Assembly: GCA_003222675.1 (NCBI GenBank)
Contig: QHWT01000074.1
Span: 1-64,000 of the forward strand
From: Acidobacteriota bacterium
GTDB lineage: Bacteria > Acidobacteriota > Vicinamibacteria > Vicinamibacterales > 2-12-FULL-66-21
Length of the DNA stretch: 64,000 nt
Direction: 5' to 3'
Part shown: one piece after another, positions 1 to 64,000 of the stretch
How the letters are laid out: each line of letters begins with the position of its first letter
Numbering within the stretch: the stretch's first letter is position 1
Notes under the pieces: model-generated
Told to the model about the DNA's origin: nothing
What the model saw: the letters and a program-made list of their open reading frames with translations, nothing else
The model's database searches: none
Position numbers and translations under genes: made by a program

Positions 1-16
1 GGGGTGCGCTCTTGAA

Positions 17-709
17 TCAGGCGGCGAGCATCGTTCGAGATCGCCCCGCCGTGAAGACCTTGACCAGAAGCAGTCCGGCGATGAAGCCGCCGATGTGTGC
101 CATATACGCGACGCCGCCGCCGTCGCTTGTCTGCGCGATCGATCCGACCTGGCTGATCAACTGAATCACGATCCAGAAGCCGAGGACCACGATCGCAGGT
201 ACGGACCTTACGCCGGCGCGAGTGAGCACCCTGACGCGGTTCCGGGGGAACAGCAACAGGTAACCGCCCAGCACTCCGCTAATCGCGCCCGACGCGCCCA
301 CGCTCGGGACCCCGGAACCGCCGCTGAACCAGATGTGCGCCAGCCCCGCCGCGAGACCGCAAACGAGGTAGAAGACCAGGTAGCGCGCCGATCCCATGGC
401 GCGCTCGATGTTGTCGCCGAAGATCCAGAGGTAGAGCATGTTGCCGCCCAGGTGCATCCACCCGCCGTGAAGAAACATGGACGTGACGAGCGTGGACCAG
501 TAGGGCAGTGGAATCAGTGGAGGCAGATCGCGGTGAACTGCGTATTCGCGCGGTACAACACCCCAGGCGGTGATGAATGATTGCAGGGCCCCTTCGGATC
601 CCTGTCCCAACTCCAGCAGGAACGCGAGAACGTTGACGACGATCAGGGCGATCGTCACGATCGCGACGCCGCTCTCGCCCGGTCCCCGGTCATCTCCGAT
701 AGGGAACAT
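17..709 (-). CDS. Rhomboid-family intramembrane serine protease
   Basis: This 230-residue polytopic membrane protein should cleave transmembrane substrates within the lipid bilayer. The rhomboid signature is complete: HxxxN at residues 86-90 (HLGGN), the catalytic serine in GASGAISG (Ser140) and the catalytic histidine in AHIGGF (His205). About six hydrophobic segments are visible, starting at residues 16-33. The start is supported by an AGGAGGG Shine-Dalgarno roughly 10 nt upstream. It is transcribed leftward, as is the secreted-protein gene upstream. Substrates cannot be inferred. The family assignment is secure. Confidence 0.93.
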   Translation of the reverse strand: MFPIGDDRGPGESGVAIVTIALIVVNVLAFLLELGQGSEGALQSFITAWGVVPREYAVHRDLPPLIPLPYWSTLVTSMFLHGGWMHLGGNMLYLWIFGDNIERAMGSARYLVFYLVCGLAAGLAHIWFSGGSGVPSVGASGAISGVLGGYLLLFPRNRVRVLTRAGVRSVPAIVVLGFWIVIQLISQVGSIAQTSDGGGVAYMAHIGGFIAGLLLVKVFTAGRSRTMLAA

Positions 710-778
710 GCAGCACCCCTCCTGCGGCCGGCGAGCAACCCTATGCGCAGCAGGCTACGAATGTCGGCTCACCTCCCG

Positions 779-1354
779 CTATTGAATCGCAGGGGCCGGG
801 ACAATCTGGATGATCGTCTTGAATCGCGCGGGTTCGGCGCCCCGCTTGGGATTCAGGTAGCCCGCCGATCCGCCCCACGTGTAGTCCTTCACGGTCACGC
901 TCGGCGGAAACGCCATCGATTCTTCCTTGAACTTCCCGATGTCGAACTCGTGCACCGGCGGTTCTTCGAACAACAGCTCGCCCTTCTGCTTCAACAGCGT
1001 CTTGTAATACGTGACGATCTGCAGGAAGTCGGTCGTGCTGCCGAACAGGTAATACCGCTGGCCACGCCCCGCATCGAACGATCCGACGAACTCGGCGCCG
1101 GGATAAATTTGAACGCCGAGCGTTGCTTCAGTGGGTGCGTCGGTCGGTGAGGCGGCGGCTGGTTGCCTGGGATCCGGCGAAGCGACAGGCGGTTGTCGCG
1201 TCGCGGGCGCAGGCACGGCGGGTGCCGGCAGCACGGGACGTTGTTCGCCGGGCCGCGGAAACGGCTGCGGCGTCTGAGCCACTGAGGTGGCAGCCGCAAG
1301 AACGGCTACAGAAAAACACAGAACAACACAGACGGACCGTCCCCTGTCGATCAT
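779..1354 (-). CDS. Secreted proline-rich protein of unknown function
   Basis: I do not recognise a family. The 191-residue product begins with a signal peptide (hydrophobic core about residues 8-24, cleavage likely after SVAQ). A Pro/Ala-rich linker follows at about residues 28-75. A globular part containing YPGAEFVGSFDAG and YYLFGSTTDFLQIVTYYKT follows; that wording resembles short periplasmic proteins seen next to acidobacterial peptidases, but this is impression only. The reading frame is open further upstream, but MIDRGRS is chosen as the start because it immediately precedes the signal peptide and lies 6 nt after a TATAAT box. It is divergent from the M20 peptidase. Confidence 0.72.
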   Translation of the reverse strand: MIDRGRSVCVVLCFSVAVLAAATSVAQTPQPFPRPGEQRPVLPAPAVPAPATRQPPVASPDPRQPAAASPTDAPTEATLGVQIYPGAEFVGSFDAGRGQRYYLFGSTTDFLQIVTYYKTLLKQKGELLFEEPPVHEFDIGKFKEESMAFPPSVTVKDYTWGGSAGYLNPKRGAEPARFKTIIQIVPAPAIQ

Positions 1355-1360
1355 ATCGCT

Positions 1361-1366
1361 ATTATA
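1361..1366 (-). promoter_or_regulatory. -10 box (TATAAT) of the secreted-protein gene, leaderless spacing
   Basis: On the minus strand TATAAT is followed by 6 nt and then the ATG at 1354. Transcription starting 7 nt downstream of the box would begin at the start codon. No Shine-Dalgarno fits in the gap. Confidence 0.55.
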
Positions 1367-1385
1367 GGTCCCTGCAGGCGACCGG

Positions 1386-1442
1386 GACCTCCGGATCTCG
1401 GACCTCGGATCTCGGACCTCGGATCTCGGATCTCGGCCCTCG
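1386..1442. repeat. Heptamer array (GGATCTC/GGACCTC)
   Basis: About eight consecutive 7-bp units alternate between GGATCTC and GGACCTC in the divergent spacer between the secreted protein and the M20 peptidase. It ends 2 bp before the peptidase start codon. It belongs to the window-wide set of 7-bp degenerate arrays. Confidence 0.8.
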
Positions 1443-1444
1443 AC

Positions 1445-2575
1445 ATGGAACGTCTCCTCCAGCACTGCGAATCCCACGTCGACGAGATCGTCGAAACGAT
1501 CGAAGCGCTCGTCCGCCTGGAATCGCCCAGCACCGATAAAGCGGCCGTCGATCGGTGCGGCGCGGAGATCGCCGAGCGCCTGCGGCGTGCCGGGGCGGAC
1601 GTTGAGCTGCTGCGCCGCGAAGAACGCGGCGATCACATTTTGGCCCGGATCCCGGGATCCGGGCGGCCGGTGCTGCTGCTGGGACACTTCGACACCGTCT
1701 GGCCTGTCGGGGCGCTCGGCCGCATGGCGCTCCGCCGTGACGGCACGCGGCTCCATGGGCCGGGAACATTCGACATGAAAGCGGGCATCGCAATCGCGCT
1801 TGGCGCCATTGCAGCCTTGCGCGCGACCGGCACCGAGCACCCGCCGATCTCCATGCTCTGGACGACCGACGAGGAGATCGGAAGCGGCACGTCGCGGGAG
1901 CCGATCGAATCAATCGCGCGCGGCGCGGCGGCGGTGCTCGTGCTCGAGCCGGCGCTCCCCGGCGGCGCCCTCAAAACGGCGCGCAAAGGCTGCGGCGAGT
2001 TCGAGCTCACGGTGCAGGGGATTGCCGCCCACGCCGGCGTCGATCCCGGCAAAGGCGCGAGCGCGATCCACGAGCTCGCCGCGCAGGTCGCCAGGATCCA
2101 ACGGTTCGAGGACCTCGATCGCGGCGTCAGCGTCAACGTAGGAATCATCGAGGGAGGCAGCCGGCCGAACGTCGTCGCCGAACACGCACGGGCCGTCGTC
2201 GATGTACGTGCCCCGACGATGACCGACGCCAGGAGAGTGGAAGCGGAGTTTCAGCGCTTGCAACCAGTCGGTCGCGGGACACGTCTCAACATTAGAGGCG
2301 GGTTCGAGCGGCCGCCACTGGAGCGAACGGCGGCCGTGGCGCACCTCTTCTCGGTCGCGCGCGGCGTGGCGTCGCTGCTCGGGCGCGACCTCCAAGAAGG
2401 ATCCACCGGGGGCGGTTCCGACGGCAACTTCACCGGTGCGCTTGGCGTGCCCACGATCGACGGGCTGGGACCTGTCGGTGACGGCGCGCACGCCGCACAC
2501 GAATACGTGGACGTTGCGGAACTGCCTTGGCGCGCCGCGCTGGTGGCGGGCCTGCTCAACCGCCTCACGAGTTAA
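1445..2575 (+). CDS. M20 family metallopeptidase (glutamate carboxypeptidase-like)
   Basis: This 376-residue zinc aminoacylase/carboxypeptidase of the M20/M25/M40 family probably hydrolyses peptides or N-acyl amino acids. The metal ligands are visible: His81 and Asp83 in GHFDTVWP, bridging Asp110 in GPGTFDMKAG, the general-base Glu pair 143-144 in TTDEEIGS, Glu168 in LEPALP, and a C-terminal His near 349-352 (HAAHEYV). The central dimerisation domain, with GIAAHAG at about 192-198, is present. Length matches CPG2-type enzymes. No signal peptide is seen, so it should be cytoplasmic. Exact substrate unknown. Confidence 0.9.
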   Translation: MERLLQHCESHVDEIVETIEALVRLESPSTDKAAVDRCGAEIAERLRRAGADVELLRREERGDHILARIPGSGRPVLLLGHFDTVWPVGALGRMALRRDGTRLHGPGTFDMKAGIAIALGAIAALRATGTEHPPISMLWTTDEEIGSGTSREPIESIARGAAAVLVLEPALPGGALKTARKGCGEFELTVQGIAAHAGVDPGKGASAIHELAAQVARIQRFEDLDRGVSVNVGIIEGGSRPNVVAEHARAVVDVRAPTMTDARRVEAEFQRLQPVGRGTRLNIRGGFERPPLERTAAVAHLFSVARGVASLLGRDLQEGSTGGGSDGNFTGALGVPTIDGLGPVGDGAHAAHEYVDVAELPWRAALVAGLLNRLTS

Positions 2576-2700
2576 GGCCTCGGGCCTCAGGCTCGGGCTT
2601 CAGAAGCGTCCGGATGGTTTGGGACAACGGCCGCTCGGAAGTTGGACCGTTGGCTGCGAGTGATGGAATGCCCGGGGCCTGGAGCCTGAAGCCCTTTCCT
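2576..2700. repeat. Inverted heptamer repeat, GGCCTCA/GCCTGAA family
   Basis: The spacer between the M20 peptidase and htpX begins with GGCCTCGGGCCTCAGGCTC and ends with GGAGCCTGAAGCCC, its approximate reverse complement. The same GGAGCCTGAAGCC word recurs near 17925 and 40155. No gene is visible here. Confidence 0.7.
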
Positions 2701-2711
2701 TACCGCTGGGA

Positions 2712-2717
2712 TACAAT
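2712..2717 (+). promoter_or_regulatory. -10 box (TACAAT) of htpX, leaderless spacing
   Basis: TACAAT ends 6 nt before the htpX ATG, so the expected transcription start coincides with the start codon. No clear -35 hexamer and no Shine-Dalgarno are seen. Confidence 0.5.
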
Positions 2718-2723
2718 TGATTT

Positions 2724-3572
2724 ATGCCAAACGGACTTAAAACCGCGCTGCTGCTGGGCCTCCTGAGCGGCGTGCTGCTCGCGATAGGACAATTGCTGGG
2801 GGGATCCAACGGGCTGATGCTGGCTTTCGTGATCGCCGCGGTCATGAACTTCGGCTCGTACTGGTTCTCGGACAAGATCGTGCTGCGGATGTACCGTGCG
2901 CAGGAAGTTGCCGCTGGTCACCGTCTCCATACCATCGTCGAACGCCTTACGCGGCAGGCGAACCTGCCGATGCCGAAGGTTTACGTGATCCCGGATCCGT
3001 CTCCGAACGCGTTTGCCACGGGACGCAATCCCGAGCATGCGGCGGTCGCGGCCACAGAGGGCATCCTGCAGATTCTGACCGATAACGAACTGGAAGGGGT
3101 TGTCGCCCACGAGCTCGCGCACGTCAAGCACCGCGACATCCTGATCAGCTCGGTCGCCGCGACGATTGCGGCAGCCATCATCATGGTCGCCCGCATGGCG
3201 CACTTCGCGGCGCTTTTCGGCGGCTATGGCGGGCGGGGCGACGATCGCGACCGGGGCAACAACCCGATTGCGCTTCTCGCGACGATAATCCTGGCGCCGC
3301 TGGCCGCCGCGCTCATCCAGATGGCGATCTCCCGCTCGCGCGAGTTCGCGGCGGACGCCGGGGGCGCGCGCATCACGGGCAACCCGTACGGGCTCGCGGA
3401 TGCGTTGCGGAAAATCGACGCGGTTTCCAAGAAGGTCCCCCTCGATGCGAACCCCGCAACGGCTCACATGTTCATCGTAAAGCCGTTTTCCGGGGCGGGA
3501 TTGATGTCGCTCTTCAGCAGCCACCCTCCGACCGAAGCCCGCATCCGCGCGCTGCTCGGCGGCATCCGGTAG
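2724..3572 (+). CDS. htpX: HtpX-type membrane zinc metalloprotease (M48)
   Basis: The product is a 282-residue M48B peptidase that degrades damaged or misfolded membrane proteins with its active site facing the cytoplasm. Two N-terminal membrane helices (about residues 5-25 and 30-46) precede the zinc motif HELAH at 129-133. The third ligand lies in [10 protein letters not shown] further on. A hydrophobic pair flanks residues 140-200. The C-terminal [12 protein letters not shown] motif is typical of HtpX. It is followed by a ClpA/C-type gene on the same strand, a protein-quality-control grouping, although the 200-nt gap suggests separate transcription. Confidence 0.95.
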
Positions 3573-3600
3573 GAAGCGGCAGTACCACTTTCACATGGCC

Positions 3601-3634
3601 GCATGGGAGGACAACGTGTCCGTCCTCCCGATGC
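3601..3634 (+). terminator. Strong hairpin after htpX, possible terminator
   Basis: GGGAGGAC at 3605-3612 pairs perfectly with GTCCTCCC at 3622-3629, extended by GCAT/ATGC at the base. Only a short TTTT follows at a distance, so intrinsic termination is plausible but not certain. The rest of the 3573-3785 spacer holds no gene I can support. Confidence 0.5.
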
Positions 3635-3696
3635 GCTGTGGTTTTCCGGCCACGCCGACACGTAAGTACTTGCCGCTTTTCTTTTGTCCTCAGCGA

Positions 3697-3728
3697 CTTA
3701 AACGGGCCTCAGCCAACCGCCCTATATT
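3697..3728 (+). promoter_or_regulatory. Candidate promoter of the Clp ATPase gene
   Basis: CTTAAA at 3697-3702 is followed about 17 nt later by CCCTATATT. This is compatible with a housekeeping -10 (TATATT at 3723) and also vaguely resembles the heat-shock sigma-32 pattern. Weak; given as a candidate only. Confidence 0.3.
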
Positions 3729-3785
3729 TGGCGTTCATTTTGCTCCGTCTCGAGTAGCGATAGCGCTTCAGGGTTGGAGGAGCTC

Positions 3786-6077
3786 GTGGAAGATTTCGAT
3801 ATTCCGCAGAACAAGATGGCCGAGTCGGCCGAGCACGTTGTCGATCGCGCGCTCGAGGAGGCCCGGCGCCGCGAGCACGCGTTGCTGACGAACGAGCACG
3901 TTTGTCTGGCATTCGCACAAGTCGAGTGGGACATGTTCGGGCAGGTCATGCGCGACCTCGAGCTCAACCCGCACGAGATCCTCCAGGCGCTCGAAGAGCA
4001 CCTCAGGCTCCTGCCTAGCGTTCCCGGGCGCGACCTTCGCGTGGCGCCGTCGACGAAGCTGCTGTTCAAGCTGGCGCTGCTGCACGCGAGCCGCTGCGGC
4101 CGCCATACGATCGAGGCGTCAGATCTGTTTTCGGCGATCTTCGAGGAGACTCAGGGCATCCCCGTCTCGATCATCCGCCGGCACGGCATCGAGCCGGAGG
4201 CGCTCGTTTCCAGGCTTGCCACGCGGATGCGCGATCACGAGCTCCGGGAGGAGCGCCTGAAGAAGCGGTTCGAGCTGCCGCCGTTCCTGAAGCATTTCGC
4301 GACGAACCTCAACCAGCTCGCGCGACAGGACAAGATCCCGCCGGTCTTCGGCCGCGATGCGGAAATCGACCGCGTACTCGAGATTCTCTGCCACCGCGAG
4401 CGCGCCAACTCGGTCCTGCTCCTCGGTGAGCCGGGCGTCGGCAAGACAGCGATCGCGGAAGGCATCGCGCGCCGCATCGAGTTCGAGCCGGAGAAGGTGC
4501 CCGTTCGCCTGCGCGACTGCCAGATCGTCAATCTGCAGATGAACACCATGGTGGCGGGAACGATGCTGCGTGGCATGTTCGAGGATCGCATCCAGAACGT
4601 GATCCGCGAGATCAAGGAGCGCCCGACCCTTATTCTCTTCATCGATGAAGTGCACACGATGATTGGCGCGGGCTCCGCGCTCGGCGCGCCCTCCGATGCC
4701 GCCAACGTGTTCAAGTCGGTGCTCGCCCGCGGCGAGGTCCGCATCGTCGGCGCAACCACGCTCAGCGAGTACAAGGAATTCATCCAGGAAGACGAGGCGC
4801 TTGCGAGGCGGTTCCGCACCGTGCAGGTGACGGAGCCCACGATCGACGAGACGCGCATGATTCTTTACAATCTGCGGCCGCGCCTGGAGCGCAACTACTC
4901 CGTTCGGATCAAGGACGAGGCTATCGAGACCGCGCTCGAGATGTCGCCGCGCTACATGCGGCACCTTCAGTTGCCCGACAAAGTGATTGGCTGGCTCGAT
5001 ACGGCGTCGGTGCGTGCCGAGATCGATCGGCGCTGGGAAGTCGGCGGCGACGACGTCGTGCAGGTGATCTCGCAGGTCGCGCGCATTCCCGAGGACATGG
5101 TCTTCCGCGACGTCACCGACCGCTTTCACGACATGGAAGATCGCCTCGGCTCACGCATCGTCGGTCAGCGTACGGCGATCGATGCGGTCGCGCGCCGGCT
5201 CGTGCTGAACAAGGGACCCTTGAAGGACGGATTCGATCGCCCTGATGGCGTGCTGCTGTTCCTCGGCCCGACCGGCGTCGGCAAGACCGAGCTCGCGAAG
5301 TCCGTCGCCGAATTTCTCTTCGGCGACGAGAAGAAGATGATTCGCGTCGACATGTCGGAATACCAGGACGGCGCTGTTGCGGTTGACAAGCTGATCGGCA
5401 TGCCGCGCGGAATCGTCGGATCTGAGCGCGGCGGGGTGTTGACGAACCAGTTGAAGGACAATCCGTACTCGGTCGTCCTCCTCGACGAGGTCGAGAAGGC
5501 CAGTCCGGGAATGCTGAACCTGTTCCTCCAGGCGTTCGACGAAGGCTGGATCACGGACGGACGCGGCAAGCGCGTGTATCTCAGCGACGCCATCGTCATC
5601 ATGACGTCGAACATTGGCGGCGAATATTTCCGGAAGCTGACGAGTCCGCTGGGGTTTTATGCCAAGCAGATCGGCATCGAGCAGGTCCAGGGGGACATCA
5701 CGCGCGAGCTGGAGCGCCGCTTCACGCCGGAGTTCCGCAACCGCATCGACGAAGTGATCATCTTCTCGCCGTTGACACGAGACGAGGTCCGGCAAATCGC
5801 GCTACAGCAGATTGGGAAGATTGAAGCGACGCTGACGAAGAGCGGCCGCACCCTGCACGTCACTCCCGAGGCGGTCGAGCAGATCGTCCAGGACGGTTAC
5901 AGCCTTGCCTACGGCGCGCGCTTCCTGAAGCGCATCATCGAGTCGAAGATCAAGCTGCCGATCAGCCAGCGCTGGGCCGAAGGCCAGGCGTTCCTCGCAG
6001 ATGTCAAGGGCGGCGTCGTTGAGATCGAAGTCGTAAGCGCCGCGGGAGGCTATGCCGCACTGGCGGCTACAGCCTAG
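3786..6077 (+). CDS. ClpA/ClpC-type AAA+ unfoldase
   Basis: This 763-residue ATPase should unfold proteins and feed them to a ClpP-like peptidase. An N-terminal Clp repeat domain (about 10-150) precedes two AAA modules. D1 has GEPGVGKT near residue 215 and LFIDEVH near 286. D2 has GPTGVGKTE near 494 and VVLLDEVEKAS near 564. The sequence SPLGFY near 621 occupies the position of the ClpP-docking (I/L)GF loop, so ClpP binding is likely. There is no ClpB-type middle coiled coil. GTG at 3786 is chosen because GGAGG lies 5 nt upstream; a TTG at 3774 is possible. clpP and clpS are not in the window. ClpA versus ClpC cannot be settled by eye. Confidence 0.88.
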   Translation: MEDFDIPQNKMAESAEHVVDRALEEARRREHALLTNEHVCLAFAQVEWDMFGQVMRDLELNPHEILQALEEHLRLLPSVPGRDLRVAPSTKLLFKLALLHASRCGRHTIEASDLFSAIFEETQGIPVSIIRRHGIEPEALVSRLATRMRDHELREERLKKRFELPPFLKHFATNLNQLARQDKIPPVFGRDAEIDRVLEILCHRERANSVLLLGEPGVGKTAIAEGIARRIEFEPEKVPVRLRDCQIVNLQMNTMVAGTMLRGMFEDRIQNVIREIKERPTLILFIDEVHTMIGAGSALGAPSDAANVFKSVLARGEVRIVGATTLSEYKEFIQEDEALARRFRTVQVTEPTIDETRMILYNLRPRLERNYSVRIKDEAIETALEMSPRYMRHLQLPDKVIGWLDTASVRAEIDRRWEVGGDDVVQVISQVARIPEDMVFRDVTDRFHDMEDRLGSRIVGQRTAIDAVARRLVLNKGPLKDGFDRPDGVLLFLGPTGVGKTELAKSVAEFLFGDEKKMIRVDMSEYQDGAVAVDKLIGMPRGIVGSERGGVLTNQLKDNPYSVVLLDEVEKASPGMLNLFLQAFDEGWITDGRGKRVYLSDAIVIMTSNIGGEYFRKLTSPLGFYAKQIGIEQVQGDITRELERRFTPEFRNRIDEVIIFSPLTRDEVRQIALQQIGKIEATLTKSGRTLHVTPEAVEQIVQDGYSLAYGARFLKRIIESKIKLPISQRWAEGQAFLADVKGGVVEIEVVSAAGGYAALAATA

Positions 6078-6091
6078 AGGATTTGCTGACT

Positions 6092-6230
6092 GGGTGATTT
6101 CTTGATTTGGTGATTTCGTGATTTGGTGAATTTTTGTGTGCGCGCGCTACCGCGCACACTTTCAAAAGCGCGAGCGGCAGCTCGCGCGACGCTGAATCAC
6201 CAAATCACCAAATCCGCAATCACCAAATCG
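6092..6230. repeat. Composite inverted repeat with two GC hairpins, copy 1
   Basis: Outer arms are runs of TGATTTGG-like words (6092-6131) and their complements AATCACCAA (6195-6230). Inside lie two hairpins: GTGTGCGCG/CGCGCACAC (6136-6159, loop CGCTAC) and GCGCGAGC/GCTCGCGC (6168-6187). The same architecture occurs at 35650-35770. No gene is present; located between two convergent genes. Confidence 0.8.
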
Positions 6231-6240
6231 CGACATCCAA

Positions 6241-7266
6241 TCACCACCGAAATTCCTTCTGCTCCGGCGCGCTCGGTTCGTCGTCGGACGCGTCGTGCTT
6301 CTGTTCCTTGATCTTTCGCACCCTCTGATTGACGTTGTGCCGCTCCTGCAGCATGTCGATGAGCGCGCGGACGGTGCCGATGTATTCAGGCGGCGCGTAA
6401 GCGCCGGCATACAGGCGCTGATAACTCTCGACCATGTGCGGAAAGGCGTGGGCGAGAAAGCCCATGAAATGATCCTTTGTGCCGCCCTTCAGATACAGCA
6501 CGTTGGCGCCCATGAACGCGGCCCCATGATCGGCGACCGCCTTAATCGTCGCGTCGAGCTTTGATGTCTGCGTTGTGAATCCCGGGATCACGGGCGCCAT
6601 CAGGACCCCGGCGTTGATCCCCGCGTCACGCAGCTTCCGGACGGCGCGAAGCCGTTGCAGCGGATGCGCCGTGCCGGGCTCGAGCGCGCGCCATGCATCC
6701 TCGTCGACGGTGGGCACGCTCAAATATACGGTGCAGCTCGCTACGCGCGACAGTTCCGCCAGGAGCTCGGCGTCGCGAACGATCATCGGTCCTTTAGTGA
6801 CGATGCCAACGGGTGTGCGCCCCGCGATCAAGGCTTCGAGGGACCGCCGCGTGAGCTTGTAATGCCCTTCGATCGGTTGATACGGATCCGTTGCCGTCCC
6901 GAGTGCGACCTGTTCACGCATCCACGACGGCTTGTCGAGCTCGCGCCTGAGCACCTCCGGGAAATTCACCTTCACGAAGATGAGCGACGAGAAGTCGTCG
7001 CCCGGTCCGAGCTCGAACTGCGTCTGGTACCGCCGCGCAAAGCAGTAGTGACACCCATGCGTGCAGCCGCGATACGGGTTCAGCGTCCAGTTGAACGGCA
7101 TGCCTTGGACTGGATTGAGCGCAGACCGGCAGGTGATTTCCTGGTAGCGCGCTTCGTCCGCACGCCGTTGCGCCTGGTCGAGCGACTCGGGCCCGTGCTC
7201 GCGGACCTGCAGCGCTATCGTCCTGGTAGTCGGTGGTTTACGGCCGAGATCGAAGAGAGCGTCCAT
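6241..7266 (-). CDS. Radical SAM protein, PA0069/SplB-like family
   Basis: A 341-residue radical SAM enzyme. The iron-sulfur/SAM motif is CTHGCHYC (Cys68, Cys72, Cys75 from the start chosen), preceded by the NPYRGC context typical of the PA0069/Rv2578c group. The body contains GTATDPYQPIEGHYKLTR and VYLSVPTVDEDAWRALEPG, also diagnostic of that group. The biochemical role is not established for the family; similarity to spore photoproduct lyase is often noted. ATG at 7266 (MDALFDLG) is preferred over one 22 codons earlier, because a TACAAT box about 24 nt before it would otherwise be inside the gene. Confidence 0.85.
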   Translation of the reverse strand: MDALFDLGRKPPTTRTIALQVREHGPESLDQAQRRADEARYQEITCRSALNPVQGMPFNWTLNPYRGCTHGCHYCFARRYQTQFELGPGDDFSSLIFVKVNFPEVLRRELDKPSWMREQVALGTATDPYQPIEGHYKLTRRSLEALIAGRTPVGIVTKGPMIVRDAELLAELSRVASCTVYLSVPTVDEDAWRALEPGTAHPLQRLRAVRKLRDAGINAGVLMAPVIPGFTTQTSKLDATIKAVADHGAAFMGANVLYLKGGTKDHFMGFLAHAFPHMVESYQRLYAGAYAPPEYIGTVRALIDMLQERHNVNQRVRKIKEQKHDASDDEPSAPEQKEFRW

Positions 7267-7330
7267 GTAGGGTTTCGCCCGATTTTCGCCATTGTAGTCG
7301 ATCTTTGAAGCGCAACGCCATCCCATCAAC

Positions 7331-7437
7331 ATCTCGTGGCTTCAGACTTCAGGCGGAAGGCTGGGGAGAGGCGTGGGCGCTTGCTCTTCCACCTAAAGGT
7401 GGAAGCCACGAGAACCTACAAGGTGAAGCCACGAGAT
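7331..7437. repeat. Inverted repeat ATCTCGTGGCTTCA with internal hairpin
   Basis: ATCTCGTGGCTTCA (7331-7344) is exactly complementary to TGAAGCCACGAGAT (7424-7437). A third partial copy GGAAGCCACGAGAA lies at 7401-7414, and TTCCACCT-AA-AGGTGGAA forms a perfect hairpin at 7387-7404. It fills most of the 178-nt spacer downstream of the prenyltransferase. Confidence 0.8.
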
Positions 7438-7444
7438 CGCGTCG

Positions 7445-8353
7445 TCAGAAAAGGTAAGCCAGCGCGAACCCGATCTGCGCGACGAACATCATTCTGTACA
7501 TGTGCGCCCACGAAACATGATTCTCTTCGACCGCGAGATCTTCGGGACGCCGCAGCATCAGGTAACAGACGTAGATGCCGTACGCTGTCATTACCACAGC
7601 GAGGAGCTGCAACAGCGCGAAGTGGCCGGTGAGGATCCCGGCCCACGCGCCCACCGAGATCATGAGGAAGGGCAGCACGAATGACGGCGAGATCATCCAG
7701 GCGGCTTGACGGACGCCGTAGATGATCGGCAGCGTGCGGCAGCCGCCGCGCGCATCTCCCTCCATGTCTGCGAAATCCTTCGTCGTGGACGCGCCGAGCA
7801 GGAACAGCCCGAAGATTGCGCCGATGTACCACGGTTCGAGGCCGACGATGGTTTTCACCGACGACCATCCGGCAACCTTCAACAGCACGCCGCGTGGAAT
7901 GGCGATCGTGACGTTCGCCCAGATGCCGCGCTTCTTCGTCCGCAGCGGCGGCACGGAATAGATGTAGGTGCAGATCACGGCGAGGAACACCAGCCAGAAG
8001 CACTCGTGCCGCCCCTTCGGCGCGACCAGCCACGCGAGCACGAGCGCAATGCCGTAGGTCAACCAGGTGAACACCCATGCATCCCGCAGCGAGAGGCGTT
8101 CCGAGGGGAGCGGACGCTTCGGCTTGTTCACGCGATCGATTTCCAGATCGTAAATCTGGTTGAGCGCGTTATTGCCCGCGTTCAGGACGGCCGCCATCAG
8201 CGCACCGATCAGGGGATAGACGATCAGATGGGGATGCCAGGATTCGCGGGGCACGGCACCGTACGCCGTCGCGGCGCCCGAGACGAATCCCAGCGCTGGC
8301 GCGACGAGCGTGAACGGCCGGCTGAACTCGAGCAGCAGTGACGCCCGTCTCAT
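7445..8353 (-). CDS. UbiA-family prenyltransferase
   Basis: This 302-residue integral membrane protein should transfer a prenyl group from a prenyl diphosphate to an aromatic or polar acceptor. The first Asp-rich motif is NALNQIYDLEIDRVNKPKRP and the second is DFADMEGDARGG; eight to nine hydrophobic helices are visible. The NQxxDxEIDxVNKP wording is close to homogentisate prenyltransferases, although geranylgeranylglyceryl-type enzymes also fit. ATG at 8353 is chosen because it forms an ATGA overlap with the stop of the preceding VTE5/DUF92 gene in its restored frame; an ATG 7 codons earlier is possible. Last gene of the leftward cluster. Confidence 0.87.
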   Translation of the reverse strand: MRRASLLLEFSRPFTLVAPALGFVSGAATAYGAVPRESWHPHLIVYPLIGALMAAVLNAGNNALNQIYDLEIDRVNKPKRPLPSERLSLRDAWVFTWLTYGIALVLAWLVAPKGRHECFWLVFLAVICTYIYSVPPLRTKKRGIWANVTIAIPRGVLLKVAGWSSVKTIVGLEPWYIGAIFGLFLLGASTTKDFADMEGDARGGCRTLPIIYGVRQAAWMISPSFVLPFLMISVGAWAGILTGHFALLQLLAVVMTAYGIYVCYLMLRRPEDLAVEENHVSWAHMYRMMFVAQIGFALAYLF

Positions 8354-9721
8354 GCGATCGAGTGGAAGATGCACACAGCGAGCGCTGCCGCGGCTGATGT
8401 GTTGATGAAGTTCAGCATGTCGTTATTGAGGAACCCAGGGGCTTCCAGGGTCGCGCCGAGCCAGCTCTCGAGCAGCGCTCCGAGCGTCGCGGCAATGACG
8501 ATCGGCAGGAGGGCCGCGGCCGGCGTGATGCCGAGCGCGATCGCGATCGCCGCGAGCGCGAATGCGCCGGCGATGCCCGCCGCCGTGCCTTCGAGTGAAC
8601 GTGCCGGGGGGCACCCGACCGAGTGTCGTCATCGACCAGGTGCGGCGGCCCCACGCCTTGCCGATCTCACTCGCGATGGTATCGCTGCCCCCTGAGGTCA
8701 GCGCGGCGGCGAACGCGATGCGCGCCACCAGCGGGTCAGCCGCAAGCAGCACGAGCAAGGCCGCGAGCGCCGCGACGCCGGTGTTGGCGATTGCATTGCC
8801 CGCGCCCCGGCGGCCGCCGCGTTCTTCCGCGATGCCGAGGATCATCTTGCGCTGCCATCCCATGCGCGATGTGATTGCCGCGGACAAGAATGTGACGAGC
8901 AACAGCACCCATCCGGGCCATCCGAGCGCGCTGAAAATCACGATCCCGATGATCGACCCGGCGAGCGCACCGGAGACGGAAACGGTTCGCGCGCGATACC
9001 CCGTCCACGCGACGGCGATGTTTGCGACGAGCGCCCAGGCCAGCCGCGACCGCACCATGGCGGACGCGTCGTGCGCGCGCGAGGCATCGATCAGCGACGC
9101 GAGCCACAACACCGCGCCGGCGCTGATTGCCACCGTCAGGTTATCGTCGAGGCGCACGGGCATCGTTTCGACCGCGGCGGCGACGAGCGCGGCGGCGAGC
9201 GGGGCGGCGAGCGTGAACGCCAGCGGGGGCGCGGGCTGCACCGCGCCGCGGCACCACCACGCGAGGAATACGCCCCCCGCGCCGCCAACGACCGCGAACG
9301 CAGCGCTCCCCGCGAAAGTCTTCTCGCGGTTCCACGGCCACCGCGGTCCGTCGATCGCGCGACCGGCAAGCGTGGCCGAACCGTCACCGAGGGCGAGGAT
9401 GCCCCACGCCGCGGCAGCGATGTCGGGCCGTCCGGGAAATGCCAGCAGCAGCAGCAGCACGGCAATTGGATACAGCACAATGCCGTGCAGCGGGCGCGCC
9501 TCGTCGCCGGGTCGAAAGAGTCCGCGTGCGATCCGCGGCAGCGCGAACACGTTGAACGCGACCGCGGCCCCGCCGATCGCGATCGCCTGCCACCACGTCA
9601 GCCAGCGCAGCAGCAGCGCGAAACCGCCCATGGCCATATGGACGATCTGCCGGGCCGTTTCCGAATGAGACGCCTTCGGAGCCTGGCCGGCCGAAGCCCC
9701 GAACGGGTGAGGGCGGGTCAT
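8350..9721 (-). CDS. Prenol kinase (VTE5-like) fused to DUF92 (VTE6-like), frameshifted
   Basis: The N-terminal half resembles CTP-dependent phytol/dolichol kinases: residues around 110-140 read ALGDGSATLAGR and PWNREKTFAGSAAF, the family hallmark. The C-terminal half is a DUF92 domain with TSGGSDTIASEIGKAWG and GRVPPGT. DUF92 includes plant VTE6, a phytyl-phosphate kinase. Near 8600 the frame breaks: after VPPGT the expected EGAV block is missing (about 11 nt by comparison with the family), and the DUF92 ending SLEGTAAG...NTSAAAA continues in another frame to a TGA at 8350-8352. Its start overlaps the upstream reductase by ATGA, and its restored stop overlaps the UbiA start. Either a real mutation or an assembly error. 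Confidence 0.75.
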
Positions 9722-10680
9722 CGTCGCGCCGATTGTTCCTCGATGACCGCCGCGCGCCAGAACGACAGCAGGTCCGACAGCGTCCGCTCGATGGGAATCG
9801 CGGGCTCCCAACCCGTCTCCCGGTTGATGCGCGCCGGGCTGCCGAGCACCACCGGGTTGTCGCTCGCGCGCAGGCGCGCGGGATCCACTTCGATATTCAC
9901 GTGAACGCGGGCCAGCGAAAGGAGGATGTCCAACAGTTCGCGAATGCGAAACGCGCGGCCGCTGCAGACGTTGTACGGTCGACGGGGCCGGCCGTGCTCG
10001 GCGAGCGCGCGATACGCGCGTACGGTATCGCGGACGTCCGTGAGGTCGCGGCGTGCATCGAGATTGCCGACGCGAAGAATCGGCTCGGACAATCCCGCTT
10101 CGACCTCCGCCAGCTGTTTCGCGAATGCCGACGTGACAAACGCCGGCCCCTGGCGCGGCCCCGCGTGGTTGAATGGACGTGCGAGCAGCACCGGCAGGGG
10201 CGATTGGGCCGCGAGCATCTCCTGCGCAAGTTTGCTCACGCCGTACGGGCTCGTCGGCCCGATCGGAGAATCTTCGGCGATCGCGTCGGACGAAGGGCGG
10301 TAGATCAGCGCGGACCCGGCGATCACGATACGCGCGTCGAGCGCGAGATGCCGCGCGCTCTCCAGCAGATAGTGGGTCGCGAGCACGTTGCCGCGGAGGG
10401 CCGCCACGGGCTCCTGCCACGACCGGTGATCGTCGGCAAAGCCCGCACAGTGATAAATGACCGCGGGTCGTGCCGCTTCGAGCGCCGCGCCAACCGACGT
10501 GCGATCGAGCAGATCGACGGCGCGCCATCGAATGCGTGCGTCAGAGGCCAGCGCGGGATCGACCGGGCGTCCGCGCGCGTTGGACCACGCGTGCACATCC
10601 ACGTCGTCGCTGAGCAGGCTCTCGAGCAGATGACGCCCCGCGAACCCCGTCGCGCCCGTGATCAACGGAATGCCGGCCAC
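9718..10680 (-). CDS. NAD(P)-dependent sugar epimerase/reductase (RMD-like SDR)
   Basis: The 320-residue product is an extended short-chain dehydrogenase. The Rossmann motif TGATGFAG begins near residue 8, and the catalytic YxxxK is in SPYGVSK. The block RPFNHAGPRQGPAFV and the following AFAKQLAEVEAG are typical of GDP-6-deoxy-4-keto-hexose reductases. Lying directly downstream of rfbA/rfbC/rfbB-type genes, it probably reduces the 4-keto group of a nucleotide 6-deoxyhexose, filling the role of RfbD. Sugar identity is inferred, not shown. Its stop overlaps the next gene by ATGA. Confidence 0.82.
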   Translation of the reverse strand: MAGIPLITGATGFAGRHLLESLLSDDVDVHAWSNARGRPVDPALASDARIRWRAVDLLDRTSVGAALEAARPAVIYHCAGFADDHRSWQEPVAALRGNVLATHYLLESARHLALDARIVIAGSALIYRPSSDAIAEDSPIGPTSPYGVSKLAQEMLAAQSPLPVLLARPFNHAGPRQGPAFVTSAFAKQLAEVEAGLSEPILRVGNLDARRDLTDVRDTVRAYRALAEHGRPRRPYNVCSGRAFRIRELLDILLSLARVHVNIEVDPARLRASDNPVVLGSPARINRETGWEPAIPIERTLSDLLSFWRAAVIEEQSARR

Positions 10681-10722
10681 GCCAAAAATTGTGTTGATCC
10701 GTGAGATCCGTGAGATCCGTGG

Positions 10723-11739
10723 TTATGAACGGGTGCTGCCGTACTGATCCTGGTAGTACTTGCGGAATGCCGGATCCTGATCCTTGATCGGGCGCCACCA
10801 GGATTCGTTGTTGCGGTACCACGTGACGGTATCCGCGAGTCCCTCGTCGAACGCCACCTGCGGCCGCCAGCCGAGCGACTGCAGCTTCGACGTGTCGAGC
10901 GAATAACGGCGATCGTGGCCGGGGCGATCCGCGACGGGCTTGATCAGCGACTCCGGCCTGCCGACCAGCTGGAGGATCCGACGCGTCAGGTCGACGTTCC
11001 GCACCTGGTTGCCGCCGCCGATGTTGTAGACCTCGCCATCGATGCCGCGTTCGATCGCGACGTCGAGCCCGCGACAGTGATCCAGCACGTACAGCCAGTC
11101 ACGCTCGTTCAAGCCGTCGCCGTAGAGCGGCACCGGAATGTCGTCAACCGCGTTCGTAATGAAGAGCGGGATGATTTTTTCGGGAAACTGGTTCGGCCCG
11201 TAGTTGTTGGACGCGCGCGTGATGATCACAGGCACCGTGTAGGTGGCCCAGTAGCTGTAGGCGAGGCGGTCCGCCCCCGCCTTGCTCGCGGAATAAGGGT
11301 TGCGCGGCTTCAATTCATCGGTTTCGCGGCTGGCGCCCGATGGAACGCTGCCATAGACCTCGTCGGTTGAAATCTGCACGAACCGCCGGAGCTTCGGCGT
11401 CTGGCGCGCGGCCTCGAGCAGCACGAACGTTCCGTAGACATCGGTCGTAATGAACTCACCGGCGTTTGCGATCGATCGATCGACGTGGGTCTCGGCCGCG
11501 AAGTGCACCACAAGTTCCGACTCGCGCACGAGCGGTCCGGCGACTGACGGGTCCGCGACGTCTCCCTTCACGAACTCGTGACGCGGATGCTCCATCACAC
11601 CCTGCAGGTTCTCCAGTCGGCCGGCATACGTCAGCTTGTCGAGCGTGGTGATCCGCCAGTCGGGGTGGGTCGCCAGCGCATAGCGGACGAAATTCGATCC
11701 GATGAAACCGGCGCCGCCCGTGACGAGCACGTTAACCAT
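10723..11739 (-). CDS. rfbB: dTDP-glucose 4,6-dehydratase
   Basis: A 338-residue extended SDR converting dTDP-glucose to dTDP-4-keto-6-deoxyglucose. It has TGGAGFIGSN at residues 7-16, HFAAETHVDRSI, the catalytic STDEVYG triad region and YSASK (Tyr and Lys of the active site). The C-terminal GHDRRYSLD motif is also present. Length and motifs match RfbB/RmlB throughout. It overlaps the end of the upstream RfbC-like gene by 8 bp, indicating co-transcription. The 42-nt spacer after it contains GAGATCCGT repeats. Confidence 0.95.
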   Translation of the reverse strand: MVNVLVTGGAGFIGSNFVRYALATHPDWRITTLDKLTYAGRLENLQGVMEHPRHEFVKGDVADPSVAGPLVRESELVVHFAAETHVDRSIANAGEFITTDVYGTFVLLEAARQTPKLRRFVQISTDEVYGSVPSGASRETDELKPRNPYSASKAGADRLAYSYWATYTVPVIITRASNNYGPNQFPEKIIPLFITNAVDDIPVPLYGDGLNERDWLYVLDHCRGLDVAIERGIDGEVYNIGGGNQVRNVDLTRRILQLVGRPESLIKPVADRPGHDRRYSLDTSKLQSLGWRPQVAFDEGLADTVTWYRNNESWWRPIKDQDPAFRKYYQDQYGSTRS

Positions 11740-12200
11740 CTTTGCGCGTCCAGTCGTACGGCAGGGTGCCGTGCGGCTCCAGCCGGTATTCGTCCGGATC
11801 GGAATACTGGTAAGGCTCGGTCGGGACGTTCACGACGAGCGACGGTTCCGTTCTGATGCACTTCCAGCCGTGATACACGAGATTCGGCACGCGCACCAGC
11901 ACCGGGTTCTGCGAGCCGATGAAGAATTCGTTGATGGCGCCCTGTGTTGGTGATCCTTCGCGCGTGTCGACGAGCACGAGCTTGACCATACCCATGTTTG
12001 TGATAGTGCCAGGCCTTCACGACGCCCGGGTAGGTCCCTGACACGTATACCTGGCCGAACTTCTCGAACAGCTCGTGATCATCCGCGCGGAGGATCTCCA
12101 TCAACCAGCCGCGCTCATCCGGCATCAGCCGGAGCCTCCTGGTGACCGCGTCGTGAATCGGGATCTTCGTCGTAACAGCGAACTTCGCAGGTGCAGACAT
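11732..12200 (-). CDS. dTDP-4-dehydrorhamnose 3,5-epimerase-like protein, frameshifted
   Basis: Two frames together give a complete cupin-fold sugar epimerase relative. The N-terminal part runs from MSAPAKFAVTT to VVKAWHYHK and the C-terminal part from MVKLVLVDTREGSPT to LPYDWTRKDG. Family members normally read KAWHYHK, then about 11 residues (KQTDNFVCV-like), then GMVKLVL. Here only seven nucleotides separate the two blocks near 12000, so roughly 26 nt appear to be missing and the frame is broken. The start has a good AGGAG 4 nt upstream. It should supply the 3,5-epimerase step of the dTDP-sugar pathway if the frameshift is a sequencing error. Confidence 0.72.
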
Positions 12201-12223
12201 TATTCTCCTACGCTCGATGGGGC

Positions 12224-12260
12224 CACTCCCAGCTTCCAGCTTCCAGCTTCCAGCTCTCAG
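12224..12260. repeat. Heptamer array (CAGCTTC)
   Basis: Five consecutive 7-bp units, CAGCTTC three to four times and then CAGCTCT and CAGCTAC, fill the gap between the RmlA-type gene and the RfbC-like gene and run into the rmlA stop codon. Confidence 0.75.
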
Positions 12261-13328
12261 CTACCAACGTATTCCGACTTCCGAATTGTCGCCCAGCATG
12301 AAGCGATACGCGGACGGCTTCACGGGCAGCCGGTGGATCTTCACGTTGCGGCCGATCAGGCTGTCCTCGACCCGATTGGCGATGTCGCTGATGATGCTGC
12401 CCTCGAGGACGATGCTGTGCTCGACCTCGGAGTCGCGGATCTCAGTTCCGCTGCCGATCGACGTGAACGGCCCGACATACGCGTGAATGATCCGCGCGTC
12501 CGCGCCAATCACGACCGGCCCGCGGATCACCGAGCGCTCGACGACCGCGCCCGCTTCGATCACCACTTTACCCTCGACGCGCGACTCGGCGTCGACGCAT
12601 CCGTCCACGCGCCGCACGATCGTGTCGAGGATCAACCGGTTGGCTTCGAGCATGTCCTCGAGCTTGCCCGTGTCCTTCCACCAGCCGTCGACCAGGTGCG
12701 GACGCACCTCGAGACCGCGATCGATGAGATCCTGGATGGCATCGGTGATCTCCAGCTCGTTGCGGAAGCTCGGTTTGATGCGCTTCACGGACTCGAAGAC
12801 CGCCGGCGAAAAGAGATACACGCCCACCAGCGCGAGGTCGCTCTTCGGCTCCTTCGGTTTCTCGACGAGCCGCACGACGCGGCCGTTCGCCAGTTCCGCG
12901 ACGCCGAACATCTGCGGATCCGGTACCCGCGTGAGCAGGATCTCGGCGGCAGGCGCTTGCGCGATGAACTCATCGACGAATCCGTTGATCCCCTTGTTCA
13001 AGAGATTGTCGCCGAGATACATCACGAATGAATCGGTGCCGATGAACGGCTCGCTGATGAGGACCGCGTGCGCGAGTCCGCGCGGCGCGTCCTGCTCGAT
13101 ATAGGTGATGCGGACGTTCCACCTCGAGCCATCGCCCACGGCGGCGCGAATCTCCGCCTGCGTGTCGCCGACCACCATCCCGATGTCGCGGATCCCAGCG
13201 GCAGCGAGCGATTCGATGCCGTAGAAGAGCACCGGCTTGTTGGCGACCGGGACGAGCTGTTTTGCGCTCGTGTACGTCAGCGGCCGCAGGCGAGTGCCCT
13301 TGCCGCCGCTGAGGATCAGTCCCTTCAT
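12261..13328 (-). CDS. rfbA: Glucose-1-phosphate thymidylyltransferase, long form
   Basis: A 355-residue nucleotidyltransferase forming dTDP-glucose from dTTP and glucose-1-phosphate. The signature LSGGKGTRLRPLTYTSAKQL begins at residue 5. GDN (near 109) and EKP (near 168) complete the active site. About 100 C-terminal residues form a left-handed beta helix with hexapeptide-like repeats (VEGKVVIEAGAVVERSVI), which makes this the long StrD-like type. Its start overlaps the lptD stop by ATGA, tying sugar-nucleotide synthesis to LPS export. Confidence 0.9.
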   Translation of the reverse strand: MKGLILSGGKGTRLRPLTYTSAKQLVPVANKPVLFYGIESLAAAGIRDIGMVVGDTQAEIRAAVGDGSRWNVRITYIEQDAPRGLAHAVLISEPFIGTDSFVMYLGDNLLNKGINGFVDEFIAQAPAAEILLTRVPDPQMFGVAELANGRVVRLVEKPKEPKSDLALVGVYLFSPAVFESVKRIKPSFRNELEITDAIQDLIDRGLEVRPHLVDGWWKDTGKLEDMLEANRLILDTIVRRVDGCVDAESRVEGKVVIEAGAVVERSVIRGPVVIGADARIIHAYVGPFTSIGSGTEIRDSEVEHSIVLEGSIISDIANRVEDSLIGRNVKIHRLPVKPSAYRFMLGDNSEVGIRW

Positions 13329-15628
13329 CGGGTCTGCCCTCCGAACGCGCCGAACAGGTTCGAGAATGACCCGATGCCGGCGAGCGTGAAGGAGAGATTG
13401 AACCGATGATCCTGCGGCACGCCGACGAAGGCATTCGTGCCGAAATTGAAGGACTGATACTCCGCGGCAATCCCGCAGCACTGCGAGTTGTAGTACACGA
13501 CGTAGCGCTGGTTCGCGTACGTGTGGCGCTGAAGATCGTAGCTGAACGTGTAGGTGCCGCCCACGGCGTTGCCTGGCTTTCTGATGCTGGTTGCGGACTG
13601 GAGAGACTGCGTCGCCGCACTCACGATGTTGAAACCTGGCAGGTCGGGCACAAAGCGGCGCTGACTCCATCCCGCGGTCGCCTGCACCCATCCTTTGCTG
13701 ACCATGCCGTTGGCTGTCAGCGTCTGCAGCGCATGGACATCCGTGTTGTACTCCGCCCTGAACGTGCCGTCCACGCCGCTGGCGGGCGCCGCATGCACGA
13801 GCAGTGTCACCGGGCTCAAATGCGATCTGGGTGTCTGGCTGTTGAAGCCTGATTGTGAGAACGGATCGTATTTGCTGGCATCCTGGTTGGTTGAATAGTT
13901 CTGCGAGATGCCAACCGTGAGGATTTCTCTTGCCGATCCTTTCTTCGCGTACAACCGATTGTTGAGCCCGTAGGTAATACGCGTGTTGCCGAGCGGGTAG
14001 TCGGTTCCGTCGAGTTTCACGATTTGGAAAGCGTTCCGTACATCCGTGATGTGCGAGATGGTGACGGTCGGCTCGATCACGTGCTTGAACTTATCCGCGT
14101 ATCCTCCGCCCGGACGATTGAAGATGCGCGTGAACACCGGGCCGGTGATGCGCGTCGACAGGTCGAAATAGCGACGGCCAATAGGATCGGACGCATTGAT
14201 CTGCAGACTCAGAGTCGAGCTCGGGTCGAGGCTCTCGGTCCAGTACGTCGCCCGCCAGCTCAACGCCGAATTGAACGTGAGAAACTGCCACCGCGTGAAG
14301 GGAAAGCGCAGCGTCGGCAGGAAATCCACGCGCGTCAGGCCGTTGTCTGAACGGGTTTGAGGCCCTGAGCCCGGGTCGGTCACGCGGAGGAGCGTTCCGT
14401 ACTCTCCCGTCGCGCCAAAATAGATTGGCAGCTTTCCAATCGGCTTCTCTGCGCGACTGGCGACGATGCGCGGCAGCGATCCGGTCACGGTCGATCCTGT
14501 GACACCGGTGACAGCATTTGTCGTCAAGTACTCCGTGCGATCGACTGTGCTGTTGAGCGTGATGTCCGCCCAGTTACCGCCAATGTTGATGCCGAATCGC
14601 CGCGTCGTCGACGTCGCCGCATAGAGATTCTGTTGATTGCGCTGCTGCGCCTGCAGGCTCGAGAAATAGTCGGCATTAGCGGCCAGCCGGAAGTTGCGCG
14701 GCAGCGGCTGCGTCATCGTTCCCGAGATCGAATAGCTCTGGCCACCCGGGGTTGTTTTCTGCGTTCCGTTCGACTGCTCGTACGTCGCTTCGTGCTCACG
14801 CAGCAGTTTGATTTGGGTCGACCCGTGCGCACCTGGCCCCTGGATGTAGCGGTACTCGCCGCCGAACTGCTGGCCGGTCTTCGACATGAAGTCGTGGTAG
14901 AACGTCGCGTCCTGGCTGCGGCTGATCGCCCAGAAAAATGCGTTGCTGAACGTCTGTCCCTTGATTGTCGACGCGCCGTAGGTCGGAATCAAAAACCCGG
15001 TTGCGCGATCCTCCTTGTTAATGGGGTAGTAGAAGATCGGCAGGTACATCATCGGCACGCCTTTGACCTTGAGCACTGAATTGGTCAGCAGGGCGTGCTC
15101 GTCGAGCGTTATCGTGACCGAGCCGGCGACCAGCTCCCACCGTGGCGTCGGCTGCACACACGTGGTGAACCCGCCGCGCGTGATGCGATAGGTCTTCGGT
15201 CCGAGCTTCTCGATCGTCTGTCCGTAAAAATACGCGTCGGGTTCCTGCGTCCCGAACAGGCTGCGATCGATTCCGCGGTTTTCCATGTTCGCGATACCGG
15301 AGGCGACGAAGAACGTCCCGGTGCGCGTCCGCGTGTTGAACTCCATCCGATCGGCGGAGATGCGGTTGTTGCTCGAGACGAACAGCACGTTCCCCGACGC
15401 GCGCACGCGGTCGGCGTCGGTGAACACCTCCGCCTCGTCGGCGTAGAACTGCATGTCGTTGCATTCCACGGCAACGTCGCGCAACAACCGATAGTGGTTC
15501 TGGTTGATGCCGACCGAATCCTGGCTGTTTGCGACCCAGACGCGGCATCCGCCCGGTGCGGTTTGCGCGCGGGCGTGCCCGGCCGTCGCGGCGAGCAGGA
15601 GAAGCACGAGGATGCCGATACGACGCAT
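13325..15628 (-). CDS. lptD: LPS-assembly outer membrane protein LptD
   Basis: A 767-residue outer-membrane translocon that inserts lipopolysaccharide into the outer leaflet. A signal peptide (residues 1-22, ending ARAQ) precedes an OstA-type jellyroll (about 30-150) with VECNDMQFYADEAEVF and RVRASGNVLF. A long barrel domain with alternating amphipathic strands follows to the C-terminus. It lacks obvious paired cysteines in the E. coli arrangement. It sits between folC (32 nt gap) and rmlA (ATGA overlap). Presence of LptD supports a diderm LPS-bearing host. Confidence 0.88.
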   Translation of the reverse strand: MRRIGILVLLLLAATAGHARAQTAPGGCRVWVANSQDSVGINQNHYRLLRDVAVECNDMQFYADEAEVFTDADRVRASGNVLFVSSNNRISADRMEFNTRTRTGTFFVASGIANMENRGIDRSLFGTQEPDAYFYGQTIEKLGPKTYRITRGGFTTCVQPTPRWELVAGSVTITLDEHALLTNSVLKVKGVPMMYLPIFYYPINKEDRATGFLIPTYGASTIKGQTFSNAFFWAISRSQDATFYHDFMSKTGQQFGGEYRYIQGPGAHGSTQIKLLREHEATYEQSNGTQKTTPGGQSYSISGTMTQPLPRNFRLAANADYFSSLQAQQRNQQNLYAATSTTRRFGINIGGNWADITLNSTVDRTEYLTTNAVTGVTGSTVTGSLPRIVASRAEKPIGKLPIYFGATGEYGTLLRVTDPGSGPQTRSDNGLTRVDFLPTLRFPFTRWQFLTFNSALSWRATYWTESLDPSSTLSLQINASDPIGRRYFDLSTRITGPVFTRIFNRPGGGYADKFKHVIEPTVTISHITDVRNAFQIVKLDGTDYPLGNTRITYGLNNRLYAKKGSAREILTVGISQNYSTNQDASKYDPFSQSGFNSQTPRSHLSPVTLLVHAAPASGVDGTFRAEYNTDVHALQTLTANGMVSKGWVQATAGWSQRRFVPDLPGFNIVSAATQSLQSATSIRKPGNAVGGTYTFSYDLQRHTYANQRYVVYYNSQCCGIAAEYQSFNFGTNAFVGVPQDHRFNLSFTLAGIGSFSNLFGAFGGQTR

Positions 15629-15660
15629 GGAAACTGCGATAACCGCTTGACGCAGAAGAA

Positions 15661-16908
15661 TTAGCGAAGAATACCATGGGCCAGCCGCTCGCGGACGGGC
15701 CCGATGAGGAAGATCGATCCGGCGACGACCACCGGCAGCCCCGTGGCGCACGCGCGCTGCAGCGCCTCGACCGGATCGGGTGCGACGTCGACGTCGCACC
15801 CCGCGTCGCGCGCGACCGCGGCGAGCGACGCGGCGTCCATCGCGCGCGGAGTGGGAGCCGTCGTGCAGAGCACGCGCCGTGCAACCGGCCGCAGCGCCGC
15901 GAGCATCTCGGCGATCGCCTTGTCCTTCATTGCCGCAAACACGAGCGTCACGCCTTCGGGCGCCGCATCGCGCAGGAACTCCGCAAGCGCGCGAGCGCCG
16001 GCGGGGTTGTGCGCCGCATCGAGCAGCACCCTGCATCCTTGGACGTTGAACGTTTCGAGCCGGCCGGGCCACTTCGTCTCCATCAGTCCCGAGCGGATGG
16101 CCGCTTCATCGACGTGGATTCCCTCGTCGCTCAACGCATCGAGGAGGCGCACGGCAACCGCGGCGTTCGCGGCCTGGTGCCGGCCTGGCAGCGCGAGCGG
16201 CCGTGCAGCGGCAACGCGTGTGGCGACCCCCAGGTCGCGGCCTGCCTCAATCATGATCGCTCCGCGCTCGCGACAGATCGCGGCGATGACGTCCCGGGCC
16301 TCCGCGGGCATCTCTCCGCACACGATTGGAATCCCACGACGTGCAATGCCGGCCTTCTCGCCGGCGATGGAAGCCAGCGAATTCCCCAGCTGCGCCTGGT
16401 GATCGAAGTCGATCGAGACAATCGCGCCGGCGATGGGGGAGACGATGTTCGTGGCGTCGAGGCGTCCGCCGAGGCCGACCTCGAGGACCGCGATCTCGAT
16501 GCCGGCGTCACGAAACAGCTCGAACGCAACCGCGGTCGTGCATTCGAAGAACGTCGGCAGCGCCTCGAGCGTCCGCGACGCGACGAGCTCCTCGACCACC
16601 CGTTGCACGCGGGCCGCGCACCGCGCAAGTGATTGGCTGTCGACCTCGCAGCCGTCTAGGACGAAGCGTTCCTCGAGACGGACGAGGTGTGGCGACGTAT
16701 AACGCGCGACGCGGTGGCCGGCAGCGCGCAGGGCCGTATCGAGCATCGCCGTGACGGAGCCCTTTCCATTCGTGCCGGCGATCAGAACTGATTTGAAAGC
16801 AGCCTCGGGGTGGCCGAGCGCGTCGCACAGCTTCGCCATGTTGGCGAGGCCGAACTTCATGCCAAAGCGCTCGAGACTGAAGAGAAAATCGAGGGGCGCA
16901 GGCCTCAC
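15661..16908 (-). CDS. folC: Folylpolyglutamate synthase / dihydrofolate synthase
   Basis: A 415-residue Mur-ligase-family enzyme that adds glutamate to folates (and possibly to dihydropteroate). The ATP loop GTNGKGSV is at residues 45-52, followed by TSPHLVRLEERF. LEVGLGGRLDATN and the C-terminal LLDAAHNPAG are the other family signatures. Start is GTG, overlapping the accD stop as GTGA, the classical accD-folC arrangement seen in many bacteria. Confidence 0.93.
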   Translation of the reverse strand: MRPAPLDFLFSLERFGMKFGLANMAKLCDALGHPEAAFKSVLIAGTNGKGSVTAMLDTALRAAGHRVARYTSPHLVRLEERFVLDGCEVDSQSLARCAARVQRVVEELVASRTLEALPTFFECTTAVAFELFRDAGIEIAVLEVGLGGRLDATNIVSPIAGAIVSIDFDHQAQLGNSLASIAGEKAGIARRGIPIVCGEMPAEARDVIAAICRERGAIMIEAGRDLGVATRVAAARPLALPGRHQAANAAVAVRLLDALSDEGIHVDEAAIRSGLMETKWPGRLETFNVQGCRVLLDAAHNPAGARALAEFLRDAAPEGVTLVFAAMKDKAIAEMLAALRPVARRVLCTTAPTPRAMDAASLAAVARDAGCDVDVAPDPVEALQRACATGLPVVVAGSIFLIGPVRERLAHGILR

Positions 16909-17843
16909 GGCTTCGGCGGCGCGAGCTCCGCGACAGAAACCGGTAACGCCGCGGCAGCGGCAATGGACGCAGCGGCAACCGCGGCCGCGCGCGCCTCCCG
17001 CGCGGGCGTGCCGAATCGCAGCACGCGCGCGACCGCGTCCTTCATCTCCCGGCGATCGACGATCAGGTCGATCATCCCGCGTTCCAGGAGGAACTCGCTG
17101 CGCTGGAACCCCTCGGGCAGCTTCTGGCGGATGGTCTGTTCGATGACGCGCGGACCGGCGAACCCGATCAGGGCTTTCGGCTCCGCGATGATGACATCGC
17201 CCAGCATCGCAAAGCTCGCCGTCACGCCGCCTGTCGTCGGATCGGTGAGTACCGAGATATACGGGAGCTTCGCGCGATCGAGCCGCGCGAGCGCGGCGCT
17301 GATCTTCGCCATCTGCATCAACGACAGCGCTCCTTCCATCATGCGCGCGCCGCCGGAGCTCGAGACGATCACGACCGGCAGGCGGCGATCGATCGCGCGT
17401 TCGATGGCGCGCGTGATTTTCTCGCCGACCACCACGCCCATGCTCCCGCCGATGAACCCGTACTCCATGGATGCCACGGAGGTTTCGATCCCGTTGATGT
17501 GACCTGTCGCGCAGATGACCGCATCGTTGAGGCCGGTTGCCGCGATGCTTGCGTCGAGGCGTTTCCGGTATGGCTTCGTGTCGATGAACTTCAGCGGATC
17601 GGTCGATTGCAGACCCTCGTCATATTCTTCCCACGCCTTGTCGAAGAGCATGCGCAGGCGTTCCGTCGCGCCGACCCTGAAGTGGTGGGCGCACTTCGTG
17701 CAGACGTTGAGGCTCGCGACCAGGTCTTTGTTGTACAGAATCTCGGCGCACGACGGGCACTTGACCCACAACCCCTCGGGCACCCGGCTCGGCTTGTCGG
17801 ACGGGGACTCGATTGGCTTGCGGACCTTCTTGAACCAGGCCAT
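16905..17843 (-). CDS. accD: Acetyl-CoA carboxylase carboxyltransferase subunit beta
   Basis: The 312-residue beta subunit of the carboxyltransferase that makes malonyl-CoA. A four-cysteine zinc ribbon (Cys29, Cys32, Cys48, Cys51) precedes the crotonase-fold domain with SSSGGARMMEG and GGVTASFAMLGD, matching AccD. About 25 Ala-rich residues at the C-terminus are an extension. accA is not in the window. First gene of the long leftward cluster. Confidence 0.95.
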   Translation of the reverse strand: MAWFKKVRKPIESPSDKPSRVPEGLWVKCPSCAEILYNKDLVASLNVCTKCAHHFRVGATERLRMLFDKAWEEYDEGLQSTDPLKFIDTKPYRKRLDASIAATGLNDAVICATGHINGIETSVASMEYGFIGGSMGVVVGEKITRAIERAIDRRLPVVIVSSSGGARMMEGALSLMQMAKISAALARLDRAKLPYISVLTDPTTGGVTASFAMLGDVIIAEPKALIGFAGPRVIEQTIRQKLPEGFQRSEFLLERGMIDLIVDRREMKDAVARVLRFGTPAREARAAAVAAASIAAAAALPVSVAELAPPKP

Positions 17844-17865
17844 TCAGGTCAGCTTAGCAGAAAGA

Positions 17866-17939
17866 AGGCTTCAGACTTCAGGCCTCAGGCTTCATGCTCC
17901 AGGACATTCCAGAAGCCTGCAGCCTGGAGCCTGAAGCCT
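17866..17939. repeat. Inverted heptamer repeat, GGCTTCA/GCCTGAA family
   Basis: Left arm units GGCTTCA, GACTTCA, GGCCTCA, GGCTTCA, TGCTCCA and right arm units GCCTGCA, GCCTGGA, GCCTGAA are mutually complementary and each has a 7-bp period. The right arm supplies the stop codon of the kinase gene. Related to 2576-2700 and 40042-40168. Confidence 0.8.
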
Positions 17940-18579
17940 ATTTCGTCCTGGGCACGTAATACCGCGTTCCTCTGCCCATGCTCTTCATCTGCTTCACCAG
18001 ATCGTCCAGCGCCTCGTCGCCCCACGTGAGATCGAACTGCGAGGTCTCCACGACGAGGAGCGGGGTGGCGTTGTAATGAAAGAAGAAATGGTTGTACGCC
18101 TCGTTCAACTCGCGCACGTATTCATCGTCCATCGCTGGCAGCTCGGCGTTCGTGCGTGACTGATCCTTCAACCGCCGCCGCAGCACGTCGGTCGGGGTCT
18201 GCAGGTAGACGACGAGGTCGGGTGACGGGACATCCTGCGCGAGGAGCTCGTAGAGCCGCTGGTAGATGAACAGCTCGTTGTCGTCGAGATTCAGGTACGC
18301 GTAGATCTTGTCGCGCTCGAACAGGTAATCGCATAGCGTGAGCTGGCTGAAGAGATCGTGCTGCCGGAGCGCCGTCTGCTGGCGGTGCCGCGCGAGGGTG
18401 AAAAAGAGCTGCGCCTGGAAGCCGGCGCCAGTGCGCTCGGCATAGAAGTCCGCGAGAAATGGATTCTCGGGCTCATCGAGCACGAGCGTCGCGTCGAGGC
18501 GCGCGCCGAGCCTGTCTGCCAGGGCCGATTTGCCGACGCCAACCGGACCCTCGATGGCGATGTACCGAAACTCACCCAC
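17938..18579 (-). CDS. Deoxynucleoside kinase family protein
   Basis: A 213-residue P-loop kinase phosphorylating deoxynucleosides in nucleotide salvage. The start-proximal loop EGPVGVGKS is at residues 10-18, FAERTGAGFQAQLFF-type substrate region follows, and ERDKIYAYLNL is the DRS-like motif. YLQTPTDVLRRRL with the lid RLKDQSR is present. GTG at 18579 is chosen because the frame upstream runs through GC-rich repeats encoding only AGCGVRGAG; a TATACT box lies 12 nt before this GTG. Divergent from the MenC-like gene. Confidence 0.82.
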   Translation of the reverse strand: MGEFRYIAIEGPVGVGKSALADRLGARLDATLVLDEPENPFLADFYAERTGAGFQAQLFFTLARHRQQTALRQHDLFSQLTLCDYLFERDKIYAYLNLDDNELFIYQRLYELLAQDVPSPDLVVYLQTPTDVLRRRLKDQSRTNAELPAMDDEYVRELNEAYNHFFFHYNATPLLVVETSQFDLTWGDEALDDLVKQMKSMGRGTRYYVPRTK

Positions 18580-18591
18580 GATCTGGCGGGA

Positions 18592-18597
18592 AGTATA
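18592..18597 (-). promoter_or_regulatory. -10 box (TATACT) of the deoxynucleoside kinase gene
   Basis: TATACT on the minus strand ends 12 nt before the GTG start, implying a 5-nt leader at most. The repeat array starts immediately behind it. Confidence 0.45.
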
Positions 18598-18603
18598 GCA
18601 GTG

Positions 18604-18720
18604 CACGCCGACGCACCCCGCACCCGCGTCCCACACCCCGCGCCCCGCACCCCGCGCCCCGCACCCCGCGCCCCGCACCCCGCGCCCCGCACCCCGCACC
18701 CCGCACCCCGCACTCCGACG
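18604..18720. repeat. GC-rich tandem array (CGCCCCGCACCC units)
   Basis: About nine to ten copies of a 6-7 bp CCCCGCA/CCCCGCG word separate the divergent kinase and MenC-like genes. A similar array lies at 40850-41040. Open frames through it encode only low-complexity Gly/Ala/Arg or Pro/Ala/Arg strings. Confidence 0.85.
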
Positions 18721-18722
18721 CT

Positions 18723-18728
18723 GATACT
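18723..18728 (+). promoter_or_regulatory. -10 box (GATACT) of the MenC-like gene, leaderless spacing
   Basis: GATACT ends 8 nt before the GTG at 18737 and no Shine-Dalgarno is present between them. Confidence 0.4.
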
Positions 18729-18736
18729 GTAGTTGC

Positions 18737-19849
18737 GTGTTCCGCGTCGACAGGCTCGAGCTGCGGCTGTTGCGGCTGCCGCTCGTGGCGTTCTTCGAGA
18801 CCAGCTTCGGTCGATCGTACGATCGCACGTTCATACTCGTGACGCTCGGCAGTGACGGCATCGATGGGCTCGGCGAGTGTGTGGCGGACGCGAATCCGTT
18901 TTACAGCGCCGAGACGACCACCACCGCGTGGCACATCATCAAGGACTTCATCGCTTCCCTCGTGCTCGGTCGTTCGTTCGAGCATCCACGTGATGTCTAT
19001 CCGGCGCTGCGTCGTATTCGCGGTCATCAGATGGCGAAGGCGGCGGTCGAAATGGCTGCGTGGGACCTGGCGGCGCGGAAGGCCGGCGTGCCGCTGCACG
19101 CGCTGCTCGGCGGGAGCCGCACGTCGATCGAATCCGGCGTGTCGATCGGCATCCAGGATTCGCTGGAGCAGCTCGCGGGCAAGATCGAGACGGAGCGCGC
19201 GGCGGGGTATCGACGCATCAAAATCAAGATCAAGCCGGGGTGGGACGTCGATGCAGTCGAGATGGTGCGTGCGAAATTCGGCGACATCCCGCTGATGGTG
19301 GATGCAAACGCCGCCTATACGCTCGATCACGCGTCGCATCTGGCGGCGCTCGACCGGTTCAGCCTGATGATGATCGAGCAGCCGCTGGAGTACGATGATC
19401 TGCGCGATCACGCGGCGCTGCAGCGGCAGATCCGGACGCCGATCTGTCTCGATGAGTCGATTCACACGGTGCGAAGCGCTGAAGAGGCGATCGCGATGGG
19501 CGCGTGCCGGATCATCAATATCAAGCCCGGCCGCGTGGGCGGTCACGCCGAGTCCATCAAGTTGCACGATGCGGCCGCGTCACACGGGATCGCCGTGTGG
19601 CATGGCGGCATGCTCGAGAGTGGCATCGGGCGCGCGCACAACATTCACTTGTCGACGCTGCCGAACTTCACGCTGCCTGGCGATATTGCGGCCAGCCGCC
19701 GCTACTACGTTCCCGATCTGATCGAGCCCGGCATCGACGTGCGGACCGACGGAACCATCGCCGTGCCGCAAGGTCCGGGGATCGGTGTGAACGTGGACGC
19801 GGACCGCGTGCGCGCGGCGACGATCGACACGTACGAACTGAGGGCCTGA
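18737..19849 (+). CDS. menC: o-Succinylbenzoate synthase / N-acylamino acid racemase type enolase
   Basis: A 370-residue enolase-superfamily enzyme. N-terminal LPLVAFFETSFGRSYDR and GECVADANPFYS match the MenC/NAAAR group. Acid-base lysine Lys164 lies in KIKIKPG; metal ligands are Asp189, Glu214 and Asp239; the second lysine is Lys263 in NIKPGRVGG. In menaquinone synthesis it would dehydrate SHCHC, but no other men genes are here, so racemisation of N-succinyl amino acids is equally possible. GTG start with a -10 box 8 nt upstream. The next gene starts 2 nt after its stop. Confidence 0.83.
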   Translation: MFRVDRLELRLLRLPLVAFFETSFGRSYDRTFILVTLGSDGIDGLGECVADANPFYSAETTTTAWHIIKDFIASLVLGRSFEHPRDVYPALRRIRGHQMAKAAVEMAAWDLAARKAGVPLHALLGGSRTSIESGVSIGIQDSLEQLAGKIETERAAGYRRIKIKIKPGWDVDAVEMVRAKFGDIPLMVDANAAYTLDHASHLAALDRFSLMMIEQPLEYDDLRDHAALQRQIRTPICLDESIHTVRSAEEAIAMGACRIINIKPGRVGGHAESIKLHDAAASHGIAVWHGGMLESGIGRAHNIHLSTLPNFTLPGDIAASRRYYVPDLIEPGIDVRTDGTIAVPQGPGIGVNVDADRVRAATIDTYELRA

Positions 19850-19851
19850 AC

Positions 19852-22032
19852 GTGCTGAAGACAATCCGGTTGATTCCGGCGGTGACGACGCTTGCGATGC
19901 TCTCGGGCGCCTGCGCCAGCGCGCCCGTTCGCCCTGCCGCTCCCCTGATCAGCGACGATCAGAAGACGGCGTGGATCCTTCAACTGGAAGATCAGCGCAT
20001 CCTCAACGTCCCGCCGCCGCCTCCACCGGTGACCACCCCGTCCCGAAAGAAGACGCCGCCTCCCGCACCGGTTGTGATGCCCGATTTGATCCGGCTCATC
20101 GCGGATCCGGAAGCGCGCATCCGCCGCCGTGCCGCGCTCGCAATCGGTCGGGCCGGTCTCGGCGAAGGCCTTGCGCCACTGCAGACCGCGTTGACGGATC
20201 CCGATCCGGAAGTGCGCGAGATGGCCGCGTTCGCGCTCGGGCTGCTGGCCGACAAGGCCGCGGTGACGGCCGTGACGGCCGCCCTGCAGGATACCGACGC
20301 GCGGGTCAAAGGACGCGCGGCCGAGGCACTCGGACTGATCGGTGAGAATCCACCAGCACCGCTGCCACCTCGGCTCACCCGCACAGAGCAGGAGGCAGCC
20401 GCGACCGCAATCGGCGCCATGGTCGCGCCGCTCATTCAGAAGGGGGCGATCGCGCAGATCGCGCCGGATGACGAGCAGTGGCCGAAGGCGCCGGAAGCGG
20501 AGGCGGTGCGGCTTGGCCTCTTCGCGTTCGTACGATTGAAAGGATGGGATCAGCTGGCGTCCGCCGTGCTGGACGCGTCGGGACGTCCCGTCAGTTCCTG
20601 GTGGCCGGTCGCATTCGCGCTGCAGCGGATCGGTGATCCGCGTGCCGCGGCGCCGCTGCGGCACCTGCTGCAGACCCAGGGGCGCTATACGCGGGCGTTT
20701 GCGGCGCGGGGTCTGGGCACGCTGAAAGACACGACGTCGGCTCAGGCACTGCTCACGCTGCTGCAACAAGTGCGAGAGGACGTCGCGATCACCGCTTCGG
20801 TGCTTCGGGCGCTCGGCCAGATCGGTGCGCCGGAGGCAAGAGCGCCGATCGCCGCGCTGCTGACGGCCGACAACATCGATCCCAACGTGCGCGTCGAGGC
20901 GGTCGCGGCGCTTGGCGCGCTGAAGGCTTCCGAGGCGCTCCCCGCGATCCAGGATCTGCTCACCGACGACTGGCCGACGCTCCGCGCGGCGGCGCTGCGC
21001 GCGGCGGCGGCCGTCGATCCCGATGCGTTCCTGCTGCTGCTCTCCGGACTCGAACCCGATCGCCACTGGATCGTGCGCGCCGCGCTGGCAGACGTGCTGG
21101 CCACGCTTCACGCCGAGACGGCCGCCGATCAGCTGCGCGCGATGCTCAACGACGCGGACAAGCGCGTGGTGCCGGCGGCCATCGACGCGCTGACGCGACT
21201 GCGTGTGCCAGGACTCGACGAGATCCTGCTGGCTCAGATCAAGAGCACGGATTACGCCGTTCGCGCGGCCGCGGCGCGCGGAATCGGCGAGGTGAAACCC
21301 GTCAACGGCGCGCAGGCGCTGCGCGACGCGTATCAGACGGGCCTGGCGGACTCGACGTACGATGCGCGCGCCACGGCGCTCTCCGCGCTCGCCAATTACG
21401 GTGCCGCCGAGGCAGTCGAGACCCTCAAAGCGGCGCTCACTGAGAAGGATTGGGCGCTGCGGCGCCAGGCAGCGGCGCTGCTGCAACGGCTCGATCCGTC
21501 AGCCGACAGCACGCATACGATTCGTCCTGTTCCTTCAGCGCCGGTCATGGCCTACGACTCGCCAGCGGTCTTGAGTCCGGAGTACTCGCCGCACGCGTTC
21601 ATTGAAACCGCGAAGGGGACGATCGAGATCGAGTTGGCCGTCCTCGATGCGCCGCAGACGACCGGCAACTTCGTGGCGCTCGCGCGGAAGGGTTACTTCA
21701 ACGGCCTGCAGATCCATCGCGTGGTACCGAACTTTGTCGTTCAGGACGGCGATCCGCGCGGCGACGGCGGCGGCGGACCCGGCTATACGATTCGCGACGA
21801 GCTCAACGAGCGGCCATACGTTCGCGGCGCCGTAGGCATGGCGCTCGCCGGCCCGGACACGGGCGGCAGTCAGTTCTTCATCACGCACTCGCCGCAGCCG
21901 CACCTCGACGCGAAGTACACGGTCTTCGGTCGTGTCGTGAACGGAATGGACGTGGTGGATCGGATTCAACAGCTCGATGTGATCCAGCGGGTCCGCGTGT
22001 GGGATGGGAAATCCTGGCAGGGCAGTCAATGA
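19852..22032 (+). CDS. HEAT-repeat lipoprotein with C-terminal cyclophilin domain
   Basis: This 726-residue envelope protein starts with a lipoprotein-like signal (MLSGAC, Cys21; Ser at -3 is unusual). A Pro-rich linker (about 50-70) leads into HEAT/PBS-lyase-type alpha repeats from about 75 to 510, with units such as DPDPEVREMAAFALGLL and DTDARVKGRAAEALGLI. The last 160 residues form a cyclophilin peptidyl-prolyl isomerase with FNGLQIHRVVPNFVVQDGDP and GSQFFITHSPQPHLD; the catalytic Arg is in IHR. It probably acts as a periplasmic folding factor whose HEAT scaffold binds clients. GTG start; 2-nt gap from the MenC-like gene indicates an operon. Confidence 0.88.
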   Translation: MLKTIRLIPAVTTLAMLSGACASAPVRPAAPLISDDQKTAWILQLEDQRILNVPPPPPPVTTPSRKKTPPPAPVVMPDLIRLIADPEARIRRRAALAIGRAGLGEGLAPLQTALTDPDPEVREMAAFALGLLADKAAVTAVTAALQDTDARVKGRAAEALGLIGENPPAPLPPRLTRTEQEAAATAIGAMVAPLIQKGAIAQIAPDDEQWPKAPEAEAVRLGLFAFVRLKGWDQLASAVLDASGRPVSSWWPVAFALQRIGDPRAAAPLRHLLQTQGRYTRAFAARGLGTLKDTTSAQALLTLLQQVREDVAITASVLRALGQIGAPEARAPIAALLTADNIDPNVRVEAVAALGALKASEALPAIQDLLTDDWPTLRAAALRAAAAVDPDAFLLLLSGLEPDRHWIVRAALADVLATLHAETAADQLRAMLNDADKRVVPAAIDALTRLRVPGLDEILLAQIKSTDYAVRAAAARGIGEVKPVNGAQALRDAYQTGLADSTYDARATALSALANYGAAEAVETLKAALTEKDWALRRQAAALLQRLDPSADSTHTIRPVPSAPVMAYDSPAVLSPEYSPHAFIETAKGTIEIELAVLDAPQTTGNFVALARKGYFNGLQIHRVVPNFVVQDGDPRGDGGGGPGYTIRDELNERPYVRGAVGMALAGPDTGGSQFFITHSPQPHLDAKYTVFGRVVNGMDVVDRIQQLDVIQRVRVWDGKSWQGSQ

Positions 22033-22039
22033 AGCAATA

Positions 22040-22130
22040 TTCAATATCCAACGTCCGACGCTCAATGTCCAATGCTCACGCGACCCTCTGTTTGAGCATT
22101 CAGCCTTGAACATTGAGCATTGACAAGTAC
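22040..22130. repeat. Degenerate inverted repeat (CAATGCTCA/TGAGCATTG)
   Basis: CAATATCCAACGTCCGACG, CAATGTCCAATGCTCA and the later TGAGCATTCAGCC and GAACATTGAGCATTG form imperfect complementary arms with a 7-8 bp period after the HEAT-cyclophilin stop. No gene is seen. Confidence 0.6.
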
Positions 22131-22156
22131 GACAGCGTCAGATGCCGTCGTACAGC

Positions 22157-22187
22157 AAAAACGGGGGCGATTATCGCCCCCGTTTTT
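22157..22187 (-). terminator. Bidirectional intrinsic terminator
   Basis: A perfect 14-bp stem, AAAAACGGGGGCGA with its complement, closed by a TTA loop. A-tract and T-tract flank it, so it can stop transcription from both sides: the microprotein gene on the minus strand and the HEAT-cyclophilin gene on the plus strand. Confidence 0.9.
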
Positions 22188-22202
22188 GGCGGGCGCGGCA
22201 GC

Positions 22203-22256
22203 TTACCGCTTCTTGCCGCCCTTTTTCTTCCCGCCTTTAGCCGTTTTCTTTGCCAT
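22203..22256 (-). CDS. 17-residue Lys/Gly-rich microprotein, copy B
   Basis: The 54-bp frame encodes MAKKTAKGGKKKGGKKR, identical to the product of the neighbouring gene at 22469-22522. Eight of the 17 codons differ between the copies and every difference is synonymous, which points to selection on the peptide. An in-frame TAA at 22263-22265, three codons before the ATG, excludes an N-terminal extension. A G-rich stretch (AAGGGGGGG) about 11 nt upstream may act as Shine-Dalgarno. The stop is followed 16 nt later by the strong terminator at 22157-22187. Nine basic residues and no acidic ones suggest nucleic-acid or ribosome binding; function unknown. Confidence 0.75.
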   Translation of the reverse strand: MAKKTAKGGKKKGGKKR

Positions 22257-22412
22257 TGCGCTTTATCCCCCCCTTCGTATGGGATTCGTCCGCGAAGAGC
22301 CTTCAACCGCACATCGCAGCGCCGCGGCCAACCGGCACGCCGGCGGTGCGCCTGCCGGCGCTCGTCGCTCCTTTGCAACTCCCGCACGCGATCGCGCGAG
22401 AGGTCTGCATCT

Positions 22413-22453
22413 AAAAAAATCGGGGGTGCGCAAGTTCCCTTGTGACACCCCCG
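22413..22453 (-). terminator. Intrinsic terminator of microprotein gene A
   Basis: On the minus strand CGGGGGTG (22453-22446) pairs with CACCCCCG (22428-22421) and is followed by ATTTTTTT. It lies 16 nt after the stop of copy A, making copy A a single-gene transcript. Confidence 0.88.
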
Positions 22454-22468
22454 GACCGGCGGCGGCCG

Positions 22469-22522
22469 TTAGCGCTTCTTCCCGCCCTTTTTCTTGCCGC
22501 CCTTCGCAGTCTTCTTCGCCAT
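22469..22522 (-). CDS. 17-residue Lys/Gly-rich microprotein, copy A
   Basis: It encodes MAKKTAKGGKKKGGKKR, the same peptide as 22203-22256 from a synonymously diverged sequence. Expression signals are complete: a TTGACA-16-CATAAT promoter at 22644-22617, a leader of about 85-90 nt, a textbook Shine-Dalgarno AAGGAGG at 22534-22528 five nt before the ATG, and an intrinsic terminator 16 nt after the stop. The peptide resembles basic tails of HU/H1-like proteins, but there is no folded domain. I know of no described family; far shorter than gene callers usually report. Confidence 0.85.
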   Translation of the reverse strand: MAKKTAKGGKKKGGKKR

Positions 22523-22545
22523 TAGTTCCTCCTTGGAACGTGGCA

Positions 22546-22600
22546 GCTCAGCTTGTTACCGGTGACCAGGGGTTACAACAGGTGGGCTGAGCGATCCACC
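22546..22600 (-). promoter_or_regulatory. Leader of microprotein gene A with alternative hairpins
   Basis: GCTCAGC (22546-22552) pairs perfectly with GCTGAGC (22586-22592), reinforced by TTGTTACC/GGTTACAA inside (7 of 8). A competing hairpin pairs GGTGG (22581-22585) with CCACC (22596-22600) and overlaps the first. The two folds are mutually exclusive, as in attenuators or RNA switches. Stems are short, so this is a candidate only. Confidence 0.4.
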
Positions 22601-22616
22601 CTCATACAAGATGTAG

Positions 22617-22644
22617 ATTATGGACGAGAAAGCTCCACTGTCAA
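22617..22644 (-). promoter_or_regulatory. Sigma-70-type promoter of microprotein gene A
   Basis: TTGACA (minus strand, 22644-22639), a 16-nt spacer and CATAAT (22622-22617). This is one of the closest matches to consensus in the window and suggests strong expression. Confidence 0.75.
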
Positions 22645-22726
22645 GCACAAACTGCTGCGAAAGTCAAAAAATCGCATCCTGAAAAAGGTGTCGGATCGAC
22701 TCGTGGAGAACTGTAGCGCGGGTGCG

Positions 22727-22879
22727 AACGAAGGGGACGGAGGAAACGGATCTCACAAACGAAGCAACGAAGAAAACGAAGCGCAACGGAGCCCAACATC
22801 GTGAAAATTTGATCTTCGTTCGTGTCCGTTGGCTTCGTTGCTTCGTTTGTGAGATCCGTTTCCTCCGTCCCCCTTCGTT
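22727..22879. repeat. Long inverted repeat, 46-bp arms
   Basis: The left arm 22727-22772 (AACGAAGGGGACGGAGG...) and right arm 22833-22879 are almost perfectly complementary, differing by a single extra C, with a 60-nt loop. Arms consist of AACGAAG-like 7-8 bp words. It ends at the stop codon of the TPR gene. No ORF in the region 22645-22877 is convincing. Confidence 0.88.
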
Positions 22880-24422
22880 ATCTCGTCGCGCGGAGGCGGT
22901 TCAATGCGCGATTCGCTGCGGCGCGCGTGTCGCTTCCTCCGCCGAACCACGTGCTTGCGATGCGGTAGTACGTCACCGCTTGATCGCGATGCGCCAGCCG
23001 CTCGTGCACGCGTGCCGCTTCGAGATAGGCGGCCGCCGCGATCGGCGCCGGACACTCGCGCGCGCCGCGGATCGCGTGCTCGAACTCGGCGAGCGCGGCC
23101 GCATCTTCCTTCCTCGACAGCAGCGCGCGGCCGTAGCGATACCGCGCGACGGGATCGTTCGGATCGAGCGTGAGGCTTCGCGCGAGCATCGTCTGCCCCC
23201 CCGCGATATCGGAGCGCTCCAGTTTGCGGAACCCTTCCAGCGACAGCCGGTACGCTTCGGCGCGAATGGGGTCCGGCGCCCGGCGCAGCCGCGCGGCGGC
23301 CCGTTCGCGCACGTTCTGCGCGTCGGGCATGGGCGCGGTGGAGACCGCCAGCCGGTAAGCGGCGATGGCGGCATCGCGATGCCCCAGCCGATCCTCCGCC
23401 TCTCCGAGTGCCAAGTAGGCCGCCGCCAGCGCCCCATGCGGCCGAGCCGGGCGCGCCTCGATGACGTCGCGGAGTTGTTCGAGCGCGTGATCGGTTTGAT
23501 ACAGGACGTCGAGCTGCCGCGCGACGCCCATGCGCGCCTGGATTTCCGCGAGCGCCGGCTCGCTGACGCGCTGCTCGCGCGCCGCGGCCAGCAGCGCGCG
23601 CCACGTATCGAGGCTGGCGCTCAGGTCGTGTCGATACGTGTCCTGCACCTCGGCGAGCTGCGCCACGAACAGCGGATTGCCAGGGTAGCGATCGTGCAGC
23701 GATTCGAGCAGCGCGACCGCCTGATCGATCCGATGCTCGTACCATAAATAGATGATCTGGAGCTGGTAGTCCGCTTCCCCCTGCAGCAGCCGCCCGTGCG
23801 CGCGCGCCCGCAGCATGCGCGCCAGTCCTTCGGTCCGATTGCCCCCGGGCAGCATGAGCAGGAAGCGAAGCACCTTCGCTGCGGCAGGCGCGACGTCGGC
23901 GTAATACTGATACATCCCCAAGCCGAAATACGCATCGTCCAGGTCGTCGTCGAGCTCGAGCGCGCGTTCGAGCGCCTGCTTGATGCGCTTGCCGTCGCGC
24001 GCGGCTGCCAGCTTCTCGTTTCGCAGGACGCGGAACTGGACGCGTGCAGCGTATGCGGCGCCGACGTAGAAGTGCGCCTCTGCGCTTTCGGGCGAGCGTG
24101 CCGCCCAGGCCTCGGTGGAGGCGATCGCCTTTTCGATCGAAGCGTTGAATTCCTCGTCCAGAGAGGGGCTCGCAGGATCCAGCTGGATGCGCCACCACGT
24201 GACTGTGGCGTCGAGCAGGTCGCACGCCTCGCGCGGCGCAGGGCCGCACGCGCGCTGCAATTCGGCGTCCGCCTGGTCAAACTGCGCATCGAGGATGTAA
24301 TCGTAGACGCGGACCAGCCTCTCGACGCCGGTGAGTTCCGCGGGCCGCGTGAAAACGACGCCGCCGGTGAGGCACAGGGCGCCGGCTGCGAGGCACGCCG
24401 CCTGGCGGTGCCGGCGCCGCAT
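22878..24422 (-). CDS. Membrane-anchored TPR protein
   Basis: A 514-residue helical-repeat protein. An N-terminal hydrophobic segment (residues 8-25) without a lipobox suggests a signal peptide or membrane anchor. The remainder consists of TPR-type helix pairs, e.g. FGLGMYQYYADVAPAAAK, AAYLALGEAEDRLGHRDAAIAAY and YRYGRALLSRKEDAAALAEFE near the C-terminus. It should be a protein-interaction scaffold in the envelope; no catalytic motif is seen. Start ATG overlaps the ddl stop as ATGA, so it is co-transcribed with ddl. Confidence 0.8.
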   Translation of the reverse strand: MRRRHRQAACLAAGALCLTGGVVFTRPAELTGVERLVRVYDYILDAQFDQADAELQRACGPAPREACDLLDATVTWWRIQLDPASPSLDEEFNASIEKAIASTEAWAARSPESAEAHFYVGAAYAARVQFRVLRNEKLAAARDGKRIKQALERALELDDDLDDAYFGLGMYQYYADVAPAAAKVLRFLLMLPGGNRTEGLARMLRARAHGRLLQGEADYQLQIIYLWYEHRIDQAVALLESLHDRYPGNPLFVAQLAEVQDTYRHDLSASLDTWRALLAAAREQRVSEPALAEIQARMGVARQLDVLYQTDHALEQLRDVIEARPARPHGALAAAYLALGEAEDRLGHRDAAIAAYRLAVSTAPMPDAQNVRERAAARLRRAPDPIRAEAYRLSLEGFRKLERSDIAGGQTMLARSLTLDPNDPVARYRYGRALLSRKEDAAALAEFEHAIRGARECPAPIAAAAYLEAARVHERLAHRDQAVTYYRIASTWFGGGSDTRAAANRALNRLRATR

Positions 24423-25585
24423 CACGTCACGCTGGTGCGGAGCTGCTGCTTTTCGGCGTGCCGTTCGAGGGCGAGCGCGATGAGCCGATCGAGCAGCGCG
24501 GGATATTCGACCCCTGACGCGGCCCAGAGCTTGGAGTACATGCTGATCGTCGTGAAGCCTGGAATCGTGTTCACCTCGTTGACGTACAACGATTCGTCGC
24601 TGCCGCCGAGCAGGAAGTCGACGCGCGCCATGCCGGCGGCGTCGATCGCCTTGAACGCTTCGATCGACAGCTTGCGCACGATGTCCGCCAGCTTCTTTGG
24701 CACTTCGGCCGGGACGACGGTCTTCGACTCCGCGTCGATGTATTTCGCTTCGTAGTCGTAGAACTCGCGCGACGGGATGATCTCCCCCGGCACCGACGCG
24801 TCCGGCTCGTCGTTGCCGAGCACGCCGCACTCGAGCTCGCGCGCGTTCGTGACCGCGGCTTCGATCACGATCTTCCGATCGAACCCCGCGGCGAGCGCCA
24901 TCGCATCGCGGAGTCCGCGTGCGTCCTTGGCTTTCGAGATGCCGACGCTCGATCCCAGGTTCGCCGGCTTGACGAACATCGGGTACTTCAGCACGCGCTC
25001 GAGCTCCGAGGCGATCCGGTCGGCGTGCTGATCCCATTCGTGGCGGAGGACGACCCGGTACGCACAGACGGGCAGTCCGCGGGCGGCGAACAGGATCTTC
25101 ATGATCGCTTTGTCCATGCCGACGGCCGATGCGAGCACGCCGGATCCGACATACGGCACATTCGCCAGCTCGAGGAGTCCCTGGATCGTGCCGTCCTCTC
25201 CGTGGGGCCCGTGCAGCATCGGGAAGATGGCGTCGAGCGCGAGACCCGTCACGATCGCTGAGGGCAGATCCACGTCCTTCGCGCGCGACGTGCGGTCGAT
25301 CGAGAGAATGGTCTCCTCGCCGGGGTACGCGACGAGATGCACCTCGCGACCTTCGCGGACGGGGCGCGCCGCCTCGACCCGCACCTGCTCGATCACGTCA
25401 CCGGCCGACATCATCGACGGCGGCTTGTCGGCCAGCGCCCAGCGGCCGTCCTTTTCGATCTTGATCGGGACCGGTTCGTATCTCTTGCGGTCGAGGTGAG
25501 CGAAGACCGCAGCCGCAGACGCGAGCGATACTTCGTGCTCGCCGGATCGACCGCCGTAGAGCACACCAACGCGAAGACGTTTCAC
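24422..25585 (-). CDS. ddl: D-alanine--D-alanine ligase
   Basis: A 387-residue ATP-grasp ligase producing D-Ala-D-Ala for peptidoglycan. Motifs in order: GGRSGEHEVSL (residues 11-21), HGPHGEDGTIQGLLE (near 125), GMDK, KPANLGSSVGISK and NEVNTIPGFT near 337. All are diagnostic. Length exceeds the 310-residue DdlB type because of an insert around residues 45-105, as in DdlA/VanA-like forms. GTG start; a TATTCT box lies 6 nt upstream, giving leaderless geometry. The TPR gene follows by ATGA overlap. Confidence 0.95.
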   Translation of the reverse strand: MKRLRVGVLYGGRSGEHEVSLASAAAVFAHLDRKRYEPVPIKIEKDGRWALADKPPSMMSAGDVIEQVRVEAARPVREGREVHLVAYPGEETILSIDRTSRAKDVDLPSAIVTGLALDAIFPMLHGPHGEDGTIQGLLELANVPYVGSGVLASAVGMDKAIMKILFAARGLPVCAYRVVLRHEWDQHADRIASELERVLKYPMFVKPANLGSSVGISKAKDARGLRDAMALAAGFDRKIVIEAAVTNARELECGVLGNDEPDASVPGEIIPSREFYDYEAKYIDAESKTVVPAEVPKKLADIVRKLSIEAFKAIDAAGMARVDFLLGGSDESLYVNEVNTIPGFTTISMYSKLWAASGVEYPALLDRLIALALERHAEKQQLRTSVT

Positions 25586-25591
25586 AATTTC

Positions 25592-25597
25592 AGAATA
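25592..25597 (-). promoter_or_regulatory. -10 box (TATTCT) of ddl, leaderless spacing
   Basis: On the minus strand TATTCT is followed by GAAATT and then the GTG start of ddl; there is no room for a Shine-Dalgarno. Confidence 0.45.
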
Positions 25598-25638
25598 CAG
25601 GAGTCAGGAGACAGAATACAGGAGGCAGAAAGTCAGAG
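25598..25638. repeat. Heptamer array (CAGGAGN)
   Basis: Consecutive 7-bp units CAGGAGT, CAGGAGA, CAGAATA, CAGGAGG, CAGAAAG lie just upstream of ddl. Confidence 0.7.
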
Positions 25639-25643
25639 TATTC

Positions 25644-25949
25644 CAGCAGCGCCTTCGGCTGGAGCTGCCAGGCGTAGCACCGTCGAGCGCGAGCGCGTGA
25701 GAGCCTTCAGCCGCCGCGCAGCCCGAATGGGCGTAGCGGCACGCGTCGGGGGTGGGGCCCGACGCGATTGAAAGAAGTGGGGCCCCCGCGCATTGCAGCA
25801 GCGCCTGCGGCTGGAGCTGACAGGCATAGCACCGTCGAGCGCGAGCGCGTGAGAGCCTTCAGCCGCCGCGCAGCCCGAATGGGCGTAGCGGCACGCGTCG
25901 GGGGTGGGGCCCCGACGCGATTGAAAGAAGTGGGGCCCCACGCGCATTG
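25644..25949. repeat. Tandem duplication, 152-bp unit
   Basis: Copy 1 (25644-25795) and copy 2 (25796-25949) are nearly identical, starting CAGCAGCGCC and ending at a GGGGCCCC-rich segment before CGCGCATTG. Differences are a few substitutions and single-base indels. The unit reads openly in several frames but encodes no recognisable protein. It fills the ddl-tgt divergent spacer, ending 4 nt before the tgt start. Confidence 0.9.
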
Positions 25950-25953
25950 ATAA

Positions 25954-27171
25954 ATGATGGCAGAGTCATTCGGGTTCGCAATCAGCGCGAGAGACGGGTC
26001 CGCCCGCCGCGGAGTTCTGACGACCCCCCATGGCGTCGTGCAGACGCCAGCGTTCATGCCGGTGGGGACGCGCGGCGCCGTGAAGGCGATCACGCACCGT
26101 GATTTGGAAGACCTCGGCGCGGAGATCATCCTGGGGAACACGTACCACCTGCACCTTCGTCCCGGTGACTCGCTGATCGCGCGCGCGGGCGGCCTGCACG
26201 CATTCATCGGCTGGCCACGGCCGATCCTCACCGACAGCGGCGGGTACCAGGTGTTCAGCCTTGCCGCGATGCGCAAGGTGAGCGAAGACGGCGTGACGTT
26301 TCGGTCGCACCTCGACGGCGCCGCGCACGTGCTCACGCCGGAGCGGGCCGTCGATATCCAGGCGCAGCTCGGATCCGACATCGCGATGGTGCTTGACGAA
26401 TGCATCGCGCCGGAAACGGTGACAGTCACAGTTTCCGACCCGCGGCCCGGCGAAACTGTGACTGTCACCGTTTCCCGCCTCGCGATGGAACGCTCCGTCC
26501 GCTGGGCGCGCCGGGCGCGCGCGCGCCAGCTTCAGTTACGCGAGGATCCCGCGTCCGCCAGAGACGTGGTCGTCACCAATCCGGCCCAGGCGCAGTTTGG
26601 GATCATCCAGGGAGGCACCGATCCAGGCCTGCGCACCGAAAGCGTGCAGGCGACGGTCGAGATCGGCTTCGAGGCGCACGCGATTGGCGGTCTGAGCGTC
26701 GGCGAACCGGTCGACGTCATGTATGACATCGTCGCGCACACCGCGCCGCAGTTGCCTGACAATCGTCCGCGCTATTTGATGGGCACCGGGATGCCCGATG
26801 ACCTCATCGAATGCGTCGCACGCGGCATCGACCTGTTCGACTGCGTGCTTCCGACGCGCAATGCGCGGAACGGCCAGCTCCTGACCCGGAACGGCGTCCT
26901 CGTCATCAAGAACGCGCAGTATGCCGAGGACCAGCAGCCCCCGGAGCCCGGCTGCGGTTGTTACACCTGCCGGCACTTCAGCCGCGCCTATCTCCGTCAT
27001 CTATTTATGGCCGGCGAGATGACGTCCGGAACCCTCAACACTATCCATAACCTCTACTTTTACCTTGACTTAATGCGCAGGATTAGGGAGGCTATCAGTT
27101 TCGGCATGTTTGAACGACTCCGCTCGGAGTTCCATCAAACCTTCTCTCGCCGACCTCACATTAGTTCATGA
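25954..27171 (+). CDS. tgt: tRNA-guanine transglycosylase with in-frame REP-like insertion
   Basis: The enzyme exchanges guanine-34 for preQ1 in queuosine tRNAs. PVGTRGAVK, LTDSGGYQVFS (Asp94), GLSVGEP and LFDCVLPTRNARNG (nucleophile Asp) are intact, as is the zinc site CGCYTC...H. At 405 residues it is about 25-30 longer than usual. The excess lies just after VLDEC: residues 154-174 read TVTVTVS-DPRPGE-TVTVTVS, encoded by a perfect inverted repeat (26413-26474). Family members have a short Pro/Tyr-containing segment there. ATG at 25957 is an equally good start. Its stop overlaps yajC (ATGA) in the usual tgt-yajC-secD-secF order. Confidence 0.93.
   Translation: MMAESFGFAISARDGSARRGVLTTPHGVVQTPAFMPVGTRGAVKAITHRDLEDLGAEIILGNTYHLHLRPGDSLIARAGGLHAFIGWPRPILTDSGGYQVFSLAAMRKVSEDGVTFRSHLDGAAHVLTPERAVDIQAQLGSDIAMVLDECIAPETVTVTVSDPRPGETVTVTVSRLAMERSVRWARRARARQLQLREDPASARDVVVTNPAQAQFGIIQGGTDPGLRTESVQATVEIGFEAHAIGGLSVGEPVDVMYDIVAHTAPQLPDNRPRYLMGTGMPDDLIECVARGIDLFDCVLPTRNARNGQLLTRNGVLVIKNAQYAEDQQPPEPGCGCYTCRHFSRAYLRHLFMAGEMTSGTLNTIHNLYFYLDLMRRIREAISFGMFERLRSEFHQTFSRRPHISS
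26413..26474. repeat. REP-like perfect inverted repeat inside tgt
   Basis: Two 23-bp arms (26413-26435 and 26452-26474) are exact reverse complements, separated by 16 nt. Each arm is itself nearly palindromic, GAAAC-N-GTGAC/GTCAC-N-GTTTC. The same GAAACGGTGACAGTCAC word occurs at 59325, between two unrelated genes. Confidence 0.92.
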
Positions 27172-27518
27172 CGGGATTGGATCTGCGGTACGTGTCGGTG
27201 GTGGCAATGGCGAGTCCGGGCCAGGGAGCCGGAGGGCTGGTACAGTTCCTGCCTTTCGCGCTGATTCTTGGCATTTTTTACTTCGTGATCCTGCTGCCGA
27301 TGAAGCGCCGGCAGAAAAAAGTCCGCGAGTTCCAGGAATCGTTGAAAGCGGGCGACAAAGTGGTCACGACCAGCGGCATCTACGGACAGATCACGAAGGT
27401 GAACGAGAAGTCCGTCCAGTTGCAGATCGCCGACAAGGTCCGCATCGAAGTCGCACGCGCTGCCGTCGGTGGCTACCAGGGCCAGGAGCCGGTGGTCTCG
27501 GATAACGAGAACGTCTAA
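27168..27518 (+). CDS. yajC: Preprotein translocase subunit YajC
   Basis: A 116-residue single-span protein of the SecDF-YajC accessory complex at the Sec translocon. The membrane helix FLPFALILGIFYFVILLP (about 26-43) is followed by KRRQKKVREFQESLKAGDKV and the VVTTSGIYGQI motif, typical of YajC. ATG at 27168 overlaps the tgt stop; a later ATG (MASPGQG, codon 14) is possible and gives the more usual N-terminus. Confidence 0.93.
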   Translation: MTGLDLRYVSVVAMASPGQGAGGLVQFLPFALILGIFYFVILLPMKRRQKKVREFQESLKAGDKVVTTSGIYGQITKVNEKSVQLQIADKVRIEVARAAVGGYQGQEPVVSDNENV

Positions 27519-27521
27519 GCC

Positions 27522-29126
27522 ATGTACAAGAACCTTCGCTGGAAAGTCCTCACCATCATTATTGTTGTCGGCGTCTTCTTCACGATCGGCGTCTATCCGC
27601 TGCTCGCCGAGCGCTACCACATGCCGCTGCCGCAATACCTCAAGGCCAATCAGCTCAAGCTGGGCCTCGACCTGAAGGGTGGCGTGCACCTGGTGCTGCG
27701 CGTGAACACGGACGATGCGCTCAAGCTGACGAGCACGACGACGAGCGAGCAGCTCCGCGAATCGTTGCGCAGCGGCAATATTCCCGTGACCAACATCGTT
27801 CTGGAGGCGCCGACGAGATTTCGCGTGGAGGGTGTTCCGCCCGATCGCGACTCGCAGTTCCGCCAGGCGGCCGATGAGATCACGGCAACCAACTACAACC
27901 GCAATCCGCTCGCCGGCGGCGCGTACGAATTCACGATGAAGCCGCTCATCGAGCGCGACCTGCGCGAGCAGGCGGTCGACCAGGCGCTGCAGACGATCGA
28001 TCGCCGCGTCAACGAGCTCGGCGTTGCCGAGCCGAGCATCGCGCGGCAGCCGCAGGGAGATCAGATTCTCGTGCAGTTGCCCGGCGTCACCGACGTGGCG
28101 CGCGCCAAGGAAATCATTCGATCCACGGCAATCCTGGAATTTAAGCTGGTCGAAGCGGGTCCGAGCTCGTCGAAAGACGATCTGTTGAAGCAGTACAACG
28201 GACAGCTCCCGGGCGAGATGGAGATCCTGCAGGGGTCGGCCGAGCGCGGCGGCACTGACACCGGTCCTTTGTATTACGTCGTACGCAAGATTGCGCCGGT
28301 GACGGGCCAGGACCTGCGCGTAGCGCGGCCGGGGCTCGACGAGAACAACCAGCCTGCCGTGCACTTCGAGCTGAAGTCAGGGGGCGCACAGAGATTCGGC
28401 AAGCTTTCGGGAGAAAACATCGGGCGCTATCTCGCGATCGTGCTCGACAACCGCGTCGTCTCGGCGCCGCGGCTCGAGGGACGCATCACCGACCAGGGAC
28501 GTATCAGCGGCGGCTTCACGACCGAGATGGCCAATGATCTCTCGTTGACGCTGCGCGCCGGCGCACTCCCCGCGTCGTTGACGTACCTGGAGGAGCGCGT
28601 CGTCGGTCCGACGCTCGGGCAGGACTCAATCCGATCCGGCGTGATTGCTTCGGCCACGGGCCTGGCCCTGATCGTGGTGTTCATGCTCGTCTACTACAAG
28701 CTGTCAGGCGTGAACGCGATCGTCGCGCTGATCTTCAACCTCGTGATCCTGATCGGCCTGATGGCGTATGTCGGCGCGACGATGACGCTGCCGGGCATCG
28801 CCGGCTTCGTGCTGACGATGGGCGTCGGCGTCGACTCGAACGTGCTGATCTTCGAGCGCATCAAGGAGGAGCTCGCGGCGCAGCGTGGGGTGCGGGCTTC
28901 AATCAATGCGGGGTTCAGCCGCGTATTCCTGACGCTGCTCGACACGCACGTCGCGGCGCTCATCTCTGCGGCGTTCCTCTTCCAGTTCGGCACCGGCCCG
29001 ATCCGCGGGTTCGCGACGACCCTGTCGATCGGTCTCATGGTGAATCTCTTCACGTCGATCTTCGTGTCGAAGACGATTTACGAGCTGGAGCTCTCGGCGC
29101 GCAAGGAGCCGGCGCTCAGCATTTAA
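27522..29126 (+). CDS. secD: Protein translocase subunit SecD
   Basis: A 534-residue export factor using the proton-motive force to pull substrates through SecYEG. One N-terminal helix, then the large periplasmic part beginning with GLDLKGGVHLVLRV and including RVNELGVAEPSI. A C-terminal five- to six-helix RND-like block (about 370-525) contains GMGVDSNVLIFERIKEE-type sequence (TMGVGVDSNVLIFERIKEE). Three nt after yajC and followed by secF. Confidence 0.96.
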   Translation: MYKNLRWKVLTIIIVVGVFFTIGVYPLLAERYHMPLPQYLKANQLKLGLDLKGGVHLVLRVNTDDALKLTSTTTSEQLRESLRSGNIPVTNIVLEAPTRFRVEGVPPDRDSQFRQAADEITATNYNRNPLAGGAYEFTMKPLIERDLREQAVDQALQTIDRRVNELGVAEPSIARQPQGDQILVQLPGVTDVARAKEIIRSTAILEFKLVEAGPSSSKDDLLKQYNGQLPGEMEILQGSAERGGTDTGPLYYVVRKIAPVTGQDLRVARPGLDENNQPAVHFELKSGGAQRFGKLSGENIGRYLAIVLDNRVVSAPRLEGRITDQGRISGGFTTEMANDLSLTLRAGALPASLTYLEERVVGPTLGQDSIRSGVIASATGLALIVVFMLVYYKLSGVNAIVALIFNLVILIGLMAYVGATMTLPGIAGFVLTMGVGVDSNVLIFERIKEELAAQRGVRASINAGFSRVFLTLLDTHVAALISAAFLFQFGTGPIRGFATTLSIGLMVNLFTSIFVSKTIYELELSARKEPALSI

Positions 29127-29160
29127 GCCACGGATCACACGGAATACACGGATCAGAGCG

Positions 29161-30132
29161 ATGCATATTTTCACGAACCCGAACTTCAACTTCGTCAAAT
29201 GGCGCTGGCACGCAATCGCGATGTCGTGGGTGATCATCATCGCGGGGCTCGTCGTCATCTGGACGAAGGGCATGCCCAAGGGCGTCGAGTTCTCCGGCGG
29301 CACGATCGTCATCCTGCAGTTCGATCAGAACCCGAACATCGAGCAGGTGCGCGGCGCGCTCAGCAAGGGAGTTCCCGACGGCGGGAACGCCATCGTGCAG
29401 CAATACGGTCCGCCGGCCTCGCGGCAAGTCATGGTGCGCGTGCACACGGCGGGCGCGGAGGCGGGCGGCTCACTGAGCGCGACGGCGGAGCAGGTCGATG
29501 CCGCCATCAAGAAGGCGAATCTCGGGAACCCACAGGTGGTCGGGCGGGAGATCGTCGGTCCGACCGTCGGCAAGGAACTGCAGACGCGCGGCACATTGGC
29601 GACGATCTTCGCGCTGGCCGGCATCCTCGTCTACATCGCGGTCAGGTTTCAGCTCAGTTTCGCCGTCGGCGCCGTCGTCGCGACCGTGCACGACCTCTTG
29701 ATTACGCTGGCGGTGCTGGCATTCTTCCGCTACGACCTTACCCTCAACATCATCGCGGCAATCCTGACGATCACCGGCTACTCGATGAACGACACGATCG
29801 TCATCTTCGATCGCATCCGCGAGAACATGCGCTCCATGCGCCGCGACAACATCGAGCACATCGTGAACGTCTCGGTGAACCAGATGCTCGATCGGACGAT
29901 CATCACCGGCGGCACGACGATGCTGTCGGTCATCGCCTTGTACCTGTTCGGGGGCGAAGTGTTGAAGGGCTTCGCGTTCACGATGATCGTGGGCATCATC
30001 ACCGGCACGTACTCGAGCGTGTTCATTGCCGCGGCCATCGTGATCATCTGGCAGGGACGCAAGCCCGTGAAGGCGGCGCCGGCCGCCCCGATCGCGCCTG
30101 CCAAGAAGCCTCGCCGCGCCCGCGCGTCGTAA
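29161..30132 (+). CDS. secF: Protein translocase subunit SecF
   Basis: A 323-residue SecD partner with the first helix at about 15-35, the SecF motif GVEFSGGTI, and a C-terminal RND block with TGYSMNDTIVIFDRIREN. A Lys/Arg/Pro/Ala-rich tail of about 25 residues ends the protein. The 34-nt gap from secD contains CACGGATCACACGGA words. Confidence 0.96.
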   Translation: MHIFTNPNFNFVKWRWHAIAMSWVIIIAGLVVIWTKGMPKGVEFSGGTIVILQFDQNPNIEQVRGALSKGVPDGGNAIVQQYGPPASRQVMVRVHTAGAEAGGSLSATAEQVDAAIKKANLGNPQVVGREIVGPTVGKELQTRGTLATIFALAGILVYIAVRFQLSFAVGAVVATVHDLLITLAVLAFFRYDLTLNIIAAILTITGYSMNDTIVIFDRIRENMRSMRRDNIEHIVNVSVNQMLDRTIITGGTTMLSVIALYLFGGEVLKGFAFTMIVGIITGTYSSVFIAAAIVIIWQGRKPVKAAPAAPIAPAKKPRRARAS

Positions 30133-30141
30133 CGGACGTTC

Positions 30142-30942
30142 GTGCACTGGCTGGCCGCCGCTCTGCTGGGGGTGGTGCAGGGACTGACCGAGTTCCTGCC
30201 CGTCTCTTCGACCGCTCATCTCCTCATTGGCGCGCGGCTGCTCCGATTCGACGATCCGGGCGGCGTCTTCACGGTCATGATTCAGCTTGGCTCAATCGTG
30301 GCCGTGATGTGGCTGTACCGCACGAAGATCGTTCACATCCTCCGCGGGCTGCCCTCGGACGCTGACGCGCGGCACTTCGTGCTGATGATCTTCGTCGCAT
30401 TCCTTCCGGCCGCGCTCGCCGGCGCGCTCCTCTCCGGTTTCGTCAAGCGCGTGCTCTACACCACGCCTGCCGTCATCGCGGCCAGCTTCATCATCGGCGG
30501 CATCGTGATGCTCGTCGTCGAGCGTTACCGGCCGCCGGCGACGGTGCTGAACGCGGATCATACGTCGCTGGCGCGCGCGCTCGCGATCGGAACGTGCCAG
30601 GTGCTCGCGCTGATTCCGGGCGTGTCGCGCTCGGGCGCGACGATCGTCGGCGCGATGGTCATGGGGCTCGATCGTCCTGCGGCGGCTGAGTTCTCGTTCT
30701 TCCTGGCGATGCCGACCATGGCGGCGGCGTTCGCGCACGATCTGATCGAAGCCCGCCACCGTCTTGGAACGGAGCGGGCGCTCGAGATCGCGATTGGATT
30801 CGTCATGGCGTTCATCGCCTCCGCGCTCGTCGTGAAACCGTTTCTCGCGATCGTCAGGCGATCCGGCTTCGTGCCGTTTGCCTGGTATCGAATTCTCGCC
30901 GGCGTCGTCTTGGTCGCGGCCCTCGCGATGGGGTGGTTCTAG
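30142..30942 (+). CDS. uppP: Undecaprenyl-diphosphatase
   Basis: A 266-residue membrane phosphatase (BacA/UppP) recycling the peptidoglycan lipid carrier. Both signatures are present: QGLTEFLPVSSTAHL near residue 13 (the E/Q-rich motif and catalytic region) and PGVSRSGAT near 155. About eight helices. GTG start 9 nt after the secF stop suggests co-transcription with the tgt-sec cluster. Confidence 0.95.
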   Translation: MHWLAAALLGVVQGLTEFLPVSSTAHLLIGARLLRFDDPGGVFTVMIQLGSIVAVMWLYRTKIVHILRGLPSDADARHFVLMIFVAFLPAALAGALLSGFVKRVLYTTPAVIAASFIIGGIVMLVVERYRPPATVLNADHTSLARALAIGTCQVLALIPGVSRSGATIVGAMVMGLDRPAAAEFSFFLAMPTMAAAFAHDLIEARHRLGTERALEIAIGFVMAFIASALVVKPFLAIVRRSGFVPFAWYRILAGVVLVAALAMGWF

Positions 30943-31035
30943 CGGGCATCTGGTGCGTTTCAAATTCCGGCGGCTACGGTAATTCTGAACCGCACTCTTA
31001 GCATCGTCGTTGATCGGTGTGGTTTTTGATTGGTT

Positions 31036-31656
31036 ATGCAGTGGCTCCGTCGAAGTTTCATCGCCGGTTTCTTCGTCACCGTCCCGCTGTTCATTTCCGT
31101 TGCGGCGCTGCTCTGGTTGTTCCGCCTCGTTGACGGATTCGTCGGGCCGTTCTATGTCAAGTATCTCGGCCGCGAAGTGCCGGGCCTCGGCATCCTGACC
31201 ACGGCCGTTGCCATCCTCCTCGTCGGCGCGATCGCGACCAATGTCGTCGGCAAGCGGCTGCTGCAACAGGCAGAAGCCTTGTTGCTGCGCGTGCCGCTCT
31301 TCCGCAGCATCTACGCGCCCGTCAAGCAGCTCGTCGTCGCGTTCTCTCCCGACAATGAGTACGGCTTCAAGCGGGTCGTCCTCATCGAGGACGCCTCGAG
31401 AGGATTCATCCTCGGATTTCTCACGAAGGAATTCACTGTCGATCGCGGGCAAGGGCCGGAGGCGCTGCTCGCCGTATACGTGCCGACGAATCACCTCTAC
31501 CTCGGCGACATCGTGATCTGCCCGCGCGATCGCGCGGCGTACCCGGACATCACCGTCGAACAGGGCATCCGCATTTTTCTCACCGGCGGAATGGCCATGG
31601 GCGGACGGATTCGAGCGCGCCGCGGTGACGATCGCGTCGGAGATTTCCGGGTATAA
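31036..31656 (+). CDS. DUF502 family membrane protein
   Basis: A 206-residue protein with two N-terminal helices (about 8-32 and 52-72) and the DUF502 core VPLFRSIYAPVKQLV, followed by VVLIEDASRGFILGFLT and VYVPTNHLYLGDIVICP. DUF502 proteins are membrane proteins of unproven function. ATG at 31036 is preferred to a TTG 6 nt earlier. The 93-nt spacer from uppP has no clear signal. Confidence 0.88.
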   Translation: MQWLRRSFIAGFFVTVPLFISVAALLWLFRLVDGFVGPFYVKYLGREVPGLGILTTAVAILLVGAIATNVVGKRLLQQAEALLLRVPLFRSIYAPVKQLVVAFSPDNEYGFKRVVLIEDASRGFILGFLTKEFTVDRGQGPEALLAVYVPTNHLYLGDIVICPRDRAAYPDITVEQGIRIFLTGGMAMGGRIRARRGDDRVGDFRV

Positions 31657-31657
31657 T
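31652..31657 (+). promoter_or_regulatory. -10 box (TATAAT) of hppA
   Basis: A consensus TATAAT overlaps the end of the DUF502 gene, 34 nt upstream of the hppA ATG. No good -35 element is visible. Confidence 0.5.
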
Positions 31658-31691
31658 CCGTTGTTTTGTTTTCCTCATCAGAGGGCCGTTA

Positions 31692-34119
31692 ATGATCCCC
31701 ACGTTCCGAATCGCTGTTCTGCTGCTGGCGCTGACGGCGCTGATGCCCGCCGCCGCCTTCGCGAAGCAGCCGCCCTCCGGCCAGGCCGCCGCTGAAACTG
31801 CGCAGCGCCATGTCGGCGGCGAGGCGAACCTGGTGCTGCCGGACCTGAGCACGCAGTCGTTCAGGGGCATCAACGCTCGGACGCTGCTCATGAGCGGCCT
31901 GGTCGTGTGCCTGCTGGGGCTCGCCTTCGGGATGACGATTTTCGTGCGGCTGAAGAACCTGCCGGTGCATCGCTCGATGCTCGAAGTGTCCGAGCTGATA
32001 TACGAAACGTGCAAGACGTACCTCATCACGCAGGGCAAGTTCATCCTGATCCTCGAAGCGTTCATCGGCGTGATCATGGTCTTCTACTTCCGCGTGCTGC
32101 AGCACTTTGATGTCATGAAGGTCGTCATCATCCTGGCCTTCAGCCTGATCGGCATCGGCGGCAGCTACGGCGTTGCGTGGTTCGGCATCCGCGTGAACAC
32201 ATTCGCGAACTCGCGCGCCGCGTTCGCGGGATTGGAGGGGAAGCCCTATCCGATTTACGCGATCCCGCTGCAGGCGGGGATGAGCATCGGCATGCTCCTC
32301 ATCAGCGTCGAGCTGTTCATGATGTTGTGCATCCTCCTTTTCATCCCGGGGGATTACGCGGGCTCCTGCTTCATCGGCTTCGCGATTGGTGAATCGCTCG
32401 GCGCCGCGGCGCTCCGCATCGCGGGCGGCATCTTTACGAAGATCGCCGATATCGGATCGGATCTGATGAAGATTGTCTTCAACATCAAGGAAGACGATGC
32501 CCGCAATCCCGGGGTCATTGCGGACTGCACGGGCGACAATGCCGGCGATTCCGTGGGGCCCAGCGCCGATGGCTTCGAAACCTACGGCGTCACGGGCGTG
32601 GCGCTGATTTCGTTCATCCTGGTCGCGGTCAACGAGCCGTCGGTGCAGGTGCAGCTCCTCGTCTGGATATTCGTGATGCGCGTGATGATGATCGTTGCCA
32701 GCGGTTTCTCGTACCTGCTGAACGCAGCGATCTCGAAAGGGCAGTACGCCAACGCGGCGGTGATGAACTTCGAGGCGCCGCTGACGCGGCTCGTGTGGTT
32801 GACGTCGATCGTCTCGTTAATCCTCACCTACATCGTGTCGCGCCTGCTGATTCCGAACATCGGCGGCGACCCGACGCTCTGGTGGAAGCTCTCGACCGTC
32901 ATTACGTGCGGCACGCTCGCCGGCGCGATCATTCCCGAGATGGTCAAGGTGTTCACCTCCATGGACTCGGGTCACGTCCGCGAGATCGTTACCTCATCGC
33001 GTGAAGGCGGCGCATCGCTGAACATCCTCTCCGGCTTCGTCGCGGGCAATTTCAGCAGCTACTGGCTTGGCGCCAGCATCGTGACGTTGATGTCGATCGC
33101 GTATATCGTCAGCACCTACGGGCTCGCGCAGCTCATGATCGCGCCGGCGGTGTTTGCGTTCGGCCTGGTGGCATTCGGCTTTCTCGGCATGGGCCCCGTC
33201 ACAATCGCGGTCGACTCGTACGGCCCCGTCACCGACAACGCGCAGTCGGTCTTCGAGCTGTCGGTGATCGAGACGCTTCCCAACATCAGGCAGGAGATCA
33301 AGAAGGACTACGGATTCGACGTGAACTTCGAGCGCGCGAAGCATCTCCTCGAAGAGCAAGGCGACGGCGAAGCCGGTCCTCATCGGCACCGCCGTGGTCG
33401 GCGCGACCACGATGATCTTCTCAATCATCGTCGTGCTCACGCAGCGGCTTCGGCCGGAGTACCTGCGGTTCCTGTCGATCCTTCATCCGCCGTTCCTGCT
33501 GGGGCTCATCACGGGCGGCTGCATGATCTACTGGTTCACTGGCGCGTCGACGCAGGCCGTCACGACCGGCGCCTACCGCGCGGTGGAGTTCATCAAGCGG
33601 AACATCAGGCTCGAAGGTGTAGAGAAGGCGTCGGTCGCCGACTCGAAGAAGGTCGTCGAAATCTGCACGCAATACGCGCAGAAAGGGATGTTCAACATCT
33701 TCCTCGCGGTGTTCTTCGCCACGCTCGGGTTCGCGTTCCTCGAGCCGTACTTCTTCATCGGTTATCTGGTTTCAATCGCGCTGTTCGGGCTCTTCCAGGC
33801 GATTTTCATGGCGAACGCCGGCGGCGCATGGGACAACGCCAAGAAAATCGTCGAGGTCGAGCTCAAGGAGAAAGGGACGCCGCTTCACGCGGCGACGGTG
33901 GTCGGCGATACGGTGGGCGATCCGTTCAAGGATACGTCGTCGGTCGCGATGAATCCCGTCATTAAGTTCACTACGCTGTTCGGGTTGCTGGCGGTGGAAT
34001 TGGGGGTGCAGCTGGCGGCGGAGTACGGCGCACGGATGAGTCACATTCTCGCGGCAGCGTTCCTGCTTGGATCGGTCGTTTTTGTGTGGCGCTCGTTCTA
34101 CCGGAGGAAGCTTCGTTGA
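31692..34119 (+). CDS. hppA: Membrane pyrophosphatase (ion-pumping), frameshifted
   Basis: About 800 residues over two frames of a proton- or sodium-pumping pyrophosphatase with some 15-16 helices. The substrate site reads IKEDDARNPGVIADCTGDNAGD and continues SVGPSADGFETYG; SREGGASLNILSGFVAGNFSSYW indicates a divergent subgroup rather than the classical K-dependent type. After FERAKHLLEEQ near 33360 the first frame becomes nonsense (ending 33965). The true C-terminus resumes as ATAKPVLIGTAVVGATT in another frame and runs to 34119. Family comparison suggests 22-23 missing nucleotides at the junction. An extra signal-peptide-like N-terminus (AAAFAKQPPSG) precedes the core. Confidence 0.85.
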
Positions 34120-34145
34120 CACTGGTTTTTGCCTCTGACTATAAT
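34116..34145 (+). promoter_or_regulatory. Consensus sigma-70 promoter of the tonB-exb operon
   Basis: TTGACA (34116-34121), an 18-nt spacer and TATAAT (34140-34145), both hexamers perfect. The -35 box overlaps the hppA stop codon. Leader of about 35 nt to the tonB GTG. Confidence 0.88.
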
Positions 34146-34186
34146 TCGCGGTCTTGCGCCGCAGGATGAAGGGGTAGGAGGGGTAA

Positions 34187-34909
34187 GTGCCGCGTGACAT
34201 GTTTGGTGACGTGGTCGATCCGTCCATCAAAGTCGGATCGCAGAAGTGGTACACGGTTCCCCTGTCGATCTTGGCGCACATCCTCATCTTCGGAGCGATC
34301 ATCATCATTCCGCTGATGGCGACCGACGTGTTGCCGAGTCCACCGACGATGCTGGCGTTCGCGGCCGCGCCGCCCCCGCCTCCACCGCCGCCGCCACCAC
34401 CGCCGGCCCCTGCGGCTCCGCAGCCGAAAATGGAGCCCGTGCCGGTTGCGAATCCCAACGCTGCACCGATCGAAGCGCCGAAAGAGATCAAGCCTGAGTC
34501 CACCGTGCCGAGCGTGGGCGAGGGCGTGCCGGGCGGTGTCGAGGGAGGCGTTCCCGGCGGCGTCGTCGGCGGAGTCGTGGGTGGCCTGCCGGAAGCGCCA
34601 CCGCCACCGCCGCCGCCTGCCGCGCCGATCCGCGTCGGCGGCAACATCAAGACGCCGACCAAGGTGAAGGACATCAAGCCGGTGTATCCGCCGATCGCGC
34701 AGTCGGCGCGCGTCCAGGGCGTCGTGATCATCGAGGCGACGATCGGTCCCGACGGGCGCGTCAAGGATGCGAAGGTTCTGCGCTCGATCCCGCTGCTCGA
34801 TCAGGCGGCGCTCGATGCAGTCAAGCAGTGGGTCTACTCCCCCACGCTGCTCAACGGCGTGCCGGTGCCGGTGATCATGACCGTCACCGTGAATTTCACG
34901 CTGCAATAG
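34187..34909 (+). CDS. tonB: TonB-like energy transducer
   Basis: A 240-residue inner-membrane protein linking the ExbB/ExbD motor to outer-membrane partners. A cytoplasmic N-terminus and one helix (about 20-42) lead to a Pro/Ala-rich stretch (about 50-85), a Gly/Val-rich linker, a second proline run, and the TonB C-terminal domain (about 155-240) with YPPIAQSARVQGVVIIEATI. GTG start with AGGAGGGG upstream; ATG at codon 5 is an alternative. It heads a tonB-exbB-exbD-exbD operon; no TonB-dependent receptor is nearby. Confidence 0.9.
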   Translation: MPRDMFGDVVDPSIKVGSQKWYTVPLSILAHILIFGAIIIIPLMATDVLPSPPTMLAFAAAPPPPPPPPPPPPAPAAPQPKMEPVPVANPNAAPIEAPKEIKPESTVPSVGEGVPGGVEGGVPGGVVGGVVGGLPEAPPPPPPPAAPIRVGGNIKTPTKVKDIKPVYPPIAQSARVQGVVIIEATIGPDGRVKDAKVLRSIPLLDQAALDAVKQWVYSPTLLNGVPVPVIMTVTVNFTLQ

Positions 34910-34959
34910 TAGGGCGGGTTCGGTGGCAATGTGAGTTCGATCAATACCGGAGGATGTGA

Positions 34960-35643
34960 ATGGTTATCGCTTTGAGTTGGATGGACATGATCCAATCGAT
35001 GTCACCGCTTGCCATAGGCATCGGCGTCGTGTTGATCATCATGTCGATGATTTCGTTTGGCGTGGCGATCGAGCGGATTTATACGTTCTCGCAAGCGCGA
35101 ACCCAGTCAAAGCTGTATGCGCCGCAGGTGGCCAAGCACCTGAAGGAAGGACGCCTGAAGGACGCGATTGCGATGTCGTCGTCGAAGAAGTTCCGCTACA
35201 GCCATCTCGCGAAGGTGGTGCTCGCGGGATTGCAGGAATACCAGTTCCAGCAGGAAGCCGGGGGCAACCTGAGCAGAGAAGATCTCGTTGACACGGTGCG
35301 CCGCGCGATCCAGCGGGCCTCCGCGTTGACGGCCAACGATCTCAAGAAGGGCGTTGCCGCGCTGGCCACCATCGGCGCCACCGCGCCGTTCGTGGGGCTG
35401 CTGGGCACGGTGGTCGGCATTATCGTAGCGTTCCAGGGGATCGCCGCCACCGGCTCGGGCGGGCTGGGCGCTGTCTCTGCGGGTATCTCCGAAGCGCTCG
35501 TTGAGACCGCATTAGGGCTGGTGGTGGCCATCCCGGCGGTGTGGTTCTACAATTACCTGACCGGCCGCATCGAGTACTTCAACGTCGAAATGGACAACTC
35601 GTCGTCGGAGCTGGTGGATTACTTCATCAAGAAGACGGCGTAG
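34960..35643 (+). CDS. exbB: MotA/TolQ/ExbB proton channel protein
   Basis: A 227-residue channel component with three helices (about 17-40, 128-150 and 165-190). LLGTVVGIIVAFQGIA and EALVETALGLVVAIPAVWFYN are the TolQ/ExbB signatures. It forms the proton-driven stator with the two ExbD proteins downstream and energises the TonB-like protein. GGAGG lies upstream of the ATG. Confidence 0.92.
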   Translation: MVIALSWMDMIQSMSPLAIGIGVVLIIMSMISFGVAIERIYTFSQARTQSKLYAPQVAKHLKEGRLKDAIAMSSSKKFRYSHLAKVVLAGLQEYQFQQEAGGNLSREDLVDTVRRAIQRASALTANDLKKGVAALATIGATAPFVGLLGTVVGIIVAFQGIAATGSGGLGAVSAGISEALVETALGLVVAIPAVWFYNYLTGRIEYFNVEMDNSSSELVDYFIKKTA

Positions 35644-35649
35644 ATTGGG

Positions 35650-35770
35650 TGATTCTGTGATTTGGTCATCTGGTGATTGAGGTTGCGCGGGCTACCGCCC
35701 GCGCATCAAATGCACGCGCGGTAGCGCGTGCGAAGCGAAATCAATAAATCACGCAATTACCGGATCACCA
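35650..35770. repeat. Composite inverted repeat with two GC hairpins, copy 2
   Basis: Hairpins GCGCGGGC/GCCCGCGC (35685-35704) and GCACGCGC/GCGCGTGC (35712-35731) are perfect and carry the loop motif CTACC or GGTA, facing each other. Outer words TGATTTGG (left) and AATCACG/GATCACCAA (right) are as at 6092-6230. It separates exbB from the first exbD. Confidence 0.82.
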
Positions 35771-35788
35771 AGTAAAGAGGTTTTCGCC

Positions 35789-36229
35789 ATGGCCATGGAC
35801 ATCGGGGCATCCAAGGGATCCCTCAAAGCCGACATCAACGTCACCCCGCTGGTCGATGTCATGCTGGTCCTGCTGATCATCATGATGCTCATCGCGCCAA
35901 TGCTCCAGCAGGGCGTGGCCGTCACGCTGCCGGAAACGGTGAACCGGGCCGACAAGCCCGACACGCAGGATCAGACCGTCATCGCGATCGACGCGGTCAA
36001 CAAGTACTACGTCAACGCGATCCCCGTCACCAGAGACGATCTCATCGCGCGCGTCCGAGCGGCGCTCGAAGACAAGAGGGAAAAGATCGTCTACCTGAGG
36101 GGAGACAAGGACGCCAAGTACAGCGCAATCATGGAGACGATGGATGCGCTGAGAAAGGCGCAGATCGAGAACGTCGCCTTGATCACCGACCGCAAGCTGC
36201 GGCCGGGTGAAACGACGGGGGGGCAGTGA
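35789..36229 (+). CDS. exbD: ExbD/TolR family protein, first copy
   Basis: A 146-residue biopolymer transporter: cytoplasmic N-terminus, the conserved Asp-bearing helix INVTPLVDVMLVLLIIMMLI (Asp near residue 24 is the proton-relay residue) and a periplasmic domain with YLRGDKDAKYSAIMETMDALRKAQI. Works with ExbB and the second ExbD. AGAGG precedes the ATG. Confidence 0.92.
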   Translation: MAMDIGASKGSLKADINVTPLVDVMLVLLIIMMLIAPMLQQGVAVTLPETVNRADKPDTQDQTVIAIDAVNKYYVNAIPVTRDDLIARVRAALEDKREKIVYLRGDKDAKYSAIMETMDALRKAQIENVALITDRKLRPGETTGGQ

Positions 36230-36705
36230 TGTTGCACGCACACAGGCACTTCGGCGCAGAGCGCGTCGTCCGCGGCGAGGTACCGCACGCCAGCTCGGAC
36301 ATGAACGTCACGCCCTTGATCGACGTGTTGCTCGTGCTGCTCATCATCTTCATGGCGACCTTGCCGCTCACACAAAAGGGCGTAGACGTCAACCTGCCGC
36401 TCGAGGCGGAAAACAAGCCGAACCAAGAGAACCAGCCTAACCAGATCGTCCTGGAGTACACGGCCGGCAGGAGCATCGCGGTCAACCATCAGCCGGTTCA
36501 GCTCGCGGAGCTCGAGAGCAAACTGCGCGACATCTTCGAGACGCGCAAGGAAAAGACGATGTTCATCGTCGGCGATCCGTCGCTGCGCTATGGCGACATC
36601 GTCAACGTGATCGACGCGGCGAAGGGCGCCGGCGTCGAGAAGGTCGGCATCGTCACGCTCGGCATGCGCGAAGAAGCCACCGGTCAGAAGTCCGCAGGTC
36701 AGTAA
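36229..36705 (+). CDS. exbD: ExbD/TolR family protein, second copy
   Basis: A 158-residue paralogue with the helix MNVTPLIDVLLVLLIIFMAT (Asp near 31) and a periplasmic part ending in GDIVNVIDAAKGAGVEKVGIVT. It starts with a longer basic/His-rich N-terminus than the first copy. Its ATG overlaps the first exbD stop (TGATG). Two ExbDs per operon is common in Acidobacteriota and suggests a heteromeric stator. Confidence 0.92.
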   Translation: MLHAHRHFGAERVVRGEVPHASSDMNVTPLIDVLLVLLIIFMATLPLTQKGVDVNLPLEAENKPNQENQPNQIVLEYTAGRSIAVNHQPVQLAELESKLRDIFETRKEKTMFIVGDPSLRYGDIVNVIDAAKGAGVEKVGIVTLGMREEATGQKSAGQ

Positions 36706-36733
36706 CGCGTTACCGCGCGTCGCCAACACACAA

Positions 36734-36758
36734 AGGGCCGCTCCCTTCGAGCGGCCCT
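36734..36758. terminator. Hairpin terminator between convergent operons
   Basis: AGGGCCGCT and AGCGGCCCT form a perfect 9-bp stem with a 7-nt loop, located between the end of exbD and the end of the opposing TPR lipoprotein gene. T-tracts are poor, but position and stem support a bidirectional terminator. Confidence 0.75.
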
Positions 36759-36782
36759 CTGTATTCTGATGCGCAGTCGCGG

Positions 36783-37751
36783 TTAGCTCTTTTTCGCCGT
36801 CTTCTGCATCTCGAGCACCTTGTTGCGCAGCTTGTCGGCTTCGTCGATCAGTTCCTTCTGCTTCGCGGGGTTCTTCTCGACGCGCGCCTGGAGGCGGAGC
36901 AGGATGTTCTTGTATGTCATCGCCTCCATGTAATTCGGATTCAGCTGGAGCGCCTTGTCCTCCATCGACAGGCCTTTGAGGATGTAGTCACGCTTCTGGG
37001 CGTCGGTCAGGCGGAAATCCTTGTTCGCCTTGTCCCAGTAGTACGTCGCAATGAGGTGCCACCCTTCGGGATTGTTCGGATTGAGGTCCGCCGCTTTCTG
37101 CAGCGCATCGATCGTTTTCTCGAACTCTCCCTGCTTGTTGTAGAACGCGGCGAGCGCGACGTAGGGGCCCGCATCGTTCGGCTTGGCCTCCCTTGCTTTC
37201 TGCAGCTGCGCTTCCGCGTCCTCGAAACGCCCGGCGTCCTCGTACAGCTTGGACAGCGCCATGTAGTTCGCCGGCTCGCCGGGCTCCATCTGGATGATCT
37301 GCTGGTAGACTGGCTCCGCTTTGGCAGGATCCTGCATCTTGTCGACGTACGCGGCGGCCAGGTACTCGAGAGATGATTTCTTCCACTTCTGATCTGGATT
37401 GCGTTCGGCGGACCTCGAGTAGTTCTCGATCGCCTTCTGAAGGTACGCGTCGTTCTGCGGATCCCCCTGCTTGCCCGGTTTGTACATGTTGTCGTAGCTG
37501 TTGCCGAGGAAGAAGTAGGCGGTCATGAGTGACGCGGTCGTCTGCAGCGCTTTTTCGTTGGCGACAACCGCCTCGTAGCGCTCCGCCGCTCGCTTGTAAT
37601 CCTTGGCTGCGTAGAGCTGGTTGGCGTCTTTGAACGCCTTGATAGCCTTGAGGTTGCTGACCGAATACTTGCCGCAGCCCGCGGCCACGATGCTCAGCCC
37701 GACTACGAGGGCGATCGATGCAGCCGAAGCCGCGCGGAATCGGATCGTCAT
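36783..37751 (-). CDS. TPR-repeat lipoprotein
   Basis: A 322-residue lipoprotein with signal and lipobox VAAGC (Cys26). Several TPR units follow: FKDANQLYAAKDYKRAAERYE, YMALSKLYEDAGRFEDAEAQL, YVALAAFYNKQGEFEKTIDAL and GWHLIATYYWDKANKD. The C-terminus is a Lys-rich helix. Likely an envelope scaffold; members are common in Acidobacteriota next to exb/tol genes. It has its own strong promoter with an overlapping palindrome. Confidence 0.85.
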   Translation of the reverse strand: MTIRFRAASAASIALVVGLSIVAAGCGKYSVSNLKAIKAFKDANQLYAAKDYKRAAERYEAVVANEKALQTTASLMTAYFFLGNSYDNMYKPGKQGDPQNDAYLQKAIENYSRSAERNPDQKWKKSSLEYLAAAYVDKMQDPAKAEPVYQQIIQMEPGEPANYMALSKLYEDAGRFEDAEAQLQKAREAKPNDAGPYVALAAFYNKQGEFEKTIDALQKAADLNPNNPEGWHLIATYYWDKANKDFRLTDAQKRDYILKGLSMEDKALQLNPNYMEAMTYKNILLRLQARVEKNPAKQKELIDEADKLRNKVLEMQKTAKKS

Positions 37752-37793
37752 GCTCTCCCCTTCTCGCGCCGTTTACAATAGATCAGGGGGGTC

Positions 37794-37822
37794 AGTATAT
37801 TGACGGCTAAAACCGCCGTCAA
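37794..37822 (-). promoter_or_regulatory. Promoter of the TPR lipoprotein gene with palindromic operator
   Basis: TTGACG-17-TATACT on the minus strand. The -35 and spacer coincide exactly with a perfect 8-bp inverted repeat, TTGACGGC and GCCGTCAA with a 7-nt centre (37800-37822), a good candidate repressor site. Confidence 0.65.
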
Positions 37823-37887
37823 CCGCGCCCCGGCAGGGCTTCGCCACCCGGTTCCCCGCGATTCTCGAAGGTTAGACACCACAAATC

Positions 37888-40041
37888 ATGATCCGGTTCG
37901 AGGACCTCATCGAAAAGGTCCGCGCCACTAATGCTGACGCCGACATCGAGTTGCTGAGGCGGGCGTACGTCTTCTCCGCCTTCGAGCACAAGGGACAGGT
38001 GCGTCATTCGGGCGAGCCGTATCTCGTGCACCCGCTCGAGGTCGCCGACCTGCTCGCCGACATGAAGCTGGATGTCGTGGCGGTCGCGGCCGGTCTGCTG
38101 CACGACATCGTTGAAGACACGCAGACGTCGATCGAACGGATCCAGGAGCTGTTCGGCACCGATATCGCGCACGTCGTGGAAGGCGTCACGAAACTCGGCG
38201 CGATTCAGTTTTCGTCGAGCGAGGAACGGCAGGCGGAGAACTTCCGCAAGATGCTGCTCGCGATGGTCGACGATATCCGCGTCATCCTCGTGAAGCTCGC
38301 CGATCGCCTGCACAACATGCGGACGCTGCACCACCTGCCCGAGGAGCGGCGCCTCAAGATTGCGCAGGAGACGCGCGATATCTACGCGCCGATCGCGAAC
38401 CGGCTCGGAATGAGCAAGCTGAAGAACGAACTCGAGGAGCTCGCGTTCAAGTATCTCGAGGCCAAGGCGTACGAATCGCTGCGGCAGCGCGTCGAGGCGC
38501 GGCGGCGCGCGACCGAAGGGCTCATCGAGGATCTGACGAAGACGATCTCGGCGAAGCTTACCGAAGCGCAGGTGCCGGTGATTCACATCGACGGTCGGAT
38601 CAAGCGCCTGTTCAGCATCCATCAGAAGCTGAAGAAACAGAAGATCGATCTGGATCAGGTCTACGACTTCATGGCGTTGCGCATCGTCAGCCAGTCGGTG
38701 AAGGACTGCTACGCCGCGCTCGGGATCATTCACCAGACGTGGTCGCCGGTGCCGGGGCGCATCAAGGACTTCATCGCGATGCCGCGCCCCAACGGGTATC
38801 AATCGCTCCACACCTCCGTCATCAGCGAGCGCGGGTTTCCGTTCGAGGTTCAGATCCGCACGGCCGAGATGCACCGCATCGCGGAAGAAGGCATCGCGGC
38901 GCACTGGAAGTACAAGGAGGGACGTGTCGGCGCCGATCGCGACGAGCAGTACTTCATCTGGCTCCGTCAGCTCCTGGAATTCCAGCAGGAAGTCCGCGAT
39001 CCGCAGGAGTTCCTGCAGAACCTGAAGATCGAGCTGTACCCCGAAGAGGTCTACATCTTCACGCCGAAAGGGGAAGTGAAGGCGCTGCCGCGCGATGCGA
39101 CGCCGGTCGACTTCGCGTACTCGATCCATACGGATGTCGGCCACCAGTGCGTCGGTGCGCGGGTGAACGGCAAGATGGTCCCGCTCCGCACGCGCCTGCG
39201 CAACGGCGATATCGTCGAGATCGTGACGGCGCCCGGCCATCAACCCAGCCGCGACTGGCTCAACTTCGTCGTCACCTCGCGCACGCGCAACAAGATCAAG
39301 CATTACATCCAGGCAGAGGAGAAGCAGCGCAGCCTCGAGCTCGGACGAAAGCTGTTCGAGAAGGAAGCGCGCCGCTACAGTCTGAACTTGAAGGGGCTGA
39401 CCGACGGTCCTGCGTTCGCCGCCATGCTCGGCGAGTATGGGTACGGGAAGGGCGAGGAGCTCTTTGCCGCGATCGGCTACGGGAAGGTCGCGGCGCGGAC
39501 GGTGCTCACGAAGCTCGTGCCGCAGGAGCAGCTGAAAGAGACGCCGGAGAGCGGGATCGCGTCGGTCGTTCGACGCGTGCTCGGACCGGCGGAAGAGAAG
39601 ATCAAAGTGCGCGGCTTCGACGACCTGATGGTGTTCCGCGCGCGCTGCTGCAATCCGATCCGCGGAGAGAAGATCGTCGGCTACATCACGCGCGGCAAGG
39701 GCGTGTCCGTCCACTCCGCGATCTGCCCGAACGTCGTCAACCTGCTCTACGACCCCGAGCGCCGCATCGACGTGGAGTGGGACAAGGGTGCGGACACATC
39801 ACCCTACACGGTGCGTCTCAGTCTGCAGGTCGAGGATCGCAAGGGCATACTCGCCGACGTCACATCGAAGATCGCCGGCATCAACACCAACATCCGCAAC
39901 GTCGAGGCGCGATCCGACGATGACCAGACGGGACGGATTGATATGACGGTGGAGATCAGCGACGTGAAGCACCTGCAGAAGGTGATCAAGTCACTGAGGA
40001 GCGTGAACGGAGTGGTGGATGTGGAGCGGGCGAGTCGGTGA
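37888..40041 (+). CDS. Bifunctional (p)ppGpp synthetase/hydrolase (Rel/SpoT)
   Basis: A 717-residue long RSH protein controlling the stringent response. The hydrolase domain is intact: HD at 72-73 and ED at 76-77 in LLHDIVEDT. The synthetase part contains VYDFMALRI, RIKDFIAMPRPNGYQSLHT and FEVQIRTAEMHRIAEEG. TGS (VYIFTPKGEVKALPRDAT, near 388) and a C-terminal ACT domain follow. With both active sites preserved it should act as the main Rel enzyme. No DksA-like gene is adjacent, but one lies 3 kb downstream. Confidence 0.94.
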   Translation: MIRFEDLIEKVRATNADADIELLRRAYVFSAFEHKGQVRHSGEPYLVHPLEVADLLADMKLDVVAVAAGLLHDIVEDTQTSIERIQELFGTDIAHVVEGVTKLGAIQFSSSEERQAENFRKMLLAMVDDIRVILVKLADRLHNMRTLHHLPEERRLKIAQETRDIYAPIANRLGMSKLKNELEELAFKYLEAKAYESLRQRVEARRRATEGLIEDLTKTISAKLTEAQVPVIHIDGRIKRLFSIHQKLKKQKIDLDQVYDFMALRIVSQSVKDCYAALGIIHQTWSPVPGRIKDFIAMPRPNGYQSLHTSVISERGFPFEVQIRTAEMHRIAEEGIAAHWKYKEGRVGADRDEQYFIWLRQLLEFQQEVRDPQEFLQNLKIELYPEEVYIFTPKGEVKALPRDATPVDFAYSIHTDVGHQCVGARVNGKMVPLRTRLRNGDIVEIVTAPGHQPSRDWLNFVVTSRTRNKIKHYIQAEEKQRSLELGRKLFEKEARRYSLNLKGLTDGPAFAAMLGEYGYGKGEELFAAIGYGKVAARTVLTKLVPQEQLKETPESGIASVVRRVLGPAEEKIKVRGFDDLMVFRARCCNPIRGEKIVGYITRGKGVSVHSAICPNVVNLLYDPERRIDVEWDKGADTSPYTVRLSLQVEDRKGILADVTSKIAGINTNIRNVEARSDDDQTGRIDMTVEISDVKHLQKVIKSLRSVNGVVDVERASR

Positions 40042-40168
40042 AAGCTGGCTTCGGGTTCCGGGCTTCCGGCCTCAGGGGCCTGCGGCCAATGGAAATGGAC
40101 TCCGAAGCCTCAAGTCTGGAGCTCTGGCTTCGGGGTTTGCGCGCCCGAAGTCTGGAGCCTGAAGCCTA
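40042..40168. repeat. Heptamer/inverted repeat, CTTCGGG and GCCTGAA words
   Basis: The spacer between rel and ridA is built from words such as GGCTTCGGG, TTCCGGGC, GGCCTCAGG, and TCTGGAGCCTGAAGCCTA. The last is shared with 17925-17940 and likewise supplies the TAG stop of the leftward gene. Confidence 0.75.
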
Positions 40169-40543
40169 CAACGTGGCGATCACGTCGATTTCGATCCGCG
40201 CGTCTTTAGGCAGCCTGGCGACCTGTACGGTGGCGCGCGCAGGAGCGGGCGACGAGAAGTACGTCCCGTACACCTCGTTCATCTTCGCGAAGTCGTTCAT
40301 GTCCTGCAGATAGACGGTCGAGCGGACGACCGCGTCGAACGACGTCGCCGCAGCCTTGAGAATCTCGCCGATGTTCTGGAAGACGCGGTGCGTCTGCGCC
40401 GCGATATCGCCGTCAACGAGATTGCCGGTGGCCGGATCGATCGGCACCTGGCCCGACACGAACAGCAGATTGCCTGCCTTGATCGCCTGTGAGTAGGGCC
40501 CGATCGCTTTCGGGGCCGACTGGGAGGATACCGCCTGGCGCAT
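40166..40543 (-). CDS. ridA: RidA family enamine/imine deaminase
   Basis: A 125-residue YjgF/YER057c/UK114 protein that hydrolyses reactive 2-aminoacrylate-type intermediates. Hallmarks: AIGPYSQAI near residue 14, [14 protein letters not shown], the catalytic Arg103 in [12 protein letters not shown], and IEIDVIATL at the end. ATG at 40543 rather than upstream TTG codons. Followed by bL28 upstream on the same strand (27-nt gap). Confidence 0.95.
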
Positions 40544-40570
40544 CGTCAACAATCCGTGTGATCCGTGGTT

Positions 40571-40762
40571 TTAGGCGGCCTTGACGACCTTGCCCGATCG
40601 CAGGCAGCGCGTGCAGACGCGCAACCGCTTGATCCCGCCGTTCACCACCGCGCGGACCCGCTGGAGGTTCGGCTCGAACCGCCGGGGAGTAACGTTGTGC
40701 GCGTGGCTGATATTGCGCCCGACGACCGGGCCTTTTCCGCAGAGTTCGCAGCGCTTCGCCAT
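40571..40762 (-). CDS. rpmB: 50S ribosomal protein bL28
   Basis: The 63-residue protein [12 protein letters not shown]... has the zinc-binding form with two CxxC pairs (Cys5/Cys8 and Cys50/Cys53). [21 protein letters not shown] is the family core. It overlaps neither neighbour. A TATAAT box lies about 67 nt upstream. Confidence 0.96.
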
Positions 40763-40828
40763 GATTTGTGACCCGTTGCTCTGATGAGGATCGCCTGCCG
40801 GGCCCACGGGAGCCGGCACAAACAGGGA

Positions 40829-40848
40829 ATTATACCACGGGACCGTGG
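40829..40848 (-). promoter_or_regulatory. -10 box of rpmB with adjoining palindrome
   Basis: TATAAT (minus strand, 40834-40829) is immediately preceded by the palindrome CCACGG-GA-CCGTGG (40835-40848) in the spacer position, a possible operator. No canonical -35 because the GC-rich array begins there. Confidence 0.5.
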
Positions 40849-40849
40849 T

Positions 40850-41040
40850 CCGGGGTGCGGGGTGCGGGGTGCGAAAAATCGGGTGCGGGTCCGGTGCGCG
40901 GGGTCCGAGAAGCTGTCGCGGGCGGCGGGCACCGACGGATCGCACTCCGCGCCCCCGTCCCGCGCCCCGCACTCCGCGCCCCCGTCCCGCGCCCCGCACC
41001 CCGCGCCCCGCGCCCCGCGCCCCGCCCCGCGCCCCGCGCT
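40850..41040. repeat. GC-rich tandem arrays (GGGGTGC and CGCCCCG words)
   Basis: A short GGGGTGCGG array at 40852-40880 and a longer CCCCGCGCC/CCGTCCCGC array at 40950-41040 face each other and are roughly complementary. Unique sequence about 70 bp long lies between. No gene supported. Related to 18604-18720. Confidence 0.8.
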
Positions 41041-41710
41041 AGGGAATGATGATTCTCGGTTCGTCTTTTGGCGGCGGCTGTTCCGCGCTGTCAGCCGCGC
41101 CCGGCGGGCCCATCATTCGCCCGGCGAGTGCGAGCCAGGAAGCGGCGGGGCGATCCGGGTCAGGTGACTCGCCGGCGGCTTCGCGGGCGAGGCGCTCGAT
41201 GCGCCGCAGCGCGACGGCGCTGTCGCGCTCGACCCGCGAGACATCTGCCCCGGCGCGCCGCGCGATGTCCATGACGGCCTGGCCGACCGCGGTGGCCAGC
41301 CGCTGCGCGGGAATCGATGCCGCCTGATGCTCGTAGATGATCCCGCTGCGCGCCGTCTCAATCGTCGCCGCGACGGTCGCGACGGCTTCGGCAACGTCGG
41401 TGTCGAGAAGGGCTGGCACCGCGGTTCCCGCGTGCTGCAGCACAATCGCCTGCACGAACAGGAACAGCCGATACTGCGTTTGCGACAAATCTGAAATGCG
41501 CGGCAGGACGAACGCCATATCGTGTTCCTGCTGGCGCTGCACGACGGCCGCCGGATGCGCCCGCGCCGTCGATAAGTATGGGCAATCGGGCGGACACGCT
41601 ATCTCGGTGAGCCGCTTCGTCCCACAACACACGGCGCAGATCTCACGACCCACGCCGGGACAGGCGCGCTTTGCCCTGCGGACGCCGCAAAGCGGACACA
41701 CTGATTTCAT
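41039..41710 (-). CDS. Zinc-ribbon protein of unknown function
   Basis: A 223-residue protein whose first 45 residues hold eight or more cysteines: CPLCG, CPGVGREICAVCCGTKR and CPPDCPYL. This looks like a two-site zinc ribbon. The rest is helical (IYEHQAASIPAQRLATAVGQAV) and ends with a Pro-rich tail. I recognise the N-terminal pattern from uncharacterised acidobacterial proteins, but no function is known. Downstream of rpmB in transcription order only by position; the repeat array separates them. Confidence 0.7.
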   Translation of the reverse strand: MKSVCPLCGVRRAKRACPGVGREICAVCCGTKRLTEIACPPDCPYLSTARAHPAAVVQRQQEHDMAFVLPRISDLSQTQYRLFLFVQAIVLQHAGTAVPALLDTDVAEAVATVAATIETARSGIIYEHQAASIPAQRLATAVGQAVMDIARRAGADVSRVERDSAVALRRIERLAREAAGESPDPDRPAASWLALAGRMMGPPGAADSAEQPPPKDEPRIIIP

Positions 41711-41792
41711 CCAGGGACAGTATGCCGTAAGCAGTCAAGTGCGCGAACCCGCCTTCGCCGCTTCGCGGCTACGGCGGGCAGGCTGCAGTGCA

Positions 41793-41875
41793 GAACCATG
41801 AACCGTGAACCATGAACCATGAACCATGAACCATGAACCGTGAACCGTGAACCGTGAACCGTGAACCGTGAACCC
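41793..41875. repeat. Heptamer array (GAACCAT/GAACCGT)
   Basis: Eleven to twelve uninterrupted 7-bp units: GAACCAT and GAACCGT in mixed order, the last five all GAACCGT. It is the most regular array in the window and lies between two divergent genes. Confidence 0.95.
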
Positions 41876-41902
41876 TTTGGGCGTCTATTGTCGCCCGCCC
41901 GA

Positions 41903-41930
41903 TTGCAATTTCGTGGGCGGTCCGTATAAT
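41903..41930 (+). promoter_or_regulatory. Promoter of the 42018 gene
   Basis: TTGCAA (41903-41908), 16-nt spacer, TATAAT (41925-41930). Leader of about 80 nt follows. Confidence 0.6.
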
Positions 41931-42017
41931 CAGTGTCAATCCCGCCAGATTTGCTAGCGTTTCCCGGCGCTGGCTGCAGGAATACCCTTTGCAGTTCATG
42001 GTCCTCGAGGAGGAGGG

Positions 42018-42611
42018 ATGGACGATCCGCTCCTGCAAGAGCAGACGCCGACGGAGTACTTCAAGGATCTGATCGATGCGGCGCTCGCGCGTCAGCAGCT
42101 CCGCGCGAACGAGCTCACCGCGTACTACCTGGTCAACCTGTTGTGCCGGTTCATGCGTCCCGACGGCCGCATTCCCTTTGCGGACGACACTCACGAGCCG
42201 CTCGCGCTGCGGCTCGGGCGCGCGCTCGAGAGCGGCGGCCTCGAGCAACGGGCGCGACTGCGCAACGTCGGCGACTTCTCGCTCTTCATGTCCGGGTTCT
42301 TCTCCGACAGCTTCCGCCGCCGGACTATCGATGTCGACTATTACAAGTCGATGGGCGAATACGCGTACGGGTCGCTCAGCCGCCGCGACGAGGACGCGTT
42401 CTGCGAGGTGTTCGCGGAGCTCGCGCGGAAATTCGTCGGCTTCACCGATGTGCTCTCCGACGTGAGCGAGCGGACCGCGATGGCCTCGAACGCCGACCTC
42501 CTTCGGCTCTACGAAAAGTGGCTGCGCACCGGCAGCGCCCGCGACGGCCAGCGCCTGGTCGACAGGGGCATCGTCCCAAACAGCTCCGTCGGCTCGCGAT
42601 TCGTGCAGTAA
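42018..42611 (+). CDS. Conserved-looking cytoplasmic protein of unknown function
   Basis: A 197-residue, mostly helical soluble protein without signal or membrane segments. Recognisable strings are LTAYYLVNLLCRFM, VGDFSLFMSGFFSDSFRRR and VDYYKSMGEYAYGSLS. I cannot name a family. The GAGGAGG just before the ATG, a clear promoter and normal codon use support it as a real gene. Aspartate/arginine-rich surface and no cysteine pairs. It stands alone between zinc-ribbon and dksA genes. Confidence 0.72.
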   Translation: MDDPLLQEQTPTEYFKDLIDAALARQQLRANELTAYYLVNLLCRFMRPDGRIPFADDTHEPLALRLGRALESGGLEQRARLRNVGDFSLFMSGFFSDSFRRRTIDVDYYKSMGEYAYGSLSRRDEDAFCEVFAELARKFVGFTDVLSDVSERTAMASNADLLRLYEKWLRTGSARDGQRLVDRGIVPNSSVGSRFVQ

Positions 42612-42743
42612 CACCCGTTTTGACACACCCGCGCCGTGGTGCCACATCCACACCTGCGCCACGGCCGTCCTCTTTTCAGTACGCCTTAAGAACCAAAAAC
42701 GCCCGATCCGGCGTCTAAACCGGCATCAGGACAGCTTTGGCGG

Positions 42744-42772
42744 TTGATGATCAGGCGAAGATCCAGTACACT
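42744..42772 (+). promoter_or_regulatory. Promoter of the dksA-like gene
   Basis: TTGATG (42744-42749), 17-nt spacer, TACACT (42767-42772), giving a leader of about 85 nt before the ATG at 42863. The 42612-42743 part of this spacer contains no gene I can support. Confidence 0.55.
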
Positions 42773-42862
42773 GAAGAGCTTCATGCCTGGCAGTTTCATT
42801 GCATACAGGCTCGCGACGTAAAGAGGATGCGAGCGGAGAGATTGGAAAGGAGTCGCACTCAT

Positions 42863-43318
42863 ATGGCCGTTACTAAGGCGCCCCGGGAACAGATGAACCG
42901 CGATCGCTATGTCGAGTTGAAGAAGATTCTCGAAGAGCGGCGCCGCGAGATCATGAGCGAAGTGCAGGGACGGATGCGCGACGTGCGAGCGGAAGGTGCC
43001 GGCAGCACCGTGCAGGGCGTGCTCGACGCCGCAGAGAGTTCCGAGGCCGATATTCAGGACGAGATCGAGTTCGCGTTGATCCAGATGAAGGCGGAGACGC
43101 TCAACAAGATCGACGAGGCGCTTCGCCGGCTGGAGGAGGGCACGTTCGGGTACTGCTTCGAGTGCGGCGAGGAAATTTCCGAGCGCCGGCTCCGTGCGCT
43201 GCCCTTCGCCGTGCGGTGCAAGGACTGCGAAGAGGCGCGCGAGGTCGCCCAGCAGCGCGAGCGTCTCATGGCGCAGCGCCGCGGCGCTGCCTCTCTCTTC
43301 CTCGATATGCAGGGCTGA
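42863..43318 (+). CDS. DksA/TraR family zinc-finger transcription factor
   Basis: A 151-residue protein with an N-terminal coiled coil (about 12-92) and a C4 zinc finger: Cys98, Cys101, Cys119, Cys122 in GYCFECGEEISERRL and RCKDCEEA. DksA-like proteins enter the RNA polymerase secondary channel and modulate promoters, often with ppGpp. AGGAG about 10 nt before the ATG supports this start; an upstream extension through the promoter is rejected. The tip residues of the coiled coil (AESSEADIQDE) resemble the DksA DxxDxA region only loosely. Confidence 0.88.
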   Translation: MAVTKAPREQMNRDRYVELKKILEERRREIMSEVQGRMRDVRAEGAGSTVQGVLDAAESSEADIQDEIEFALIQMKAETLNKIDEALRRLEEGTFGYCFECGEEISERRLRALPFAVRCKDCEEAREVAQQRERLMAQRRGAASLFLDMQG

Positions 43319-43330
43319 TAGCCATGGGTC

Positions 43331-43404
43331 ATTGTGTAATCGGGTAATTGGGTAATTGCGTAATTTGCGATTACTCAATTTCCCGATTCACCAATTACCC
43401 GATT
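43331..43404. repeat. Inverted repeat of GGGTAATT words
   Basis: AATCGGGTAATTG (43338-43350) is perfectly complementary to CAATTACCCGATT (43392-43404), with further GGGTAATT units between them. A second copy of the family is at 45964-45998, on the other side of lon. Confidence 0.85.
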
Positions 43405-43483
43405 CGTTTACACTCGCAGGCCTGTGGCGATCCTGCGAGCCCGCCGCGGCTGCAATATTTTTCAAGTCAGAGGAGATCGCCGA

Positions 43484-45943
43484 ATGAGCGATCGATCCGA
43501 TCAGGACGAGGAACGCCCGGCAGCGACGAGCGCCGAGGTGGGCTCCGAGACCGAGCGGCCGGTGCAGGTTCCGCCGGAACTGCCCGTGCTCCCGCTGCGC
43601 GACACCGTCCTGTTTCCGAATTCGTTCATGCCGCTTGCCGTCGCACGCGAGGCATCGGTGCGTCTTGTCGACGAGGCGAATTCTGCCGGCCGCCTGATCG
43701 GCGTGTTCACGCAGAAAGAAGCGGCAACGGAAGAGCCGGCGCAGGAAGATCTGTATCCAGTTGGCACCGTCACCCACATCCACAAGATGTTCAAGCTGCC
43801 TGACGGCAGCCTGCGGTTGATCGTCCAGGGCCTCGCCCGCGTGACGCTCGATACCATCGTGCAGACCCGCCCGTACCTCCGCGCCGGCGTCACGGTCGCC
43901 GAGGATCAGCTGCGCGACGAAGACCATCTCGAGATCGATGCGCTGCAGCGCAATATCAAGAGCAACTTCCAGCAGGTCGTCTCGCTCTCGCCCCTTCTTT
44001 CCGACGATCTGCAGGCGCTCGCCGCGAACATCACCGATCCCGGGAAGCTCGCCGACTTCATCGCGTCGAGCCTCACGACGATCGGCACGCCGATCAAGCA
44101 GGAGATTCTGTCTACGCTCGACGTGCGCGCCCGCATGGATGCGCTGAACCGGATCCTGATCAAGGAGCTCGAGGTGCTCGAGCTCGGGTCCCGGATTCAG
44201 TCCCAGGTGCAGTCCGAGGTCGGCAAGAACCAGCGCGAGTACTTCCTGCGCGAGCAGCTGAAGGCGATCCAGAAGGAGCTCGGCGAAGGGGACGAGCAGG
44301 CGAAGGAGATGGAGGAGCTCCGGTCGAAGATCGATGCGGCCGGCATGCCCGAACCGGTGAAGAAAGAGGCGCTGCGCGAGCTCGATCGCCTGTCGAAGAT
44401 GCCTGCAGCGGCGGCGGAATACACCGTGTCGCGCACATATCTCGACTGGATCATCGCGCTCCCGTGGTCGAAGCGCACCGACGGTTCGATCGATCTGAAG
44501 CACACGAAGCAGGTGCTCGACGCGGATCACTCGGGCCTCGAAAAGGTCAAGGACCGCGTGCTCGAGTTCCTCGCGGTGCGCAAGCTCAATCCGGACGTGA
44601 AGGGGCCGATTCTCTGCTTCCTGGGCCCTCCCGGGGTCGGCAAGACGTCGCTCGCGCGCTCGATCGCGAGCTCGCTCGGCCGGAAGTTCGTCCGCGTCTC
44701 GCTCGGCGGCATGCGCGACGAGGCCGAAATCCGCGGCCACCGCCGGACCTACATCGGCGCGCTGCCCGGGCAGATCATCCAGGGGCTGCGCCGCGCCGAA
44801 TCGAAGAACCCGGTGTTCATCCTCGACGAGATCGACAAGCTGGGATCCGACTTCCGCGGCGACCCGGCATCGGCGCTCCTCGAGGTGCTCGACCCGGAGC
44901 AGAACAACTCGTTCCGCGATCATTATCTCGACGTGCCGTTCGATCTCTCGGAGGTCCTCTTCCTGACGACGGCAAACGTGATGGATCCGATTCCGCCGGC
45001 GTTGCGCGATCGCATGGAAGTGCTCGAGCTCGCGGGATACACGGAAGAAGAGAAGCTGAAGATCGCGTTCGAACATCTCGTTGCGAAGCAGGTCAAGAAC
45101 CACGGGCTGACCGAGGAGCAGGTGGAGTTCACCGAGCCCGCCGTCCGCGAGGTCATCCGCGGCTACACGCGTGAAGCGGGCGTGCGCAATCTCGAGCGCG
45201 AGCTCGGCGCCCTTTGCCGCAAGGTCGCGCGCCGGCGCGCCGAAGGTGACGAGACGAAGGTGGCGATCACCCCCGAGGTCGTTGTCGAGATGCTCGGAGC
45301 GCCGTCGTTCCTCGATGAAGAGATCGAGAACCGCACGAAGGATCCGGGCGTCGCCGTCGGGCTCGCGTGGACGCCAGCGGGCGGCGAGGTGCTGTTCGTC
45401 GAGGCCTCGCGCATGCAGGGAGGCGGCTCACTCACCTTGACGGGGCACCTGGGTGACGTGATGAAGGAATCCGCGCGCACCGCGCTCTCCTGGTTCCGCG
45501 CGAACGCGCAGCACTATGGCGTCGATGCGGCGTTCTACAAGGATTCCGAGATCCACCTGCACGTGCCCTCGGGCGCCGTTCCGAAGGACGGTCCGTCCGC
45601 GGGCGTCACGATGGTGTGCGCGCTCGCCTCGCAGTTGACGCACCGTCCGGTGCGCGGCGACATCGCGATGACGGGAGAGATTTCGCTCTCCGGCCGTGTG
45701 CTGCCGGTCGGCGGCATCAAGGAGAAGGTGCTCGCGGCGCGGCGGCACGGAATCACCGAGGTGATCCTGCCGCGCCAGAACGAAAAGAACATCCGTGAGG
45801 ATCTCACCGAGGAGCTGCGGCGCGAGCTGACGATCCACTACGTCTCCGAGATCTCGGAGGCGGTTGCGATCGCACTGCTGCCGTCGGCGGAGCAGACGAC
45901 GCTGCCCAAGCCGCTCCGGCCGGAAGTGCAGCCGGCCGTTTGA
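43484..45943 (+). CDS. lon: ATP-dependent Lon protease
   Basis: An 819-residue LonA protease. The N-terminal substrate-binding domain begins at [14 protein letters not shown] (about 34-47), followed by a long coiled coil. The AAA module has Walker [10 protein letters not shown] (381-389) and [10 protein letters not shown]; the protease domain has the serine in [10 protein letters not shown] (Ser705) and the lysine in a later [17 protein letters not shown] 8 nt before the ATG fixes the start. Flanked on both sides by GGTAATT repeats. Confidence 0.96.
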
Positions 45944-45963
45944 GCATCGGGTGATTCAGCAAT

Positions 45964-45998
45964 CGGTAATTGGGTAATTTTGAATTACCCGATTACCG
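45964..45998. repeat. Inverted repeat of GGGTAATT words, second copy
   Basis: CGGTAATTGGGTAATT and AATTACCCGATTACCG pair over 15 of 16 positions with a 3-nt loop. It lies directly after lon and may fold in the mRNA as a 3' stem-loop. Confidence 0.85.
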
Positions 45999-46019
45999 GA
46001 TCACACATTCCTCGATTCG

Positions 46020-46907
46020 ATGCGCGTCTTCTTTTCTCCGCGCTACGAGCTGTCGCTGCCCGGGCACATCTGGCCGACGTCGAAATACCGCCGTGTTGTC
46101 GACAGCCTCCAGGCCAACGTGATCGAACCGCGCCCGGCGTCGTGGGAGGACCTGGCGCTGGTGCACACGTCGGAATACCTCGAGAAGCTGCGCTTGAACC
46201 GTTTGACGCCGGACGAGATCGCGACGCTCGAGTTGCCGTGGTCGCCCGACTTGGCCGATGGGTTCCGCGTGATGGTCGGCGGCACGTGCGAGGCAGCCTG
46301 CGCAGCGCTCGACGACGGCGCGTCGGCGCACATCGGCGGCGGTCTTCATCACGCTTTTGCCAATCACGGTGAAGGGTTCTGTCCGCTGAACGACATCGCG
46401 GTCGCAATCCGTGTCGTCCAGCGAGACCGCAGGCTGCGCCGCACCGCGGTCATCGACTGCGACGTCCACCATGGCAACGGGACCGCGATGATCTTCGAGC
46501 GCGATCCCGAGGTCTTCACGTTTTCGATTCACCAGCAGCACAATTATCCGTTGTTCAAGCCGCGAAGCGATCTGGATGTCGGCCTGGAGGACGGGGCGGG
46601 CGATGCGCGCTACCTGGATGCGCTGCGCGGCGCGCTGCCTGAGATCTTGAAGAGCGGGCCGGAGCTGATCGTATACGTGGCGGGTGCCGATCCGTTTGCA
46701 GGGGATCGGCTTGGTGGGTTATTGCTGACGAAAGCAGCACTTGCCGAGCGCGACGCGCTCGTCATCCGTGCTGGGCGGGACGCGGGCGTTCCAATCGTCG
46801 TCGTGCTCGCGGGAGGGTACGCGGCCGACGTGCGTGACACCGTCGACATTCACGTCGGCACGATACGCGCGCTCATCGACTCGCGCCACGCGCACACGCT
46901 ATCCTGA
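46020..46907 (+). CDS. Histone deacetylase-like amidohydrolase
   Basis: A 295-residue arginase/deacetylase-fold zinc enzyme, closest in pattern to class IV HDAC11/AcuC-like bacterial proteins. Zinc and catalytic residues are visible: GGGLHHAF, DCDVHHGNGT (metal Asp and His) and YVAGADPFAGDRLGG (metal Asp). The tyrosine of class I/II enzymes is replaced by the GGYA context. The substrate could be acetylated polyamines or proteins. Followed by a GTG-started membrane protein after 13 nt. Confidence 0.88.
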   Translation: MRVFFSPRYELSLPGHIWPTSKYRRVVDSLQANVIEPRPASWEDLALVHTSEYLEKLRLNRLTPDEIATLELPWSPDLADGFRVMVGGTCEAACAALDDGASAHIGGGLHHAFANHGEGFCPLNDIAVAIRVVQRDRRLRRTAVIDCDVHHGNGTAMIFERDPEVFTFSIHQQHNYPLFKPRSDLDVGLEDGAGDARYLDALRGALPEILKSGPELIVYVAGADPFAGDRLGGLLLTKAALAERDALVIRAGRDAGVPIVVVLAGGYAADVRDTVDIHVGTIRALIDSRHAHTLS

Positions 46908-46920
46908 ACCCGCTTCGCTC

Positions 46921-49035
46921 GTGAGTGCCGCTCCCGATACCGACCGCCACATCGCGCGTGCTGCGCTGCTGGTCTCGCTCGCCGGCGCCTGGCTCAACCT
47001 GCTGCTGACGACTCGCTGGTCGTCGATCGCGGGATCAGTCAACGGCCCCAAGCGGCCGTACTTCGTCGCCGCGTTGATCGCCGCAACCGTGCTGGCCTTG
47101 ACGTTCAGGGGCGACACGACGCGCCGGCGCGTCATGCCCGCATTTGTGTGTGCAGGCGGCGTCGTCTTCCTGCTCGTCACGTTCCTCTGCTGGTTCCCGC
47201 CGCACACCTGGATGCAGGTGCCGTTTCTCGACGACTGGCCCCCGCGATACCAGAGCACGGTCGAGGGGGTTCGCCTGCTGAAGCAGGGCGCCCTGTCCGG
47301 CTGGAGATGGACGTTCCTGGGCGGCTACCCGATCGTCACCGATGTCACTCAGGACCTGACGGCGTGGGCTGCGCTGCCGATCCTGCTGCTCGGTGGCGCT
47401 CTCGGCTTCCATGCGACGCATCTCGTGCTGTTCATCGCCATTCCGCTGCTGGTGTGGTGGGACCTGACGCTCGATCGAGAGATGGATCGAGACATGCCGC
47501 TCCTCGCCGCCGGGCTCGCGGCCCTCTTTGCGGCGAACTACTCGTATTTCCTGATCCGCAGTGGCGACACGAACTCGCTCGCAGGCGTTGTGTCCTCGGT
47601 CGCCACGCTCGTCGCTGCGCACGCAGCCCGCGCCGGCCGCCGGGGATCGTCCGTGGCGTTCGTGGCCGCGCTGACGCTGGCGAATTACAGCCATCGTGGG
47701 TTCTTCGTGTACACGCTCTGCTTTCTTGCGCTGGATGCGGCGCTCGCGCGAGACTGGCGCTCCGCGGCGCGCGCGCTCGTCGCGACCATCGCGGCGCTCG
47801 TCGCCGGGCTGCCGGTCACCTGGGATCTGTGGCGGTATCCCGCATATTTCATTGCGAACAATGTCGAGCTCACCCCTGCGCCGTTTGATTTCGTCGAGTT
47901 CCTCCGCAAGGTCTACTACAACACCGAGCTGCTCGTGCGTCCGGGGCGGTGGTTCAACGACTTCACTGGCCTCACCAACGTCTTTCTCGCGGTCATCGCG
48001 TACACGGCCTGGCAGGCGCGCGGCCGCGTGCGCTTCCATGCCGCGGCCACGCTCGCCATCGTAGGCATGCTCCGCCTGATCTATTCATCGGTTGGGTACG
48101 TCTTCCTGCGGCCGATCCATCTGCTGCCGGTCTTCATTGCGCCGGTGCTCGCCTGGTTCCTCCTGCGCCACACGGGCCGGCTTCTCGCGTGGGCGCTCGT
48201 GGCCGTGCTGGCGCTCTACATCCAGGTCTGGTTTGGACCGGTTCCACATCTGCGGCGGGTCGACGACTTCGATCCCGTGCTCATCGCGCATCTGCGCGAG
48301 CTTCCCGGCGAGGTCGTGCTGATCGAGAACGCGTTCCATCGCGACGTCGGTGTCAGCGAGACGAGCGCGTCAGTGCCTACGCCCTTCAGCGCGCACTTCG
48401 AAGCGATGCTGCCCGACGCCACAGGCAAGCGGTATTACGCCGGCATGTGGGACTGCTGGCAGTGGACTCCTTACAGGGATCAGCTGTTCGCCAGCGGCAC
48501 GTTCCGCGGGCGTGCGCTTGCGGATGTACCGGTTACCCATCTCACGGCGGAGCTGCGGCGCTGGGGCATCCGTCACCTGGTGGTATGGAGCGACGTTGCG
48601 AAGCGCTATCTTCGAGACAGGCCGGTGTTCATCGCGCGATGGCGGACCGAGCGGTGGCAGGATTTCGAGTTCCCCATGGGTGACACGCGCGCTGTGGTGA
48701 CCGTCGGCGCCACTGCGACGCTGACTCACATTACCCCGCTCGGCGCGATCGTGCAGCTGCGCGGCGTGCGGGAAGGAGACCCGGTAATCGTGCGGACCAA
48801 CTATCATCCCGCGTGGACGGCGCGTGACGAAGGACGGGAGATCGCGGTGCGGCCGGTCGACGCTCAGCTCGCATTCGATGCGACGCGAGACGGCGACTAC
48901 GATGTCGAGCTCGTATACCCGGCCCGCCGGTGGCTGCTGCCAATCGCATTCGCTTCGCTCCTCGCCGGCGCCTGGGTCATCGGACGGCTGCACCCTGTGG
49001 TGGACACGCTGCCGCCACCGCCCTATAGAGCGTGA
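46921..49035 (+). CDS. Large polytopic membrane protein, GT-C-like
   Basis: A 704-residue protein with about 12 hydrophobic helices over the first 500 residues and a beta-rich C-terminal part (about 470-680), ending in one more helix. The topology and the WMQVPFLDDWPPRYQSTVEGV loop after the third helix resemble uncharacterised membrane glycosyltransferase/YfhO-like proteins, but no diagnostic motif is present. GTG start 13 nt after the HDAC-like gene. Its last 59 bp overlap the end of the opposing decayed gene. Confidence 0.75.
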   Translation: MSAAPDTDRHIARAALLVSLAGAWLNLLLTTRWSSIAGSVNGPKRPYFVAALIAATVLALTFRGDTTRRRVMPAFVCAGGVVFLLVTFLCWFPPHTWMQVPFLDDWPPRYQSTVEGVRLLKQGALSGWRWTFLGGYPIVTDVTQDLTAWAALPILLLGGALGFHATHLVLFIAIPLLVWWDLTLDREMDRDMPLLAAGLAALFAANYSYFLIRSGDTNSLAGVVSSVATLVAAHAARAGRRGSSVAFVAALTLANYSHRGFFVYTLCFLALDAALARDWRSAARALVATIAALVAGLPVTWDLWRYPAYFIANNVELTPAPFDFVEFLRKVYYNTELLVRPGRWFNDFTGLTNVFLAVIAYTAWQARGRVRFHAAATLAIVGMLRLIYSSVGYVFLRPIHLLPVFIAPVLAWFLLRHTGRLLAWALVAVLALYIQVWFGPVPHLRRVDDFDPVLIAHLRELPGEVVLIENAFHRDVGVSETSASVPTPFSAHFEAMLPDATGKRYYAGMWDCWQWTPYRDQLFASGTFRGRALADVPVTHLTAELRRWGIRHLVVWSDVAKRYLRDRPVFIARWRTERWQDFEFPMGDTRAVVTVGATATLTHITPLGAIVQLRGVREGDPVIVRTNYHPAWTARDEGREIAVRPVDAQLAFDATRDGDYDVELVYPARRWLLPIAFASLLAGAWVIGRLHPVVDTLPPPPYRA

Positions 49036-49717
49036 ACGGTCCCAGCGTTTCGTCCGGCGCGTACGCCGAGAGCAGTCGCGCGGCGCGCGGGCTCTGAGAG
49101 TAGTACGCGATCAGATCGAGCGCGCGTCTTGCGGCCGGCGCCGCCTCCGCTTTCTCGACCGCCAGCAGTCGCGGCGGTGTCGCACAGAGATCGTCGACGA
49201 TCTGATCGAAGAACGTGCGCTCAATGATCGGCATTCGATCGAGCGAATGCGCGACCAGTGGTCCGCTCGACCGCACATCCTGGTCCGCGTAGAGGCCAGG
49301 CAGGAACCACAATGAGTTGCCAAGTGCTCGCGCTGGCCGAAATCCCCCATTTGCAAATGGCAGGCAGACAAAGACGACGAGCGTCACGAGGATGAACCAT
49401 CGACGGGGCAGACTGTGTCGTACGATCCGTTCGGTCGCGAGGATTGCCGCGACGGCAATCATGAACACCTACAGCTTGAAGAGGAGCGGCGCGCCGATAC
49501 CTGCCGCGTGCGCGAGGACGGCGGGCGCCGTGAGCCAGATGATCAGCGGTGGGTTCGTGTCCACGACCTCGCGATAGAGCGACGCGCCGTCGCGCCAGCG
49601 GTCGACCATGTAGAGGTACCATGCGGCATCGTGGTTCACGTAGGCGGGCCCGACGGCGGCGAGACAGAGTGCAGCGAGCAGCAGCCACAGGCCCGGGGCC
49701 GCGCGTTCGAGTCGCAT
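48977..49717 (-). pseudogene. Decayed GT39-like membrane glycosyltransferase
   Basis: The frame runs from MRLERAAPGLWLLL through YVNHDAAWYLYMVDRWRDGASLY and VVDTNPPLIIWLTAPAVL, the typical N-terminus of a dolichyl-phosphate-mannose-type glycosyltransferase. It then meets an in-frame TAG (49469-49471) and continues in the same frame as VFMIAVAAILATERI to a plausible C-terminus. Together about 246 codons are left, half the normal size, so the middle helices are gone as well. Both an internal deletion and a nonsense codon mark it as a pseudogene. Confidence 0.68.
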
Positions 49718-49721
49718 GTCG

Positions 49722-50243
49722 TTAGAGAAGTCCAAGCCCTACGATCGTCTTCATATCGGTGATCTCCCCTCGGCGGACCATGTCGCGCGCCTCGCGCAGC
49801 TCGAATACTTTGACCTCGATGTCCTCGTCTTCGTCGACTTCGGCGCGTTCGTCGGCATCTTCGAGGTTCGAGACGCGGAAGAACACCATTTCTTCGTCGC
49901 AGTAGCCTGGCGTCGGGTACATCGCGGCGAGCCGGACGATAGTTGCTGGAATCTTGCCGATCTCCTCGTGGCACTCGCGTCGCGCCGCCCGTTCAGGCGT
50001 CTCTCCCTCGTCGACGCTGCCGGCAGGCAGTTCCCACATCCAGGTGTTGAGCGAGTAGCGATACTGCCTGATCAGAATGACGCGCCCCGGCTCCGGGACC
50101 GGGATGAGGACCGCTGATTTCGAGTGGCGAACGATCTCCTGCACGGACTCGCGTCCGTGCGGCAGTCTGACGCGCGCGCGCTCGACGGAAAAGACTTTTC
50201 CTGTGAACACGGTTTCACTGCTCAAGCGCTCGGCATCACTCAT
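49722..50243 (-). CDS. NUDIX hydrolase, ADP-ribose pyrophosphatase type
   Basis: A 173-residue NUDIX enzyme. The box GSVDEGETPERAARRECHEE followed by IGKI matches Gx5Ex7REUxEExGU completely. Preceding PVPEPGRVILIRQYRYSLNTWMWE is typical of the ADP-ribose/ADP-sugar subfamily. It probably clears ADP-ribose or related dinucleotides. The ATG at 50243 is chosen at MSDAERL; upstream sequence is the heptamer spacer and rluD. Confidence 0.9.
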   Translation of the reverse strand: MSDAERLSSETVFTGKVFSVERARVRLPHGRESVQEIVRHSKSAVLIPVPEPGRVILIRQYRYSLNTWMWELPAGSVDEGETPERAARRECHEEIGKIPATIVRLAAMYPTPGYCDEEMVFFRVSNLEDADERAEVDEDEDIEVKVFELREARDMVRRGEITDMKTIVGLGLL

Positions 50244-50253
50244 ATCGTCTCCC

Positions 50254-50288
50254 GAGGTCCGAGGTCCGAAGCCCGAGGCCGGAAGCCT
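50254..50288. repeat. Heptamer array (GAGGTCC/GAAGCCC)
   Basis: Units GAGGTCC, GAGGTCC, GAAGCCC, GAGGCCG, GAAGCCT run to the stop codon of rluD. Related in wording to the GGCTTCA family. Confidence 0.7.
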
Positions 50289-50289
50289 G

Positions 50290-51255
50290 CTATTCCGGCT
50301 CCGGTTTCTGGCGCTCCCGGATATCACCGAGGACCGCCTCGAGGTCCGCCGGCAGCGGCGATTCGAATTCCATCCTGCGCCTGTCGGTTGGGTGCGCGAA
50401 CGCCAGCCGCGCGGCGTGGAGAAATGGGCGTTCGAGCCGCTGCACCGCTCGCAGATCGTTCGCGACGCGGCGGTGCACGCCGCCGTAGGTCGCGTCGCCG
50501 ACGATCGGATGACCGATGCCACTCAGGTGCACGCGGATCTGGTGCGTGCGGCCGGTCGCGATCGCCACGTGAAGCAGTGAGACGCCCTTCAGGTGCTCCG
50601 CTCTCGCGATCCGCGTGACGGCGCTCCTCGCGCGCCGCGCGCGCGTCGACATCTTCTGGCGATCGGAGGGATCGCGCCCGATGGGCTCATCGATGCGGCG
50701 TCCCTGCTGCACCAGCCCCCAGACCAGCGCGATGTATTCCTTTTCGACTTCGCGGTCGTGGAACTGCCGCGCCAGGTCCTGATGCGACATGTCGTTCTTC
50801 GCCACGACCATTACGCCGGACGTTCCGCGATCGAGCCGATGCACGATCCCGGGCCGCAGCTCGCCGCCGATGCCGCTCAGATCGTCGACGTGATGAAGCA
50901 GCGCGTTCACCAGTGTGCCGCTCTCGTGACCCGCGGCCGGATGCACCACCATTCCCGGCGGCTTGTCGAGGATGACGATGTCCGGATCTTCGTAGATGAT
51001 CGCGAGCGGCAAATCTTCTGCGACGGCGGTGGCCGGGACGGGGGCGGGCAGCTCGATCGTGTACTTTTGTCCGGCACGCACCGCGGTACTCGGACGCAGC
51101 TGCTTCACCGGGCCGGACACGTGACCGTCCTTGATCAGTTTCTGGATTTGCGATCGGGAGCGATCGGGAAGCTGGACTGTCAGGAACGCATCCAGGCGTG
51201 AACCGTCCTGGCCGATGGGGACCTCGATCTGGTGACGATCGCCGTTCCCCGTCAT
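50290..51255 (-). CDS. rluD: 23S rRNA pseudouridine synthase, RluD type
   Basis: A 321-residue pseudouridine synthase. An S4 RNA-binding domain (about 18-75) precedes the catalytic domain with HRLDRGTSG (the active Asp) and GRTHQIRVHLSGIGHPIVGD. RluD modifies 23S rRNA helix 69. Overlap-free neighbour of lspA, in the common lspA-rluD order. Confidence 0.92.
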   Translation of the reverse strand: MTGNGDRHQIEVPIGQDGSRLDAFLTVQLPDRSRSQIQKLIKDGHVSGPVKQLRPSTAVRAGQKYTIELPAPVPATAVAEDLPLAIIYEDPDIVILDKPPGMVVHPAAGHESGTLVNALLHHVDDLSGIGGELRPGIVHRLDRGTSGVMVVAKNDMSHQDLARQFHDREVEKEYIALVWGLVQQGRRIDEPIGRDPSDRQKMSTRARRARSAVTRIARAEHLKGVSLLHVAIATGRTHQIRVHLSGIGHPIVGDATYGGVHRRVANDLRAVQRLERPFLHAARLAFAHPTDRRRMEFESPLPADLEAVLGDIRERQKPEPE

Positions 51256-51279
51256 GCGGCGCGCAGGCTCTTGGCTGTT

Positions 51280-51947
51280 TCAGACAGGATGCGATGCATG
51301 ACGGCGTCCGAGACCCAGCATCTCGAGCAGCACGAGGATCGCGCCGATCGTGATCGCCGCGTCCGCCGCGTTGAAGGCCCAGAAATGCGCCTCGCCCCAG
51401 TACACGTCGACGAAGTCGATCACGTAGCCTGACAGCGCCCGATCGATCAGATTGCCGAACGCGCCGCCGAGAATGAGGGCGAGACCGTATCGCGAAAGCT
51501 GCTCGTGGGTACCCAGCTGCCGCGCATACAGCGAGATGGCGACGAGCGCCAGCGCGGCGATGACGATCATCACCGCCGACTTGTAGGGGAAGTCGGCGGC
51601 GTTCAGCAAACCGAAGGCGGCCCCTGTGTTCTGCACGTGCGTGAAGTCCAGCAGGTTCGGGATGATATGGCGGCTCTCGTGCAGGGGAAGGGTCACGCGC
51701 ACTGTGAGCTTCGTCAGTTGATCGAAGATCACCACGCCGGCGATGAGGAACAACTCGAACGGCCGCACGAGCGGCCCGCGCGTCCCATGCTCCGGCGCGT
51801 GCGGCGCCTCCGGCTCAGGCACGTGTGGTCCACGGCTTTCTCCGGAACCCTCAGTCCGTGATCCGGGGCCTTCCGCCGATCCACGCGATCCGTCGCTACC
51901 GTCCGTGCCGTGCGATCCGAGGATGGTGTCGTCCATTGATTCCTTGA

Positions 51948-51951
<4 letters not shown>
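51280..51951 (-). CDS. lspA: Lipoprotein signal peptidase with N-terminal extension
   Basis: A 223-residue signal peptidase II that trims prolipoproteins. Conserved boxes: [28 protein letters not shown] and [10 protein letters not shown] followed by [11 protein letters not shown] carry both catalytic aspartates. About 60 residues of Gly/Ser/Glu-rich, probably disordered sequence precede the first helix, absent in most LspA. The GTG start overlaps the ileS stop as GTGA; an ATG five codons later also exists. Confidence 0.93.
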
Positions 51952-54788
<2,837 letters not shown>

Positions 54789-54810
54789 GGGTGATCTCGT
54801 TATTGTACAG

Positions 54811-54844
54811 AAAAAGACCGGCACACCCGCTGAGGGGGCCGGTC
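54811..54844 (-). terminator. Intrinsic terminator of the lectin-like gene
   Basis: GACCGGC (54816-54822) pairs with GCCGGTC (54838-54844); on the minus strand the stem is followed by TTTTT. It sits between the lectin-like gene and ileS, both leftward. Confidence 0.85.
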
Positions 54845-54878
54845 CTTCCTTCCCTGCCTCCACTCGAGAACGTAGCTG

Positions 54879-55688
54879 CTACTGCTTGGTGATGGTCACC
54901 TGGAACGCGCCCTGGTTATCCCCGAATGCGTCGTCGTTCACGCCAAGGAACAGCAGCCCGCTCGCCGGGGCCACGATCGATGTCTGGTTGCCGATGCCGA
55001 AGGGCCGTCCGTTGCCGATCTTGCCGATGAGCGCACCGGCGAGTTCACCCGGCATCGCCGCGCGCGGTGCGCGGCGCCCGGTCGACGATCCCGCCGAGCT
55101 CGCCTTGTCGTTCGTATCGCCACTCAGCTGAACTTCACCCGTCGTGTTGAAGGTCAGCGTCTGTCCTTTCGTCACCGTGATGCCCGTTGACGTCCACGCC
55201 TGCTGCCCCGAGACCGTGATCTTGGTGCTGCTGCCCGCAGACGGAGTCGCAGCGCTCCCTGTGGTCGCAACCGCGTTCTCCGGTTTCGAGATCACGATTC
55301 GGGCGACGTCGGACGATGAGAGCTCGCGATCACCGGTGCTGGTCTTCAGCGTGAGCTTCAGCGGAGTCGTGCCGCCGATATCGTAGAGCTGACCATCGAT
55401 TGTCTGTCCATTCTTCAGCACGACCTGAGAGGTGCCGGTAAATTTCGCCCAATCGGCATTGGTCATGGTCCCGCCGGTGAAATCGATGACCGCCACGTCA
55501 TTTTGCGGGATCTGCCGATCCTGGCCGTTGACGCGCACCGTGTACCCCACGCCGCCGAGGTCGACGAGCTGACCGGATACGCGTTCGCCGGAGCGCAGGA
55601 CGAGTGTCGCGTTTTCCTGCGCCTGAGCCATGCCCCCGACGAGCATTGCGGCGACGCAGAACGCGCCGAGAACCGTCCGCTTCAACAT
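54879..55688 (-). CDS. Secreted protein with PA-IL (LecA)-like C-terminal domain
   Basis: A 269-residue exported protein. The signal peptide (residues 1-24, ending MAQAQ) precedes two repeated halves with LRSGERVSGQLVDLGG and LKNGQTIDGQLYDIGG, a bacterial LSm/YlxQ-like beta motif. The C-terminal 120 residues carry LTFNTTGEVQLSG and IGNGRPFGIGNQTSI and FLGVNDDAFGDNQGAFQV, the PA-IL galactose-lectin-like pattern. It may bind glycans or act as an envelope stress sensor. GGAGG lies upstream of the ATG. Confidence 0.82.
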   Translation of the reverse strand: MLKRTVLGAFCVAAMLVGGMAQAQENATLVLRSGERVSGQLVDLGGVGYTVRVNGQDRQIPQNDVAVIDFTGGTMTNADWAKFTGTSQVVLKNGQTIDGQLYDIGGTTPLKLTLKTSTGDRELSSSDVARIVISKPENAVATTGSAATPSAGSSTKITVSGQQAWTSTGITVTKGQTLTFNTTGEVQLSGDTNDKASSAGSSTGRRAPRAAMPGELAGALIGKIGNGRPFGIGNQTSIVAPASGLLFLGVNDDAFGDNQGAFQVTITKQ

Positions 55689-55833
55689 GTTGAATCCTCC
55701 ATCTCTAATTGATCCGTTCGTAATCACAGCCATGAAGTGCAAACGATGGTCCAGCAGAAACTCTACAGTTTTTGTCTTGTTTTGGCGTTTTTTCGCCCGT
55801 CGCGCGGGGCCCGGGAGGTCGCGATCCGGACTG

Positions 55834-55839
55834 TATAAT
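55834..55839 (+). promoter_or_regulatory. -10 box (TATAAT) of the M16 operon, leaderless spacing
   Basis: A consensus TATAAT ends 8 nt before the ATG of the first M16 gene; no Shine-Dalgarno lies between. Confidence 0.55.
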
Positions 55840-55847
55840 GGACGGAT

Positions 55848-57164
55848 ATGGCCGTGTCCGAGCGGGTGCTTCATCAACCTTCCCTGCGCGAAGCGCGCCT
55901 CGATAACGGGCTCAAGATTCTGATCCAGGAAGTGCACACCGCGCCGCTGGTCTCAGTGTGGTGTTGGTATCGTGTCGGCTCGGGCGACGAACGTCCAGGA
56001 CTAACGGGCGTGTCGCATTGGGTCGAGCACATGAATTTCAAAGGGACGACCAACATTCCGCGCGACGAGATGAAGAGCATCGTCGAGCGCTTCGGCGGAA
56101 TGTGGAACGGATACACCTGGATCGATCAGACGACATATCTCGAGACCGCCGGTAAGGACGCGCTCGATACGCTGCTGTTCATTGAAGCCGAACGCATGGA
56201 GCACGGCCTATACGAGCCCGAGGAGTGCGAATCGGAGCGCACGGTGATCATCTCGGAGCTGCAGGGTGGAGAGAACGACCCCGACCAGTTGCTCGACACG
56301 GAAGTGACGGCCACTGCGTTCCGGGCGCATCCATATCGCCATCCGACCATCGGATGGATAGAAGATCTCCGGTCGATGACGCGCGAGGACTTGTACGGGT
56401 ACTACCGCAGGCACTACGTTCCTGATAATGCCACGCTGGTCGTGGTCGGTGACGTCGAGCGCGACGATGTGCTGCGGCGCGCCGAGACGCATTTCGGTCG
56501 TATACCCGCAGGCTCTCCGCCCGTTCGCCGCCGCGCGGCGGAGCCGAATCAGATCGGCGAACGGCGTGTCCTCATCGAGCGCGAAGGCACGACGGGATAT
56601 CTGAAGTTCGCGTGGCATGCCCCTGCCGCAACTGAGGCGGAGTTCTTTCCGATGCTCGTCCTCGATGCGGCGCTGACGGGCGCGAAGGGCACGAACATCT
56701 GGTCCAGCTTCCGCGGAGCTCCGCCGCAGCGAAAGGCGCGTCTTTATACCGCGCTCGTCGAGCGAGGGCTCGCCTCGTCGGTGAGCGGATCGCTCGTGGC
56801 AACCGCCGAGCCATTTATCTACAGCATCTCGCTCACGGCGATGGAAGGGACCGCGCTCGCGTCGCTCGAGTCCGCGGCGCTCGATGCGATCGAACGCGTG
56901 CGTGAGCAGGGATTATCCGACGAGGAAGTCGCCCGCGCGCGGCGGCAGTTGAAGGCGCGGCTGGTGTTCGAGACCGACAGCGTCACGAATATCGCGCACC
57001 AGCTCGGATATTTCGAGACCATTGTCGGGGACGGTTTCGTGCACAGGATGCGACCGGCCGTCGACGCGGTCACGACCGAGCAGGTCAACGAGGTCGCGAA
57101 GCGCCGGCTCGCGCGCGACAAGCGGACGACAGGCTGGTTTCAGCCGGTGGAGCGGCGGGTGTGA
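55848..57164 (+). CDS. M16 zinc metalloprotease, catalytic subunit
   Basis: A 438-residue pitrilysin-type protease. The inverted zinc motif HWVEH (57-61) in GVSHWVEHMNFKGT and the distal glutamate region ECESERTVIISE are intact, so it is the active partner. The C-terminal M16 half is present. It forms an operon with the following non-catalytic M16 gene through a GTGA overlap, the usual heterodimer arrangement. Confidence 0.92.
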   Translation: MAVSERVLHQPSLREARLDNGLKILIQEVHTAPLVSVWCWYRVGSGDERPGLTGVSHWVEHMNFKGTTNIPRDEMKSIVERFGGMWNGYTWIDQTTYLETAGKDALDTLLFIEAERMEHGLYEPEECESERTVIISELQGGENDPDQLLDTEVTATAFRAHPYRHPTIGWIEDLRSMTREDLYGYYRRHYVPDNATLVVVGDVERDDVLRRAETHFGRIPAGSPPVRRRAAEPNQIGERRVLIEREGTTGYLKFAWHAPAATEAEFFPMLVLDAALTGAKGTNIWSSFRGAPPQRKARLYTALVERGLASSVSGSLVATAEPFIYSISLTAMEGTALASLESAALDAIERVREQGLSDEEVARARRQLKARLVFETDSVTNIAHQLGYFETIVGDGFVHRMRPAVDAVTTEQVNEVAKRRLARDKRTTGWFQPVERRV

Positions 57165-58444
57165 CCACGGTAGTGACGCGCGGGTTGTCGCCTGTCCGGC
57201 AGGTGCTCCCGAACGGCGCGGTCGTCCTGGTGCAGGAAACGGCGTTTTCTCCCGCCGTGACGATCAGCGCGTCGTTCCGCGCGGGCAGCCTTTACGAACC
57301 CGACGATCTGACAGGGCTTGCGTGGCTCCTTGGCCGCGTGATCGATCGCGGGACGGCGACCCGATCAGCCGATACTATCGCCGAAGCGCTCGACGATCGT
57401 GGTGTCGCCCTCAGGGTGTCGACGAATCGTCATGTGCTGACGGTATCGTGCACCTGTCTCTCCGAAGACTTTCCCGACATGCTCGCACTGATGGCCGACA
57501 TCATCCGCGAGCCCGTCTTCCCGCCGGATCAGATCGAGAAACGGCGCGCCGAAACGATTTCGCTGATTCGGCAGGACCAGGACAATCCGGCGATTCGCGC
57601 GTCCGAGTCGTTGCAGTCGCTGCTCTATGGACCGGCGCATCCGTACGGCCGGCCCGCGAAAGGGTCTGTCGAGACGATCGAGCGCGTGACGCGCGAGCAG
57701 CTCGTCACCTTTCATACGCGGCGGTTCGCCCCGGGTTCGCTCACGCTCCTGATTGTTGGCGATGTCAGCGCGACGCGGGCTCTGGATCATGTAGCCGCGG
57801 CCTTCGAGGGCTGGACGGCGCCGGATCCGGTCGATCGTCCCGTGCCGCCGGTGGCGCCCGCGGCGTCGCGCCGGGATACCCGCATTACCATGACGGGGAA
57901 GTCGCAGACCGATATCGCGTACGGGTTCACGACGATCAACAGGCTCGATCCGCGGTATTACGGCTATTCGGTGATGAATAACATCCTCGGGCAATTCGGG
58001 CTTGGCGGCCGGCTTGCTGAGAACATCCGCGAACGGCAGGGAATGGCGTACTACGCGTTCAGCGCGTTCGATCCGAGCCTCGGTCCGGGACCGCTCGTTA
58101 TTCGCGCCGGCGTCGATCCCGCGAACGTGGATCGCGCGATCGCCGCCATCGACGCGGAAGTCGGCGCGCTTGGCCGCGAGGGGCCGACCGACCGCGAGGT
58201 CGCGGAGACCCGTCAATTCCTGATCGGTTCGGTTCCGCGCATGCTCGAGAACAACCAGAGCATCGCGACCTTTCTGCATACCGCGGAGTTCTTCGGTCTT
58301 GGACTCGACTTGGATCGCCGGCTGCCGGCGCTCCTCAATGCGGTGACGATGGACGACGTGCGAGCGGCGGCGGCCGATGTGCTCCGTCCGGAACGGGCGT
58401 CACTTGCGATTGCAGGCCCCTCCGCTCGCCCTGACGCGGACTGA
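57161..58444 (+). CDS. M16 peptidase-like protein, non-catalytic subunit
   Basis: A 427-residue M16 fold without the zinc motif: the HxxEH position reads GLAWLLGRVIDRGT. It should be the R/Y-containing partner that completes the proteolytic chamber with the upstream protein. GTG start overlapping the preceding stop. Contains FGLGGRLAENIRERQGMAYY, typical of the second M16 domain. A GNAT gene starts 13 nt after it. Confidence 0.9.
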   Translation: MTTVVTRGLSPVRQVLPNGAVVLVQETAFSPAVTISASFRAGSLYEPDDLTGLAWLLGRVIDRGTATRSADTIAEALDDRGVALRVSTNRHVLTVSCTCLSEDFPDMLALMADIIREPVFPPDQIEKRRAETISLIRQDQDNPAIRASESLQSLLYGPAHPYGRPAKGSVETIERVTREQLVTFHTRRFAPGSLTLLIVGDVSATRALDHVAAAFEGWTAPDPVDRPVPPVAPAASRRDTRITMTGKSQTDIAYGFTTINRLDPRYYGYSVMNNILGQFGLGGRLAENIRERQGMAYYAFSAFDPSLGPGPLVIRAGVDPANVDRAIAAIDAEVGALGREGPTDREVAETRQFLIGSVPRMLENNQSIATFLHTAEFFGLGLDLDRRLPALLNAVTMDDVRAAAADVLRPERASLAIAGPSARPDAD

Positions 58445-58457
58445 GATCCTTCCTTCA

Positions 58458-59306
58458 ATGGAGATTCGCGAGCTCACGACGCTCGACGAGTGTCGGCAGG
58501 TGGCCGAGCTCGAGAAGGAGATCTGGGCCTACACCGATCCCGAAGACGTCGTGCCGCCACCCGTGCTGATTGTGTCGGTGAAGCGCGGCGGCATCCTGCT
58601 GGGCGCCTTCGACCGAGCCGGGACGCTGAAGGGTTTCGTATATTCGATCCCCGCCGTCAAGGAAGGGCGATTGACGCAGTGGTCGCACATGCTCGGCGTC
58701 ACGCGCGATGCGCGCGACGCCGGCCTCGGTGGCGCGCTGAAGCTCGCGCAACGCGATCGGTCCCTGGCCATGGGGATCGAGCTCATCGAATGGACGTTCG
58801 ATCCGCTGCAGGCGCTGAACGCGCATCTGAACTTCGCGAAGCTCGGGGTCGTCGTCGAGGAGTATGAAGAGAACATCTACGGCGAATCCAGCAGTCCGCT
58901 GCACGGCGGGTCGCCGACCGATCGTTTCGTTGCGGAATGGCGCCTCACAGCTCCACACGTCGTTCGCCGGATCGAGGCGCGCGGGCTGCCGCTGGTGCGC
59001 GACGCGGGGGTTGCGAGTGCGCCGATCGTGAACCCCTCGATGGCGGCGAAGCGATGGATCTGGCCGAGCGGAGCGAACCTGTCGCTCGATGCGCCGCGGC
59101 TGCTGGTCGAGATTCCAGTGGGTTTTGCGGAGATGCAGCTGGAAGACGCGCCGCTCGCACTGGAGTGGCGTCTCTCAACGCGTGCGATCTTTCAGCACTA
59201 CTTCGCGCGGAGCTACCGCGCCGTCGACTTCTTCCTGTCTCGCCCTTCCGGCCGCGGCCAGTATCTGCTGGCCCGAAAGGGGGACACTCACACTTTTTCG
59301 CAGTAG
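58458..59306 (+). CDS. GNAT-like acyltransferase family protein (COG3375)
   Basis: A 282-residue protein of the predicted acetyltransferase family COG3375, with VYSIPAVKEGRLTQWSHMLGV, ARDAGLGGALKLAQRD (acetyl-CoA loop) and IELIEWTFDPLQALNAHLNF. Substrate unknown. The last ten residues (ARKGDTHTFSQ) are encoded by an arm of the REP-like element at 59275-59418, so the natural C-terminus has probably been replaced or extended. Confidence 0.85.
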   Translation: MEIRELTTLDECRQVAELEKEIWAYTDPEDVVPPPVLIVSVKRGGILLGAFDRAGTLKGFVYSIPAVKEGRLTQWSHMLGVTRDARDAGLGGALKLAQRDRSLAMGIELIEWTFDPLQALNAHLNFAKLGVVVEEYEENIYGESSSPLHGGSPTDRFVAEWRLTAPHVVRRIEARGLPLVRDAGVASAPIVNPSMAAKRWIWPSGANLSLDAPRLLVEIPVGFAEMQLEDAPLALEWRLSTRAIFQHYFARSYRAVDFFLSRPSGRGQYLLARKGDTHTFSQ

Positions 59307-59418
59307 CGGACACTCGGCGGCCCTGAAACGGTGACAGTCACGGTTTAGAAGTGTGACTGTCACCCTTTCTGAGTGACGACTGTCCGGATTTGGGAAGAAG
59401 TGTGAGTGTCCCCCTTTC
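59275..59418. repeat. Nested REP/BIME-like inverted repeats
   Basis: Outer arms GAAAGGGGGACACTCACACTT (59275-59295) and its 21-bp exact complement (59398-59418) enclose an inner pair GAAACGGTGACAGTCAC (from 59325) and GTGTGACTGTCACC (to about 59364). The inner word is the one inserted in tgt. The outer arms supply the GNAT C-terminus and the HIT stop region. Confidence 0.9.
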
Positions 59419-59761
59419 AGCCCGGAGGCCAGGTGAATTTGCGGCCGCCGAGCAGGTGCAGATGGATGTGGAAGACGCTCTGTCCCGCCCCCGGGTTCGT
59501 GTTGAACACGGTCCGGTAACCGCTCTCCTCGTAGCCCTTCTCCGCGGCGATGGCGGCACCGCGGCGCACCATCTCTCCCACCAGCCCGTCGTCTTCCCGT
59601 CTAAGCGCGTTGAGCGTCGGGATGTGACGCGTCGGCACGATCAGCGCGTGCAGCGGCGCCTGCGGGTTGATGTCGTTGAAAGCGACGATGCGGTCGTCGC
59701 GGTAGATGATGGACCCGGGAATCTCTCCCTTGATGATCTTGCAGAAGAGGCAGTCGTTCAT
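59417..59761 (-). CDS. HIT family nucleotide hydrolase
   Basis: A 114-residue HIT protein that hydrolyses purine nucleoside phosphoramidates or dinucleotides. CLFCKIIKGEIP at the start and the histidine triad HIHLHLLGG near residue 98 are intact. Its ATG overlaps the prmC stop by ATGA, and its TGA stop lies at the edge of the REP-like element. Confidence 0.93.
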   Translation of the reverse strand: MNDCLFCKIIKGEIPGSIIYRDDRIVAFNDINPQAPLHALIVPTRHIPTLNALRREDDGLVGEMVRRGAAIAAEKGYEESGYRTVFNTNPGAGQSVFHIHLHLLGGRKFTWPPG

Positions 59762-60636
59762 GAGGTCAGACTCCGGGCTTCGGGCTTCAGGAATACCAGC
59801 GTCCGAGTTATCCCTTGCAGATCCTGGCGGGAGCGCGCGAGCGTCCAACCGGAGAGCGCCGCCAGTTCGGTGACCGCCGCGTGCTGATCGTAACCCACCT
59901 CGAGGATGAGTAGCGTCCCAGATCGTGCGCTGGACCGAGCCGAAGGGAGCAGGCGCCGATAGATCCCCAGGCCGTCTGCACCACCGAATAGCGCCACCGG
60001 CGGTTCGTAATCGCGGACTTCCGGCGCAAGCGACGGCGCGTCGGTTTCCGGAACGTACGGCGGATTCGACACGATCAGATCGGCGGGGGTCATGATGCCA
60101 TCGAACAAATCGCCGCAGACGAACGTTACCCGGTGATCGACGCGATGTCGCGCAGCGTTTCGACGCGCAACCTCGAGCGCCATCTCCGAAACATCCGTCG
60201 CGATCACGCACGCGGCGGGAAACTCGCGGGCAAGCACGATGGCGAGGCAGCCGCTTCCAGTGCAGACGTCCACGATCGAGCTCGGTGACGGCGCCTCGCG
60301 GAATGCGGCGAGCGCCTCCTCGACGATGAGCTCCGTCTCGGGCCGCGGCGTGAGCACGTCGCGCGTGACCTCGAACGGCAGCCCCCAGAACTCGCGCGAG
60401 CCGGTGATCTGCGCCACGGGCTCGCGCGCGGCGCGCCGCGCGATCGCCCGGTCGTAGTCACTGGCGAACACCGCCGGGGCCGGTTCGCGCCCCGACGCGA
60501 TCAACCGTGCGCGGTCCCAGCCGAGCACGTGACGCGCGAGGACCTCGGCATCGAGCGCCGCTTCGTGTGGCGGAACACCCGCCGCGACCAGCCTCGCGCG
60601 CGCGCGGGCGAGATGGTCGTGCAGCATGGGCATCAC
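59758..60636 (-). CDS. prmC: Peptide chain release factor N5-glutamine methyltransferase
   Basis: A 292-residue SAM methyltransferase modifying the GGQ glutamine of release factors. [17 protein letters not shown] (SAM site) and VSNPPYVPE (NPPY active site) are present. GTG start overlaps the prfA stop; the neighbouring ATG at 60633 is an alternative. prfA-prmC is a conserved pair. Confidence 0.94.
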
Positions 60637-61709
60637 GCCGAGGCTTCGGTGGCTGTCGCTTCCTTGAGCTTTTCCGAGGTGAAGTGGCTGACGGCGGCGT
60701 CGATCAGCTCGCCCAGGTCCCCGTCGAGCGCGGCCGCGAGCTGGTGCATCGTGAACCCGATGCGGTGATCGGTGATCCGGTTTTCCTTGAAGTTGTACGT
60801 GCGGATTTTCTCGGACCGGTCGCCGCTGCCGACCTGCGACCGCCGGTCCTTCGCGATCGCGTCCTGCTGCTTCTGCATCTCGATTTCGTAGAGACGCGAC
60901 CGCAGCACCTTCATTGCCTTCGCGCGATTCTTGATCTGCGACTTCTCGTCCTGCTGCGACACGACGAGTCCTGTGGGAATGTGTGTGATGCGGACGGCCG
61001 AGTAGGTCGTATTGACGCTCTGGCCGCCGGGACCGCTCGAGCAGAACGTATCGACGCGGAGATCCTTGGCGTCAATCTGGATATCGACTTCCTCCGCTTC
61101 CGGCAGCACCGCGACCGTTGCCGTGGATGTGTGAATGCGTCCGCTCGCTTCGGTGGCGGGAACGCGCTGCACGCGGTGCACGCCGCTTTCGTATTTCAAG
61201 CGGCTATACACGTTCTTGCCCTCGATCATCGCGATCAGTTCCTTGAGGCCGCCGACGCCCGTATCGCTCTGCGACATCACGTCGATCTTCCAGCCCTGGC
61301 GCTCGGAGTAGCGTGAATACATGCGGAAGAGATCCGCGGCGAACAGCGCCGCCTCGTCGCCGCCCGTGCCCGCGCGAATCTCGAGGATGACGTTCTTCGC
61401 GTCGTTCGGATCTTTCGGCACGAGGAGGATCTTCATCTCGGCAAGCAGCGCGTCCCGGCGCTCTTCGAGCTGTCGCATCTCCTCCTGCGCGAGCTCGCGC
61501 ATGTCCGGATCCTTCAGCAGCTCCTCGGTGGCGTTGACCTCGGCGACGATGTTCTTGTACTCGCGGAATTTTTCCACGAGCGGCTGCATGTCGGCGAGCC
61601 CCTTGGAATGCGTGCGGAACTTCGCCGTGTCTGCCTGGACGGCGGGATCCGCCATCTCGGCCATCATCTGGTCGTACTTCGCTTCAACGGACGCTAGTTT
61701 GTCGAACAT
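60633..61709 (-). CDS. prfA: Peptide chain release factor 1
   Basis: A 358-residue class I release factor reading UAA/UAG. The anticodon-like PAT is in [15 protein letters not shown] and the catalytic GGQ in [17 protein letters not shown]. Length and domain order match RF1. ATG at 61709, with moaD ending 3 nt upstream. Confidence 0.97.
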
Positions 61710-61712
61710 CAC

Positions 61713-61958
61713 TCATCCACCTGACACGGGCGGCAGAAACGCGACCTCGTCGCCATCGTGCAGACGCGTCGTGAATCGCGAGTACGTTTCATTCACCGCG
61801 CACGAGACCGAGCGCGCGTAGTCAGCCAGCCCGGGATACTCCATCGCGAGCGCGTTCCACGCGTCCCCCGCCGTCGCATCATCCGGAAGCTGCCGCGAGA
61901 GCTCCGCGGCGCCGGCGATTTCCCGCAGTCGCGCGAACAGCCGGACCGTCACGTGCAC
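61713..61958 (-). CDS. moaD: Molybdopterin synthase sulfur carrier subunit
   Basis: An 81-residue ubiquitin-like protein, VRLFARLREIAG at the start and the thiocarboxylate-forming terminal GG (PPVSGG). It carries sulfur for molybdopterin assembly with MoaE. It overlaps moaE by 10 bp. Confidence 0.94.
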   Translation of the reverse strand: MHVTVRLFARLREIAGAAELSRQLPDDATAGDAWNALAMEYPGLADYARSVSCAVNETYSRFTTRLHDGDEVAFLPPVSGG

Positions 61959-62419
61959 GCGCGTTCCATTGCCGCAAGGCGCGCCTCGTCGTTGGCGGGA
62001 TCCGCGGTCGCCCCTTCGATCCAGACCTCACCACCCTCGAAATGCTCGTGCTTCCAGATCGGGGCGATTTGCTTCAACCGCTCGATCGCATAGCGGCAGG
62101 CCGCGAACGCTTCGGCGCGGTGCGGCGACGCGGCGACAATCACAACGCTTGCCTCGCCGATTTCGAGGCGCCCGGTGCGGTGGTGAATCGCAAGTCGGGC
62201 GTCGGTCCAGCGGACCCGAGCTTCCGATGCGATCTGTTCGAAGGCCTTTACGGCGAGCGGTGCGTACGCCTCATACTCGAGCCAGAGCACCCTCCGTCCT
62301 GCATTGTGATCGCGAACCAGGCCCACGAACGTGGTGACCGCGCCGTCTCCCTGCGCCGAGACGGACGCCGAGGCGCTCGCGACGTCCAACGGCGCGCCGG
62401 TCACCACAAATGCCCCCAT
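61949..62419 (-). CDS. moaE: Molybdopterin synthase catalytic subunit
   Basis: A 156-residue large subunit of molybdopterin synthase. FVGLVRDHNAGRRV, LEYEAYAPLA and PIWKHEHFEGGEVWIEG (catalytic Lys) are diagnostic. Overlaps moaD; starts 1 nt after thiD ends. Confidence 0.94.
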   Translation of the reverse strand: MGAFVVTGAPLDVASASASVSAQGDGAVTTFVGLVRDHNAGRRVLWLEYEAYAPLAVKAFEQIASEARVRWTDARLAIHHRTGRLEIGEASVVIVAASPHRAEAFAACRYAIERLKQIAPIWKHEHFEGGEVWIEGATADPANDEARLAAMERACT

Positions 62420-62420
62420 A

Positions 62421-63209
62421 TCAGGAGTATAACCGCCAGAAGTGATTCAGGGGGCCCTGCCCCCGCCCGATGCCGGGCGCGTGACGGATCGCCCCTTCGA
62501 GATATTCACGGGCCGATCGCAGCGCCTGCTCGACTGAATGGCCGAGTGCAAGATTTGCCGCGATGGCTGCGGCGAACGTGCATCCGGTGCCGTGTGTGTG
62601 CCGCCCGGGCAGGCGCGCGCCGCGAAGCTCGAACTCTCCCGCGCTGCCCAAGACCAGATCGATTGATTCGGATCCCTTGAGGTGTCCGCCCTTCACCACT
62701 ACGACGCGCGGACCGAGACCGAGGATTCGGCGCCCCGCCGTGCGCATGTCTTCCAGATTTTTGATCGCCATCTCCGCCAGCACTTCCGCTTCAGGGATAT
62801 TCGGGGTCACGATCGTTGCGTGTTTCAGCAACTCGGCCTTGATTGCACCGACCGCTTCTATATCGAGCAGTCGATCGCCTCCTTTCGCAACCATGACGGG
62901 GTCGACGACGACGTTGCCGAGATCCAGGCTTTCGATTGCCGCGGACACTGCTTCGACGATCGCGGCGTTGGCCAGCATGCCGGTCTTCACGGCGTCGATG
63001 CCGATGTCCCCTTCGACCGCTTCGATCTGCGCGGTCACGAGATCGGCGGAGATCGCGTCCCACGCGGTGACGCCGAGCGTGCTCTGCGCCGTCACCGCGG
63101 TGATCGCTGAGGTGCCGTACACGCGGTGCGCCGCAAACGTTTTGAGATCCGCCTGAATGCCGGCGCCGCCGCTGGAGTCGCTGCCCGCGATTGTCAGTGC
63201 AGTATGCAT
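62421..63209 (-). CDS. thiD: Hydroxymethylpyrimidine/phosphomethylpyrimidine kinase
   Basis: A 262-residue ribokinase-fold kinase phosphorylating HMP and HMP-P for thiamine. GSDSSGGAGIQADLKTF (residues 9-25) and HGTGCTFAAAIAANLA are the family motifs. No thiamine riboswitch is seen. First gene of the thiD-moaE-moaD-prfA-prmC-HIT run; only 18 bp separate it from the divergent bioY. Confidence 0.94.
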   Translation of the reverse strand: MHTALTIAGSDSSGGAGIQADLKTFAAHRVYGTSAITAVTAQSTLGVTAWDAISADLVTAQIEAVEGDIGIDAVKTGMLANAAIVEAVSAAIESLDLGNVVVDPVMVAKGGDRLLDIEAVGAIKAELLKHATIVTPNIPEAEVLAEMAIKNLEDMRTAGRRILGLGPRVVVVKGGHLKGSESIDLVLGSAGEFELRGARLPGRHTHGTGCTFAAAIAANLALGHSVEQALRSAREYLEGAIRHAPGIGRGQGPLNHFWRLYS

Positions 63210-63213
63210 ACAG

Positions 63214-63219
63214 TAGAAT
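63214..63219 (+). promoter_or_regulatory. -10 box (TAGAAT) of bioY, leaderless spacing
   Basis: TAGAAT ends 8 nt before the bioY ATG. Divergent thiD starts 5 nt to its left, so the two promoters must overlap. Confidence 0.45.
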
Positions 63220-63227
63220 CCGAGCGC

Positions 63228-63827
63228 ATGACGTCACGTGTGGATCGCATGGCGAATGGTGCGCTCTTGCAGGTGTTTGCCGCGGATCTCTCACCGGCGA
63301 TCCGCGCGGCCGCCGTGCTGTTCGTCACCGTTCTCACCGCGATCGCGGCCCAGGTCAGTATCCCACTGCCGTTCACGCCGGTGCCGTTCACGCTCCAGCC
63401 GATGGTCGTGCTGCTTGGCGGCGCGGCGCTCGGTTCGCGTCTCGGTCTCACGAGCCAGGTGTTGTATCTCGCCGCAGGCATTGCCGGCCTGCCGGTGTTC
63501 GCGGCATCGCCCGCATTACCGCCGGGCGTTGGGCGGCTTCTCGGTCCTACCGGCGGATACCTCATGAGCTATCCGTTCGCTGCCTTCATCGCCGGCTACC
63601 TGGCCGAACGTGGCCTGGATCGACATTACCTGACGTCGATGATCGCGATGAGCGCGGGCCTCGCGCTCATCTTCGCGTGCGGCGTCGCGTGGATGGCCTG
63701 GGGCGCCACGCCAATCGGTCTCACCGCCGCGCTCCGTGCGGGACTCTATCCCTTCCTCCCCGCGGACATCGTCAAGGTATTCCTGGCGGCGACCGTCCTG
63801 CCGTTCGCGTGGAAGGGACTGAAATAG
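63228..63827 (+). CDS. bioY: Biotin transporter BioY
   Basis: A 199-residue S-component of an ECF-type vitamin transporter with about six helices. TVLTAIAAQVSIPLPFTPVPFTLQ and GAALGSRLGLTSQVLYLAAG, GLPVFA and LLGPTGGYLMSYPFAAFIAG are the BioY core. The ATPase and T-component (BioM/BioN) are not seen. ATG at MTSRVDRM is used. Confidence 0.93.
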   Translation: MTSRVDRMANGALLQVFAADLSPAIRAAAVLFVTVLTAIAAQVSIPLPFTPVPFTLQPMVVLLGGAALGSRLGLTSQVLYLAAGIAGLPVFAASPALPPGVGRLLGPTGGYLMSYPFAAFIAGYLAERGLDRHYLTSMIAMSAGLALIFACGVAWMAWGATPIGLTAALRAGLYPFLPADIVKVFLAATVLPFAWKGLK

Positions 63828-63863
63828 CCTCCAGCTGGTGGCTGGCAGCTGTTGGCTGTCTTC

Positions 63864-64000
63864 TCATTTCACATATCCCAGACTCCGCAACCGATCGATC
63901 ATCTCCTGATCGAGCGGCTGACCGCTGCGCGATGAAGGCTGCGTGGAAGGGCGCCCGTAGGTCATGACATACCGGGCTGCCTGAGGGGAGGCAAGTCCCA
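63864..64000 (-). CDS. C-terminus of an unidentified protein (partial)
   Basis: On the minus strand an open frame enters from the right edge and reads GLASPQAARYVMTYGRPSTQ and then LDQEMIDRLRSLGYVK before a TGA. The ending LRSLGYV is common at the C-terminus of sulfatase-like or TPR proteins in Acidobacteriota. Only about 45 codons are visible; function undecided. The 63828-63863 gap contains AGCTGGTGGCTGGCAGCTG words. Confidence 0.55.
   Translation of the reverse strand, partial: GLASPQAARYVMTYGRPSTQPSSRSGQPLDQEMIDRLRSLGYVK

What the first reader, a model, noticed from the sequence alone, without database searches (positions are those of the whole stretch)
22203..22522. Two synonymously diverged genes for one 17-residue Lys/Gly microprotein
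Both 54-bp frames encode MAKKTAKGGKKKGGKKR. Eight codons differ and all eight changes are synonymous, while flanking DNA is unrelated. This is the signature of selection on the peptide. The upstream copy has a TTGACA-16-CATAAT promoter, AAGGAGG 5 nt before ATG, and each copy has its own intrinsic terminator; copy B has an in-frame stop just before its ATG. The peptide carries nine basic residues and no acid. I know of no described family; it is below the size limit of standard gene callers. A nucleoid- or ribosome-associated microprotein is the simplest hypothesis.
Basis: seen in the sequence. Interest (0 to 1): 0.88.

Follow-up and report, generated by a model that had tools for sequence, protein, structure and literature searches.

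The report
Tandem polylysine microprotein genes, structured leader
A pair of overlooked genes, found throughout one order of soil and water bacteria (Vicinamibacterales, Acidobacteriota), each make a very small, strongly positively charged protein, most likely a nucleic-acid binder, from one promoter followed by an unusually conserved RNA leader.

Summary
On the minus strand, two 54-nt frames encode MAKKTAKGGKKKGGKKR and differ at eight codons, all synonymously. The tandem pair sits in the same place (convergent with a HEAT-cyclophilin gene) across the order Vicinamibacterales. A model of the promoter plus leader hits 113 of 162 genomes of the order, or 132 of 162 when combined with the copy-B ribosome site, and 0 of 354 other Acidobacteriota genomes. 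The 17-mer is a short member of a variable family: 95 distinct peptides of 14-65 aa, made almost only of K, A, G, R, T, V and P, nearly all MAKK...KKR, with no acidic residue. The composition resembles a histone-H1 tail. Selection is on the peptide (synonymous fraction 0.74 for A and 0.89 for B; neutral 0.22). In 16 of 62 tandem loci the two peptides are identical while their codons are not. In one genus this unit was also copied in front of ftsZ. Copy B has no promoter of its own and is probably read through copy A's terminator. Nucleic-acid binding is inferred from composition; translation and function are untested.

The parts
22469..22522 (-). Copy A (upstream): 17-codon gene, MAKKTAKGGKKKGGKKR, stop TAA
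   Evidence: Translation; orthologues at the same offset (about 101 nt) from the leader in most loci; synonymous fraction 0.74 vs 0.22 neutral
22203..22256 (-). Copy B (downstream): 17-codon gene, same peptide, stop TAA
   Evidence: Translation; conserved at about +250-430 nt from the leader; synonymous fraction 0.89 vs 0.22 neutral
22617..22644 (-). Promoter TTGACA-16-CATAAT, in near-invariant context TTTGTGCTTGACA...TAATCTACATCT; the only sigma-70-like promoter found upstream of A or B
   Evidence: alignment of 13 loci; 89 stretches with the promoter-start pattern in genome contigs, nearly all titled Acidobacteria
22523..22616 (-). Conserved 5' leader of copy A
   Evidence: Covariance model R1 built on it finds 113/162 genomes of the order and 0/354 other Acidobacteriota
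22581..22600 (-). Helix P1: GGTGG (22600-22596) with CCACC (22585-22581)
   Evidence: 83-sequence alignment: 398/498 cells paired including a flanking pair, some two-sided changes, no shuffle of 500 reaches it, slid registers far worse
22546..22592 (-). Helix P3: GCTCAGC (22592-22586, in the P1 loop) with GCTGAGC (22552-22546); crosses P1, so a pseudoknot or an alternative pairing
   Evidence: 506/576 cells paired, 18 two-sided-change cells, 0/500 shuffles
22573..22605 (-). Possible upstream ORF ATG AGG GTG GAT CGC TCA GCC CAC CTG TTG TAA, overlapping P1 and the 5' strand of P3
   Evidence: 84/106 leaders have a 9-10 codon frame here, but codons are not conserved synonymously and a minority stop early; translation is inference
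22528..22534 (-). Ribosome binding site AAGGAGG of copy A
   Evidence: conserved as AGGAGG or similar
22413..22452 (-). Terminator 1, between A and B: GGGGGTG...CACCCCC then T7
   Evidence: Sequence; terminator-like structure after A in 57/63 loci vs 14 shuffled
22257..22412 (-). Leader of copy B: conserved GTGCC..GGC hairpin-like block (about 22340-22321) and an exceptional ribosome site GAAGGGGGGGAT (22276-22265)
   Evidence: 85-locus consensus cGtgccaGgcGGcag ... tGAAgGGGGGGATaa; relaxed ribosome-site pattern in 100/162 genomes of the order; exact pattern 19/396 in the phylum sample, all in the order
22157..22187 (-). Terminator 2, after B: AAAAACGGGGGCGATAATCGCCCCCGTTTTT
   Evidence: 81/85 loci vs 16 shuffled

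Best explanation
This is an order-wide, vertically inherited locus that makes one kind of polycationic microprotein from two tandem genes. SHOWN by sequence: a single strong promoter, a conserved leader with two supported helices, gene A, a terminator, a second conserved leader with a G7 ribosome site, gene B and a second terminator. Selection holds the peptides to a K/A/G-rich, acid-free composition while codons drift. INFERRED: (1) both genes are transcribed from the one promoter; terminator 1 lets only part of the transcripts reach B, so the A:B dose is set by attenuation or leakiness. (2) The leader is a cis-acting regulator of how much peptide is made; its P3 helix pairs the possible upstream ORF with the sequence before the ribosome site, so ligand binding, upstream translation or the peptide itself could switch it. 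(3) The product works as a stand-alone histone-H1-tail-like polycation: disordered, binding and neutralising nucleic acid (DNA and/or RNA) by charge, with length and exact order of little importance, which explains 14-65 aa length drift at constant composition.
For: Coding selection and composition: 95 distinct peptides, no D/E, median K+R 0.53, 91/95 end KKR or KKK (ORFs were picked as K-rich MAK frames, so composition is partly conditioned, but such a frame starts about 90-130 nt after the leader start in most loci). Distribution. Same site: the HEAT-cyclophilin gene is found in 55/58 loci, downstream and convergent in 54; the other three contigs end within 470 bp. One promoter for both: no promoter-like site between A and B; lineages that lost A keep the promoter and leader ahead of B, and two f11 genomes keep leader, a terminator and B without A. 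Leader is cis-acting and portable: in one genus (f15 g33) a second copy lies directly between ftsA and ftsZ with no microprotein gene. Leader structure. H1-like resemblance: HC2 profile hits below cut-off for longer members; K/A/P-rich H1-like tails bind DNA and vary in length in Hc2 and AlgP (PMC2848022, PMC9239181).
Against: No expression, translation or binding data. HC2 matches are low-complexity and below gathering scores; the 17-mer itself is too short to scan. Gly-rich 14-17-mers (MAKKGGKKKGGKKR) are far shorter than the H1-like proteins described in the papers read here. About 30/162 genomes of the order gave neither leader nor B site, some of them nearly complete (f9 genera), so it is not strictly universal or not found there. 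Read-through of terminator 1 is not shown.
Confidence: 0.5

Rival explanations
1. The peptide is a lineage-specific ribosomal or ribosome-associated protein, like the tiny basic bL37 or uL41, buried in rRNA, and the leader is an autoregulatory mimic of its rRNA site.
For: Size, charge, strong promoter, and structured leader with conserved loop fit; a 24-aa ribosomal protein confined to Actinobacteria was found only by cryo-EM (PMC5876184). Neighbours include a tRNA-modification gene (tgt) in many loci.
Against: Ribosomal proteins rarely vary from 14 to 65 aa by repeat drift at constant composition; there are no fixed aromatic, His or Cys contact residues; two differing copies are present in many genomes; part of the order seems to lack it.
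Confidence: 0.22
2. The RNA is the functional product (a structured small RNA or riboswitch-like leader), and the short frames are there mainly to be translated, stabilising or timing the RNA.
For: The leader is more conserved than the peptide; it has two supported helices and a possible upstream ORF; two f11 genomes keep leader plus terminator without gene A.
Against: Strong coding selection in both copies, peptide identity between copies with different codons, and the leader copied ahead of ftsZ acts like a cis element, not a free RNA.
Confidence: 0.12
3. Identical A and B peptides result only from gene conversion or recent duplication, so the synonymous pattern says little.
For: Copies lie about 270 bp apart, which favours conversion; 11 different peptides are shared exactly by A and B within a genome.
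Against: Codon mismatch at identical residues is 0.38 for A-B in the same genome, as high as A-B between genomes (0.365) and far above A-A (0.158) or B-B (0.219); each copy keeps its own leader and terminator. Old, short conversion tracts followed by synonymous drift cannot be excluded.
Confidence: 0.15
4. Leader peptide (attenuator) controlling a downstream gene by lysine or arginine supply.
For: Short K-rich frames followed by terminators resemble amino-acid leader peptides.
Against: No gene follows on the same strand; the next gene is convergent in 54/58 loci; both copies are followed by terminators.
Confidence: 0.02

Closest known systems
Downstream-peptide motif of cyanobacteria (glutamine-type riboswitch candidate; Rfam RF01704 from memory)
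   Same: A conserved structured 5' leader, with the leader more conserved than the frame, upstream of short frames (17-100 aa) that evolve by synonymous change and in-frame indels (PMC2864571)
   Different: Different phylum, no Rfam match even at permissive E-values, different sequence, includes the promoter, no known ligand, tandem genes
Histone H1-like proteins Hc2 (Chlamydia), BpH1 (Bordetella), AlgP C-terminal domain
   Same: K/A-rich, acid-poor, length-variable by repeats; sub-threshold HC2 hits for two of the longer members
   Different: 14-65 aa against 165-237 aa for Hc2 (PMC2848022) and a 195-aa tail on a predicted helical domain in AlgP (PMC9239181); Gly-rich members; two tandem genes with a conserved leader
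Tiny ribosomal proteins bL37 (24 aa) and uL41
   Same: Unannotated, tiny, lineage-restricted (PMC5876184)
   Different: No sequence link tested or seen; those sit in defined rRNA pockets, here length and order drift

Membership tests
Histone H1-like HC2 (PF07382 / NF038052) | Profile match above the curated cut-off | tested here: not met
   Best 21.5 bits vs cut-off 40 (Pfam) and 19.4 vs 135 (NCBIfam)
Histone H1-like HC2 (PF07382 / NF038052) | Lysine-rich pentamer repeats over 72-144 residues | tested here: not met
   Longest member 65 aa, window member 17 aa; repeat region size from PMC2848022
Histone H1-like HC2 (PF07382 / NF038052) | DNA/RNA binding | not testable with these tools
   Inferred from charge only
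Downstream-peptide riboswitch motif | Covariance-model match in Rfam | tested here: not met
   No match in window or in relative loci
Downstream-peptide riboswitch motif | Structured leader directly ahead of a short conserved frame | tested here: met
   P1 and P3 helices and short frames; architecture only
Ribosomal protein (bL37/uL41 type) | Bound in the ribosome | not testable with these tools
   No structure of a ribosome from this order was found in the searches made
Amino-acid leader peptide | Same-strand regulated gene downstream | tested here: not met
   Convergent HEAT-cyclophilin gene downstream

The most novel reading that the evidence does not exclude
A new regulatory RNA class (promoter-proximal, pseudoknot-like leader containing a tiny upstream ORF) controls a new kind of free-standing polycationic microprotein pair whose two products are kept matched by selection at the peptide level. 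The same leader was recruited to ftsZ, which would link polycation dose to cell division.
Probability: 0.3. Interest if true: 0.85.

Novelty: new variant of a known kind. Interest (0 to 1): 0.7.

Why it matters
It is an order-wide gene pair of a poorly studied group that falls below gene-caller size limits, and its leader matches nothing in Rfam 15. If the peptide binds nucleic acid, it would be among the smallest gene-encoded chromatin-like polycations, a natural test of how little sequence a disordered basic protein needs. The leader offers a compact candidate regulatory RNA with an independent second use at ftsZ, so its signal can be tested on two unrelated genes.

Tried and rejected
Rfam: only chance miRNA/snoRNA matches, mostly on a long hairpin at 22714-22892, unrelated to the finding. 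Leader-peptide attenuation rejected on gene order. Paper searches for the peptide and for Vicinamibacterales or Luteitalea small proteins gave nothing on this locus. A phylum-wide pattern for short K-rich frames of any order was badly written: it missed all known members, so its zero is uninformative. My first alignment used the wrong part of the loci and was replaced by A2; the L109 row is also a wrong stretch. The first P1 register tried was wrong and was replaced by the register. A first tblastn with the cyclophilin gene used the wrong frame and was redone. Structure prediction was not attempted: a 17-aa low-complexity peptide would give no information.

Full report
WHAT IS THERE. On the minus strand of the window two 54-nt frames, A (22522-22469) and B (22256-22203), each encode MAKKTAKGGKKKGGKKR. 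They differ at eight third positions, all synonymous; the neutral synonymous fraction for these codons is 0.226, so the chance of 8/8 is about 7e-6. The pattern has no other match in the 7.16-Mb genome. A is preceded by TTGACA-16-CATAAT and AAGGAGG, B by GAAGGGGGGGAT; a hairpin and T-tract follow each.

IT IS A CONSERVED LOCUS. Ten of 120 relatives carry near-identical frames, several as the same tandem pair. The surprise was upstream: from the -35 to the ribosome site of A the DNA is strongly conserved across genera, in long near-invariant blocks. A covariance model of the -10 plus leader (R1) hits 113 of 162 genomes of the order. In a phylum sample it hits 36 of 42 genomes of the order and 0 of 354 others. 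Adding the B ribosome-site pattern (100/162) brings the total to 132/162 by comparing the two lists. An exact promoter-start pattern found 89 stretches in named genomes, nearly all titled Acidobacteria; the few other titles look like mislabelled metagenome bins. The order is Vicinamibacterales, judged from those titles and from two complete genomes whose size fits Luteitalea (memory, not tested). The locus keeps its place: the HEAT-cyclophilin gene is found in 55 of 58 loci, downstream and convergent in 54, and the other three contigs end too soon. D-Ala-D-Ala ligase lies upstream in most.

THE PEPTIDE FAMILY. Downstream of the leader most genomes have MAKK...KKR, but of 14 to 65 aa. The 95 distinct peptides use K, A, G, R, M, T, V, P, S and three stray C/N, never D or E; the frames were selected as MAK-starting and K-rich, so this is partly conditioned. 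Synonymous changes make up 0.74 (A) and 0.89 (B) of single-nucleotide codon differences, neutral 0.22. The 17-mer is thus a short, Gly-rich member of an H1-tail-like family. HC2 profiles match two of the longer ones below threshold.

THE TWO COPIES TRACK EACH OTHER. Of 62 tandem loci, 16 have A and B identical residue for residue, involving 11 different peptides, against 1.0 expected on shuffling B among loci. Within families the match is also closer than permuted (edit-distance p 0.0012 and below 0.001; identity p 0.007 and below 0.001). Their codons have not been homogenised: 92/241 codons differ, as much as between A and B of different genomes. Selection for matched peptides, or old short gene conversion followed by synonymous drift, could do this; shared ancestry makes the permutation p-values optimistic.

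ONE PROMOTER, TWO TERMINATORS. No promoter-like site lies between A and B. In families that lost A the promoter and leader sit ahead of B; in one of these families A persists as a degenerate remnant without its ATG (G043/G060). Two f11 genomes keep leader and a terminator but no A frame, then B. So B is probably reached by read-through and terminator 1 sets the dose. Terminator-like structures follow A in 57/63 and B in 81/85 loci, shuffled 14 and 16.

THE LEADER. On 83 leaders aligned by sequence alone, helix P1 (GGTGG/CCACC) and helix P3 (GCTCAGC in the P1 loop with GCTGAGC before the ribosome site) are kept in 80% and 88% of cells, with two-sided changes. No shuffle reaches either, and slid registers pair far worse. 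P1 and P3 cross, so they form a pseudoknot or alternate. Folding energies of single leaders are unremarkable (z about -1.3), so the support is comparative. An ATG (or GTG) 9-10 codons before a stop overlaps both helices in 84/106 leaders (the search required [AG]TG at that place). Its codons do not evolve synonymously and a minority stop early, so its translation is only a possibility.

A SECOND USE OF THE LEADER. In the genus f15 g33 the model gives two hits in several genomes. In the two examined (G044, G075) the second copy lies between ftsA and ftsZ and ends just before the ftsZ start (FtsA and FtsZ identified by Pfam for G044). This argues that the promoter-leader is a portable cis element and that its output suits a growth-linked gene.

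HOW IT MOST LIKELY WORKS. Shown: coding selection, composition, architecture, leader conservation, distribution. Inferred: one transcript, leader-controlled expression, read-through to B, and a disordered polycation that binds nucleic acid by charge. The nucleoid reading is preferred over the ribosome because length drifts freely while composition does not; a ribosomal role remains possible.

COMPARISON. Architecture is closest to the Downstream-peptide motif of cyanobacteria (PMC2864571), but no Rfam match exists. Composition is closest to H1-like Hc2 and AlgP tails (PMC2848022, PMC9239181), without passing family cut-offs. In size it recalls bL37 (PMC5876184). It is filed as a new variant: works like an H1-type polycation, not a member of HC2.

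Noticed in passing
L228:1462-1600 (G044:C2:92992-93087) and L229 (G075:C11:14154-14249): A copy of the promoter and leader sits directly between ftsA and ftsZ in genus f15 g33; no microprotein gene there. Weak second hits in G061 and G068 were not read.
   Followed up: partly
window 22714-22892: Long near-perfect inverted repeat (GGATCTCACAAACGAAGCAACGAAG...) just upstream of the promoter region; gives spurious plant-miRNA matches in Rfam.
   Followed up: no
window 22035-22125: Repeats of AATGTCCAATGCTCA / AATGCTCAATGTTCA type between the cyclophilin gene and terminator 2.
   Followed up: no
L083, second ORF (offset 291): Copy B of G038 is 52 aa and ends KKGCKAC, the only peptide seen with cysteines.
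   Followed up: no
L110, L111 (G060, G043), about 95-110 nt after the leader start: Copy A decayed: the frame's ATG reads ACG, while leader and copy B remain.
   Followed up: partly
L230 (G056:C41): A 13-aa frame MAKKKASKRGKGC behind AAGGGGGGTGAT outside the usual locus, on a 3.8-kb contig; origin unclear.
   Followed up: no
alignment: A second conserved TTTTTGAC motif about 25-30 nt upstream of the -35 in every aligned locus; possible regulator site or second -35.
   Followed up: no
L023, L027 (G142:C51, G142:C68): Two near-identical copies of the tandem pair on different contigs of one genome bin; duplication or strain mixture.
   Followed up: no
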